A DNA stretch of 41,522 bases from NCBI GenBank assembly GCA_003156805.1, contig PMHV01000013.1, positions 122,864-164,385 of the forward strand. The letters run 5' to 3'. Numbering within the stretch: position 1 is the first letter of the stretch; the number at the start of each line of letters is the position of its first letter. This DNA is from Acidobacteriaceae bacterium (GTDB lineage: Bacteria > Acidobacteriota > Terriglobia > Terriglobales > Acidobacteriaceae). Positions 1-41,522 of the stretch are shown piece by piece. The notes under the pieces were generated by a model. The model was given only the letters and a program-made list of their open reading frames with translations, had not been told where the DNA came from and ran no database searches. Both the position numbers and the translations under genes were made by a program.

Positions 1-866
1 ACCTGCTTGGCTTTGGTGGCCTGGTAGCGGAAGCGGTTGATGAATACTTCGAGTTGGTCGATACGCTCGCGCTGGTTGCGGTAGGCGGCCTGCAACTGCT
101 CGTTGCGCTGAGTTTTCTGCATCAGAAACTTGTCGTAGTTGCCGGTGTAGAACCACAACCGCTTGTTCCAGATTTCGGCGATCTTATTGACCGTTACGTC
201 GAGGAAGTAGCGATCGTGCGAGATGAGCACCAGGGCGTACGGATAGTTGTGGAGGTATTCTTCCAGCCAGTTGCGGGCTTCCAGGTCGAGATGGTTGGTC
301 GGCTCGTCGAGCAGCAGCAGATTTGGCTGCTGCAGCAGCAGTTTGGCCAGCGCCAGCCGCATCTGCCAGCCGCCGGAGAATTCTTCGGTTTGCCGGTGCC
401 AGTCTTCCTTGCGAAAGCCCAACCCCACTAGAACGCGTCCCACTTCAGCTTCGATCGAGTAGCCATCGCGGGTGCGGAATTCGTGCTCCACCCGGTGGTA
501 GCGGTCCGCCACGTCGGCATATTCCGCACTGGTATGGTCGAGTTCGGCGATGCGGTGGGTGAGAGTTTCCAGTTCTTGTTCCATCGCGCGCAGTTGGTCG
601 AATACCGACACGCACTCGGCAAACACGGTGCGGCCGGAAAGTGAGAGACCATCTTGCGGCAAGTAGCCAGCCGATGTGCCCTTGGCCACAGTGAGCGCGC
701 CGCAATCAAGCGTGTCCTGCCCGGACAGGACTCTCATGAGCGTGGTCTTGCCAGTACCATTCGCGCCGACCAGGCCGACGCGGTCATGCGGCGTGATAAG
801 CCAATCGGCATCTTCGAACAACAGTTTGTGGCCGAAGCGCTTGCCTGCGGCGGAGAGCTGAATCAT
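1..866 (-). CDS. ABC-F family ATPase (partial, C-terminus off the window)
   Basis: This is a soluble twin-ATPase of the ABC-F class, which acts on ribosomes (translation factor or antibiotic protection) rather than in transport. The visible 288 residues hold the first nucleotide-binding domain: Walker A GANGTGKTT at about 34-42, signature SGGWQ at 164-168, Walker B LLLLDEPTNHLD at about 183-194 and the switch ISHDRYFLD near 215-223. A charged helical linker follows (from about 228 to the window edge), as expected of the inter-domain P-site tRNA interaction motif. The DEPTNHLD wording is typical of ABC-F. The start is the ATG at 866, which gives the family's usual N-terminus (MIQL...). The gene is cut by the window edge, so the second ATPase domain is not seen and the subfamily (EttA, Uup or YheS type) cannot be decided. 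Confidence 0.93.
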   Translation of the reverse strand, partial: MIQLSAAGKRFGHKLLFEDADWLITPHDRVGLVGANGTGKTTLMRVLSGQDTLDCGALTVAKGTSAGYLPQDGLSLSGRTVFAECVSVFDQLRAMEQELETLTHRIAELDHTSAEYADVADRYHRVEHEFRTRDGYSIEAEVGRVLVGLGFRKEDWHRQTEEFSGGWQMRLALAKLLLQQPNLLLLDEPTNHLDLEARNWLEEYLHNYPYALVLISHDRYFLDVTVNKIAEIWNKRLWFYTGNYDKFLMQKTQRNEQLQAAYRNQRERIDQLEVFINRFRYQATKAKQ

Positions 867-1049
867 GAGACTGAATTTATGGTCTCACAGAACTAGTTGC
901 GAGTACCGAGTCGTCAGTACTGGGTCTTACACGCGCGAGGTCGGGCAGCGGATCTCTGATAAGTCGAGGTGGTCGTCTCTCGTGGGGCGATAGCTTTGCC
1001 GCGGGCTTGCATATGCGCGGCTGCACGCGTTCGGCAAGAGTTTTTCGTT

Positions 1050-1652
1050 TCAGGGCCACATCGACGCGGCAAGAGGATCCTTCGCGTCAACAGCGGGGCG
1101 CGGCTGCACAACAGCCTGCGATTCAGGGGTTGCGCGCGGTGCGGTCGCGTGGCCATTGCGCGCTCCCGGAAATTTGCCCCAGGGTTCGCGATGGAAATGA
1201 ATGCGCTCCAAGGCGCGGTCCACCACGGCCTGCAGTTCGTGGGCGTACTTCACCTCGCGGCCTTTCGCTAAGCGGCGCTTCGCTTCTTTCGGGCTCACCC
1301 ACGTGGGATGGCGCATGTCTTCATCGGGACGCCGCATCTGATGCACTTCCATGAGAAACGCCTTGACTACAAACTCCTGCACGCCGCCGGACTGCCAGAA
1401 AACTCCTTTGGAGTGCATGTAGAGGTGGAAGTGTCGGGGTTCAATGGCGCCCAGCGCGCCCGCTTCTTCGACGGCTTCCCGCTCCGCGGCCTGGCTGTGC
1501 GAAAGGCGCGCGTCCGGCGAACCCTTGGGGAAGGTCCACTTATTGCCACGACTGGTGTTCACCAGCAGGAACTCGACATCGGTGCCGCGGCGGCGATAGC
1601 AGATGGCGGCGACTTGCAACGGCAGTTGCTTGGCGATCCGCGCTGATCCCAT
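1050..1652 (-). CDS. Nudix hydrolase
   Basis: This is a Nudix-fold hydrolase, probably acting on a nucleoside diphosphate linked to another group. The family cuts substrates such as diadenosine polyphosphates or nucleotide sugars; the substrate here is unknown. The Nudix box is at about residues 42-63 from the chosen start, with an intact REAVEEAG core. The first glutamate of the consensus G-x5-E-x7-REUxEExGU is a leucine (KGSPDARLSHSQ). The tail after about residue 160 is basic, proline- and alanine-rich, and probably disordered. The start at 1652 is preferred because AAGGGAG sits about 9 bases upstream and the protein then begins just before the beta-sheet core. An in-frame start at 1724 would add 24 residues unlike the family. 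The gene lies alone between the ABC-F and MFS genes. Confidence 0.85.
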   Translation of the reverse strand: MGSARIAKQLPLQVAAICYRRRGTDVEFLLVNTSRGNKWTFPKGSPDARLSHSQAAEREAVEEAGALGAIEPRHFHLYMHSKGVFWQSGGVQEFVVKAFLMEVHQMRRPDEDMRHPTWVSPKEAKRRLAKGREVKYAHELQAVVDRALERIHFHREPWGKFPGARNGHATAPRATPESQAVVQPRPAVDAKDPLAASMWP

Positions 1653-1911
1653 GTCGATGGCTCCCTTTATAACCTTATCCGCAATATATTTCACCAGTGT
1701 TAATGTGCAACAAAAAATGTGCATGGTGGACGGTTACGAAAGGGGTGACCATCTGCGGGGCTGGCAATGTTCAAGATCAATCTGGGCGAAAGTCGGATGC
1801 GTGAGCCGCCGCACTCCGCCGAATGTCGGCAAGGCAGTCTGAATCCATCGAGAGCCTTAGTATCGACGTGGTTCACTCGCCATTGGGAAAGGCTGATCGG
1901 TCCCGGGCGGC

Positions 1912-3264
1912 TCACTCCACCGCCTGCGCCGTCATCTCTGAGGGCTCGCCGCCGGCCACGGCCTGGGCTACGATCAGCCGCCGCGCTTCCACGCGAATCT
2001 TCGGCAGTTGCAATCCGAACCAGCCCGCGGCCGCCACCGACGCTAACCCTCCGATCACTATGGTACGTGGCGCGCCCAGGCGATCGGCCAGCGTGCCCCC
2101 CAGGAGCGCGCCAATCGGAGCCATGCCCATGAACATCATGGAATACACGGCCATCACCCGCCCGCGCAGCGCGTCCGGCACCATCACCTGAATCAACGTA
2201 TTCGACGAAGCCATTTGCAGCATCATGCAATAGCCCACCGGCAGCAGCAGAATCACCGAAAGCCAGAACGAATGCGACAGCGCAAATAGCGCGAGACTCG
2301 CTCCGAATCCTGCGCAACACCACGCCACCCAACTTCCCAGGCCTTTCACCCCGGATCGGAACGCCAGGGTCAGCGCGCCCAACAGAGCTCCCACGCCGGT
2401 GGCGCCCATCAGGATGCCCAGTCCCTGCGCTCCACCGTGCAGAATCTGGTCGGCGAAAATCGGCATCAGCACCACGTACGGCATTCCCACCAGACTGACC
2501 AGCCCCAGCAGCAACAGCAGCGCCCGGATCGGCGAGGTACGGCTGACGAAGCGAAATCCTTCCATCATGTGCTCCAGCGGCGAAGCCATCGCCGCGCGCT
2601 TCGGGCTGTGCACCCTCATCATCAGCAATCCTATAATCACCGCGATGTAGCTCACCGCGTTGGCGAAGAAGCACCAGCCTTCGCCAATCTTTGCCACCAG
2701 AATCCCGGCGACGGCCGGACCGATCACCCTCGCGCCATTGAACATGGAGGAGTTCAGCGCGATCGCGTTCATCAGATCTTCTCTGCCCACCATGTCGACC
2801 AGAAACGACTGCCGTCCGGGAATGTCGAACGCATTCACCACTCCCAGCAAACTCGCCAGCACAAACACATGCCAGACTTGAATTTTTCCCAGCAGCGTCA
2901 GCCCCGCCAAAATGAAGGCCAGCAGCATCGAGGCCACTTGCGTCGCGATCACGATGTGGCGGCGGTTGACGCGATCGGCGGTGATCCCGCCCAGCGGCGC
3001 AAACAGAAACACGGGAATCTGGCTGGCGAATCCCACCGACCCCAGCAGCAGCCCCGAGCCCGTCATCCGGTAGACGAGCCACGACTGGGCCACGCTTTGC
3101 ATCCACGTGCCGATGAGCGAGATCAGTTGTCCGCTGAAAAAAAGCTGGAAGTTGCGATGCCGCAGCGCCCTGCCGGCAGCCTGCCAGCGGGATCCCGCGC
3201 TGGGAGCCGCCTCCGGGCTGTTGCCGGATGCCTTGTCCTGGATGGGGCTTATCGCGTCGGCCAC
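1912..3264 (-). CDS. MFS transporter, EntS-like (MFS_3)
   Basis: This is an inner-membrane major facilitator superfamily protein of 450 residues with about 12 hydrophobic helices, most like the MFS_3 group that includes the enterobactin exporter EntS. The first 30 residues are hydrophilic. Helix 1 then starts near FQLFFSGQLISLIGTWMQ, a pattern typical of this group. The loop motif PLGGITADRVNRRH (about residues 93-106) is the MFS signature between helices 2 and 3, and GTLADRLGAPR marks the second half. The substrate cannot be read from the sequence and no siderophore genes lie nearby. The gene faces away from the PilZ gene at 3546, so the 280-base gap between them should hold two divergent promoters. 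Confidence 0.9.
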   Translation of the reverse strand: MADAISPIQDKASGNSPEAAPSAGSRWQAAGRALRHRNFQLFFSGQLISLIGTWMQSVAQSWLVYRMTGSGLLLGSVGFASQIPVFLFAPLGGITADRVNRRHIVIATQVASMLLAFILAGLTLLGKIQVWHVFVLASLLGVVNAFDIPGRQSFLVDMVGREDLMNAIALNSSMFNGARVIGPAVAGILVAKIGEGWCFFANAVSYIAVIIGLLMMRVHSPKRAAMASPLEHMMEGFRFVSRTSPIRALLLLLGLVSLVGMPYVVLMPIFADQILHGGAQGLGILMGATGVGALLGALTLAFRSGVKGLGSWVAWCCAGFGASLALFALSHSFWLSVILLLPVGYCMMLQMASSNTLIQVMVPDALRGRVMAVYSMMFMGMAPIGALLGGTLADRLGAPRTIVIGGLASVAAAGWFGLQLPKIRVEARRLIVAQAVAGGEPSEMTAQAVE

Positions 3265-3545
3265 TTAACTATCTTTGGGTGAACACTCTTTCGATGACAC
3301 CACGGGGCGCCACGGATCAGTATAACTTGGACGCGATTGTCTTGCCTTCCGCAGCCATTGCTTCCGTTTTCCACAGCCTAAGCTCGTTGCTGCAGGATGT
3401 TATCGCGATTGTGCATGCCGATTGCCACTTTTGTCCCGTTTTGCTTCTTTCTGTCCTCCACGTCACCAACTTCTAACTTCCCACAGAGGCAAAGCTGCGC
3501 TACAGTTCCATTAGCTCTTGCGCATCTCGCAGAAGCGACGCGACC
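3265..3545. promoter_or_regulatory. Divergent intergenic region, MFS / PilZ
   Basis: This 281-base gap separates two genes that point away from each other, so it must carry both promoters. It is less GC-rich than the genes around it. No clear hairpin, operator palindrome or strong ribosome binding site was seen before the PilZ start at 3546. Confidence 0.4.
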
Positions 3546-4076
3546 ATGACCGCTCCTCCTATTGGTGTTGAACGCCGCATGGGCCAGCGTTTCGCCTTTA
3601 ATCTTCCCGTCTCGCTACGCCAGATCTCGACTGCGGCGGAAGGACTCGGCTTTACCCAGGATCTCAGTTCCCGCGGAGCTTTTTTCTTCACCGACCTGGC
3701 GCTCGATGAAGGCGACGAAATCGAGCTCACGCTGAAGATGCCGTCGGAGATCACACTCGGAGAAAGCATGCGGGTTTGCTGTCGCGGCCGGGTTCTGCGC
3801 GTAGTCAGGCCTGTAAATCAAAACCCATCTGCGGCGATCGCCGATTCCGGCACGGCCGCAAAACCCAGATCCGAAGCCGAAGGCTCCGAGACCGAGGGTT
3901 CCGAAACCAAGGGTTCCGAAACCAAGATTGGCGTCGCGGTTTGTTTGCTGGGCTACGAGTACCTGCCCGAAACCGAAGAGGCATCGTCCACGTTCCGCCG
4001 CATCTCGGCGCTGCACAGCCAGCGCGAACAGGATCGGCCCGTTCCCGCCATCGCCGTTCACCCCACAGTAAGTTAG
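3546..4076 (+). CDS. PilZ-domain protein with repeat insert
   Basis: This is a probable c-di-GMP receptor. The N-terminus has the PilZ signature: an arginine cluster ERRMGQR at about 9-15 and DLSSRGAFF at about 38-46, which together match RxxxR...D-x-S-x-x-G. The beta-barrel strands are interrupted at about residues 98-127 by a hydrophilic insert with tandem EGSET/KGSET units, encoded by a 15-base repeat. The barrel then resumes at IGVAVCLLGYEYL. Its output is not evident, because the neighbours (MFS exporter, acyltransferase-like protein) belong to no shared pathway. The start at 3546 lies only a few residues before the arginine motif, as usual for stand-alone PilZ proteins. No good ribosome binding site precedes it. 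Confidence 0.82.
   Translation: MTAPPIGVERRMGQRFAFNLPVSLRQISTAAEGLGFTQDLSSRGAFFFTDLALDEGDEIELTLKMPSEITLGESMRVCCRGRVLRVVRPVNQNPSAAIADSGTAAKPRSEAEGSETEGSETKGSETKIGVAVCLLGYEYLPETEEASSTFRRISALHSQREQDRPVPAIAVHPTVS
3877..3924 (+). repeat. In-frame 15-bp tandem repeat in the PilZ gene
   Basis: About three copies of a 15-base unit (consensus GAGGGTTCCGAAACC with small changes) encode the EGSET/KGSET stretch. The unit is a multiple of three, so copy number can change without breaking the frame. Confidence 0.8.
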
Positions 4077-4184
4077 CTCGTCCAGTTTTGGCGATACATG
4101 GTTAGCGTCTCCGCGCAGCGGTAATCGCACCCACTGCGGGCCGCTGTGTGCCTTATACTGCCACGTTGCCTTTCGGCACTGTGC

Positions 4185-5315
4185 ATGGCGGCGTCGAACC
4201 CATCCCGGCTTGCCTACATCGATTGGATGCGGGGACTGGCCTGCGTCCTGATGTTTCAGACGCATTGCTACGATTCGTGGCTCGGGGGCGCGGCACGCCA
4301 AAGCAAATTTTTCATGTATTCGCAACTGGGAGGGACTTTTCCTGCGCCCCTGTTTCTGTTTCTGGCAGGAATCTCATTCGCGTTGGTAACTGAAAAACTC
4401 TGGCAGAAAAATCTGCCTCCAACGCAGATCGCCCGCGCCACGATTCGCCGCGGAGGCGAAATCTTCGTCTTCGGCCTGCTGTTCCGTCTGCAGGAATATC
4501 TCATTGCCTGGGGCTGGGCGCCGGCCAGCGATCTTCTGCGCGTGGATGTGCTCAATACCATCGGCCTTTCCATGATGCTTATGGGAGTGCTCTGCTGGCT
4601 GGTGCTGTCGATTCATCGTGGGGCACAGACACGGCTGGTCCTGGTGCTGGCGTCCGCGGGCACGGCTCTGTTGATTTCTCTGCTCACGCCGCCGCTATGG
4701 ACGACCTGGCGTCCGCGCTGGCTGCCCTGGCCCATTGAGTCCTACATCAATGGCGTGCACAACCTGGGCACGCCGCAAGCGTGGTTATTCCCGATTTTTC
4801 CCTGGACTGCTTTCGCCTTCGCCGGACTCGCCGCGGGATTTATCGTGCAGAGTCCGTGGACGCGCAAGCGCGAGGCTCTGGTCTTCATTCTCGCGGGCGT
4901 GGGTGGTGGCGTTTTGATTGAAACCGCCCGCTGGTTCGATGCCCAACCGCGGCAATTCTATGCTGTCTACGATTATTGGCACACCAGCCCGGATTTTTTT
5001 CTGATCCGCGTGGGTATGTTGCTCGTGATTCTGACGGCAAGTTATGCTTGGTGCCGCTGGGGCCTGGGACAATGGGGATTCAGTCCTCTGATTCAACTGG
5101 GCCAGGCTTCGCTGCTGGTCTACTGGGTCCACTTCGAATTCGTATACGGACGCCTCTCCATTGAGCCCAAGCGGGCGGTCGGCGTTCGCGGCGCGTCCCT
5201 GGGTTTGCTGGCCATCTGCCTCGCCATGCTCGCGCTGGCGTTCCTGCGGACACGCCTCAAAGGACGCGGAGCCGAAATCACAGCCTGGATGCGCCGTCCC
5301 GCGCGCGCGGCGTAA
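4185..5315 (+). CDS. DUF1624 / HGSNAT-like multi-TM acyltransferase
   Basis: This is an integral membrane protein of about 376 residues with roughly ten hydrophobic segments. The opening RLAYIDWMRGLACVLMF followed by a His-containing first loop is the hallmark of the DUF1624 / heparan-alpha-glucosaminide N-acetyltransferase-like superfamily, which is related to other membrane acyltransferases that move acyl groups across the membrane onto sugars. The acceptor is unknown. The start at 4185 (MAASNPSRLAY) puts the DWMRG motif about 15 residues in, as usual. An in-frame ATG at 4146 would add 13 residues without family support. The gene converges on the hydrolase gene, with only 14 bases between the two stop codons. 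Confidence 0.8.
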   Translation: MAASNPSRLAYIDWMRGLACVLMFQTHCYDSWLGGAARQSKFFMYSQLGGTFPAPLFLFLAGISFALVTEKLWQKNLPPTQIARATIRRGGEIFVFGLLFRLQEYLIAWGWAPASDLLRVDVLNTIGLSMMLMGVLCWLVLSIHRGAQTRLVLVLASAGTALLISLLTPPLWTTWRPRWLPWPIESYINGVHNLGTPQAWLFPIFPWTAFAFAGLAAGFIVQSPWTRKREALVFILAGVGGGVLIETARWFDAQPRQFYAVYDYWHTSPDFFLIRVGMLLVILTASYAWCRWGLGQWGFSPLIQLGQASLLVYWVHFEFVYGRLSIEPKRAVGVRGASLGLLAICLAMLALAFLRTRLKGRGAEITAWMRRPARAA

Positions 5316-5329
5316 GAAGGAGCGATCCG

Positions 5330-6415
5330 TTAGCCAATCTGCCTGGCAAACTCCACGACCTCGCGCTCGGCCCAACGGCCATCGTAGCGTGAGCCGTAGT
5401 CGCTGGCCGCCTCATTGCGCTCCCCCAGAAACGCGCAGTGGCCGCCGTCGGCGGTTTCGAGATAAGTGATGTTGGGATTGGAGAGAATTTTTCGCCGCGT
5501 TTCCGGCAGCACCCGGATGAACGGATCGTTGGCGGCATGGATGATCAAAGCTGGCATCGCAATCTGGCCGATAACGTTGGCGGCGGCGGCGCGGGCGTAA
5601 TAGTCTTCGGCGCCAGTAAAACCGCAGTAGTAGGCGGTTACGCGGTCGTCGAACTCCCGCAGAGTGGACACTCCACGCAGGCGCGAGGCGTCGAAATCTG
5701 TGGGAAACAGCCGGGCCTTGCGCCGAAAACGCCGAAAAAGCTGCAGCAGAAAATAGTATTCGTAGAGCCGGTTCGCGGGCTCATGCAGGGCATCCGCAGA
5801 CGCAGCCAAATCCATCGCCGGACAAACCGCCGCCACTCCCCGGAACTGCGCCGGCCCCTCGCTTCCCCACTCGCCTGCCAGCTTCAACACCAGGTTCCCG
5901 CCCATGGAAAACCCGGCCAGAACGAAACTGGAGACTCCATCGCGCTCCACGACGTGCCGCGCGACCGCCTCGATATCTCCAGAGCGGCTTGAGTTGTACA
6001 GCGTGGGCGCGCAATGATCCATGCCGCCGCAATTACGCTGGTTCATGAGCACCACATTCATGCCCGCGGCCAAACCGTTGCGCGCCACTCCCCGCATGTA
6101 TTGCGAATCGGTGGACCCCTCCAGGCCATGCAGCACAATGATCGTCAGCGCATTCTGCCGGTCCTGCTGCCAGTAACAGTAACAGAGCACGGGAACGCCG
6201 GGCTCGACTGCAATGAGGCGTTTCTCAGCCTTCGGCAACTGAATTCGGCGGGGAAGAAAATAGGCGGCCAGCGTCTGCATGTGTCCGCCGCGCAACCAGG
6301 GATGGGAGCGGAACTCGCGTCGCGGCGTGGGTTGTGGCGGACGGCCATTATCCTCTGTATTCAACCGCGCCGCTGCATTCATCCGCACTGTGCCATCGGT
6401 TTGCGAAGTTTCCAC
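5330..6415 (-). CDS. YheT-type alpha/beta hydrolase
   Basis: This is an alpha/beta-hydrolase of the YheT/ABHD family (COG0429), probably a carboxylesterase on a hydrophobic ester. The family signature HPWLRGGHMQTL is at about residues 38-49. The oxyanion region VLHGLEGS is at 94-101, the nucleophile elbow GFSMGG gives Ser170, and the other triad members are Asp297 (HAANDPF) and His326 (DGGHCAF). Length and triad are complete, so the enzyme should be active. The start may be Met1 at 6415 or Met12 at 6382; the conserved part begins later, so the choice does not affect the fold. The gene is divergent from the FmdB-like gene at 6481, and about 65 bases separate them. Confidence 0.9.
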   Translation of the reverse strand: METSQTDGTVRMNAAARLNTEDNGRPPQPTPRREFRSHPWLRGGHMQTLAAYFLPRRIQLPKAEKRLIAVEPGVPVLCYCYWQQDRQNALTIIVLHGLEGSTDSQYMRGVARNGLAAGMNVVLMNQRNCGGMDHCAPTLYNSSRSGDIEAVARHVVERDGVSSFVLAGFSMGGNLVLKLAGEWGSEGPAQFRGVAAVCPAMDLAASADALHEPANRLYEYYFLLQLFRRFRRKARLFPTDFDASRLRGVSTLREFDDRVTAYYCGFTGAEDYYARAAAANVIGQIAMPALIIHAANDPFIRVLPETRRKILSNPNITYLETADGGHCAFLGERNEAASDYGSRYDGRWAEREVVEFARQIG

Positions 6416-6480
6416 CGCTGGATTGTAATATGATTGGTCGTGAGCAAGGACTCAACTCGCCGCCGGGAGTGCCATTTATC

Positions 6481-6726
6481 ATGCCGATTTTCGAATACAC
6501 CTGTCAGCAATGCCATCATGAATTTGAATCCCTGGTTTTCGGCCGCGATAAAGCCGCCTGTCCCAAGTGCCAAAGCAAGAAGCTGAGCCCCCGGCTGTCT
6601 GTGTTCGCGGTATCGGCCAAAGGAGCCTCTGGCAGCTCGGACAGCGCCTCGGCATCTGCTGGAGCATGCGGTTCATGCGGCGACCCGCGTGGCCCGGGTG
6701 CCTGCTCTATGGGCGACTTCGACTGA
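6481..6726 (+). CDS. FmdB-family zinc ribbon protein
   Basis: This is an 81-residue zinc-ribbon protein of the FmdB / CxxC_CxxC_SSSS family. It starts MPIFEYTCQQC and has two CxxC pairs (CQQC at about 8-11 and CPKC at about 28-31), which should bind one zinc ion. The tail is rich in Ser, Gly and Cys (ACGSCGDPRGPGACSMG), a common ending in this family. The cellular role of these small proteins is poorly defined; the name comes from putative regulators of formamidase genes. The start at 6481 is fixed by the conserved MP(I/L)(F/Y)EY opening. The gene stands alone, divergent from the YheT-like gene. Confidence 0.88.
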   Translation: MPIFEYTCQQCHHEFESLVFGRDKAACPKCQSKKLSPRLSVFAVSAKGASGSSDSASASAGACGSCGDPRGPGACSMGDFD

Positions 6727-6909
6727 GCCGCGATTGCTGATTGGATCGCCGATTGGCGGTTGCCGATTCGCAGTCACGCATTCCCAGTGAATGGCCGCCG
6801 CCCCGCCCGCCCGCCAAAACTTTGGGCACCTCGGTGCTGTGACCCTCGTTACCTATGCTTCCCGCCTTGCTCCCCCTACGATTGCCATCAATCGAGAGGG
6901 GAGAACTCT

Positions 6910-7239
6910 ATGGATCGGCGGCAGCAGAAGCGAGTCTTTGTCGACCTTCCGGTAGTGATCTGGGGCATGGACGCCTGTTCCCGTCCTTTCACACAACCCG
7001 CCAGCCTGCGCACTATTAGCGGCCGCGGCGCCACTTTGCAGTGCGTGGATGCGCGCCTGAGGCCAGGTGACGTTGTCGACGTTCAGTACCAGGGAACAAA
7101 AGGCCAATTTCGGATTGTCTGGTGCGGCAAGCTGGGCACCGAAATGGAGGGCGAAGTCGGCGTGGAAAATCTCTCGGCGGAGACCACACTTTGGGATATC
7201 GACCCGCTGCGCTGTGCGGCTTACGCGGGCCAAGGCTAG
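6910..7239 (+). CDS. Short PilZ-like protein
   Basis: This 109-residue soluble protein opens with MDRRQQKRVFVDLPVVIWG, which resembles the arginine motif of PilZ domains. It continues with the order of strands expected of a PilZ barrel (RTISGRGATLQC, LRPGDVVDVQYQG, FRIVWCG, GEVGVENL). The second PilZ motif DxSxxG is replaced by T-I-S-G-R-G, so c-di-GMP binding is uncertain. It may be a PilZ relative that lost the ligand. The start at 6910 is supported by the purine-rich GAGGGGAGA about 7 bases upstream. A second PilZ protein lies at 3546. Confidence 0.72.
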   Translation: MDRRQQKRVFVDLPVVIWGMDACSRPFTQPASLRTISGRGATLQCVDARLRPGDVVDVQYQGTKGQFRIVWCGKLGTEMEGEVGVENLSAETTLWDIDPLRCAAYAGQG

Positions 7240-7604
7240 ATTTTTCGGTTGTCAGACCGGCTTTCGCTCAAATGCCGGCCAAGAAAAAAGGGGAGGGCGG
7301 GAGGGCCGCGATCCGGTCCGACAACCGTATTGCAGTATCCAGCGGAACCCCAACAAACGCAAGCACAAAGCGCCAGGACTACTCCCAGAGCATTAGCCCA
7401 TCGCACAAAAGAAATCGACGAACCGCAAGAAACTTCTATTTGTGTAGCTGAAGTTTCACACTCGCCGTTGCCCGCCGGTTGAAAGTCGAAGTCTTGTCAT
7501 CCGCTCCACTAAGGCGATTCGCGCGGCCCGCATCAGTTCCGAATCGATGGCAGGTTCTCGCGGAATCAACTCGCTCTTCCTCGCCAGGTTGTAAACTCGC
7601 AGGG
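7240..7604. other. Gap upstream of pqqB; no convincing gene
   Basis: This 365-base stretch is where pqqA would usually lie. Short open frames cross it. One (7249-7482, plus) ends TSICVAEVSHSPLPAG, which is faintly like the end of a PqqA peptide but has Ser where the crosslinked Tyr of the E-x3-Y motif should be. Another could start at 7272 (MPAKKKGEGG...). Neither has strong coding signs. No terminator was recognised. Confidence 0.4.
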
Positions 7605-8525
7605 ATGCAGGTGAAGATTCTGGGGTCGGCAGCCGGAGGCGGATTTCCCCAATGGAATTGCGCCTGCGCGAATTGCCGCGCGGTGAGAGCGGGAACCTTC
7701 CGTGGCAAACCACGCACGCAGACTCAAGCCGCCCTTACGCAAGATGGCCGCTCATGGTTCTTGTTAGGCGCATCGCCTGACCTGCGCTCTCAAATCGAAG
7801 CCACGCCTGAGTTGCACCCGCGCGACGGCTTGCGCCAGTCGCCCATCGCGGGCATAGTACTGGCCAATGCCGACGTCGACCACGCGCTCGGCTTGCTGCT
7901 GCTGCGCGAACTGCAGCCGCTTCGCATTTACGCCACGCCCTCGATTCAAAGCATTCTTCGCCAAGACAATTCCATGTTCGCCATGCTGCAGCGGGTTCCG
8001 AACCAGGCGGTTTGGACCGGCTTTCTTCCGGAAGCTGAATTCACGCTCAGCGACTCAAACAACCAAGACTCCACATTGCGCTGCCAGGCGATGTCGTTAG
8101 TCTCGCACTATCCCGCCTATGTCACGCAGGCCCGGCAGTTGCAACTCGCGCCCGCCGAATCTTCCCTGGGATTCATCATCCATTCGCCCTTGGGCGCTCG
8201 CCTGGCATACTTGCCCGCCGTACCGCAGGTGGATGACGCACTTTTGGAGCAACTGAACTGCGTCGATCTCCTGCTTTTTGACGGCACATTCTGGAGCGAC
8301 GACGAACTGATCCGCGTGCAAGGCAGCGGCCAAACCGCGCGGCAAATGGGTCACATTCCCGTCGAAGAGACGCTCGTCCGTTTGGCGGGACTGCGCCGCC
8401 CGCGTAAAATATTTCTACACATCAATAACACCAATCCCATGCTGGACGAGGCCCGCCCGCAACATCGCCAGGTGCGCGACGCGGGCTGGGAGATCGCGGA
8501 GGATGGATGGCAGTTCGACCTGTAG
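7605..8525 (+). CDS. pqqB: PqqB, PQQ biosynthesis metallo-hydrolase
   Basis: PqqB is a metallo-beta-lactamase-fold protein of pyrroloquinoline quinone synthesis, reported to hydroxylate the tyrosine of the crosslinked Glu-Tyr intermediate. The start MQVKILGSAAGGGFPQWNC at residues 1-19, followed by the Cys pair of NCACANC, is diagnostic. The variant metal motif NADVDHALGLL lies near residue 90, and FDGTFWSDDE and the GHIP segment follow in the C-terminal half. The protein is 306 residues long, normal for the family. An in-frame start 126 bases upstream would add a non-homologous leader, so 7605 (preceded by GCAGGG) is used. The gene overlaps pqqC by 19 bases, implying coupled translation. Confidence 0.95.
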   Translation: MQVKILGSAAGGGFPQWNCACANCRAVRAGTFRGKPRTQTQAALTQDGRSWFLLGASPDLRSQIEATPELHPRDGLRQSPIAGIVLANADVDHALGLLLLRELQPLRIYATPSIQSILRQDNSMFAMLQRVPNQAVWTGFLPEAEFTLSDSNNQDSTLRCQAMSLVSHYPAYVTQARQLQLAPAESSLGFIIHSPLGARLAYLPAVPQVDDALLEQLNCVDLLLFDGTFWSDDELIRVQGSGQTARQMGHIPVEETLVRLAGLRRPRKIFLHINNTNPMLDEARPQHRQVRDAGWEIAEDGWQFDL

Positions 8526-9283
8526 AAACGCCGGCAGCGGCCGAACCCACGCACCTGCTCACCCTCGACGAACTATGCGCACGGTTGCAGGCGGTAGGTG
8601 AAGAACGCTATCACCACAAGCATCCTTTCCACCTGCTGATGCACGAAGGCAAACTCACCCGCGGACAGCTGCAAGCCTGGGCGCTCAACCGCTATTATTA
8701 TCAAGCGATTATTCCTATAAAAGATTCGATCATCCTCTCCCGCGGCCCCGATCCTGCCTTTCGCCGCGCCTGGCGCAAGCGCGTAGTCGATCACGATGGC
8801 GACGCGGCCACTAATAATGACGGCGGCATCAAGCGTTGGCTGAAGCTGGCCGAAGCCACGGGCCTCGATCCGGAAATGGTTCGCGCCGGCAAAGGAATTC
8901 TTCCCGCCACCCGCTTCGCTGTCAATGAATACTTGAACATAGTTCGCACCCGTTCGCTGCTGGAAGCTGTCGCGTCTTCACTGACAGAATTGTTTTCCAC
9001 CAAGCTGATCACCTTGCGCGTAGAAAAATTGCGCCAGTACTATCCCTGGCTTGCAGGAGGTCTGGACTATTTCGAAGCTAGACTTTATCAGGCGCCCGAG
9101 GATTCGCAGTTCGCCGTGAACTATGTTTACGACAACGCGAAGACGCGCGCCGAGCAGGAATTGGCGATCCAGGCCCTGCGCGACAAGTGCGACATTCTAT
9201 GGGCCCAGCTCGACGCGCTCTACTTCGCCTACGTGCAGCCCGGATGGCCCCCGCCCGGCGCATTCCGCATCGAGGCCAGCTAG
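8507..9283 (+). CDS. pqqC: PqqC, pyrroloquinoline-quinone synthase
   Basis: PqqC is the cofactor-free oxidase that closes the last ring and performs the final eight-electron oxidation to PQQ. The all-helical fold is recognisable from RYHHKHPFHLLMHEGKLT at about 34-51, the NRYYYQAIIPIKDS block, RVVDHDGD and the C-terminal ILWAQLDALYFAYV. At 258 residues it matches family length, with a 15-residue variable leader. Translation starts inside the end of pqqB. After its stop, the usual tight link to pqqD is broken by a 169-base gap carrying a genomic repeat. The pqqD gene remains in the same direction, so one transcript is still possible. Confidence 0.96.
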   Translation: MAVRPVETPAAAEPTHLLTLDELCARLQAVGEERYHHKHPFHLLMHEGKLTRGQLQAWALNRYYYQAIIPIKDSIILSRGPDPAFRRAWRKRVVDHDGDAATNNDGGIKRWLKLAEATGLDPEMVRAGKGILPATRFAVNEYLNIVRTRSLLEAVASSLTELFSTKLITLRVEKLRQYYPWLAGGLDYFEARLYQAPEDSQFAVNYVYDNAKTRAEQELAIQALRDKCDILWAQLDALYFAYVQPGWPPPGAFRIEAS

Positions 9284-9452
9284 ATGATCCCACTCGAAAA
9301 CTTCGTCATTCCCACCGAAGCGAACCCCAAAACTCTGTCATTCCGACCGAAGCGCAGCGCAGCGAGCGAAGTGCAAGGACCTGCTTTTTGTTGGCACCTG
9401 CACCGCAGCTTCCGTTTCTCCATGCCGCGCATTTCCGGGAGACGACACTAAT
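9284..9452. repeat. Interspersed repeat between pqqC and pqqD
   Basis: This spacer carries two partial copies of the 'GTCATTCC(g/c)A(c/g)CGAAGCG' motif (about 9303-9320 and 9337-9355), followed by an AGCGAGCGAAGTGCAAGGACCTGC-type end. The same motif family recurs at about 10284, 15940, 17500 and 39511. It separates genes that normally overlap or abut in pqq operons. Confidence 0.7.
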
Positions 9453-9743
9453 ATGCCCCCTCCCGAAGATTCCAGCCAGCCACGCCTGGCCGCCGGCTGC
9501 CGCTGGGGTGCAGAGAACAAGACCGGTGCTGAACAGGAGCGCGTAATCCTGTTTCCCGAAGGCGCGATTCGCCTGCAGGGCACAGGCCGGCAGATACTCG
9601 AGCGCTGCGACGGCCAGCGCACCTTCGCCCAGATCATCGAAGAATTGCAGGCCCAATTCACCGTGGCCGATCCCGCCAAGATTCGCGCCGACATCAGCCA
9701 GTTCCTCGAGCAACTGCGCCACAAGCGGATAGTCGACTATTAG
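9453..9743 (+). CDS. pqqD: PqqD, PQQ peptide chaperone
   Basis: PqqD is the RiPP recognition protein that binds the PqqA leader and presents it to the radical-SAM enzyme PqqE. This 96-residue protein shows the PqqD core: PRLAAGCRWGAEN, then VILFPEGAIRLQGTGRQILERCDGQRTFAQIIEELQAQF, then a helix ending in FLEQLRHKRIVDY. The VLLYPEG-type strand followed by the winged-helix segment is diagnostic. The start at 9453 comes just after the spacer repeat. A PqqD requires a PqqA substrate, yet none was identified in the window. Confidence 0.94.
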   Translation: MPPPEDSSQPRLAAGCRWGAENKTGAEQERVILFPEGAIRLQGTGRQILERCDGQRTFAQIIEELQAQFTVADPAKIRADISQFLEQLRHKRIVDY

Positions 9744-9789
9744 GGCAGTTTGGCTAGGTTGTGCAGGACGAGACGGCGAGGTCGGCTAG

Positions 9790-9913
9790 ACCCAGCGAGC
9801 AAGTCGCCGTTGGAAAGCCTATCCTATCCGCGAGTTCTTGCCTCTACCACCGTGTGACCAGTCAGGCAAGAAGACAACGGAGCCGGCGTGCTGTGGTCAA
9901 AGAGAACGAGCAT
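9790..9913 (-). pseudogene. Broken DUF5615 PIN-like toxin
   Basis: Reading from ATG at 9913 gives MLVLFDHSTPAPLSS...GHTVVEARTRG, then TAG at 9824-9826, then DRLSNGDLL in the same frame. This matches the start of DUF5615 PIN-like toxins (MxxLFDxxTPxPLxxxLxGHxVxxAxxRGWDxLxNGDLL), with the conserved Trp codon TGG changed to TAG. Past NGDLL (about 9790) the similarity ends, so the rest of the roughly 110-residue domain, including later catalytic acidic residues, is gone. The start overlaps the end of the DUF433 gene by 17 bases, the usual arrangement for this pair. The gene is therefore both nonsense-mutated and truncated. Confidence 0.8.
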
Positions 9914-10169
9914 CGGGGGGTGACGCGGGTACTGGCTCAACAGGGAGCGGGGCCGGATCAAGACTGCGAGCGGCAAACTGTAAGACCTCGATTACCCGCT
10001 CTTTCGAGATGTCAAACCATTCCGTGATCTCATCTACCGTCGCGCCAGCTTCAAGGTTCTCGAACACGGTAGACACGGGCAGGCGCGTATCGCGAAACAC
10101 CCACGCGCCACTCAACCTTCCCGGCACGCTTTCAACCGCGGGGCACTGCGACCAATCGAGAGCTGCCAT
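9897..10169 (-). CDS. DUF433 antitoxin
   Basis: This is a 90-residue DUF433 protein, the antitoxin-like partner of DUF5615 PIN-type toxins. The core GAWVFRDTRLPVSTVFENLEAGATVDEITEWFDIS is typical: a short strand region with RxTRLPV, followed by a helix-turn-helix-like segment that should bind DNA and control its own promoter. The frame is intact, and its start follows a spacer of non-coding repeat DNA. Its toxin partner, overlapping at the 3' end, is broken. The pair lies antisense inside the pqq cluster between pqqD and pqqE, which suggests that it was inserted there. Confidence 0.85.
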   Translation of the reverse strand: MAALDWSQCPAVESVPGRLSGAWVFRDTRLPVSTVFENLEAGATVDEITEWFDISKERVIEVLQFAARSLDPAPLPVEPVPASPPDARSL

Positions 10170-10235
10170 GTTCTACGTCCTCTAATCCTAACTTTTACCA
10201 CGGTTTGGCGACAGCGTCACGCAAAGGCCGCCACA

Positions 10236-10366
10236 GGTAGTGGCTCAATTTGAAAATCTTCAACGTTGCGCCCTCCGGCGTCATCCCGAAGCCCCGCGCT
10301 TTCACCAGCGGGGCGAGGGATCTCCCGTGCGCACACAGCCGCCCCTTTTCAAACTGAGCCACCACC
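10236..10366. repeat. Inverted-repeat element (MITE-like), 131 bp
   Basis: Terminal arms of 21 bases (10236-10256 and 10346-10366) are inverted copies with two mismatches, each holding GTGGCTCA(A/G)TTTGAAAA. Inside is a second hairpin with arms GCCCCGC/GCGGGGC near 10296-10320, next to a TCATCCCGAAG motif of the dispersed repeat family. It contains no gene. It lies between the DUF433 antitoxin and pqqE. Confidence 0.75.
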
Positions 10367-10465
10367 GGAATCCACACCCCCACTGTGACATCCGACCTTG
10401 CCTTCCGCTCCAACTCGCGTCATTATGGTCAAGGCGGAGGAGGCACAGTCATCGCAGACCGCGAT

Positions 10466-10583
10466 GGGTCTAACTCTCATGTTTTCTAGATTTTGCCCGT
10501 AAGTTACTGTGCCCCTTAGATCAATTCCGATTTTCCCGCTAAGTTGATGATTCCAATATACCGGGGAGAGGGAGGGTATACCC
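10466..10583 (-). repeat. Dispersed repeat, copy B
   Basis: Read on the minus strand, this stretch begins GTGGGTATACCCTCCC, then GGAATCATCAACTTAGCGGG, and later ACTTACGGGCAAAATCTAGA and GAGAGTTAGACCC. The plus-strand region 14390-14510 shows the same order of blocks with substitutions. It is therefore a member of an interspersed non-coding repeat family. Confidence 0.65.
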
Positions 10584-10681
10584 ACTTTGCCATGAAAATC
10601 CCATTGTGAAACCGCGCCGCCAGCGCTGCGAAATAGCCCCTTAGCTTAGCCAGAAATCCACAAGCCTTTCACAAGCAACTG

Positions 10682-11830
10682 ATGATTCCCAACCCGCTAG
10701 CTCTCATCGCCGAGATCACCCACCGCTGCCCGCTGCATTGCGTCTACTGCTCCAATCCGCTCGAGTTGGCCGCAGTAGCCTCGGAACTCTCGACCAATGA
10801 TTGGCTGAACGTCTTTCAGCAGGCGGCCAAGCTGGGAATGTTGCACGCGCACTTCACCGGCGGCGAACCGCTGGCGCGACCGGATCTAACCGAACTCATT
10901 GCCGGCGCGCGAACCGCGGGACTCTACACCAACCTCATCACTTCAGGTATCGGCCTTGCCGAGCCGCGCTTGCAGGCGCTGGTTGCCGCCGGTCTCGATC
11001 ACATCCAGCTCAGTTTCCAGGATTCCCAGGAGCATGCCGCGAACTGGATCGCCGGCGCGCGGGCGCACGCCCACAAGATCGAATTGTCGCAAATCATTCG
11101 CCGGCACAAGATTGCTTTCACCGTCAACCTGGTGGTTCACCGGCAGAATCTCGACCACCTGCAAGAGATGATCGCCTTCATCGAGCAACTGAATCCCGAC
11201 CGCATGGAGATCGCCCACACGCAGTATTACGGCTGGGCGCTGAAGAACCGGGCTGCGCTTCTGCCCACGCGTGAGCAACTGGAAAAAGCCGTGGAGATCG
11301 TGGACGCCGCTCAAAACCGGTTGGCGGGCCGCATTCGTATTGATTCCGTAGTGCCCGATTATTACGCCCGCTATCCCAAGGCCTGCATGGGCGGATGGGG
11401 AAAGCAATTGCTGCTGATCAATCCGGCAGGAAAAGTCCTTCCATGCCACGCTGCGGAAGTCATTCCGGGACTGGAATTTGAGAACGTGCGCGACCACACG
11501 CTGGAATGGATCTGGCGGGAGTCTTCTTCATTCCGCCGCTTCCGCGGCGAAGAGTGGATGCCGGAGCCTTGCCGCAGTTGCGATCGCCGCGCGGAAGATT
11601 TCGGCGGGTGCCGCTGCCAGGCCCTGCTGCTCACCGGAGATGCAACCGCAACCGATCCCGCCTGTTCGCTCGCGCCCGCGCATCACCTGGTGGAAGCGGC
11701 GTTGCTCGAAGCGAATTCCAACTCCAACGTTCCTCAACCCAACGTTTCTCAGCCCACGCCGGCGTCGTCGTTCGTGCAGTTGCAGCAGAAAACCGCCGAA
11801 CTCTGGAGCTATCGCACCAATCCCGAGTAG
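10682..11830 (+). CDS. pqqE: PqqE, radical SAM PqqA crosslinking enzyme
   Basis: PqqE is a radical-SAM/SPASM enzyme that forms the Glu-Tyr carbon-carbon bond in PqqA, the first committed step of PQQ synthesis. The radical-SAM cluster motif is Cys16, Cys20 and Cys23 (RCPLHCVYC), followed by SNPLEL, HFTGGEPL, YTNLITSGIGL and QYYGWALKNR, all typical of PqqE. The SPASM part has CMGGWGK, PCHA and EPCRSCDRRAEDFGGCRC for the auxiliary clusters. The last 45 residues are a variable Ser/Pro/Gln-rich tail. The gene is 939 bases downstream of pqqD, across the antitoxin pair and two repeats, so it may need its own promoter. Confidence 0.96.
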   Translation: MIPNPLALIAEITHRCPLHCVYCSNPLELAAVASELSTNDWLNVFQQAAKLGMLHAHFTGGEPLARPDLTELIAGARTAGLYTNLITSGIGLAEPRLQALVAAGLDHIQLSFQDSQEHAANWIAGARAHAHKIELSQIIRRHKIAFTVNLVVHRQNLDHLQEMIAFIEQLNPDRMEIAHTQYYGWALKNRAALLPTREQLEKAVEIVDAAQNRLAGRIRIDSVVPDYYARYPKACMGGWGKQLLLINPAGKVLPCHAAEVIPGLEFENVRDHTLEWIWRESSSFRRFRGEEWMPEPCRSCDRRAEDFGGCRCQALLLTGDATATDPACSLAPAHHLVEAALLEANSNSNVPQPNVSQPTPASSFVQLQQKTAELWSYRTNPE

Positions 11831-11835
11831 CGCCT

Positions 11836-12651
11836 CTACCAGCGCACGCCCAAAGTAATCGGGCGCACGTCGGTCTTGATATTGTTATGGGTGCCGTGCA
11901 TGAGGCGGTATTCAGCATAGATTTCAACGTAATTGTGCACCTTGCGCGCGACTCCGCCGCCAACGTTGTATCCGAATTGATTCAGGTTGGACTTTAGAAA
12001 ATCGCCGCTCAAAGGAACACTGGCATTGGAACACGCCCCCCACCATTCCCAGAAGCCATTGCAGGGCGCGCCGGGCAGGGTCGAGGAAGAATCCAGCATC
12101 CCGGAACGATGGTAAAACGCCGGACCGAACAGAACATATCCGCTATCTTTCTTGCTGACGGGAAGGTTGATGATGGGATCCAGAGCAAGAATGTAAGCGT
12201 GGCTGCTGGCTCCCGGGGCCTGCGCCAGGTTCAGCGCGGAACCGCCGCGCAACGGCAGATCGGCCCACATGAAATCGGCCTGCAGGCCAAAATACTTGTT
12301 GGCATTACGCGCCACGCCCGCCGCAGCCACGGCGCCGCCGCTTTTCGCATAGGTGTGTGTCGTGCCCGCCGTCAGACTGGCGCCACCGCCAACGTTGAAA
12401 GTCCAGTTGCGATAGTCCTTGGGGCGAACCCTGCGTTGCGAGCTCATTTCTGTTTCTTGGCTCTGCTGGCTGCTATCGGGCTGTGCAGCCGGAGCTTGAG
12501 TCGTCGGCGTCTGGGCTGCCGGTGCTTGCCCGCTTTGGCTCTGCCCATTGGTTTGCTGGGCCAAACCCTTACCCGCCATAACGATGGTCCAAGCTCCGAC
12601 CAGGCAAACCAGAACCTTCAAGCGCAGAACACTCTCGAACTTACCAATCAT
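11836..12651 (-). CDS. Predicted outer-membrane beta-barrel protein
   Basis: This 271-residue protein has a probable signal peptide (MIGKFESVLRLKVLVCLVGAWTIVMAGKGLAQ, cleavage near residues 33-34). A low-complexity Gln/Ala/Pro linker follows (about 35-72), then alternating beta strands (WTFNVGGGASL, YFGLQADFMW, SGYVLFGPAFY, FGYNVGGGVARKV, YVEIYAEYRLM). It ends GVRW; a terminal aromatic residue is the usual signal for outer-membrane barrel insertion. It resembles the general OmpA-like or opacity-type barrels of acidobacteria; no specific function can be assigned. The start at 12651 has GGAGGAGA about 6 bases upstream. The stop lies 5 bases after the pqqE stop on the other strand, so the two converge. 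Confidence 0.78.
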   Translation of the reverse strand: MIGKFESVLRLKVLVCLVGAWTIVMAGKGLAQQTNGQSQSGQAPAAQTPTTQAPAAQPDSSQQSQETEMSSQRRVRPKDYRNWTFNVGGGASLTAGTTHTYAKSGGAVAAAGVARNANKYFGLQADFMWADLPLRGGSALNLAQAPGASSHAYILALDPIINLPVSKKDSGYVLFGPAFYHRSGMLDSSSTLPGAPCNGFWEWWGACSNASVPLSGDFLKSNLNQFGYNVGGGVARKVHNYVEIYAEYRLMHGTHNNIKTDVRPITLGVRW

Positions 12652-12922
12652 CCATTCTCCTCCCGGGACCGGGCGTGAGCGGACCGAGCGCCCGGCATCG
12701 AGAGGCGCTGGCTGTTGCGATATCCGCTTATTATCTCTAGTCATTCCGCCGGCGCTGAGGCACTCTGCCGGGCTCGCGGCGGGAACGAATCATCTTATCA
12801 ACTCTTTATCAACTCTGATGCCGATTCCGCGCTTTAAGCAGTCCGGAGTTGCGCTTTGCAGTTCACCGGAAATGCATCTCCACGTATGATGAACGGGAAT
12901 CCTTTTTTCGCGAGACTCAACT

Positions 12923-14254
12923 TTGCCCAAGACTCGTCCGAAATCCGCAACTGGCACGCCCGCCGCAAGGAGACGTGATCACTCTTCCGCCTGCTGCGTG
13001 GCCCTCGTGGGCTTTGGAACCGTGGGGCGATCGGTGGCGAGGATTCTTTGCGACCGAAGTGATGAACGGCTCCGGCTCACGCACATTTGCAATCGCAACG
13101 TAGAGAAAAAGAAGCAGCCGTGGATTCCGGACGACGTCATCTGGACCGACGACTTTCAGACTGTACTTAACTCTGACACAAAAATCGTTATCGAGCTGAT
13201 CGGCGGCCTACACCCGGCGGAAGACTTTGTCCGCGGCGCGTTGATCGCGGGGAAGTCGGTGGTCACGGCCAATAAGCAGCTCATCGCCCGCCATGGCCTC
13301 GATCTGCTGCAACTGGCCGGCAAGAATGGTTGCCGGCTGGAGTTCGGGGCGTCGGTGGCCGGCGGCGTTCCTGTATTGCCGGCGCTGCGCACCGGGCTGT
13401 GCGGAGACCGGTTGCACGGCATTGCCGGAATCCTGAACGGAACTTGCAACTACATCCTCAGCCGCATTGAGACGGCGCGAATTCCCTTCAGCGAGGCGCT
13501 TGAAGAAGCGCAGGCTCGCGGTTATGCGGAAGCTGATGCCTCCGAAGATCTCGACGGCGGAGACGCGCGGGCCAAGCTCGCGATCCTTGCGCTGGCCGGA
13601 CTGCAAACCCGCGTTTCGCCAGAAAGTATTCGCGCCCGGACGATTCGGGCAGTCGATGCTGTCGATTTCGATTATGCGGCGGAGTTGGGATGCACGATCC
13701 GGCAGATTTCGCGCGCCGATTTGAAGGACTCGACGCTGCTTGCCGACGTGGGACCGAGCCTGGTTCTGACTTCATCCCCGTTTGGGCGGGTGCAGAAAAA
13801 TCTCAACCTGGTTTTGACTTCGGGCAAGTATGGCGGCGACATGGCTTTTCTTGGCGCCGGCGCTGGAGGAGATCCGACTGCCGTGGCTGTGGTTTCGGAT
13901 TTGTTGTTTGTGGCGGAGAATTTTTCCCGGAACGCGCTTTCCGGGAGCGCTCGCGCGCACTCGCCACAAACATTTTTGCAGCCGCAGATCAGCTGCGATT
14001 TTGAAACGCCATGGTATCTGCGCTTCCTGGTGCGGGACCGGCCGGGCATTATTGCTCGATTGGCGGAGATCTTATCGGCGCATGAACTGAATATCGATGC
14101 GGTTTTGCAGAAACCGGGATTCGATAAAGATGCGCTTCCGTTCGTGATTACGCTGGAGTCTTGCCGCGACTCACAGTTGCATCCGGCGCTGGAGAAAATG
14201 TCGGCGCTGGATTTCTGCATCAAGCCTTGTCTCTGTTTACCCATTCTGCGGTGA
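12923..14254 (+). CDS. hom: Homoserine dehydrogenase
   Basis: This enzyme reduces aspartate semialdehyde to homoserine with NAD(P)H, the branch point to threonine and methionine. A Rossmann motif VALVGFGTVGRSVAR lies at about 26-40, after an unusual 25-residue basic leader. VVTANKQLIA near 113-122, GILNGTCNYIL and the catalytic region EDLDGGDARAKLAIL follow. The C-terminus (FLVRDRPGIIARLAEILSAHELNIDAV) is an ACT domain, which in this family usually gives threonine feedback. The start used is TTG at 12923. It lacks a strong ribosome binding site, so the true start could be further in. The gene is divergent from the outer-membrane protein gene. Confidence 0.94.
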   Translation: MPKTRPKSATGTPAARRRDHSSACCVALVGFGTVGRSVARILCDRSDERLRLTHICNRNVEKKKQPWIPDDVIWTDDFQTVLNSDTKIVIELIGGLHPAEDFVRGALIAGKSVVTANKQLIARHGLDLLQLAGKNGCRLEFGASVAGGVPVLPALRTGLCGDRLHGIAGILNGTCNYILSRIETARIPFSEALEEAQARGYAEADASEDLDGGDARAKLAILALAGLQTRVSPESIRARTIRAVDAVDFDYAAELGCTIRQISRADLKDSTLLADVGPSLVLTSSPFGRVQKNLNLVLTSGKYGGDMAFLGAGAGGDPTAVAVVSDLLFVAENFSRNALSGSARAHSPQTFLQPQISCDFETPWYLRFLVRDRPGIIARLAEILSAHELNIDAVLQKPGFDKDALPFVITLESCRDSQLHPALEKMSALDFCIKPCLCLPILR

Positions 14255-14256
14255 TT

Positions 14257-14284
14257 CAGTTGTCAGTTGTCAGTTGTCAGTTGT
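14257..14284 (+). repeat. CAGTTGT heptamer, four tandem copies
   Basis: Four exact head-to-tail copies of CAGTTGT follow the hom stop codon. Similar but degenerate 'tcagtt(c/g)' and 'gtactcg' runs occur at about 31715-31785 and 32255-32285. Confidence 0.95.
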
Positions 14285-14389
14285 CGACGGTGCTGCGCTT
14301 CCGGAATTGGATCTCGCGAAAATATTTCTTGGGTGGTGCGGTCCGTTGGCCGCTCGCGGGATCCATAAGGTTATATAAGTTTACTGTTT

Positions 14390-14510
14390 GGTAACCGGGG
14401 TACCCCTACCCCCTCGGTGTCTTAGAATCATCGAGTTAGCACCGGAATTGCAGGCAAAATACTCCGTCTAAAGGACTTAGCGCTAAAATCTCTCAAACAA
14501 AGGAGTTACG
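14390..14510 (+). repeat. Dispersed repeat, copy A
   Basis: It begins with GGGGTACCCCTACCCCC and continues with GAATCATCGAGTTAGC, GTCTAAAGGACTTAGCGC, TAAAATCTCTCAAACAAAGG and AGTTACGC. Each block has a counterpart in the same order on the minus strand at 10466-10583. Confidence 0.65.
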
Positions 14511-14729
14511 CGCTGACTCTCGTCGGATCGTACTCGTCCGTTTTCCCTCGATCTATTGCCTTTGCTGGGGCAATCATGGACGAAGGGAAGTCAGGGCGCA
14601 AGGTTGGATGTCACACGGTGCTGTGGATTTCTCTGAGGCTCGTGGAAGCACACTTGCGAAAAGCGCAAGGGTGGGCACCCAAGATTTCTATGAGGGGAAG
14701 GGTGGGCCGCCCGCTGACTGAGCTGAAAA

Positions 14730-15809
14730 CTATGTGCCAGATGATATGCCAGATCGTTTAGCGTCAACTGTAGCAACGAAACCGCCCCAGTTTGTCCGGA
14801 GAGTTTGGTTCAGTTCGTCGCTGTAGCCAAACACCGCCCACGGTGCTCTTTCGGCTAAGAGGTTCAGAATGGCATCAACTTTCTTCTGCCCCGCTTGCAT
14901 CTGGAGGGGTTTGCCGTAACGGTCGTACATAATCACTGCATAGGTTTTTCCAGTCGGAATAAAATTGTGATAGTGTTTCGTGACCTTTTTGTAGGCCCAA
15001 ATGAGATTGGGGATGTGACACATTGCCAGTCCGAAAGTACTTGGCAACAACACCCATGATTGCGTCACCTTCGTCTTTCCGAATTTGACGATGTTTCCCC
15101 GAAGCTCCGTGTCGAACTGTTGTGACGTATCGGCGAGGGAACCATACCAAGTAGCTGCTTTAACGATGGGATGCGTTTCAGAAGCGTTCCTGCGCGTAAT
15201 CACCTTCCTGATGAGCCACACGGCAAGTAGAACTACAGGGATGCAGATCGCGAGCGCGATATACCCATCACCACGGAATCCCGTCGCATCCAACATCAGC
15301 GGTAGAAACGCTTGGTTGGCGTTGGGATATTCCTTGAGCAGTGGGACCACGATCTCAGAGCGTACATCCGCGGAGAGTTCGCCAAGCGCACCCTGGAATA
15401 CAGTTCCCTTTTCGCTGGGGCCGCTCTTAACGATCAGAAGCCGCTTCCCTAAGAGCAGAATGGAATACTTTGCCTTTACGGTCTCCCGCTGAACTGATCC
15501 GCCCTGTGTTTCCTGCTCGATCTCTTGCAACCCAGTTTCTGATGAGTCTTCTCCCCTGACCTTAACGAAATACCGCAACTGCTCGTCGGGGCGCTTGATA
15601 CTGTCGAGCGACTCGGCGTTAGCCTCAAACGGTCCAGCGAAGAAGTTGAAGAGGTATCGCCATTCCGCAAAACCATAGCCAGCGACGGCGATGACGAGGA
15701 GCAAGCTAACCAAGGTAAGATTACGGTTCGTTCGTCGTATCTGTCGATCAAGAAAACTCCCGTGTAGCTGCGCGGAAATGGAACTCCATTCGGTGTCCAT
15801 ATTCACCAT
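14730..15809 (-). CDS. Orphan two-TM membrane protein
   Basis: This protein of 359 residues has a short cytoplasmic lead, one transmembrane helix at about 31-50 (LTLVSLLLVIAVAGYGFAEW), a soluble middle domain, a second helix at about 184-202 (YIALAICIPVVLLAVWLI) and a C-terminal soluble domain. That last part includes SWVLLPSTFGL and TYAVIMYDRYGKPLQMQ. It resembles bacterial proteins of the uncharacterised DUF6709 type as I recall them, but this is a weak match. No catalytic motif was seen. It is slightly less GC-rich than its neighbours, has no operon partner, and is flanked by inverted copies of one short repeat. The start could be 15809 or Met4 at 15800. Confidence 0.7.
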   Translation of the reverse strand: MVNMDTEWSSISAQLHGSFLDRQIRRTNRNLTLVSLLLVIAVAGYGFAEWRYLFNFFAGPFEANAESLDSIKRPDEQLRYFVKVRGEDSSETGLQEIEQETQGGSVQRETVKAKYSILLLGKRLLIVKSGPSEKGTVFQGALGELSADVRSEIVVPLLKEYPNANQAFLPLMLDATGFRGDGYIALAICIPVVLLAVWLIRKVITRRNASETHPIVKAATWYGSLADTSQQFDTELRGNIVKFGKTKVTQSWVLLPSTFGLAMCHIPNLIWAYKKVTKHYHNFIPTGKTYAVIMYDRYGKPLQMQAGQKKVDAILNLLAERAPWAVFGYSDELNQTLRTNWGGFVATVDAKRSGISSGT

Positions 15810-16198
15810 CCCCGTCTAGATTCCCGCCACCGCGGGTGCCTGCCCTTTGCGCTGTTTGGACTTTTTGTATGAGTCGGAACGAATTCAGGGTGTCCCATCC
15901 TTGCGCTTTTTGCAAGGGGTGGCATCGGCTAGGTGCAGAGGTCCTTCCTCGGGAGCCCTCGGCGAAGCCGAGGACTCCGCTTCGTCAGGATGACAATCCG
16001 CCGGGTGGTCTAGGTCTCGCCTCTTTTTGCGGGACTTGGGAGTGGGGCGGGAAGTGGGCATCCACTTTCTGCCGCCCTCCGGGGCTCCGCTTCGGGTTTC
16101 TAGTGGCCGCCGGTTGTCGGAGTGTCCTGTTTTGAAATTAGGACAGTACCGGTTCTCCGACTGCTTGACTATGTAAACCATTCAGTTCACACTTAGGC
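15810..16198. other. Repeat-rich intergenic region
   Basis: No gene is supported. It contains the inverted copy of the CTTGC...GCAAGG block (15888-15916) and a copy of the 'CCGAGGACTCCGCTTCGTCAGGATGACAATCC' repeat (about 15940-16003). It ends with an AT-richer stretch that could hold the promoter for the higBA genes. Confidence 0.55.
15938..16003 (+). repeat. Dispersed 'AGGATGACAATCC' repeat
   Basis: The block CTCGG(c/g)G(a/g)(a/g)GCCGAGGACTCCGCTTC, followed by TCAGGATGACAATCCG, is nearly identical to 17497-17544. CTCGG...CCGAG forms a hairpin in both. Confidence 0.8.
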
Positions 16199-16476
16199 GT
16201 GGTCGGCGGCTTCCGGCATAAGGGGCTTGAAGAGCTTTATCTTACCGGCAAGACTCGCCGAATTGGCGCTGGCGAGGTCAGGAAGTGCGCGCGAATCCTG
16301 CAGTTGCTGGAAGTGGCGGCGGGGCCGGAGGATCTGAACATCGCCGGCTTTCGCTTTCATCGGCTGCATGGCAGCCAGAAACGCTGGTCGGTGCGGGTGA
16401 CCGGAAACTATCGCATCAGCATTCGGCTGGGCTGGGCGAGAGCGCCCTGGACATCGATTATGAAGACTACCACTAG
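16199..16476 (+). pseudogene. higB: HigB-type toxin with apparent 1-nt deletion
   Basis: HigB toxins are RelE-fold mRNA interferases. From the GTG at 16199 the frame reads MVGGFRHKGLEELYLTGKTR..., matching HigB from its first residue, through IAGFRFHRLHG and WSVRVTGNYRISIRLGW. At the G-run 16434-16436 the homology jumps to the next frame, which reads GESALDIDYEDYH and stops at 16474-16476, the normal HigB ending. One G missing from GGGG explains this exactly. In the sequence as given, the original frame does not stop but runs on into the antitoxin. The final strand and the YEDYH end, needed for the fold, are then lost, so the toxin is probably inactive unless the deletion is a sequencing error. 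Confidence 0.8.
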
Positions 16477-16483
16477 GAACGGA

Positions 16484-16810
16484 ATGATGAAGAGAAGGAA
16501 CGGATTGCCGCCGATTCATCCGGGCGAGATCATTCGGGAAGACATTCTGCCGTCGGTTGGGCTGTCTGTGACGGGAGCGGCCAAGGCTTTGGGAGTGTCG
16601 CGGCAGATGCTGCACGGCATTTTGGCGGGGCGCAAGCCGCTCTCGGCGGTGATGTGCCTGCGAGTTGCGCGGCTGTTTGGAGGTTCGCCGGAAGTATGGA
16701 TGCGCTTGCAGGCGGCCTATGAGCTAAAGAAGTGGGAGCAAAACAAGAAGGTGATGCAGCGCATTGCGCGGATTGTTCCGCTGAACGGGGTGGAAGAAGT
16801 CCGCGCATGA
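16484..16810 (+). CDS. higA: HigA-type antitoxin
   Basis: This is an antitoxin of the HigA/XRE class, 108 residues long. It opens with a basic lead, then PPIHPGEIIREDILPSVGLSVTGAAKALGVSRQMLHGILAGRKPLSAVMCLRVARLFG, a textbook helix-turn-helix with the HPGE(I/L)(I/L)RE motif. The end (PEVWMRLQAAYELKKWEQN) matches the family. It should bind both HigB and its own operator. The start is ATG 16484 or 16487, just after the higB stop. AGGAAC lies 4-7 bases upstream. In the given sequence the reading frame is continuous with the frameshifted toxin, so a 203-residue toxin-antitoxin fusion could also be made from 16199. Confidence 0.9.
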   Translation: MMKRRNGLPPIHPGEIIREDILPSVGLSVTGAAKALGVSRQMLHGILAGRKPLSAVMCLRVARLFGGSPEVWMRLQAAYELKKWEQNKKVMQRIARIVPLNGVEEVRA

Positions 16811-16993
16811 GCCGCAGGGCGGAGTCGAGATTGTTATCGGCCGGCGGCCACCAGTGGCTTCGGCCGCAACACTCGCCGCCATGTAACGAAGGCGCCCGCC
16901 TCTGCACTATTAGTTAGTGTCAGCGCAATGCCGCGCAGCGAAACATCAAGGCGCGTCCGCCGCTGCACAAAAAAGCTTCAAGAGGAGAATACA

Positions 16994-17467
16994 ATGTCAA
17001 ATAAATTAGCTGGCCGTCTACTCTTTCTGTGTCTGTGCGTTTCCGGTTTTGCCGTTCTGGCTCAGTCGCAGACGACCCACCCGACGCTTAACATCACGCA
17101 AGTGGAATTCACCCTGCCTCCTGGCGGATCGCAAACCTTCACACTGCCGAACGTGCCCGGCGCGATACGCATCGAGATTAGTTCTCCCTCATCCAACCAC
17201 GGTACGCAAGAGCCGAGTGAGCTCATGTGGGCGCTGGTCAACTGGGACAACGGCCCCGAGGGCTCCGAGCAAATCACCTGGATTGGAACGAACAGCGATG
17301 GGACCACCTTGGGATCCAATTCGGTGCAAAGCACCACGATAGCAAGCATCTTCGGGGCACCTACCACGCTGACGGTATCCGACGCCGCTACGGGAACGCT
17401 GGAGGTAACGCGGAGCAGTGCCGGAACGATCATAAACGGTAACTACATCGTTAGGATGTACTACTAA
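16994..17467 (+). CDS. Small secreted protein, unknown
   Basis: This 157-residue protein has a clear signal peptide (MSNKLAGRLLFLCLCVSGFAVLAQS, cleavage near residue 25). The mature part is rich in Thr, Ser and Gly and looks all-beta (ITQVEFTLPPGGSQTFTLP, IRIEISSPS, LTVSDAATGTLEVT, YIVRMYY). It has no Cys pair or catalytic motif. It may be an exported adhesin-like or envelope protein, but no family is recognised. The start at 16994 is set by AGAGGAG 6-7 bases upstream; an in-frame start 66 bases earlier would put an Arg-rich stretch before the signal peptide. A copy of the dispersed repeat follows the stop. Confidence 0.75.
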   Translation: MSNKLAGRLLFLCLCVSGFAVLAQSQTTHPTLNITQVEFTLPPGGSQTFTLPNVPGAIRIEISSPSSNHGTQEPSELMWALVNWDNGPEGSEQITWIGTNSDGTTLGSNSVQSTTIASIFGAPTTLTVSDAATGTLEVTRSSAGTIINGNYIVRMYY

Positions 17468-17496
17468 AGGGCGGGGCCACATCAGCGTCGGAGTTA

Positions 17497-17544
17497 AAGA
17501 GTCCTCGGCGGGGCCGAGGACTCCGCTTCTTCAGGATGACAATC
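17497..17544 (+). repeat. Dispersed 'AGGATGACAATCC' repeat
   Basis: This is the second copy of the block at 15960-16003. CTCGGCGGGGCCGAG forms the hairpin and TCAGGATGACAATCCG follows. It lies just after the secreted-protein gene and may end its transcript. Confidence 0.8.
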
Positions 17545-17576
17545 CGTAGACCATCCACGGCAGAAGGACTAAAGAA

Positions 17577-17612
17577 AAATGGCTCGCCGCGGGATGATCA
17601 CTACGGCGAGCC
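17577..17612 (-). terminator. Rho-independent terminator of the small gene
   Basis: On the minus strand GGCTCGCCG (17612-17604) pairs perfectly with CGGCGAGCC (17589-17581) around a 14-base loop, and ATTTTTCTTTAG follows at once. It lies 14 bases past the stop codon of the small gene at 17626-17793. Confidence 0.8.
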
Positions 17613-17625
17613 TTGCGTCGAACCG

Positions 17626-17793
17626 TTAATTCCAGAAAGGATTGTCGAGGCCCGTGGGCGCGAGGGCGCTGTCTGAGGTGGCCTCGGTATCGTGCTCATC
17701 TGATATTTTCTCGTCGATGAAGCGAGACGGGATTGCCACGATTTCGTCTTGGTGATGGGGTGGCATCGGAGAACCGGGATATTCGGACTTCAT
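17626..17793 (-). CDS. Small acidic protein, unknown
   Basis: This is a 55-residue acidic peptide (MKSEYPGSPMPPHHQDEIV..., ending LAPTGLDNPFWN) with no recognised domain, signal peptide or membrane segment. It is called a gene because AGGAGA sits about 6 bases before the ATG at 17793, and because a strong intrinsic terminator follows its stop in the correct direction. An in-frame ATG at 17811 lies upstream of this ribosome binding site and is less likely. The Asp/Glu-rich centre and distinct aromatic C-terminus would suit a short signalling or precursor peptide, but no modifying enzyme lies next to it, so this is speculation. Confidence 0.6.
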   Translation of the reverse strand: MKSEYPGSPMPPHHQDEIVAIPSRFIDEKISDEHDTEATSDSALAPTGLDNPFWN

Positions 17794-18030
17794 GGGAGCA
17801 TCTCCTAACATTTTTTAGTCTTCCCTATTGAACCATTCTGGGCACTCTTCCCAAGACGCAAAATTTGCATCGCTCGCATCGAAAAATCTGCAACGTGGCG
17901 ACTCGTCTTAATTCTCGCTCCAGGAGCTCGCTTCGCATGCCGCTGAAAATCACGGCTTGCGGGGATGCCTGCGAGAACTGCTAGGATATCTGCCTGAGAT
18001 AGATCAGGCTCCTCTTCAAGGAAGACATTC

Positions 18031-19002
18031 ATGCAATACCGCAAACTCGGCCGTACTGGTTTTGAAGTCAGCGACATCGCCCACGGGTTGTGGGGAATGA
18101 GCGGCTGGAGCGGCTCCGACGATCGGGAATCGCTGGCTGCGCTGCAGCTCTCCGTCGATCTGGGCTGCAATTTTTTCGACACGGCCTGGGCTTATGGCGA
18201 CGGCAAAAGCGACGGCCTGCTGGGAGAAATTCTGACGCGAAATTCGCAGAAGCGCCTTTATGCGGCGTCGAAGATTCCTCCGGCCAACGGAAAATGGCCG
18301 GCGTTGCCGGAATACAAGTACAGCCGCGTTTTTTCGCCGGCGCACGTTTTCAAACACGCCGATAAGATTCGCAAGAAGCTTCGTGTCGAATGCATCGACC
18401 TGCTGCAGTTCCACGTCTGGGACGACAGTTGGACCGACGAACCGGAATTCCGCTCGACGGTCGAAAAATTAAAAGCGGACGGCTGGATTCGCTATTTCGG
18501 CCTTAGCCTCAATCGCTGGCAGCCGGAAAACGGTATCCGAGCTTTGCGCACCGGCCTGGTGGACGTGGTGCAGGTGATCTACAACATTTTCGATCAGTCG
18601 CCCGAGAGTGAGCTTTTCCCTGCCTGCCAGGAACTCAACGTGGGCGTCATCGCCCGAGTTCCGCTTGATGAAGGCAGCCTGGGCGGCAAATTGACTTTGG
18701 AAACCCTTTTCCCTCGGGGCGATTGGCGCCGAGGATATTTCGGCCCCGACAACCTCCCCAAGACCGTCAAACGCGTCGACCGGCTCAAAGAAATTCTGCC
18801 CGCGGGAATGAGTCTGCCGGAAATGGCGCTGCGTTTTGTCCTGTCTCATCCGGCGGTAAGCACCACCATCGCGGGCATGAGGAAGCTCGATCATGTGCGC
18901 CAGAACATGGCTCTCAGCGACGCCGGCCCGCTGGATTCTTCGCTTCTGGCAGAATTGAAGAATCATCGCTGGGAGCGCACGCCGCAGCATTGGTCGGATT
19001 AG
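18031..19002 (+). CDS. Aldo/keto reductase
   Basis: This is an NADPH-dependent oxidoreductase with a TIM-barrel fold, 323 residues. The catalytic tetrad is visible: Asp50 and Tyr55 (FFDTAWAYG), Lys81 (AASK) and His128 (LLQFHVWDD). The opening MQYRKLGRTGFEVSDIAHGLWGMSG and the C-terminal cofactor region (STTIAGMRKLDHVRQNMA) are typical of the AKR group that includes YghZ/IolS-like enzymes. The substrate is not evident. AAGGAAGA lies about 6-8 bases before the ATG at 18031. The gene is divergent from the small acidic protein gene; their 237-base gap should hold both promoters. Confidence 0.93.
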   Translation: MQYRKLGRTGFEVSDIAHGLWGMSGWSGSDDRESLAALQLSVDLGCNFFDTAWAYGDGKSDGLLGEILTRNSQKRLYAASKIPPANGKWPALPEYKYSRVFSPAHVFKHADKIRKKLRVECIDLLQFHVWDDSWTDEPEFRSTVEKLKADGWIRYFGLSLNRWQPENGIRALRTGLVDVVQVIYNIFDQSPESELFPACQELNVGVIARVPLDEGSLGGKLTLETLFPRGDWRRGYFGPDNLPKTVKRVDRLKEILPAGMSLPEMALRFVLSHPAVSTTIAGMRKLDHVRQNMALSDAGPLDSSLLAELKNHRWERTPQHWSD

Positions 19003-19154
19003 CTACGAGCTTGAGAATCTGACAGTCCAACCCGACTTCTCGTCCTACGACCGCTGGTAGTAACTCGTTCGCACAAGCTAGTCTCGCGTGGCAACCAATT
19101 TTGTAATTTTGCAATTTCCAATTACTCAATTGCCCGATTCCCGCGAGGAGAGTC

Positions 19155-22100
19155 TTGCACAGAAAAACGGTCCGGCTGGCAGTGTTTTCGATCTTATGCA
19201 GCGTGATTATGCAGGCGCAGAATCCGCGAGGATCGCTGCGCGGCATCGTAGAAGATGCCACCGGCGCCCGCGTTTCCGGCGCGAAAATTGAAGTCTCGGC
19301 CATTGCATTGTCCGCGGTGCGCAAAGCTTCCAGCGATGACCGCGGAGAATTCCGTGTGGATGACCTGGTGCCTGGCGCCTACCGGGTGCGGGTTACGGCC
19401 GCAGGATTTAGCGAAGCCAGCGCCGATGTCTCTATTGCCGTCAGCACGGTACGCGATGTCACGGTTACGCTGAAACCTTCCGGAGCGCAGGAACAAATCA
19501 ACGTACAGGCGCAGGCCTCTTCCATTACTACGCAGTCGATCGACCTGGCCAGCGCGGTGCATCAGGGAGTAATTTCCAGCCAGGATCTTGAAACTTTGCC
19601 GCTGGCGGCGCGCAGCTTTGCCAACATTGCTTACTTGACCCCGGGCACCGAGCCGGTGGAACCCTCCGATCCTACGAAGGCGCGCATCACGGCAGTCTCA
19701 ACCGGAGGAAGCTCGGGCCTGAACAACGAACTCTCGGTCGACGGCGGCGACAACTCCGACGACTGGATTGGCGGCTTTTTGCAGAATTTTTCTCCCGACG
19801 TAGTTCAGGAATTCGCGGTGCGCACGGCGCAGGAAGACGCCGACACCGGAAGCACCACTGCCGGATCGGTGGTGATCACGACTAAACGCGGGACCAACGA
19901 ATGGCACGGCAGCGGCGCTTTCTACGAGCGGGCGGCTGCGCTGAATGCGCGTTTCCCTATCGAGAATCCGGCGCAGACCTGCGCCGACGGCGTCTGCGTG
20001 AACAATCCCAAGCAGCCGTTCTCGCGCCAGAACTATGTTGCGACACTCGGCGGACCGCTGAAGAGGGACAAGATCTGGCTCTTCTCATCGATCGAATATG
20101 TCCACGAAAACGCCAGCATCGCCTATAGTCCGAACAGCACGACCCAGTTCGATGCGCTCGCGCAACTGGCGTCGGAGGGCCTGATCGACGTAAATGGAAC
20201 CACGGTCAGCTCCATTGCCGTGCCGCAGAACGTTCCCATCCCCTTCCGCGATTACATTGGTTCGCTGCGTTTTGACTGGGCGCAATCCTCGAAGTCGGCA
20301 TGGTTCCTGCGGAGCTCAGAAGACAATTACCTCACCCACAACGCGCTGGTGCAGCAGGCCACGCTGCCTTCGACCGGCCTGACCACGCACAACAACTACT
20401 GGAACACAGTCATCAGCAACACCTACGCGTTCGATCCGAGATGGCTCGGCACGTTTGTGTTCGACGCCAGCGAATTGCACCTCACCCAAGCCCGCAACTC
20501 GACTCTGGGCTTTGCCCTGGCGTTTCCCTTCAGCTCGACATCGCAGACGATTTCAGGATTCGAAACCTTCGGCGACAATCAGTTCGCCACGCCTATCACC
20601 TTTTTCCCTGACCTGCGCAACCAGGAGAAATATCAGCTCCGCTATGACGTAAGCCATGCCACCGGCGACCACTCCGTGAAGTTCGGGGTCAACTTCATCC
20701 ATGAGCCGGTGCTCAGCGGCGCGTTTCCGGGAAACGCGGAAACCCTGGTCAGTTTTCCGCAGAACCCGACTTATTACGTGAATCAGCCTGCCTCGGTATT
20801 CCTCAACGACCTGGCGGCGGGCACGTCGACCACACCCGCAAGCGATGGCAGCTTCTCGCAAAGCGTGCAGCGGCTCGCGCTCTACGCGGAAGATTCCTGG
20901 CGCGTGACCCGGCATCTCACAGTGAATTATGGACTGCGCTGGCAAACAACTTTCGGCTTGTTCGTGGGATCAGGGCGCAGCCAGGCCGAGAATCCGGAGT
21001 ACATCACGCTGCAAGCGCTGCAGATTCCGGTGAGCGTGCCGCACGACGATCGCGCGCAGTTTGGCCCTCGCCTCGGCATTGCATATTCTCCCGGAGATAG
21101 CGGCAAAACCGTGATCCGCGCAGGTTTTGGGATGTTCTACAACGACCTAGCGCAGAACGGCTGGGCAACCGCGTTTCAGGCGGTGAATGCGGCACCCGGA
21201 TCGTGCGTCGATCCAGTACAGAATCCGACTGGAACAGAAAATGCGGGCTGCGTTCCCGGCGATGCTTCCGGTGGGGCAGGAAACCTGATTGACGGGCGCT
21301 ACAGAACGCCCTACGCCATCCACACCAGCGGCGGGGTTCAACATGCCTTCAACCAGCACTGGACGTTGAGCGCCGACTACACGCACGAAGAGGGCAATCA
21401 CGGCTATCGAGCCTACAGCTACACGGGCGGCACGAATCTGTTCACGCCGCTCCTGTCACCCACGGATCCGAACCAGGCGACTTACGTTCCCGACCTGAAT
21501 CTTTTCAAGTCTGACAACCGCTCCACTTACAACTCGCTGATGCTGCATTTGCAGGGCAACGTTTCCCGCCGCTTCAACCTGACGGCAAACTACACGCTCT
21601 CGAAAGCAAAAACCTGGGGATGCCTGCTCGGCGAACTCTTTGACTATGTGAACGGCGTTTGCGATCCGCTGAATCCCTTCGGGCCAGGAGATTACGGGCC
21701 GTCGGGCGAAGACGTCACCGATCGCTTCGTTCTCGCTGGAACTCTCCACATTCCCGGCGGCATCGAACTGACCACCATCACGCAGGCCGAGAGCGCGCGG
21801 CCGTTCACCCTCACTAACGAGTCGAACACCGGGCGCATCTCGGTGAACGGAGTGCCTGAGAGCCTGGACGAGCTTCGCGGAACACCCTATATCCAGGCGG
21901 ATTTGCGCGTGAGCCGTCCTTTCAAGATCGGCGAGCGCTGGGAAGTTCTGCCCTTTGCCGAGTTCTTCAATCTCTTCAACCGCAACAATCCCGGCGCAAA
22001 TTACGTCACCGCCATCGGCGACCTTCCCGTGCCGGCCGCGCAGGCCGCAACCGGCAACATCACCGATATCTGTACCAATGCGGCTTGCACCACGATGCAA

Positions 22101-22220
22101 CCCATTACCAGCATCAATCAGTTGCGCCTCGCCGGCGGCGCGTTAGGAGATTTCTTCGGCCCCGGCACAACTGTCGGGATTCCCTTCGCGGCGCAATTGG
22201 GGGTGCGGGTTACGTTCTGA
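19155..22220 (+). CDS. Oar-type TonB-dependent receptor
   Basis: This large outer-membrane receptor of 1021 residues is of the Oar-like type expanded in Acidobacteriota. A short signal peptide (to about residue 22, ...CSVIMQAQ) precedes a carboxypeptidase-regulatory-like beta domain (RGIVEDATGARVSGAKIEV to VTLKPS, about 27-110). A plug-like region follows (LPLAARSFANIAYLTPG, NNELSVDGGDNSD, TAGSVVITTKRGTNEWHGSGAFYER), then a long beta-barrel ending GVRVTF. The terminal Phe is the expected barrel signal. The cargo is unknown; relatives are thought to handle large or polymeric substrates. The start is TTG at 19155, with GAGGAG about 5 bases upstream. No ExbBD or TonB gene is nearby. Confidence 0.93.
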   Translation: MHRKTVRLAVFSILCSVIMQAQNPRGSLRGIVEDATGARVSGAKIEVSAIALSAVRKASSDDRGEFRVDDLVPGAYRVRVTAAGFSEASADVSIAVSTVRDVTVTLKPSGAQEQINVQAQASSITTQSIDLASAVHQGVISSQDLETLPLAARSFANIAYLTPGTEPVEPSDPTKARITAVSTGGSSGLNNELSVDGGDNSDDWIGGFLQNFSPDVVQEFAVRTAQEDADTGSTTAGSVVITTKRGTNEWHGSGAFYERAAALNARFPIENPAQTCADGVCVNNPKQPFSRQNYVATLGGPLKRDKIWLFSSIEYVHENASIAYSPNSTTQFDALAQLASEGLIDVNGTTVSSIAVPQNVPIPFRDYIGSLRFDWAQSSKSAWFLRSSEDNYLTHNALVQQATLPSTGLTTHNNYWNTVISNTYAFDPRWLGTFVFDASELHLTQARNSTLGFALAFPFSSTSQTISGFETFGDNQFATPITFFPDLRNQEKYQLRYDVSHATGDHSVKFGVNFIHEPVLSGAFPGNAETLVSFPQNPTYYVNQPASVFLNDLAAGTSTTPASDGSFSQSVQRLALYAEDSWRVTRHLTVNYGLRWQTTFGLFVGSGRSQAENPEYITLQALQIPVSVPHDDRAQFGPRLGIAYSPGDSGKTVIRAGFGMFYNDLAQNGWATAFQAVNAAPGSCVDPVQNPTGTENAGCVPGDASGGAGNLIDGRYRTPYAIHTSGGVQHAFNQHWTLSADYTHEEGNHGYRAYSYTGGTNLFTPLLSPTDPNQATYVPDLNLFKSDNRSTYNSLMLHLQGNVSRRFNLTANYTLSKAKTWGCLLGELFDYVNGVCDPLNPFGPGDYGPSGEDVTDRFVLAGTLHIPGGIELTTITQAESARPFTLTNESNTGRISVNGVPESLDELRGTPYIQADLRVSRPFKIGERWEVLPFAEFFNLFNRNNPGANYVTAIGDLPVPAAQAATGNITDICTNAACTTMQPITSINQLRLAGGALGDFFGPGTTVGIPFAAQLGVRVTF

Positions 22221-22229
22221 GACAATCCG

Positions 22230-22249
22230 CGAGCGATTGGGAACGCTCG
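22230..22249. terminator. Weak hairpin between convergent genes
   Basis: CGAGCG (22230-22235) and CGCTCG (22244-22249) form a 6-bp stem in the 61-base gap between the receptor and M56 stop codons. There is no T-run, so this is only a possible terminator. Confidence 0.35.
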
Positions 22250-22281
22250 GGAACGATTGAATGTTCTAAGCGGCGGCGGCG

Positions 22282-23235
22282 CTACCGCACCAGCCACTCG
22301 GTCGCAGCATGGATCTGCATCAGGAGTTCGGTATAGGTCAGAGAGATTCCCGCGACCAGCGCCAGCGTTGCCGCCAGAGCGTACCACCGGGCCAATCCTT
22401 GGGGCACGGTTTTCGGAGCTTCGCTCCAGGCGATCAGCCGCTCGACTCGCGCATTCACCGATTCCGCCGGGCTGTGCACCAGAGCGGTGGTGAGCGCGAC
22501 CGGAGCTGCGTTATAGCAAACCAGACGCGACACTTTAACCAGGGCCGCTGCCAGATCCAGAGCTTCGTTGGCGCTTGAGACCGCGGCATCGTCGGCGGCC
22601 ATCTCCGTGGCTTCGTTCCATGCCGCTTCCAGTTCCACCATGCCCGGAAAGGCCACAAAACGCAGCAGCAGCTTTTTCAGGTTGTCGCGACGGCGCACAT
22701 GCGCCACTTCATGCCGCAGCGCGCTCTGCAACTCCTTGGGCGCGAGGACGAACGCGGCTGCGTCCGACAGAAACATTCTGGGCCGGAGGATGCCGGCGAC
22801 GGTAAGTGGCGGAGCCGCTGCGGCAATGCGCAGTAACGGAATTGATCCATCGTAGGCATCGAGATGCGCATGGCTCGTCCAAGTCGCGATTGGCTTTGCC
22901 GCCTGAATCAGCGCAATCAATGAATTCGCCGTACCCACAGCGACCAGCAAAAATCCGCACAACGCCAAGACCAGGAGGGTGCCGCTCAATGGCTCATCGA
23001 TGGCGCGAGGCTCCAGCAGCAGGAAAGAAGGCAGAGCAAGCCCCAGGGTGATCGCCGTGGCCGTCACCAGCGGGGCCATGCGCACGGCAAAGAGCAGGCT
23101 GGCACGGCGCTTCGCCGAATGCTCGCCGCCGAGAGCGCGCACGCCGCGCCATACGCCGCACACGGCCACCGACAAAGTGCCGTAAAGCAAAACGAAAACC
23201 GAAAAGGCCACGGCACCACCGCGCACCGCAAACAT
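22282..23235 (-). CDS. M56 (BlaR1/MecR1-like) membrane metallopeptidase
   Basis: This is a membrane-embedded zinc peptidase of family M56, 317 residues, with about four hydrophobic segments (near 8-25, 52-72, 86-110 and a C-terminal one at about 285-303). The catalytic motif H175-E-V-A-H179 and a downstream Glu211 (EATEMAADD) are present, as are the family-typical RPRMFLSDAA and LRHEVAHVRRRD. There is no penicillin-binding sensor domain at the C-terminus, so it is not a beta-lactam receptor of the full BlaR1 kind. It probably cleaves or controls the paired BlaI-like repressor. Its ATG overlaps the repressor's stop (TAATG), which indicates coupled translation. Confidence 0.9.
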   Translation of the reverse strand: MFAVRGGAVAFSVFVLLYGTLSVAVCGVWRGVRALGGEHSAKRRASLLFAVRMAPLVTATAITLGLALPSFLLLEPRAIDEPLSGTLLVLALCGFLLVAVGTANSLIALIQAAKPIATWTSHAHLDAYDGSIPLLRIAAAAPPLTVAGILRPRMFLSDAAAFVLAPKELQSALRHEVAHVRRRDNLKKLLLRFVAFPGMVELEAAWNEATEMAADDAAVSSANEALDLAAALVKVSRLVCYNAAPVALTTALVHSPAESVNARVERLIAWSEAPKTVPQGLARWYALAATLALVAGISLTYTELLMQIHAATEWLVR

Positions 23236-23777
23236 TATCGCTTCTCCTGGCGGCGCGATTGGTTTCCGGAAAGCGGGTCATTGGTCCGCGACTCGTTCGC
23301 CTGGAAGTCATCGTTCCGAGGGCCGCTATCCTGCCGGCCGTTATCCTGCCGGTCGTTATCCTGATCCTGCAACGCGCGGCGCTTGGTTTCCACTAGCTTG
23401 CCCAGATCCTCGAGCAGCTGCGCGTCGCGTTCGCCCAGGATTTCCACCAGGAAGGAAAGCGGCAACAACGGCGCCGGACTCGCATCCAGCAACTGGCGAA
23501 AGGCTTCGCCCGCCACTTCCCGGTGCAATTCTTCGCGCGTGAAGCGTGGAGCGTAGCGGTATGCCCGGCCTTCCGCTTCGCGGGTCAGCAGGTTCTTCTT
23601 GAACATGCGATCCAGCGTGGTCATGATCGTGGTGTAAGCCAAATCGTCATGGCCGCGCTCCACCATTTCGCGGACCGTGGCATTTCCGCACACCCAAAGG
23701 GCGTCAAGCAGACGCTGCTCCAGCGGCCCAAGTTGCTGTCCCGAAGACCCGCGGACACGATGGAAGATGCGATTCAT
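23235..23777 (-). CDS. BlaI/MecI-family repressor
   Basis: This is a winged-helix repressor, 180 residues. The DNA-binding part is clear: LGPLEQRLLDALWVCGNATVREMVE, then DDLAYTTIMTTLDRMFKKNLLTREAEGRAYRYAPRFTREEL (to about residue 83). A dimerisation helix region follows (to about 135). The rest is an unusual hydrophilic tail with QDNDRQDNGRQDSG repeats, encoded in part by 15-base tandem units at about 23330-23370, and is likely disordered. In this system cleavage of BlaI by the M56 protease de-represses target genes. The next gene, at 22282, is that protease. Target operators were not identified. Confidence 0.92.
   Translation of the reverse strand: MNRIFHRVRGSSGQQLGPLEQRLLDALWVCGNATVREMVERGHDDLAYTTIMTTLDRMFKKNLLTREAEGRAYRYAPRFTREELHREVAGEAFRQLLDASPAPLLPLSFLVEILGERDAQLLEDLGKLVETKRRALQDQDNDRQDNGRQDSGPRNDDFQANESRTNDPLSGNQSRRQEKR
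23330..23372 (-). repeat. In-frame 15-bp tandem repeat in the BlaI-like gene
   Basis: About three copies of a 15-base unit (plus-strand GTTATCCTGCCGG(t/c)C) encode the repeated QDN(D/G)RQ tail segment. As in the PilZ gene, the unit length keeps the frame. Confidence 0.75.
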
Positions 23778-23897
23778 GCGTTCTTAACCGGCTGGCGGAA
23801 TTCTACCTCAGGAGGGTTCCCGGCGCGAAGCAATTCGCATGCGGAATCCAGGGCGTGAGAGGGTAGTAGTGACGCTAGATCGAAGGGAAATCTTTGG

Positions 23898-23971
23898 GGT
23901 GGGAAACGGGAATCGAACCCGCAACCGTCGGAGCCACAGTCCGGTGCTCTGCCAGTTGAGCTATTCCCACC
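23898..23971 (-). tRNA. tRNA-His (GTG)
   Basis: On the minus strand the acceptor arms GTGGGAA/TTCCCAC pair fully, the D stem is GCTC/GAGC, the anticodon loop is CTGTGGC (anticodon GTG) and the T arm is GCGGG-TTCGATT-CCCGT. The extra 5' G at 23971, opposite a C discriminator at 23898, is specific to tRNA-His. The top anticodon-stem pair is a C-A mismatch. CCA is not encoded. Confidence 0.93.
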
Positions 23972-24186
23972 ACCACGCTGATTATAGCAACTGGGCTTGG
24001 CTGGCGTCAGAGGATGTGAGACGCGGCCTGCCTTCCCGAAGGCTGTGCATAACTTTACGTTTTCTTGTGACCGATGTCCTAGTCATCCACAGGGAGCCTG
24101 GCTAAGGTAAAAGTGCAGGCGCGGATATTGCGCTGCGTAGTTCGTTAACCGGCAATGGTTGGCGGCCTCCTAACAGGAAGATCCTC

Positions 24187-25221
24187 GTGATCAGAAAGAC
24201 TTTAGCAATCTTGTTGCTGTTATGGTGGCTGCTGCCGCTGACGGCGCACGCAGCTGTCACTGAAATCCGCAGGGATTTTCTGAACGAGACCTCGCTGCTC
24301 CCGGCCACGCCAATCATGGCTGCACCCTCGGTGAATGGCAGCTACATGATCTGCGTAACCGTGGGCGACGTGGAGAAGACTGTGCCCACTGCCATCTTGC
24401 GCTGGATCGACGAGAATGGCCAGTTCCGCAGTTTTACCTACCCCACCGTGAACGGCGTTCCCAACGGCTGCAATCTGATCCGCAATGGAGCGGACACCGC
24501 CGCGACCCTCGAAACCGATGGAACTTATGCCGGTTCGTATAATCTTTTTGCCTTCGGGCTTGGTTTTTGGTTAGCCGGAACCCAGTCCCAGGGCGGGATG
24601 AAAGAACCGCTCGACTACGCGGTCACCGGAGCTAACAGCGGACACGAGTTCTCTTTTCCCGGATTCCCCTGGCTGTTCTCGGTAGTCGCCGGCAGCAATT
24701 GCAAGTGGCAATTGTCCGCCGGGTGGTCGGGTGTAATTTCCGGCGCAGGGTCGCAGATCTCTACCGCATATGGTGGCGGCAGCGGCGGGTTTACCAGCCT
24801 GACCGCCGGCTGCGGCTATACCCTGATCGCGGTTCAGTTCGGCAGCCCTGCGCTGGGACCGGGCCCGCTCACCGATTACGAGTACACCCTGCTCAACTGG
24901 ACGGACGCTACTTATCCCAAGCTCGAGACGGTTTTCACCACGGGCAGCGGCGGCGCAAATGTTCTGCTGGCCACCAACATTGCGGAACGGCCGAACAACG
25001 GCATCATCAGCGAGGGATTGCTTGCCTACTGGAACAACCAAACCTCGGTGCCATGCGCAGCCGCTGTTGTCGGCGGTCCATCGGGAGCGCCCGGCAGTTG
25101 CGTTTCTCCCGCTTACATCGAGCCCGAAAGCCCTTTGCAGTTCCTGACCTACAACACTCCCGGACAGGAATGGGGAACTTCGCCGACATACAGCGCAGAA
25201 GTGGATGTGATCCAGTTTTAA
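24187..25221 (+). CDS. Secreted protein of unknown function
   Basis: This 344-residue protein has a classical signal peptide (MIRKTLAILLLLWWLLPLTAHAA, cleavage near residues 22-23). The mature chain is rich in Gly, Ser, Thr and aromatics with a few Cys residues (CNLIRNG, SNCKWQL, TAGCGYTL, VPCAAAVV, GSCVSPAY), suggesting a disulfide-stabilised beta structure. No known domain or active-site motif is recognised. The start is GTG at 24187, with AGGAAG about 7 bases upstream. It stands alone between tRNA-His and the convergent dehydrogenase homologue. Confidence 0.72.
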   Translation: MIRKTLAILLLLWWLLPLTAHAAVTEIRRDFLNETSLLPATPIMAAPSVNGSYMICVTVGDVEKTVPTAILRWIDENGQFRSFTYPTVNGVPNGCNLIRNGADTAATLETDGTYAGSYNLFAFGLGFWLAGTQSQGGMKEPLDYAVTGANSGHEFSFPGFPWLFSVVAGSNCKWQLSAGWSGVISGAGSQISTAYGGGSGGFTSLTAGCGYTLIAVQFGSPALGPGPLTDYEYTLLNWTDATYPKLETVFTTGSGGANVLLATNIAERPNNGIISEGLLAYWNNQTSVPCAAAVVGGPSGAPGSCVSPAYIEPESPLQFLTYNTPGQEWGTSPTYSAEVDVIQF

Positions 25222-25265
25222 GGACGTGCTTACGCGGACCTGAAGGAAAAGAGCGGTGACAACCT

Positions 25266-26534
25266 CTATCCTCGGCCCACGCCCACATATTCGAACCCGA
25301 GTGCGCGCAGGCGAGTGGAATCCAGCAGGTTTTTCGTATCCACAATGATGGGCTTTTTCAGCAGGTGACGGATACGGTCGAAATCGAGCGCGCGAAATTC
25401 GGGCCAGCCCGTGCCTACTACAAGCGCATCCATGCCTTCGGCTGCGGCATAGGCGGACTCGCAGTAGCGCACCGAACCGTTCAGCCGCGTCTTAGCCTCA
25501 GGAATAGCCACCGGATCGTAAGCCCGTACGCGCGCACCCTTGGAGACCAGCCTTTCCGCCAACCGCATCGACGACGATCCCGCCACCGAATTCGTGTTCG
25601 GCTTGAAGGCGAGCCCAAGAATACCCACATCTTTGTTTTCCACGGAATTCAGCGCCAGCGCGATCTTATCGACCAGCCGCTCCGCCAGCGTATGGTTCAC
25701 ATCGCGTGCCGCACTCAATACTTTCAGCGAGACCCCGTTCGACTGCGCCAATTCCGCCAGCGAATCCAGGTCAGACTCGGCAAAAACACCACCCATGCCG
25801 GCCCCAGGCTGCAGGCAGCGGGGCGCAATCTTCTTGTCCAGGCCCAGCGCCAGCGAGAGGCTGACCGCATCGGCTCCAACGCGCTCGCACAACGCCGCCA
25901 CTTCATTGATGAAAGAAATCTTGGTGGCGACAAAGGCAGTCGCGGCTTCCCGCACTAGCTCTGCAGTGGCCTGGTTGGTTACGATCACAGGCACGCCGCG
26001 CATCACCAGGGGATGAAAAATCTGCTTGAGCACTTGCACCGCTTCGCTGGAACCGGAGCCCAGAATCAGCCGGTCGGGCCAGTTAAAATCTTCCACCGCG
26101 CAACCGTCGGTGAAGAACATGGGTTGCGACACAATCGTCCCGCGCACTCCCGCATCTTTGAGGGTGGTTTCCAGGGCTACGGCTGTGCCCACCGCTACTG
26201 GCGTCACGATGGTCAGGATCGGAGGCTTGGGCGCGAGGCGCGCAATGCGCATCACCACGTCCGTCAGATTGTCGGCGCTGTCTTCCGCCAGAAAAATGAC
26301 CTGCGTTTTCCGCGCAAACGATTCGATGTCAGTGGAATACACCAGGCGCCCGGCGCGGACGTTCCGGCGAATAATCTCTTTCAGATTCTTTTCAAAGAAC
26401 GGAATATTGCCCTGGGCCATCTCCACCATGCGGGTGCGGTCGGGATGGCAGCAGGAAACCGGCGTACCAAAATCTGCCAGGCACGCGGAAATCACCGTCC
26501 CCAGGTAACCCGAACCATACACCCCGATCTGCAT
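25266..26534 (-). CDS. UDP-glucose/GDP-mannose dehydrogenase homologue, active site lost
   Basis: All three domains of a nucleotide-sugar dehydrogenase are present (422 residues): NAD-binding GSGYLGTVISACLA at 7-20, the central helical region AATAFVATKISFINEVAALCE at 197-217, and the C-terminal domain with GLAFKPNT at 307-314. Key positions differ from the family. The catalytic Cys motif GGSCFPKD is GGVFAESD at about 248-255. NPEFLREG is QPMFFTDG at 137-144. The Lys and Asn of the (I)K-YAANA helix are Arg and Thr, and TDDxRxSP is NSVAGSS. It probably cannot perform the two-step oxidation through a thioester. It may bind NAD or sugar nucleotides in another role. Only 45 bases separate its stop from that of the convergent secreted-protein gene. 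Confidence 0.85.
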   Translation of the reverse strand: MQIGVYGSGYLGTVISACLADFGTPVSCCHPDRTRMVEMAQGNIPFFEKNLKEIIRRNVRAGRLVYSTDIESFARKTQVIFLAEDSADNLTDVVMRIARLAPKPPILTIVTPVAVGTAVALETTLKDAGVRGTIVSQPMFFTDGCAVEDFNWPDRLILGSGSSEAVQVLKQIFHPLVMRGVPVIVTNQATAELVREAATAFVATKISFINEVAALCERVGADAVSLSLALGLDKKIAPRCLQPGAGMGGVFAESDLDSLAELAQSNGVSLKVLSAARDVNHTLAERLVDKIALALNSVENKDVGILGLAFKPNTNSVAGSSSMRLAERLVSKGARVRAYDPVAIPEAKTRLNGSVRYCESAYAAAEGMDALVVGTGWPEFRALDFDRIRHLLKKPIIVDTKNLLDSTRLRALGFEYVGVGRG

Positions 26535-26731
26535 GCGCGGCCTCCCCGCTGATGTCCCGAAAACCCGCGCGCGAAGCGGCTTTTGGCGCGGTGTGGAATT
26601 CTTCTACTCCTTTATCTACAGGGCCGGGAGCGGGTTCGCAATGCACGGGAGGGAGATGTACCAGGGGCCATACAAGCTCAGCCGGGGTAACGTAATGAGA
26701 GGTAACTTCTGGAACTAGCGCGAAACCAGAT

Positions 26732-27277
26732 TTAACGAGAAACCAGATTTCCGCCCAGCGGCACAGGGGCCAGGTCCACCCAGCAGTTCTGCGCATCTTC
26801 GCGCACGAAGGTCAGCCGATTCAGCGGGACGCGCCGGCTGCCGGCGTAGGCAGCCCATCGCTTGCGGGCTAAAGCCAGGGCTTCCTGAATAGGTTGAACC
26901 GCCGCCAGTTTGACGATGGTAAGGTGCGGCATGTAGGGCCACTCTTCGCAGAAGGCCAGGGACTGCGTATTGAGCCGGTCGTGCAACTCGCACATGCGCG
27001 AGGCCGCCTGCGCGACTTTGATGTATATCGTAGGCGTCGCCGGGATGAATGTCTCCACATCGCCCAGACCCACTTCGAAGGGTTCGGTGTCTGCGCAGAT
27101 TTTTTCCAGCATCTGCCGCGCCGCGCTCTCGGTTCCCTGCAGCAGGCGGGGCGGCAAGATGGTGAGATGCGCAGCCAGATGCGGCAGATCCGGATGCAGT
27201 TCCTGCCGCAGCGTCTCGACGAACTCCCCGGCCGGATTTTTCAGATACGCTACCAGCGCGTAACGCATACTCTGCAT
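26732..27277 (-). CDS. 2H phosphoesterase (2'-5' RNA ligase-like)
   Basis: This is a 181-residue member of the 2H phosphoesterase superfamily (2'-5' RNA ligase / LigT / YjcG type). Both active-site motifs are seen: H37-L-T-I in LAAHLTILPPR and H118-L-T-I in MPHLTIVKL. Such enzymes hydrolyse or ligate 2',5' or cyclic phosphodiesters in RNA or small nucleotides; the physiological substrate here is unknown. The start is 27277 or Met4 at 27268 (MRYALVAYL), which fits the family's opening strand better. The gene is flanked by the dehydrogenase homologue and the CpaE-like gene on the same strand, but gaps of about 85-200 bases argue against tight coupling. Confidence 0.88.
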   Translation of the reverse strand: MQSMRYALVAYLKNPAGEFVETLRQELHPDLPHLAAHLTILPPRLLQGTESAARQMLEKICADTEPFEVGLGDVETFIPATPTIYIKVAQAASRMCELHDRLNTQSLAFCEEWPYMPHLTIVKLAAVQPIQEALALARKRWAAYAGSRRVPLNRLTFVREDAQNCWVDLAPVPLGGNLVSR

Positions 27278-27360
27278 TCTAGAGAAAAATTATAGCGCGC
27301 TTCCGTCATTTGTATTTTTTCTCGGTACTCTGTACTCGCAGCGACGGTACTGATGCTGTT

Positions 27361-28593
27361 CTATTGTCCGGCGCGGAGGGGCGACAGGTTTGGCCGGCCG
27401 AGAATTTTCTTGGTATCGGTTTTGTCTTGCGCGTAAACCAGGTCGAGCCCGCCTTCGGAAGTTGCCGACGCTTCGGCCAAGGCGGCGGCCAACGCACGGA
27501 ATGAGCGGCTGATTTCCTGATTCTCCTGCAGAACAACGGGCGCTCCCTGATCGATGGCGGGTGAGACTGCCTGAAACGCGTTGGGAATCTTCCACAGCAC
27601 TTTGCACTTGGTGGATTGCTCGATGTCCTGGTCGCTAAAGCCGGGAATCTTCTTGTAGCGATTCAGCACCATGCGCAGACGATCGCGTCCGGTGCCTTCT
27701 TCGAGGAAGGCGTGGATGCGGCTCGCGCTCCACAGCGAGACCACGTCCGTTTGCGCGACCAGCAGCACGGCGTTGGACAGGTCGGAGAGCAGGCGCGTGG
27801 TGGGATCGAGGCGGCTGGAGGCATCGACCACGATGTAGCGATAGTGATTCACCAGCAAATCGAAGAGGCGGGCCAGTTCGGCAGGCGTGGGCACAGATTG
27901 GTACGGTTGCTGCGGACCGGCGAGCAGATGCAGTCCGTCTTTGGCCAGGGTCATCAGGCCATCGAGCAGCGAGGCGTCGAGACGGTGCAAGTTTTCGAGC
28001 GCGTCGGGCACTCCGAAACTGGGGCGCAGATTGAGATGCAGTTGGGCGTGGCCCACGGGAGCAAAGTCCACCAGCACAACGCTGCCGTGGGACTGTTGCA
28101 GGGCGAGCGCGGTGTTGACCGCGGCGGTGGTGGCCCCGGCGCCTCCCTTAGCGCTGAGAAATGTGAAGATGCGGGCTTTGCCCGCGCCGCCGCGGGCGCG
28201 AGTGCGCGTGGCACTGAAACGCGTGAGCGCCTCGCTGAGAGCCTCTGGACCTGAATTCTGGTCCAGGTATTCACCGGCGCCGGCGCGCATTGCGGCTACG
28301 ATCATGGCCGGCTGGTGCATTGAACCATTGGCAAAAATGGCGATCTGCAGCGTGTTCGCGCGAACCAATTCGATGACGTTGACGGCGCGCTGCGGATTCT
28401 CCGGGGAGATATCGACCAGCACGACTTCGGCGTGCAAGTCCTGAATTTGCCGCAGGATGGGATCGGCGGAACTGTTGGGAAAGCCAACGTGGCTGAAGAC
28501 GACGCGGACCAGGCGCGTCGCTTCGAGACGGCTTTGCAACGTGGATAGGTGTTCGCGGTCCTCGGTGAGGAGGGCTACGGCAATGCCATGCAT
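27361..28593 (-). CDS. CpaE/TadZ-like pilus assembly ATPase
   Basis: This is a MinD/ParA-type ATPase with an N-terminal receiver-like domain, as in CpaE/TadZ, which localises the type IVb (Flp/Tad) pilus machine. The N-terminal part (GIAVALLTEDREHLSTLQSRL to about residue 125) has the receiver fold (VVLVDISPENPQRA). The ATPase part starts FTFLSAKGGAGATTAAVNTALAL, with the deviant Walker A KGGAGATT; VVLVDFAP and YIVVDASSRLD follow. No other tad/cpa gene is in the window. The start at 28593 has GAGGA 7 bases upstream; an in-frame ATG at 28629 would add 12 residues. A hydrophilic C-terminal tail follows the ATPase. Confidence 0.85.
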   Translation of the reverse strand: MHGIAVALLTEDREHLSTLQSRLEATRLVRVVFSHVGFPNSSADPILRQIQDLHAEVVLVDISPENPQRAVNVIELVRANTLQIAIFANGSMHQPAMIVAAMRAGAGEYLDQNSGPEALSEALTRFSATRTRARGGAGKARIFTFLSAKGGAGATTAAVNTALALQQSHGSVVLVDFAPVGHAQLHLNLRPSFGVPDALENLHRLDASLLDGLMTLAKDGLHLLAGPQQPYQSVPTPAELARLFDLLVNHYRYIVVDASSRLDPTTRLLSDLSNAVLLVAQTDVVSLWSASRIHAFLEEGTGRDRLRMVLNRYKKIPGFSDQDIEQSTKCKVLWKIPNAFQAVSPAIDQGAPVVLQENQEISRSFRALAAALAEASATSEGGLDLVYAQDKTDTKKILGRPNLSPLRAGQ

Positions 28594-28902
28594 GGCGCGG
28601 TCCTCGTTGATTTTGCCCGGCGTCTGCATGTTAGAAAGAGAAGGTACCCTCCGCCAAGTGACCTAGGTAACCAGCCAGAATCGCGCGTGCACGCGATGGT
28701 GCGCGATCTGTTCGATGCATGAACAACAAGACAGCCCCAGAAAATGCGGGGTACGGCGCAGAACACTGCGAGGGGAAAAGTAGCGCAGAAGCCTGCGAGG
28801 CCAACCGCCCTGATATACACCATTGTAAGGCACCGGCCGACGGTTGAAAAGAACCCAAAGGTGCGGGAGGAACGCCCGGCCCAGCTTGCGTATCGCCGAT
28901 CT
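28594..28902. other. Intergenic region upstream of the CpaE-like gene
   Basis: This stretch should contain the promoter of the CpaE-like gene. Short open frames occur on both strands, but none has a ribosome binding site or a recognisable product. No hairpin or repeat family member was seen. Confidence 0.4.
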
Positions 28903-29097
28903 TTACAAGCTACTGTGCAGCACCGTCTCGGTCCGGCTTCCATCCGAGTTCAGTGCAAATCTGAAGACCGTTCCGCAGCTGTTACCGCCATCGCAGGAAA
29001 GATCGCCGCCAAGCAATGTCGTGCCGTCGAGATTCCCAGAAGCGTTGACGATCAGTCTACTGGAAGGGTACGATCCGTCGGCACCGGAGAACGTATG
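28903..29097 (-). pseudogene. Remnant of a GloVer-type beta-propeller protein
   Basis: The minus-strand frame reads HTFSGADGSYPSSRLIVNASGNLDGTTLLGG...GTVFRFALNSDGSRTETVLHS, then stops. This is one unit of the tandem repeat in secreted acidobacterial proteins (consensus like YSFTGGxDGxxPxxxLxxDxxGNLYGTTxxGGxxxxGTVFxL). Intact proteins have many such units and a signal peptide; here a single unit remains, with unrelated sequence on both sides. It is a relic and no functional product is expected. Confidence 0.7.
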
Positions 29098-29517
29098 CAG
29101 CCCGATAGTTGCGGGCCGCTGCAATTCCCGCAGGTGCGCTGGCAAACACGAACGGCGGCGATAAGGCTGGGCAATACCAACGTTTTGGGCTTGAGTCTTC
29201 CTGGTGTCAGGGGGGAGAGACTCCTTCAACGACGTGCCAGACTGAGAGGGAGGGAAGAGCTTAGAAACCTTTACGTCACTAGCCGCTCGTCTCGCAAGAC
29301 GAAAATTGTTGCAACCTCCACCACGTTGCAAAACGAACCAGCGTCACGTTCTTCCTCGTGAGGACAAGCGCATTGGGTTTCTTGCCTTGGCAGTTTTGGG
29401 CAGACTTTGGACACAGTCGCACCCAAAACGGTGCAGCCTGACGGCACGCTCCCTGCAACTCGGCGCCCATATAACTGATGTATTCTTGGTGGGTTGGACG
29501 ACATGCAAATTTTCTAA
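29098..29517. other. Non-coding region before tRNA-Arg
   Basis: This 420-base stretch contains no gene that can be supported. Open frames on the minus strand run into the tRNA and are artefacts. The promoter for tRNA-Arg should lie in its AT-richer last 60 bases. Confidence 0.4.
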
Positions 29518-29594
29518 GGGCGCGTAGCTCAAACGGATAGAGCACCGGATTTCTAATCCGGTGGTTGCAGGTTCGATTCCTGCCGCGCCTACCA
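29518..29594 (+). tRNA. tRNA-Arg (TCT), CCA encoded
   Basis: Acceptor arms GGGCGCG/CGCGCCT pair with one G-U at the end. The D stem is GCTC/GAGC, the anticodon arm is CCGGA-TTTCTAA-TCCGG with anticodon TCT, and the T arm is GCAGG-TTCGATT-CCTGC. The discriminator A at 29591 is followed by a genomic CCA (29592-29594). It decodes AGA and probably AGG. Confidence 0.96.
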
Positions 29595-29787
29595 GGCTGT
29601 TCCTCTCTGAACGTGCGGATCGACTGCTCTTCTTGCATTGCCATGGGTGTCCGGGGCGCGCTAAGATTGTTCGTACACATCTTCTCCGCTACATCCCTTT
29701 GATTCAGTTTGGAGTTCAACCCGCGGGCAGGGAGGTGTGCGAACCCTGGGTACGGCGCATCCGTGCGCCAAGGCGAATTCTTCTGAG

Positions 29788-31128
<1,341 letters not shown>

Positions 31129-31166
31129 AATCGGTTCCCATCAGTCCGCCACGCAAGGAGAGGAAG

Positions 31167-31454
31167 ATGGTAGTTCTGGCAGTGACGTGGATCGCGAAAG
31201 CCACGCACGAAACCGAAGTAGCCGCGGTATTTGCCAAGCTTACCGAAGAGTCCCGCAAGGAGCCCGGCTGTGTGATGTATCAGGTTCACCGGCACAAGAC
31301 CGAGCCGCGCCGCTTCTTTATCTACGAGCAGTATAAAGATGATGCCGCGCTGGAAGCCCACCGCGCCACTCCACATTTTCTGCAATACGCGCGCAAGGAG
31401 CTTCCCAAGCTCGGCGACCGAGTGGAAGGCCATCTCTTCGAGCCGCTCGGCTAG
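31167..31454 (+). CDS. Antibiotic biosynthesis monooxygenase-like protein (YgiN type)
   Basis: This is a 95-residue ferredoxin-like fold protein of the ABM family, which includes cofactor-free quinone monooxygenases such as YgiN. The pattern is VVLAVTWIAKATHETEVAAVFAKLTEESRKEPGCVMYQVHRH, then FFIYEQYKDDAALEAHRATPHF. It is presumably a small cytosolic dimer; the substrate is unknown. The start at 31167 has AAGGAG about 7 bases upstream; a longer frame from 31098 would overlap purA by 31 bases and lacks this signal. It is probably co-transcribed with purA. A GC-rich hairpin at 31464-31483 follows the stop and may end the transcript. Confidence 0.88.
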   Translation: MVVLAVTWIAKATHETEVAAVFAKLTEESRKEPGCVMYQVHRHKTEPRRFFIYEQYKDDAALEAHRATPHFLQYARKELPKLGDRVEGHLFEPLG

Positions 31455-31463
31455 ATTGTGTGG

Positions 31464-31483
31464 CGCGGGCGCCCTCGCCCGCG
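31464..31483. terminator. GC-rich hairpin after the purA-ABM genes
   Basis: CGCGGGCG and CGCCCGCG pair over 8 bases around a CCCT loop, then GTTTGTGG. It could act as a terminator; it also has the CGCCCTCG core seen in the hairpin at 34568-34585, so it may be a repeat family member. Confidence 0.55.
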
Positions 31484-31518
31484 TTTGTGGCGCGCAGGAT
31501 GCGGCTCGAAGCCTGCTG

Positions 31519-31710
31519 CTACTTGTTCTTGTCGCTCATCAACTCCCCGCCAGACGCGTAGCTCTCCTTCGACACTTCATGAAAAGCCACAACGATTCCC
31601 TCGCGGTGAGCTCCGGCCTCTTCCACCAAAGCATCGGTGATGCGCTGGGCGAGTTTGCGCTTCTGCTCGGCCGTGCGTCCCTGCAGCATCGTGATTTGAA
31701 CCATTGGCAT
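31519..31710 (-). CDS. 4-oxalocrotonate tautomerase family protein
   Basis: This is a 63-residue tautomerase-superfamily protein. After Met removal, Pro1 (MPMVQITMLQGRT) would be the catalytic base, the defining feature of 4-OT enzymes. The helix AEQKRKLAQRITDALVEEAG and the strand IVVAFHEVSKESYASGG fit the family. The substrate is unknown; no catechol meta-cleavage genes are nearby. The start at 31710 is fixed by the need for the N-terminal Pro. It converges with the ABM gene and lies downstream of ndk on the same strand, with an 75-base gap carrying a degenerate inverted 'tcagttct' repeat. Confidence 0.88.
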   Translation of the reverse strand: MPMVQITMLQGRTAEQKRKLAQRITDALVEEAGAHREGIVVAFHEVSKESYASGGELMSDKNK

Positions 31711-31785
31711 AAGAGCAGTTCTCGGTTGTCAGTTCCCAGTAAACAACTCTCGGCCCCGTAGGTTTTACTGAGAACTGAGAACTAA

Positions 31786-32208
31786 TTAAGCCAATTCGTA
31801 TCCCGCGAAGAAAAAGCTCAACTCAAATCGCGCCGTATCCTCCGCGTCGGAGCCGTGAATCGCGTTGTGTTCGATGCTCGTCGCCCACTTCTTGCGGATG
31901 GTTCCCTCTTCAGCGTTTGCGGGGTTCGTCGCACCCATCAGCTTGCGCAGGTCGGCGATGGCGTTTTCCTTTTCCAGCGCCAAGGCAACAATGGGCCCGC
32001 TCGACATGAAATCGGTTAACGAGTTGTAAAACGGTCTGCTGGCGTGGACGGCGTAAAACTGCTCGGCCTGATGCTTGGAGATTTGCAGCATCTTCATGCC
32101 CAGAATGCAGAAACCGTTTTTCTCGAATTGTTCAATGATGTCGCCCACGCCGTTCCTACGCACGGCGTCGGGTTTCACGATGGTAAGTGTCCGTTGCAGA
32201 GTCTTCAT
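31786..32208 (-). CDS. ndk: Nucleoside diphosphate kinase
   Basis: Ndk moves the gamma-phosphate of ATP onto other nucleoside diphosphates through a phospho-histidine. The sequence [22 protein letters not shown] and the active-site block [12 protein letters not shown] with His118 are diagnostic. Its 140 residues are full length. It is the third gene of a sucC-sucD-ndk run on the minus strand. Ndk can convert the GTP or ATP made by succinyl-CoA synthetase, so the linkage makes metabolic sense. An 80-base spacer of degenerate GTACTCG repeats separates it from sucD. Confidence 0.97.
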
Positions 32209-32288
32209 AGTTGGCAGTTACTCGTTGTCCTTAGTCATCGACTTACTGTCTTTCTCAGTACTCGCTACTCGCTACTCGGTACCCGGTA
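32209..32288. repeat. Degenerate short repeats between sucD and ndk
   Basis: The spacer carries runs of CTACTCG and (g)GTACCCGGTACT-type units on the plus strand at about 32252-32290. They form small inverted pairs. Similar runs lie at 31715-31785 and 27320-27350. Confidence 0.6.
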
Positions 32289-33167
32289 CTAAACTCTAAC
32301 TCCCAGCGCCGCGGCCAGCGTCTCGCCCATCGCCGCCGGCGATTTCGCCACGCGAATCCCGCACGCTTCCATGGTTCTGATTTTTTCCTCAGCGGTCCCT
32401 TTGCCTCCGGAAATAATCGCGCCCGCGTGTCCCATGCGGCGTCCCGGAGGCGCAGTCTGTCCCGCGATAAAGCCAACCACCGGCTTCTTCATGTGCGTCT
32501 TCACAAACTCGGCCGCAGTTTCTTCGGCGTTGCCTCCAATCTCTCCGATCATGATCACAGCTTCCGTCTCGGCGTCGCGATTGAAAAGGTCCAGGGCGTC
32601 CACGAAGTTCGTCCCAATAATAGGATCTCCGCCGATGCCGATGGCCGTCGATTGCCCGATGCCGCGCTGCGTGAGCTGATGCACCGCTTCATAAGTCAAA
32701 GTGCCGGAGCGCGAAACGATGCCGACCGAACCTTCCTTGTGAATCGATCCCGGCATAATTCCGATCTTGCACTTGCCCGGCGAAATGATGCCCGGACAAT
32801 TCGGACCGATCAGCCGCGAGCGCCGGTCCTGCAAGAACTCCCACGCCTTCACCATGTCCAGCGTCGGAATGCCCTCGGTGATGCAAACGATAAGATCAAG
32901 TTCGGCGTCGGCCGCTTCCATGATCGCATCAGCCGCGAACGGCGGCGGCACGAAAATCACTGTAGCATCGGCCCCGGTCTTGTCGGCGGCTTCACGCACC
33001 GTGTTGAAGATGGGCCAGCCCTCGTGCGTGGCGCCGCCTTTGCCGGGCGTGACTCCTCCAACAATCTGCGTCCCATAAGCCGCGCAGGCCTTCGCATGAA
33101 AAGTGCCTTCGCGTCCGGTCAAGCCCTGCACCAGCACGCGCGTTTTCTTATCAACCAGAATTGCCAT
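32289..33167 (-). CDS. sucD: Succinyl-CoA synthetase alpha subunit
   Basis: SucD is the CoA-binding, phospho-His subunit of succinyl-CoA synthetase (succinyl-CoA to succinate with substrate-level NTP formation). [33 protein letters not shown] is the CoA-binding Rossmann start. The C-terminal block [20 protein letters not shown] carries the phosphorylated His247. The 292-residue length is normal. It lies 42 bases downstream of sucC and upstream of ndk, so the three are probably one transcript. The start at 33167 agrees with the conserved N-terminus. Confidence 0.97.
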
Positions 33168-33209
33168 AAAAAATATCCCGTCACTTCTAGCGCTAAATCG
33201 TCTAATTCG

Positions 33210-34388
33210 CTAAGACGCGCCCTGCGCCGCCGCAACCACTTTATCAGCCGCGTCCTTCATGGTTTCCGCGACCATGAAGTTGAATCCCGATTCCATCAGA
33301 ATTTTCTTCCCTTCAATCACATTCGTGCCCTCAAGCCGCAGCACAATAGGAAGCTTAATATTGGTTTTCTTCGCGGCTTCCACCACCCCACTCGCCAGAG
33401 TGTCCACGCGTAGGATGCCGCCAAAAATGTTGATGAGCACGGCTTTCACGTTCCTGTCGCTGAGCAGAATCTCGAACGCATGTGCAACCTGTTCCGCATT
33501 GGCGCCGCCGCCTACATCAAGAAAGTTCGCGGGCATTCCGCCAGCGTACTTAATAATGTCCATCGTGGCCATGGCCAGCCCCGCGCCATTCACCATGCAG
33601 CCCACGTTGCCGTCGAGCTTGATGTAGTTCAGGCTGTACTTCGAAGCTTCCACTTCCAGCGGATCTTCCTCGGTAATGTCGCGCAGTTCGCGAATATCAG
33701 GGTGCCGGAACAGTGCGTTGTCATCGAACGTCAGCTTGGCATCGAGCGCGAACAGTCGGCCATCAGTCGTGGTGATGAAAGGGTTGATTTCCACCAGCGA
33801 AGCATCGGTATCGAGAAACGCCTTGTACAAGCTGCTCAGAAAATGCACCGCAGGAGTAATCTGCTGCGGCTTCAATCCAAGTTCAAACGCGATCTTGCGC
33901 GCCTGAAACGCCTCCAAGCCCATGCCCGGATCGATGTATTGCTTCAAGATGGCGTCGGGATTTTCCTCCGCAACGTGCTCGATCTCCATCCCGCCCGCAG
34001 CCGATGCCATGAATACAGGCTTGCCCTCGGCGCGGTCCACGAGAATTCCCAGATACAATTCTTTTTCAATCGGCAGAGTCTCTTCAATCAGCAACCGTCG
34101 CACGATGCGGCCTTCCGGCCCGGTCTGGTGCGTCACCAGTTTCATGCCCAGCATCTTGCCGGCGAGTTCTCCGGCTTCGTTGGCAGACTTGGCGATCTTC
34201 ACGCCTCCGCCCTTGCCGCGTCCGCCCGCGTGAATCTGTGCTTTCACCACCACGCCCGTCGCTCCGGCGCTGAACAACTCTTTGGCGGCAGAATCAGCTT
34301 CTTCGCGCGAGGTCGCCATTGTCCCACGCGGCACAGTCACACCATACTTCTTAAGAATCGCTTTCCCCTGGTACTCATGGATTTTCAT
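33210..34388 (-). CDS. sucC: Succinyl-CoA synthetase beta subunit
   Basis: SucC is the nucleotide-binding subunit of succinyl-CoA synthetase in the citric acid cycle. It starts [25 protein letters not shown], has the ATP-grasp fold ([23 protein letters not shown] at about 46-68) and ends in the ligase domain ([36 protein letters not shown]). The 392 residues are full length. It should pair with SucD as a heterodimer or heterotetramer. It is the first gene of the sucC-sucD-ndk run. The promoter should lie in the 34389-34600 gap, which contains a GC-rich hairpin repeat. Confidence 0.97.
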
Positions 34389-34567
34389 AATGATTTATTT
34401 CCGCTTAACAAATCGGCGGGAACCTGCTCGCGGCTTTCGACTGAGGGCAGCAAACCTTTAATTTTATAGAAGGGCGGCGGATTAGAGCAAACGGGAGCAT
34501 CAACAGCGTGAGTACTCCGCTTGCGGAGATGCCTTGGAAGATGCTCATGTGGGGTGCCTATGTGGGA

Positions 34568-34585
34568 ACAGCCGCCCTCGGCTGT
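34568..34585. repeat. CCCT-loop hairpin repeat
   Basis: ACAGCCG and CGGCTGT pair around a CCCT loop, with GTGGGA before it. It lies between the PIN gene stop and sucC and may end the toxin transcript. The element at 31464-31483 has the same loop. Confidence 0.6.
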
Positions 34586-34607
34586 CCGCTCGAGCGCAGC
34601 TCGACGG

Positions 34608-35021
34608 CTAGAGTTCGAGGGTTATCAGATTCAAGAGTTCACCGGCGCTCACAACCTGGGTAACTCCAAGTTGGTTCCTCGGAAAATCTTTCTTATTGCC
34701 TGTAACTATGAAATCTGCCCGTGCCGTTAGCGCGCAGGCCATGAACTCGTCATCCTTGGGGTCGGGAGAAATACCGGAAAGCCGGGCAGGGCGCACAAGC
34801 TCGCCCTGGAGCTGAAGCAGGTCGATGAGCGCGGTGATTTCATCCTGCGAAAAGGCAAACTTGGGCCGCGCCAGCACCTCCGAGTATTCCTTCAGCACGG
34901 CGCGAGAAAAGCAAGGCCGCACCAGCCCCTGCTTGACGGCCAGCAGCAGCAGGGCTTCATTGCCGGAAGGCGAGATCAGGGCCGATACGAGGACATTCGT
35001 ATCAATCACAGCCCGAATCAT
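34608..35021 (-). CDS. PIN-domain toxin (VapC-like)
   Basis: This is a 137-residue PIN-fold ribonuclease of the COG1569 type, the likely toxin of a type II pair. MIRAVIDTNVLVSALISPSGNEA gives the first metal-binding Asp (D7) and the DTN motif. Further acidic residues lie in LKEYSEVLARPKF and SPDPKDDEFMACAL, and a late Asp in ADFIVTGNKKDF. All expected positions are filled, so it should be active. Its ATG overlaps the antitoxin stop by 4 bases (ATGA), meaning coupled translation. RNA targets of such toxins vary and cannot be read here. Confidence 0.9.
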   Translation of the reverse strand: MIRAVIDTNVLVSALISPSGNEALLLLAVKQGLVRPCFSRAVLKEYSEVLARPKFAFSQDEITALIDLLQLQGELVRPARLSGISPDPKDDEFMACALTARADFIVTGNKKDFPRNQLGVTQVVSAGELLNLITLEL

Positions 35022-35290
35022 TTTTTCTTCTTGCGCCTGTACGCCTTAATCTCGGCGTCGATCTCCCTCGGAGTCAGCTTGTCCAGGCCACGTCGCCTTG
35101 CGTCTGCCCAGGCTTTCTCCAGCCACTTCGGCGGCGGCGCGACGGTCTTGATGAAATCCTCGACGCTCATGATGACCACGGCGGGCTCTCCCCGCCGGTC
35201 TATGACAAACCGCTCGTTGTTCTCGACGGCGCGGTTCATAATCTGTCCGAACTGCGTGCGGGCAACATGGGCATCAACCCGGCGTTCCAT
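35018..35290 (-). CDS. Phd/YefM-family antitoxin
   Basis: This is a 90-residue antitoxin. The N-terminal part (DAHVARTQFGQIMNRAVENNERFVIDRRGEPAVVIMSVEDF) has the Phd/YefM fold that dimerises and binds the operator. The basic C-terminal part (KWLEKAWADARRRGLDKLTPREIDAEIKAYRRKKKK) should block the PIN toxin. It is followed with a 4-base overlap by the toxin gene. GGAG about 9 bases before the ATG at 35290 supports this start. An AATCAATTGATT palindrome at 35302-35313, just upstream, is a likely self-regulation site. Confidence 0.88.
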   Translation of the reverse strand: MERRVDAHVARTQFGQIMNRAVENNERFVIDRRGEPAVVIMSVEDFIKTVAPPPKWLEKAWADARRRGLDKLTPREIDAEIKAYRRKKKK

Positions 35291-35301
35291 TAAGCATCTC
35301 C

Positions 35302-35330
35302 AATCAATTGATTCATCAATGCATCAATCT
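35302..35330 (-). promoter_or_regulatory. Probable operator of the antitoxin-toxin pair
   Basis: A perfect 12-bp palindrome AATCAATTGATT (35302-35313) lies 12 bases before the antitoxin start, followed by two more ATCAAT units (35315-35329). Antitoxins of this type usually bind such sites in their own promoter. The link is inferred from position. Confidence 0.5.
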
Positions 35331-35645
35331 ATCATGAAATCATCGCCTCGTCGAGAGGGAGGACACTTACACCACACTTCTTCGTGCAAACTGCATAATG
35401 CCATCGGCGGGGGCATCCGTCCGTCGAAGGGAATGCCGCACACAAGCTTGCCAAGCAGCACTGAGCGTCGACGAGTGCCACGAGGCCCATTTGCCGACGC
35501 TTTCTCTTCGCCCTACGATTTTCCTGCCGACATTTCGGCACTCGCCTAACCCCATCCAGCCCAACCGCTTGCCGCCGACCGGCTATAGCTTCAAGATGTT
35601 TTTCCGAGATTTCCGAGTTTTTCACAGTGTTCCGGTAGAATCGCA
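35331..35645. other. Intergenic region upstream of trpD
   Basis: No gene is supported here. The last 40 bases are richer in T and contain a possible -10 box TAGAAT at 35636-35641 without a clear -35 box, directly before the palindromes. The remainder is GC-rich and shows no clear structure. Confidence 0.4.
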
Positions 35646-35703
35646 CCAATGTTCCCATGGGAACATTGGCGTGATGTTCCCATGGGAACACTTTGTACGT
35701 ACA
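35646..35703 (+). promoter_or_regulatory. Palindromic operator pair before trpD
   Basis: Two perfect palindromes share the core GTTCCCATGGGAAC. The first is 24 bp long (35646-35669), the second 16 bp (35675-35690), with centres 25 bases apart. A 10-bp palindrome TGTACGTACA (35694-35703) follows, ending one base before the trpD ATG at 35705. They overlap the expected transcription start and ribosome binding region, so a bound repressor could block trpD. The binding protein is not known. Confidence 0.7.
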
Positions 35704-35704
35704 T

Positions 35705-36793
35705 ATGATCCTCGACGCCCTCCATCGCATCGCCAACCACGGCCAGTCGCTGGCGCGCGCGGAGGCTCGCGAAGCGATGGCCGAAGTGCTCGCAGGAAAA
35801 TGCACCGACGCGCAGATCGCCGCGCTGCTCGTGGCCTTGCGCATGAAAGGCGAGACCGTGGAAGAAATTGTCGGCTTCGCCGAAGCCATCCGCGCTGCGG
35901 CTGCTCCTTTTCCGAACCTGGACGCAAACGCGCTGGGCAAACGCGCCGAGGCCGAAGCGATCGCAGTGAGCGGCACGAGCCGCGACGCGCTCGCCGATTC
36001 GTCTCTGATCGACACCAGCGGCACCGGCGGCGATGCCAGCGGAACCTTCAATATTTCGACGGCCACTGCGTTCGTTACCGCAGGCGCAGGCGTGCGCGTG
36101 GCCAAGCACGGCAACCGCAGCATCAGTTCGAAATGCGGATCGGCCGACGTGATGGAAGCCCTGGGAGTGAACATCCAATTATCGCCGGAGCGCGCCGCGC
36201 AATGCCTGCGCGAAGTTGGCATCTGCTTTTTGTACGCGCCGAATCTGCATCCCGCGATGAAGCAGGTGCAAGCGGTGCGCCGCGAATTGCGTCTGCGCAC
36301 CATGTTCAACCTGCTCGGTCCGCTGACCAATCCGGTGCGAGCGTCGGGCCAAGTCGTGGGCGTGTATTCCATCGAACTGGTCGAGAAGTTGGCCGAGGTG
36401 CTCAGCATGTTGGGAGTGCATCGCGCGCTCGTCGTGCATGGACTCGACGGGTTGGATGAGATCACGATCACCGGCCCGACGCGCATCGCCGAAGCGCGCG
36501 ACGGAACAATTCGCACGTACGAAGTTACGCCAGAAGAATTTGGCGTGCCGCGCGCGACGCTGGCGGAAATCTCCGGCGGCGATGCGAGCGACAATGCCGC
36601 CATCATTCGCGCAATGCTCAGCGGAAAAAAGTCGCCGCATCGCGATGTGGTTCTGCTGAACTCAGCGGCAGCGCTAGTCGCGGCCGCGCGCGCCAATCAC
36701 TTGGCGGAGGCGATTCCGCTGGCGGCGCAGTCAATTGATTCCGGAGCGGCTGCTGCCAAATTGGAGGCTTTGGTTCGCTTCACGTGCACGTAA
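35705..36793 (+). CDS. trpD: Anthranilate phosphoribosyltransferase
   Basis: TrpD joins anthranilate with PRPP, the second step of tryptophan synthesis. [25 protein letters not shown] begins the helical domain. The PRPP and metal sites are [21 protein letters not shown] and [21 protein letters not shown], and [11 protein letters not shown] is also typical. A somewhat long acidic stretch (about residues 62-96) follows the FAEAIRAAA helix. At 362 residues it is slightly long but complete. The ATG at 35705 is used rather than a TTG at 35693. No other trp gene is adjacent and there is no clear Shine-Dalgarno sequence, because the leader is filled by palindromes. Confidence 0.95.
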
Positions 36794-36823
36794 GCTTAGT
36801 ATTGTTCCGCAATTGCCAACGCA

Positions 36824-36954
36824 CAATCCACCACGGAGGCACGGAGACACGGAGGAAAAGAGAAACGCTCAATACGCAGGGACGGGCAGAGTCGAGGCAG
36901 GTTACGGTTTGGCGTTCATGTTTTCTCAGTGTCTCTGTGTCTCCGTGGTGAAAT
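36824..36954. repeat. Inverted 'ACGGAGACACGGAG' repeat
   Basis: CCACCACGGAGGCACGGAGACACGG (about 36829-36853) faces an inverted relative, CTCAGTGTCTCTGTGTCTCCGTGGTG (about 36925-36950). It lies between the convergent trpD and gluzincin-like genes. A third relative lies inside the coding region at 38629-38662. Confidence 0.75.
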
Positions 36955-36955
36955 T

Positions 36956-38686
36956 CTATTTTCCTTCCGCTTCAATCTTGAATGTGTTGTTCGTCATGTC
37001 GCTTTCGGGGACGCTGCCGTCGTTGACAACAATCTCCAGCGGCGGCGACGGAACTTCAACGCGAATTACGCCCTTGTCTTTGCCTCGCATTTCCAAACGC
37101 TTTGTCAGTTCGCCGCCGGCGAACTTCACCGTGACGGGCACTTCAGCTCCCGCGCTGCCAAGATTGTCGACGGTGATGGTGACGAGATAAACATCGGTCA
37201 TGGTGTTACGCGGGAACGCCGATTCGATCTTGAAGTCCGGCAGTCCGCGGTCGCGGTAGACCCAGTCGTGGAAGAACCATTCCAGATCGCGTTGCGTCTG
37301 CGCCTGGATCAAGCGCGGCATGTAAGAAGGTTCTTTGTCCTGCTCCGGATGGTAGGCAGCCAACGCCTTCTTCAGCGCAGCTTCGCCGATCATGTCGCGC
37401 AGCATCCACCAAACGCACATGGCCTTGCTGCGATACAACTCTTCGCTGGTGGTATTCACCAGCGAACGGTTTACCTCGTCTTCGGATCTGGGAACTGTTG
37501 TCTGCTTTTCTGCTTCGCTGAACGCCGAGCGATGCAATCCCATGTAATCGAGCGCTGCCTGGCGTCCCTTGAGTTGTTCGAGATAGAGAGCCTGCGCGAA
37601 GTGAGCGAGGCCTTCATCGATCCAGGGCCGGGGCGAAGAAAAAGCGGCATGCGTGAGTTGGTGCGCGGCCATCATGCCAGCAAGTTTGGGATCGGTGCTG
37701 GTCAACGGAGTCAATAACATGCCGCCGGTCTCAAAAGGCGCGGCATCTGCATCGGGAAGATCTGCTGTCTCCGCCTTGGCGCGAGCTGCACCGAACCATT
37801 CGGCGATGAAAGAGGCGGCTTTCTCCGCCGCATCCGCATAGCTTTCGCCCGCGGCCGCGTGCGCAGGGAGACTATAAACAGTGATTGCGGGCCGGTCGGC
37901 GACGCCGTAGGAAGCGATCACAAACGCCGGGACGGAAAAGCCCAGTGCCGAGTAAGAACATTGCGCAAACGGATACTTCGGACTGCCGCCTCGTATGACG
38001 CCTTGCAGTTCCTTGCCGCCACATAGCGTGACGGGCGGACTGGCGTCGCTCGGTAAAGGCGAATAGACAAAGCTGACTTTCACGCTCGCCCCGGCCTCGC
38101 GCGCCTTCCATCTGCCCAGAACCTCGAAAAGGCTGTTGCCTTCAGAAAGACTTGCATCCTCAGTCGCCATCGGATACCAAGCCACGTATCCCGCGCCACG
38201 AACCGCAGTGAATTGCGAACTGATCTGGTCCCAGTCGGAACTTTTCGCTTGCGCTTCGGGCGTGCCGATGCGCGTGAGCCGTGTCACGTCGAGCACGATT
38301 ACGCCTTCGTAAGCGATCTCCAGTTCGATGGTTGCCTTGGGCGCGATCGCCTCGGGCAGAGTGACGATGGCTTCCGAAAGCGCGCCCGTGTGATCGATGT
38401 CAGAGTTGTAAGGTTGCGAGACGAACTGCAGCGGCTTGTCACCTGCTTTGATGGACCGCCAATCGAGAGACGAAGAGATTTGCAGCACCGCGATCTTCTG
38501 CGGAGTTTGCGAATCATTGCGAAGAGTGATCTTGCCTCTCACCCCGAGGCGCTGCTGTTCTGGTTCCACGCGGACATTCAGGTCATAGCTGGTGAAAGTG
38601 AACGCCTCGCGGTCGAGTGAAAATGCATTCACCACAGAGGCACAGAGGACACAAAGGAATCCAAGGCCATAAAAGCACGACCTCAT
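36956..38686 (-). CDS. Secreted gluzincin-like protein with HQxxH motif
   Basis: This 576-residue exported protein resembles the M1 aminopeptidase layout: an N-terminal beta domain (about 27-210), a helical catalytic-like domain and a C-terminal beta domain (about 480-570). The zinc-site region reads H342-Q-L-T-H346 and W-I-D-E358-G-L-A-H-F. The ligands His, His and Glu are there, but the general-base Glu of HExxH is Gln (codon CAA, one base from GAA), and the His-Glu spacing is shorter than in classical M1. It may bind zinc without cutting peptides. The signal peptide (to about residue 21) is encoded by an interspersed repeat. Its ATG overlaps the rlmB stop by 4 bases (ATGA). Confidence 0.75.
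   Translation of the reverse strand: MRSCFYGLGFLCVLCASVVNAFSLDREAFTFTSYDLNVRVEPEQQRLGVRGKITLRNDSQTPQKIAVLQISSSLDWRSIKAGDKPLQFVSQPYNSDIDHTGALSEAIVTLPEAIAPKATIELEIAYEGVIVLDVTRLTRIGTPEAQAKSSDWDQISSQFTAVRGAGYVAWYPMATEDASLSEGNSLFEVLGRWKAREAGASVKVSFVYSPLPSDASPPVTLCGGKELQGVIRGGSPKYPFAQCSYSALGFSVPAFVIASYGVADRPAITVYSLPAHAAAGESYADAAEKAASFIAEWFGAARAKAETADLPDADAAPFETGGMLLTPLTSTDPKLAGMMAAHQLTHAAFSSPRPWIDEGLAHFAQALYLEQLKGRQAALDYMGLHRSAFSEAEKQTTVPRSEDEVNRSLVNTTSEELYRSKAMCVWWMLRDMIGEAALKKALAAYHPEQDKEPSYMPRLIQAQTQRDLEWFFHDWVYRDRGLPDFKIESAFPRNTMTDVYLVTITVDNLGSAGAEVPVTVKFAGGELTKRLEMRGKDKGVIRVEVPSPPLEIVVNDGSVPESDMTNNTFKIEAEGK
38629..38662 (-). repeat. Dispersed repeat inside a signal-peptide coding region
   Basis: On the minus strand CTTTGTGTCCTCTGTGCCTC and TGTGGTGAA match the repeat type at 36824-36954. 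This copy encodes residues about 9-20 (GFLCVLCASVVN), the hydrophobic core of the signal peptide. Confidence 0.7.
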
Positions 38687-39465
38687 TTTGCACCCGACTT
38701 CATCCCTGAAGACGTGTCTTTGTCTTGTGCCAGCTTTTGTGGGCGGCGCTGGCGCACAATTTCATACATCACAATCGCCCCTGCGACCGACACGTTCAGC
38801 GACGGAACTTTCCCCAGCATCGGAATCGAAACCAGGAAGTCGCATTTTTTCTTTACCAGGTCGTGCAGGCCCTTGCCTTCCGCGCCCAGAACCAGCGCGC
38901 AATCCATGTTGTAGTCAAGTGAGTCGTAAGTTTGTTTCCCACGCTCGTCGAGGCCAACCGTCCAAATGTTGCGCTCTTTCAGTTCTTCCACCGTGCGGGC
39001 GATGTTTGTGACCTTGGCGATGGGCAAGTGTTCGCTGGCTCCGGCGGAGGCTTTCGTGACAGTTCCCGTAACAGCCGCAGCGCGGCGCTCGGGGATCACT
39101 ACGCCGTCTGCGCCCGCGGCGTCGGCCGTGCGCAGGATCGCGCCCAGGTTGTGCGGATCTTCCACGCCATCGAGCACCACCACCAGCGAGTACTCGCCGC
39201 GCTTTGCGCCCACCACATCGTCGAGATCGCTGTATTGCTTTGCCGAGGTGACCGCGACTACTCCCTGATGCGCGGCGTTGCCGGCCATGCGGTCGAGTTC
39301 TGTGCGCTGCAGAAAACGCACCGGCACGCTCAGGCGGCGGCAGTCTTCAATCATGCGCTGCAAGCGGATGTCATGACGTTCTTTGGCCATGCCGACCCAC
39401 TCGAAAGCCCGTCCGCGAGCTTTCAGCGCTTCGGTGACCGCGTTGATGCCGTAGATATAGTGCAT
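38683..39465 (-). CDS. rlmB: 23S rRNA 2'-O-methyltransferase, TrmH family
   Basis: This is a SPOUT methyltransferase of the TrmH/RlmB group, which methylates a ribose in 23S rRNA (G2251 in E. coli) using SAM. MHYIYGINAVTEALKA begins the small L30e-like substrate-binding domain. The three SPOUT motifs follow: LDGVEDPHNLGAILRTADAAGADG, ALVLGAEGKGL and SIPMLGKVPSLNVSVAGAIVMYE, which form the knot and SAM site. The 260 residues match the family, with a basic tail. The start at 39465 is preferred over 39495 because the conserved (H)YIYG(I/L)NAV opening follows at once. It overlaps the next gene by ATGA. The tail of the peroxiredoxin-like gene overlaps its first 43 bases. Confidence 0.92.
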   Translation of the reverse strand: MHYIYGINAVTEALKARGRAFEWVGMAKERHDIRLQRMIEDCRRLSVPVRFLQRTELDRMAGNAAHQGVVAVTSAKQYSDLDDVVGAKRGEYSLVVVLDGVEDPHNLGAILRTADAAGADGVVIPERRAAAVTGTVTKASAGASEHLPIAKVTNIARTVEELKERNIWTVGLDERGKQTYDSLDYNMDCALVLGAEGKGLHDLVKKKCDFLVSIPMLGKVPSLNVSVAGAIVMYEIVRQRRPQKLAQDKDTSSGMKSGAK

Positions 39466-40298
39466 GGAGTATTCAGTGTACCGTGCCCACGACACTCTCG
39501 GCGGCTATGCGATTTGTCATTCTGAGCGAAGCGAAAGCTTGCCCTGAGCGAGGGCGAAGGGAACCTGTGCACTCTGCCTGAGTCGAGAGAATGCATGGGT
39601 CCTTCGCTTCGCTCAGGATGACAAATGCCTTTGGGTCTCAGTGTGCAGCAGGTGGACGATCTCTGACGGCTCGGGACGCTCGGTGTAGTCGTTCCGTCGC
39701 GGTCGAGAATGTAGGTGGCCGGGATCGGCAGCTCCCAGCTGTCGTCGCCGTTGGCGAAAGGCAGATTGACGAAGGCGCGACGATAAACCGCCTGCTGCAA
39801 GTCCGGGACACGATAGCTTAGAGCAAACTGGCGGGCGACTTGGTTGCCCGCGTCGGAGAGCAACGGAAAATGCAGCTTGTGCTGATCGCGCATGAAGAAC
39901 GATTGCTTCACCGTTTGCGGTGAGATGGCGATGAGCGCGGCTCCAGCCTGTTCAATCTGCGGAACGGTCAGATTCATCGCTTCCATCTGGCCGACGCAGA
40001 ACGGACACCAGCGCCCGCGGATGAAACAGAGCACGAGGCGTCCCTTGGCGAGCAGATCGGATGAAGAAACGCTCTTGCCATCGTGATCCGGCAACTCGAA
40101 CTGCGGAGCCTTCGCGCCGACGGGCAGAATGTTCGCGGCCAGGTGTCGTTGCTTCAGCTCGGCGACGGCCTGCGCATGAATCGCCTGCGTCTCCGCCGGA
40201 ACGTATTTTGCGATCAGGGCCTTGCGTTCGGCAAGGATTTCGCGGAGAGGGCGACTATCCGTGCTCTGGCCGGTTTCTTCGAGGGATCGCCATTTCAT
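39423..40298 (-). CDS. Peroxiredoxin-like (AhpC/TSA) protein with frameshifted tail
   Basis: This thioredoxin-fold protein is of the AhpC/TSA peroxiredoxin-like group. A helical lead (about 1-55) is followed by PVGAKAPQFELPDHDGKSVS and the redox site RGRWCPFC with Cys98 and Cys101, then the fold continues to PATYILDRDGT near residue 206. There the family's usual continuation (…DPDYTxRPEPSEI) is found in another frame, DYTERPEPSEIVHLLHT at 39689-39639. About 25 bases seem to be deleted at the junction. The current frame instead runs through an interspersed repeat (CHPERSEGP...RFAQNDKS) and ends inside the rlmB start. Redox residues are intact, but the C-terminal strand and helix are lost. Confidence 0.8.
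   Translation of the reverse strand: MKWRSLEETGQSTDSRPLREILAERKALIAKYVPAETQAIHAQAVAELKQRHLAANILPVGAKAPQFELPDHDGKSVSSSDLLAKGRLVLCFIRGRWCPFCVGQMEAMNLTVPQIEQAGAALIAISPQTVKQSFFMRDQHKLHFPLLSDAGNQVARQFALSYRVPDLQQAVYRRAFVNLPFANGDDSWELPIPATYILDRDGTTTPSVPSRQRSSTCCTLRPKGICHPERSEGPMHSLDSGRVHRFPSPSLRASFRFAQNDKSHSRRECRGHGTLNTPCTISTASTRSPKR
39511..39628. repeat. Inverted 'CATTCTGAGCGAAGCG' repeat
   Basis: TTTGTCATTCTGAGCGAAGC (39513-39532) and GCTTCGCTCAGGATGACAAA (39606-39625) are inverted copies with one mismatch. The element lies over the 3' end of the peroxiredoxin-like gene and just before rlmB. It is the most complete member of this family in the window. Confidence 0.85.
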
Positions 40299-40532
40299 GA
40301 GGGTATCCGAGTCGGACGTGCGGGGGTGAATATAAAAAAGGCGGCTGAGCGGGATTCGTATCCCGGCGAGCTGCTAGGGCAGCTCTCCCAGTCGCAAACA
40401 ATATTATATCGTCGGGCCGGCCTTCAGCACGGACTGCTTGCACTGTGGCCGCGTCCGACCCGAGCGCGAGACGCCTCGGGACAGCCGGCAAGATGCCGGC
40501 GCTACCGTCCGCTGGGCGCGGGGGCACGGCGT
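40299..40532. other. Gap between ffh and the peroxiredoxin-like gene
   Basis: On the minus strand two compact hairpins occur in a row (arms GAGCTG/CAGCTC and CGGGAT/ATCCCG, about 40386-40345), followed about ten bases later by a T-run at 40341-40336. They may end the ffh transcript. They also look faintly like tRNA arms, but no acceptor stem can be formed. A GCCGGC-AAGAT-GCCGGC hairpin repeat lies near 40485-40501. Confidence 0.45.
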
Positions 40533-41522
40533 CTACATCCCCGGCAACTTCATTCCCGCCAGCCGGCGCGCGAAACTGGGCTTGCCCATATTCTTGAACA
40601 TTTTTTTCATCTGCGCGTACTGGCGGAGCAGGTTGTTTACTTCCTGCACGGTGGTTCCCGAGCCGCGCGCGATGCGCTTGCGGCGGCTGCCGTTGATCAC
40701 CTCGTGATGATTGCGCTCGTGAGTGGTCATGGAGTTGATGATGGCTTCGACGCGATTGATTTGTTTTTCGTCGACGCTGTCGGCGGCTTTTTGCAGGCCG
40801 GAGAACGGACCCACGCTGGGCAACATGCCCATGAGGCTCTTGACCGATCCCATCTTTTTGACCTGGCGCAATTGATCGCGAAAGTCTTCGAGCGAGAAGC
40901 CGTCGCCGCTGAGAGCTTTGCTGGCGATTTCCTGCGCTTTCTTTTTGTCGATTTGCGATTCGGCGCGCTCGATGAGCGAGAGAATATCGCCCATGCCGAG
41001 AATGCGCGACACGATGCGGTCGGGATGAAACGGCTCGAGCGCATCGTATTTTTCGCCGACGCCCATGAACTTGATGGGCTGGCCGGTAACCTGGCGAATG
41101 GAGAGCGCAGCGCCGCCGCGGGCGTCGCCATCCATCTTGGTGAGGATGACGCCGGTGAGCGAAAGCTTCTTGTGAAATTCCGCGGCGGAGTTGACGGCGT
41201 CTTGCCCGGTCATGGCGTCGGCGACGAATAGAATTTCCGAAGGATTCAGCAGCTTCTTGAGCGACTGCATTTCGCTCATCAGTTCGTCGTCAATGTGCAG
41301 GCGGCCGGCGGTGTCGACGATGAGCACGTCGCAGCCGGAAACGATAGCCTCGCGGCGAGCTTCTTTCACCAGCCGCTCGACTGCTTGCGTGAGTTGCGCG
41401 GGCGTGTTCGCGTCACCGACTTCGCCTTGATAAAGATGAGCCTTCACGGCCTCGGCGACAATTTTCAACTGTTCGCGCGCGGCGGGACGGTACACGTCCA
41501 CCGAAACCAGCAGCGGACGATG
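40533..41522 (-). CDS. ffh: Signal recognition particle protein Ffh (partial, N-terminus off the window)
   Basis: Ffh is the SRP GTPase that binds 4.5S RNA and signal sequences and delivers ribosomes to FtsY at the membrane. The visible part starts inside the G domain (VSVDVYRPAAREQLK), with the DTAGRLHIDDELM motif, TKMDGDARGGAALS and the closing FMGVGEKYDALEPFHPDRI. The methionine-rich M domain follows, with the RNA-binding RRKRIARGSGTTVQEVNNLLRQ and a short end (AGMKLPGM). The N-domain and P-loop are beyond the window edge. About 330 residues are present of an expected 450 or so. Confidence 0.96.
   Translation of the reverse strand, partial: HRPLLVSVDVYRPAAREQLKIVAEAVKAHLYQGEVGDANTPAQLTQAVERLVKEARREAIVSGCDVLIVDTAGRLHIDDELMSEMQSLKKLLNPSEILFVADAMTGQDAVNSAAEFHKKLSLTGVILTKMDGDARGGAALSIRQVTGQPIKFMGVGEKYDALEPFHPDRIVSRILGMGDILSLIERAESQIDKKKAQEIASKALSGDGFSLEDFRDQLRQVKKMGSVKSLMGMLPSVGPFSGLQKAADSVDEKQINRVEAIINSMTTHERNHHEVINGSRRKRIARGSGTTVQEVNNLLRQYAQMKKMFKNMGKPSFARRLAGMKLPGM

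Follow-up and report, generated by a model that had tools for sequence, protein, structure and literature searches.

The twin palindromes in the leader of trpD, in a window of an Acidobacteriaceae genome (the window being the whole 41,522-nt stretch of DNA that was analysed), are predicted with high confidence to be divergent parS sites that belong to a dispersed array and would be read by the only ParB protein detected in this genome. The parS form found here appears to have a species-specific centre and to occur in about fifty copies, compared with the usual few near the replication origin, and many sites of the array are tied to conserved intergenic repeats. The features of the trpD leader are as follows (window coordinates):

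35583–35649, plus strand: upstream block ("type-3" module), CTATAGCTT..TTCCGAG..CACAGTGTTCCGGTAGAATCGC
35636–35641, plus strand: possible -10 box TAGAAT, a resemblance to the consensus only
35646–35669, no strand: parS-like site 1, a perfect 24-bp palindrome CCAATGTTCCCATGGGAACATTGG, with the 16-bp parS unit at 35650–35665
35675–35690, no strand: parS-like site 2, a 16-bp palindrome TGTTCCCATGGGAACA
35651–35664 and 35676–35689: the 14-bp cores GTTCCCATGGGAAC
35694–35703, no strand: palindrome TGTACGTACA, separated by a single base from the trpD ATG (35705)
35705–36793, plus strand: trpD, anthranilate phosphoribosyltransferase (TIGR01245, 412 bits vs a cut-off of 199.05)

Direct reading confirmed the arrangement described in the earlier note on this DNA, i.e. 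palindromes of 24 and 16 bp with a common 14-bp core and centres 25 bp apart, followed by a third, 10-bp palindrome just before the ATG. This third palindrome resembles a cut-down version of the box TTTTGTAC..TGTAYGTACA, which trails many parS sites and characterizes the type-1 repeats described below. The TAGAAT candidate was not reported by the promoter scan; its counterpart in the trpD leaders of five relatives (G366, G367, G382, G388 and G389) is TAAAAT. Scanning of the window for GTTCCCATGGGAAC with up to 3 mismatches identified just the two trpD sites, and shuffled windows contained at least two such loose matches in 50 out of 100 cases, so the significance of the palindromes derives from their exact identity and from the counts in the genome. 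These were obtained for the genome from which the window originates (G000; 5.03 Mb in 75 unordered contigs, 95% complete, the window being located on contig C46), where GTTCCCATGGGAAC is present in 51 copies per strand with up to one mismatch (38 exact and 13 with one mismatch; as the core is palindromic, both strands report identical places), vs 0 for the reversed pattern, in agreement with the earlier claim that a chance origin is very unlikely.

Fifty of the 51 sites were read, in 29 loci that make up 30 places: trpD, the parAB locus and 28 others. All 50 are located outside the genes predicted by a simple gene caller, which marked 77% of the loci as coding. With up to 2 mismatches allowed, there are 21 pairs of neighbouring sites no more than 60 bp apart, among them 17 with a spacing of 24–28 bp and 10 with a spacing of exactly 26 bp, the commonest one genome-wide; a 24–28 bp pair is present at 15 of the 30 places. 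LexA-type boxes presumably differ from the trpD palindromes in their spacing. The exact twin pattern had no match in the contig collection, from which own or very near records are possibly excluded. A known RNA family was considered and rejected, as Rfam searches of 13 of the 29 loci at the gathering threshold returned one tRNA and one DUF3800-VI match only. The DUF3800-VI RNA (RF02915, 38 bits vs a gathering score of 35) is located at 40342–40394 on the minus strand of the window (L024:9706–9758).

It was proposed in the earlier note that the palindromes are the operator of a repressor controlling tryptophan synthesis. One part of this proposal is retained, namely that a symmetric (dimeric) DNA-binding protein is likely to have genuine, paired sites here, while the dedicated trp repressor, i.e. 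an unassigned factor that would bind to the twin palindromes and block trpD, is very improbable. Such a repressor would agree with the location of the sites over the likely transcription start and with the equivalent position of the site in G366, G367 and G388, and the position ahead of a trp gene is also that of the known trp operators (TrpR box, attenuator). However, copies of GTTCCCATGGGAAC are found at the 28 other places that were read, with the highest density between rsmG and parA-parB; the core is not specific to trp genes. The trp operators differ from the sites described here also in the copy number and distribution and, as we assume for the TrpR box, in sequence. A trp operator was rejected as a candidate: it would imply sites at trp genes only, whereas the genome has 51 sites, and the 50 that were read are spread over 30 places.

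The trpD leaders of the relatives point in the same direction. Out of 42 genomes of the genus with a trpD match, 30 leaders were compared: an exact GTTCCNNNNGGAAC site is present in 4 of them (G000, G366, G367 and G388), a site with one mismatch in G382, a decayed site, judged by eye, in G389, and none in the remaining 24. Thus, with respect to the concern of the earlier note that the core could be absent before trpD in close relatives, it is present in G366, yet most leaders of the genus lack it. G366 maintains the gene order and has one site 15 bp ahead of the trpD ATG. The genes for a Phd/YefM antitoxin (35018–35290, minus strand) and a PIN-domain toxin (34608–35021, minus strand) adjoin trpD in the window, and the order of this toxin-antitoxin pair beside trpD is kept in G366. 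The core found before trpD is found also at the own parAB locus in G366 (one of 5 sites, with CATG in the centre; the others are mixed) and in G388 (2 of 4 sites), and the trpD core of G382, GGAA, fits none of the cores at its own parAB. No ParB was found in G367, so its trpD core is not comparable with the own parAB. All six site-bearing leaders (G000, G366, G367, G388, G382 and G389) have GTTCCGGTARAATCGC in common. In G366 a block similar to the type-3 module precedes two further parS sites (L103 and L104), away from its single trpD; the type-3 block may therefore belong to a repeat rather than to a trp promoter.

The sites are densest in locus L020: the stretch that separates rsmG from parA-parB, which is the usual location of parS, is filled with seven near-copies, of which 4 are exact, 2 deviate at one position and 1 deviates at two positions. 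The sequence of the 24-bp palindrome (site 1) of trpD recurs there, between rsmG and parA. A palindromic site of about 16 bp is thus clustered at the own parA-parB locus. Since copies are present at 28 other places and are densest at rsmG/parA-parB, ParB is the most likely protein to recognize them, which makes parS the most likely identity of the site. According to an excerpt of PMC7022226, par operons and most parS sites are within the origin domain. The ParB protein of this genome exhibits all three expected domains, N-terminal (PF02195), HTH (PF17762) and C-terminal dimer domain (PF23552), each above the cut-off, and PF02195 has one match in the genome (95% complete), i.e. a single ParB was detected. 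The sites share with those of the chromosomal ParABS systems the 16-bp palindrome, the TGTT..AACA ends, the cluster at rsmG/parA-parB, the single detected ParB and the presence of several copies. They differ from canonical parS (TGTTNCACGTGAAACA), with which the outer TGTT/AACA agree, in the inner bases (CCCATGGG here vs TCACGTGA); the inner CACGTG of canonical parS is missing from the parAB locus L020, where a search for TGTTTCACGTGAAACA with up to 3 mismatches had no match. They differ also in the presence of 51 dispersed copies, with a 24–28 bp pair at about half of the places and many linked to repeats.

Comparison with relatives suggests that the divergence concerns the centre of the site. 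Among 297 genomes drawn from the phylum, TGTTCCCATGGGAACA was found in one, namely the own genome, and it occurs also in G366, G389 and G400, none of which is within this draw. Upstream of parA in the relatives the same outer palindrome is present, mostly with a different centre: the inner four bases vary by species and are ACGT in the family form, CATG here, and AACY, TGCA or TTAA elsewhere. The family form GTTCCACGTGGAAC was identified in 69 of 80 genomes of the family, in 1–15 copies, and is absent from the own genome, while TGTTCCNNNNGGAACA was identified in 42 of 45 genomes of the genus (reversed control: 0 or 1), with 51 copies here, 39 in G372, 24 in G407, 22 in both G084 and G375, 20 in G374, 18 in G366 and 0–13 in the others. 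In the 48 parB loci compared (32 from the genus and 16 from the rest of the family), GTTCCNNNNGGAAC sites are present upstream of parB in 29 and 15 cases, respectively; the loci without an upstream site are those of G385, G386 (short contig), G407 and G303 (short contig), and a longer stretch read in G407 revealed three sites beside parA. The centres were sorted by hand into the classes CATG, ACGT, AACY and TNNA, several loci being mixed (e.g. G366, G370 and G384).

In 7 genomes with listed sites both at parAB and elsewhere, the inner four bases of these two groups of sites were compared (for G372 with 9 of its non-parAB sites, among the matches listed). The true pairing of genomes gave a mean similarity of 2.96 of 4, the best of all 5040 pairings (mean 1.71); the weakest genome is G366, where the mixed sites at parAB have a similarity of 1.90 to the remaining sites of this genome and of 1.97 to those of G000. 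The inner bases at parAB thus predict those elsewhere in the same genome, a pattern to which descent and copying of repeats can contribute. In G374, most of the 20 sites keep the family-type ACGT centre (L215, L235, L238, L241 and L244); these sites are already spread over many contigs, and the genome has 24 type-2 copies.

Many parS sites stand at the start of a conserved intergenic element, and about 22 of the 30 places read (counted by eye) are located at one end of a conserved type-1 or type-2 repeat. In type 1, the box TTTTGTAC..TGTAYGTACA is followed by TAAGTGGAAC and GGGAGTTAGG, and the trpD leader looks like a cut-down form of this element. A loose motif lists 28 type-1 places, some of them duplicate or doubtful, and the alignments were made of hand-picked own copies, 18 in one and 12 in another. 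A potential hairpin CCTTGAG..CTCAAGG, with weak covariation support, is located downstream of the parS pair in type-1 copies (L016, L018, L019, L021, L023, L026, L028, L029, L032, L033, L034 and L037); the RNA structure predicted for 12 type-1 sequences comprises 19 pairs, in 6 of which both partners are changed in at least one sequence, and has a covariation term of -0.08.

Type 2 is a conserved intergenic block of about 190 bp with parS at one end (examples are L287–L316, e.g. L287 in G084 and L289 in G000), which contains TAAGTTGTTGATTC, GGGTTAGGCTGTGGAAGAAATGTCTACTTTCGAGG and the palindrome GTCTACTAAAGTAGAC; several copies end in a sigma-70-like TTGACA-N16-TATAAG, as read by eye. The alignment of type 2 comprises 26 of 35 rows from several species, the other nine (duplicate entries for paired sites, rows that are short or incomplete, and two of doubtful status) being excluded, and no consensus base pair was predicted for these 26 sequences. 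The type-2 model R1, which excludes parS and was trained on the 26 copies, every one of them starting at parS, identified 52 matches in five genomes, and 44 of these (training copies included) carry an exact parS where it is expected; without the 22 training copies in these genomes the count is 22 of 30. Two more have a site with one mismatch (L292 and L309), and one of the six others, on contig C8 of G366, has parS at the opposite end. Of 30 type-2 loci, 28 had a recognisable box, and no gene common to these was found downstream of the elements; a few pairs of loci share flanking proteins (e.g. L289, L290 and L303).

These observations bring up the possibility that the palindromes are passengers of a REP- or MITE-like dispersed intergenic repeat that happens to end in a chance palindrome, and that no binding protein is needed. 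Apart from the association of the sites with the ends of repeats, the close similarity of the copies in L025 and L027 is compatible with this scenario, and spread by copying would likewise render the inner bases uniform in any one genome. We nevertheless regard it as unlikely, because the parAB cluster is absent among the type-1 and type-2 places found, and because the inner four bases shift by species on the background of constant outer bases, also at the orthologous place before trpD. The core is thus scattered, as the earlier note had envisaged, but not in the manner of a random generic repeat.

If the sites are parS, as we prefer, their distribution in one relative runs counter to the expectation of an origin-proximal parS. 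In this relative, G407 (5.0 Mb in about 20 contigs), contig C4 has 10 of the 24 sites, between 76 kb and 2.04 Mb, and the remaining ones are distributed over six further contigs. The sites on C4 alone span 1.97 Mb, so the 24 sites do not all fall within 20% of the chromosome, and the location of most sites in the origin-proximal ~20% was not observed in this genome. The rule itself, that parS is found mostly in the origin region, is given in excerpts of PMC7022226 and of the review PMC7333895, and the latter excerpt describes parS inserted far from the origin as poorly tolerated in P. aeruginosa and Caulobacter.

The DNA-contact region of ParB was aligned to Caulobacter ParB (chain 6t1f_A), with the offset checked by the identity of four Caulobacter letters; R281, Y287, K292 and S309 align with Caulobacter positions 173, 179, 184 and 201. 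According to excerpts of PMC7383237, the residue opposite base 6 accounts for part of the specificity for NBS vs parS, the base pair by which parS and NBS differ lies opposite Caulobacter G201, position 184 is "permissive", and extant ParB proteins have R173 and G201 as "absolutely conserved" residues. All 44 rows have R at position 173 and either K or R at position 184, while position 201 in the 29 rows of the genus is S (20), A (8) or D (1) and never G, and in the 15 other family rows it is S (11), G (3) or T (1). The column of L313 of G000 exhibits L in 5 of 5 CATG rows, V in 10 of 14 ACGT rows, and E in 11 of 11 AACY and 12 of 14 TNNA rows; however, such correlations between residue and core are confounded by descent, since the centre classes cluster on the ParB tree with few switches (9 changes in a quick tree of 45 rows, with a minimum of 3, and none of 200 shuffles as low).

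As to the mechanism, by analogy with known ParB proteins, a ParB dimer would bind to the 16-bp palindrome, close as a CTP-dependent clamp and slide onto adjacent DNA, both binding and clamp loading being predicted here. The sites between rsmG and parA would form the usual centromere cluster, and the dispersed array, which may serve nucleoid order or SMC loading, would consist of the other places, at least 28 in addition to trpD, roughly half of which hold a pair at 24–28 bp. ParB probably loads also at trpD, where the pair appears to overlie the likely transcription start and the leader, just past the possible -10 box, and bound ParB would lower or time the expression of trpD. Repression of trpD is plausible because the pair is just downstream of the possible -10 box, but any effect of ParB on trpD is proposed tentatively, at rather less than an even chance. 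In P. aeruginosa, an excerpt of PMC5521831 reports that the expression of genes next to parS3 and parS4 increases in the absence of ParB and that their promoters drop under excess ParB, provided that parS is intact; its introduction mentions no significant change without Spo0J in B. subtilis.

The scattered sites could also be ParB sites with a job other than segregation, such as nucleoid organisation, division control or gene regulation through the single ParB, in the manner of Noc and NBS. This would refine the parS explanation, with which it is compatible, and we consider it somewhat unlikely. It would account for the range of the sites on one contig of G407, and the poor tolerance of origin-distant parS elsewhere (excerpt of PMC7333895) points to another function or an altered system in this genus; for regulation, the ParB of P. 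aeruginosa represses promoters beside parS3 and parS4 (excerpt of PMC5521831). The ParB of this genome lacks the Noc-type residues, with R281 at Caulobacter position 173, where Noc has Q, and S309 at position 201, where Noc has R, and its score with the Noc model TIGR04285 is 199.8, below the cut-off of 315. Noc/NBS resembles the system predicted here in scattered palindromes read by a ParB-type protein. NBS has TATT as the outer bases; the sites described here have TGTT, the Noc residues are missing and a single ParB was detected.

Another relative of the array is the half-parS of P. aeruginosa, where, according to an excerpt of PMC7022226, ParB binds to the half-site GTTCCAC and hundreds of half-sites are bound genome-wide. 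The GTTCCAC half is contained within the family-wide GTTCCACGTGGAAC, but the scattered sites in our genome are full palindromes, located outside called genes and with a species-specific centre.

It is possible, though short of an even chance, that the centromere of this genus is a fast-changing genome-wide system, with species-specific centres, tens of copies within elements of types 1, 2 and 3, copies that change together with ParB, and a reading surface freed at position 201. The ParB–parS specificity is described as conserved across bacteria in an excerpt of PMC7383237; in contrast, one acidobacterial genus exhibits several parS centres, G at position 201 in 0 of 29 ParB rows and up to 51 sites per genome. 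No paper on parS in this acidobacterial group was found in the open-licence literature, among the matches listed. The analysis suggests ParB as the probable partner of a trpD leader that would otherwise be puzzling, and the genus offers natural ParB–parS pairs for asking how a centromere sequence changes without loss of function; the same pairs bear on the question of why parS elsewhere stays close to the origin. If the proposed system is real, ParB would be a chromosome-wide organiser as well as a regulator of promoters such as that of trpD, and the genus would provide a bacterial counterpart of the rapidly evolving centromeres of eukaryotes.
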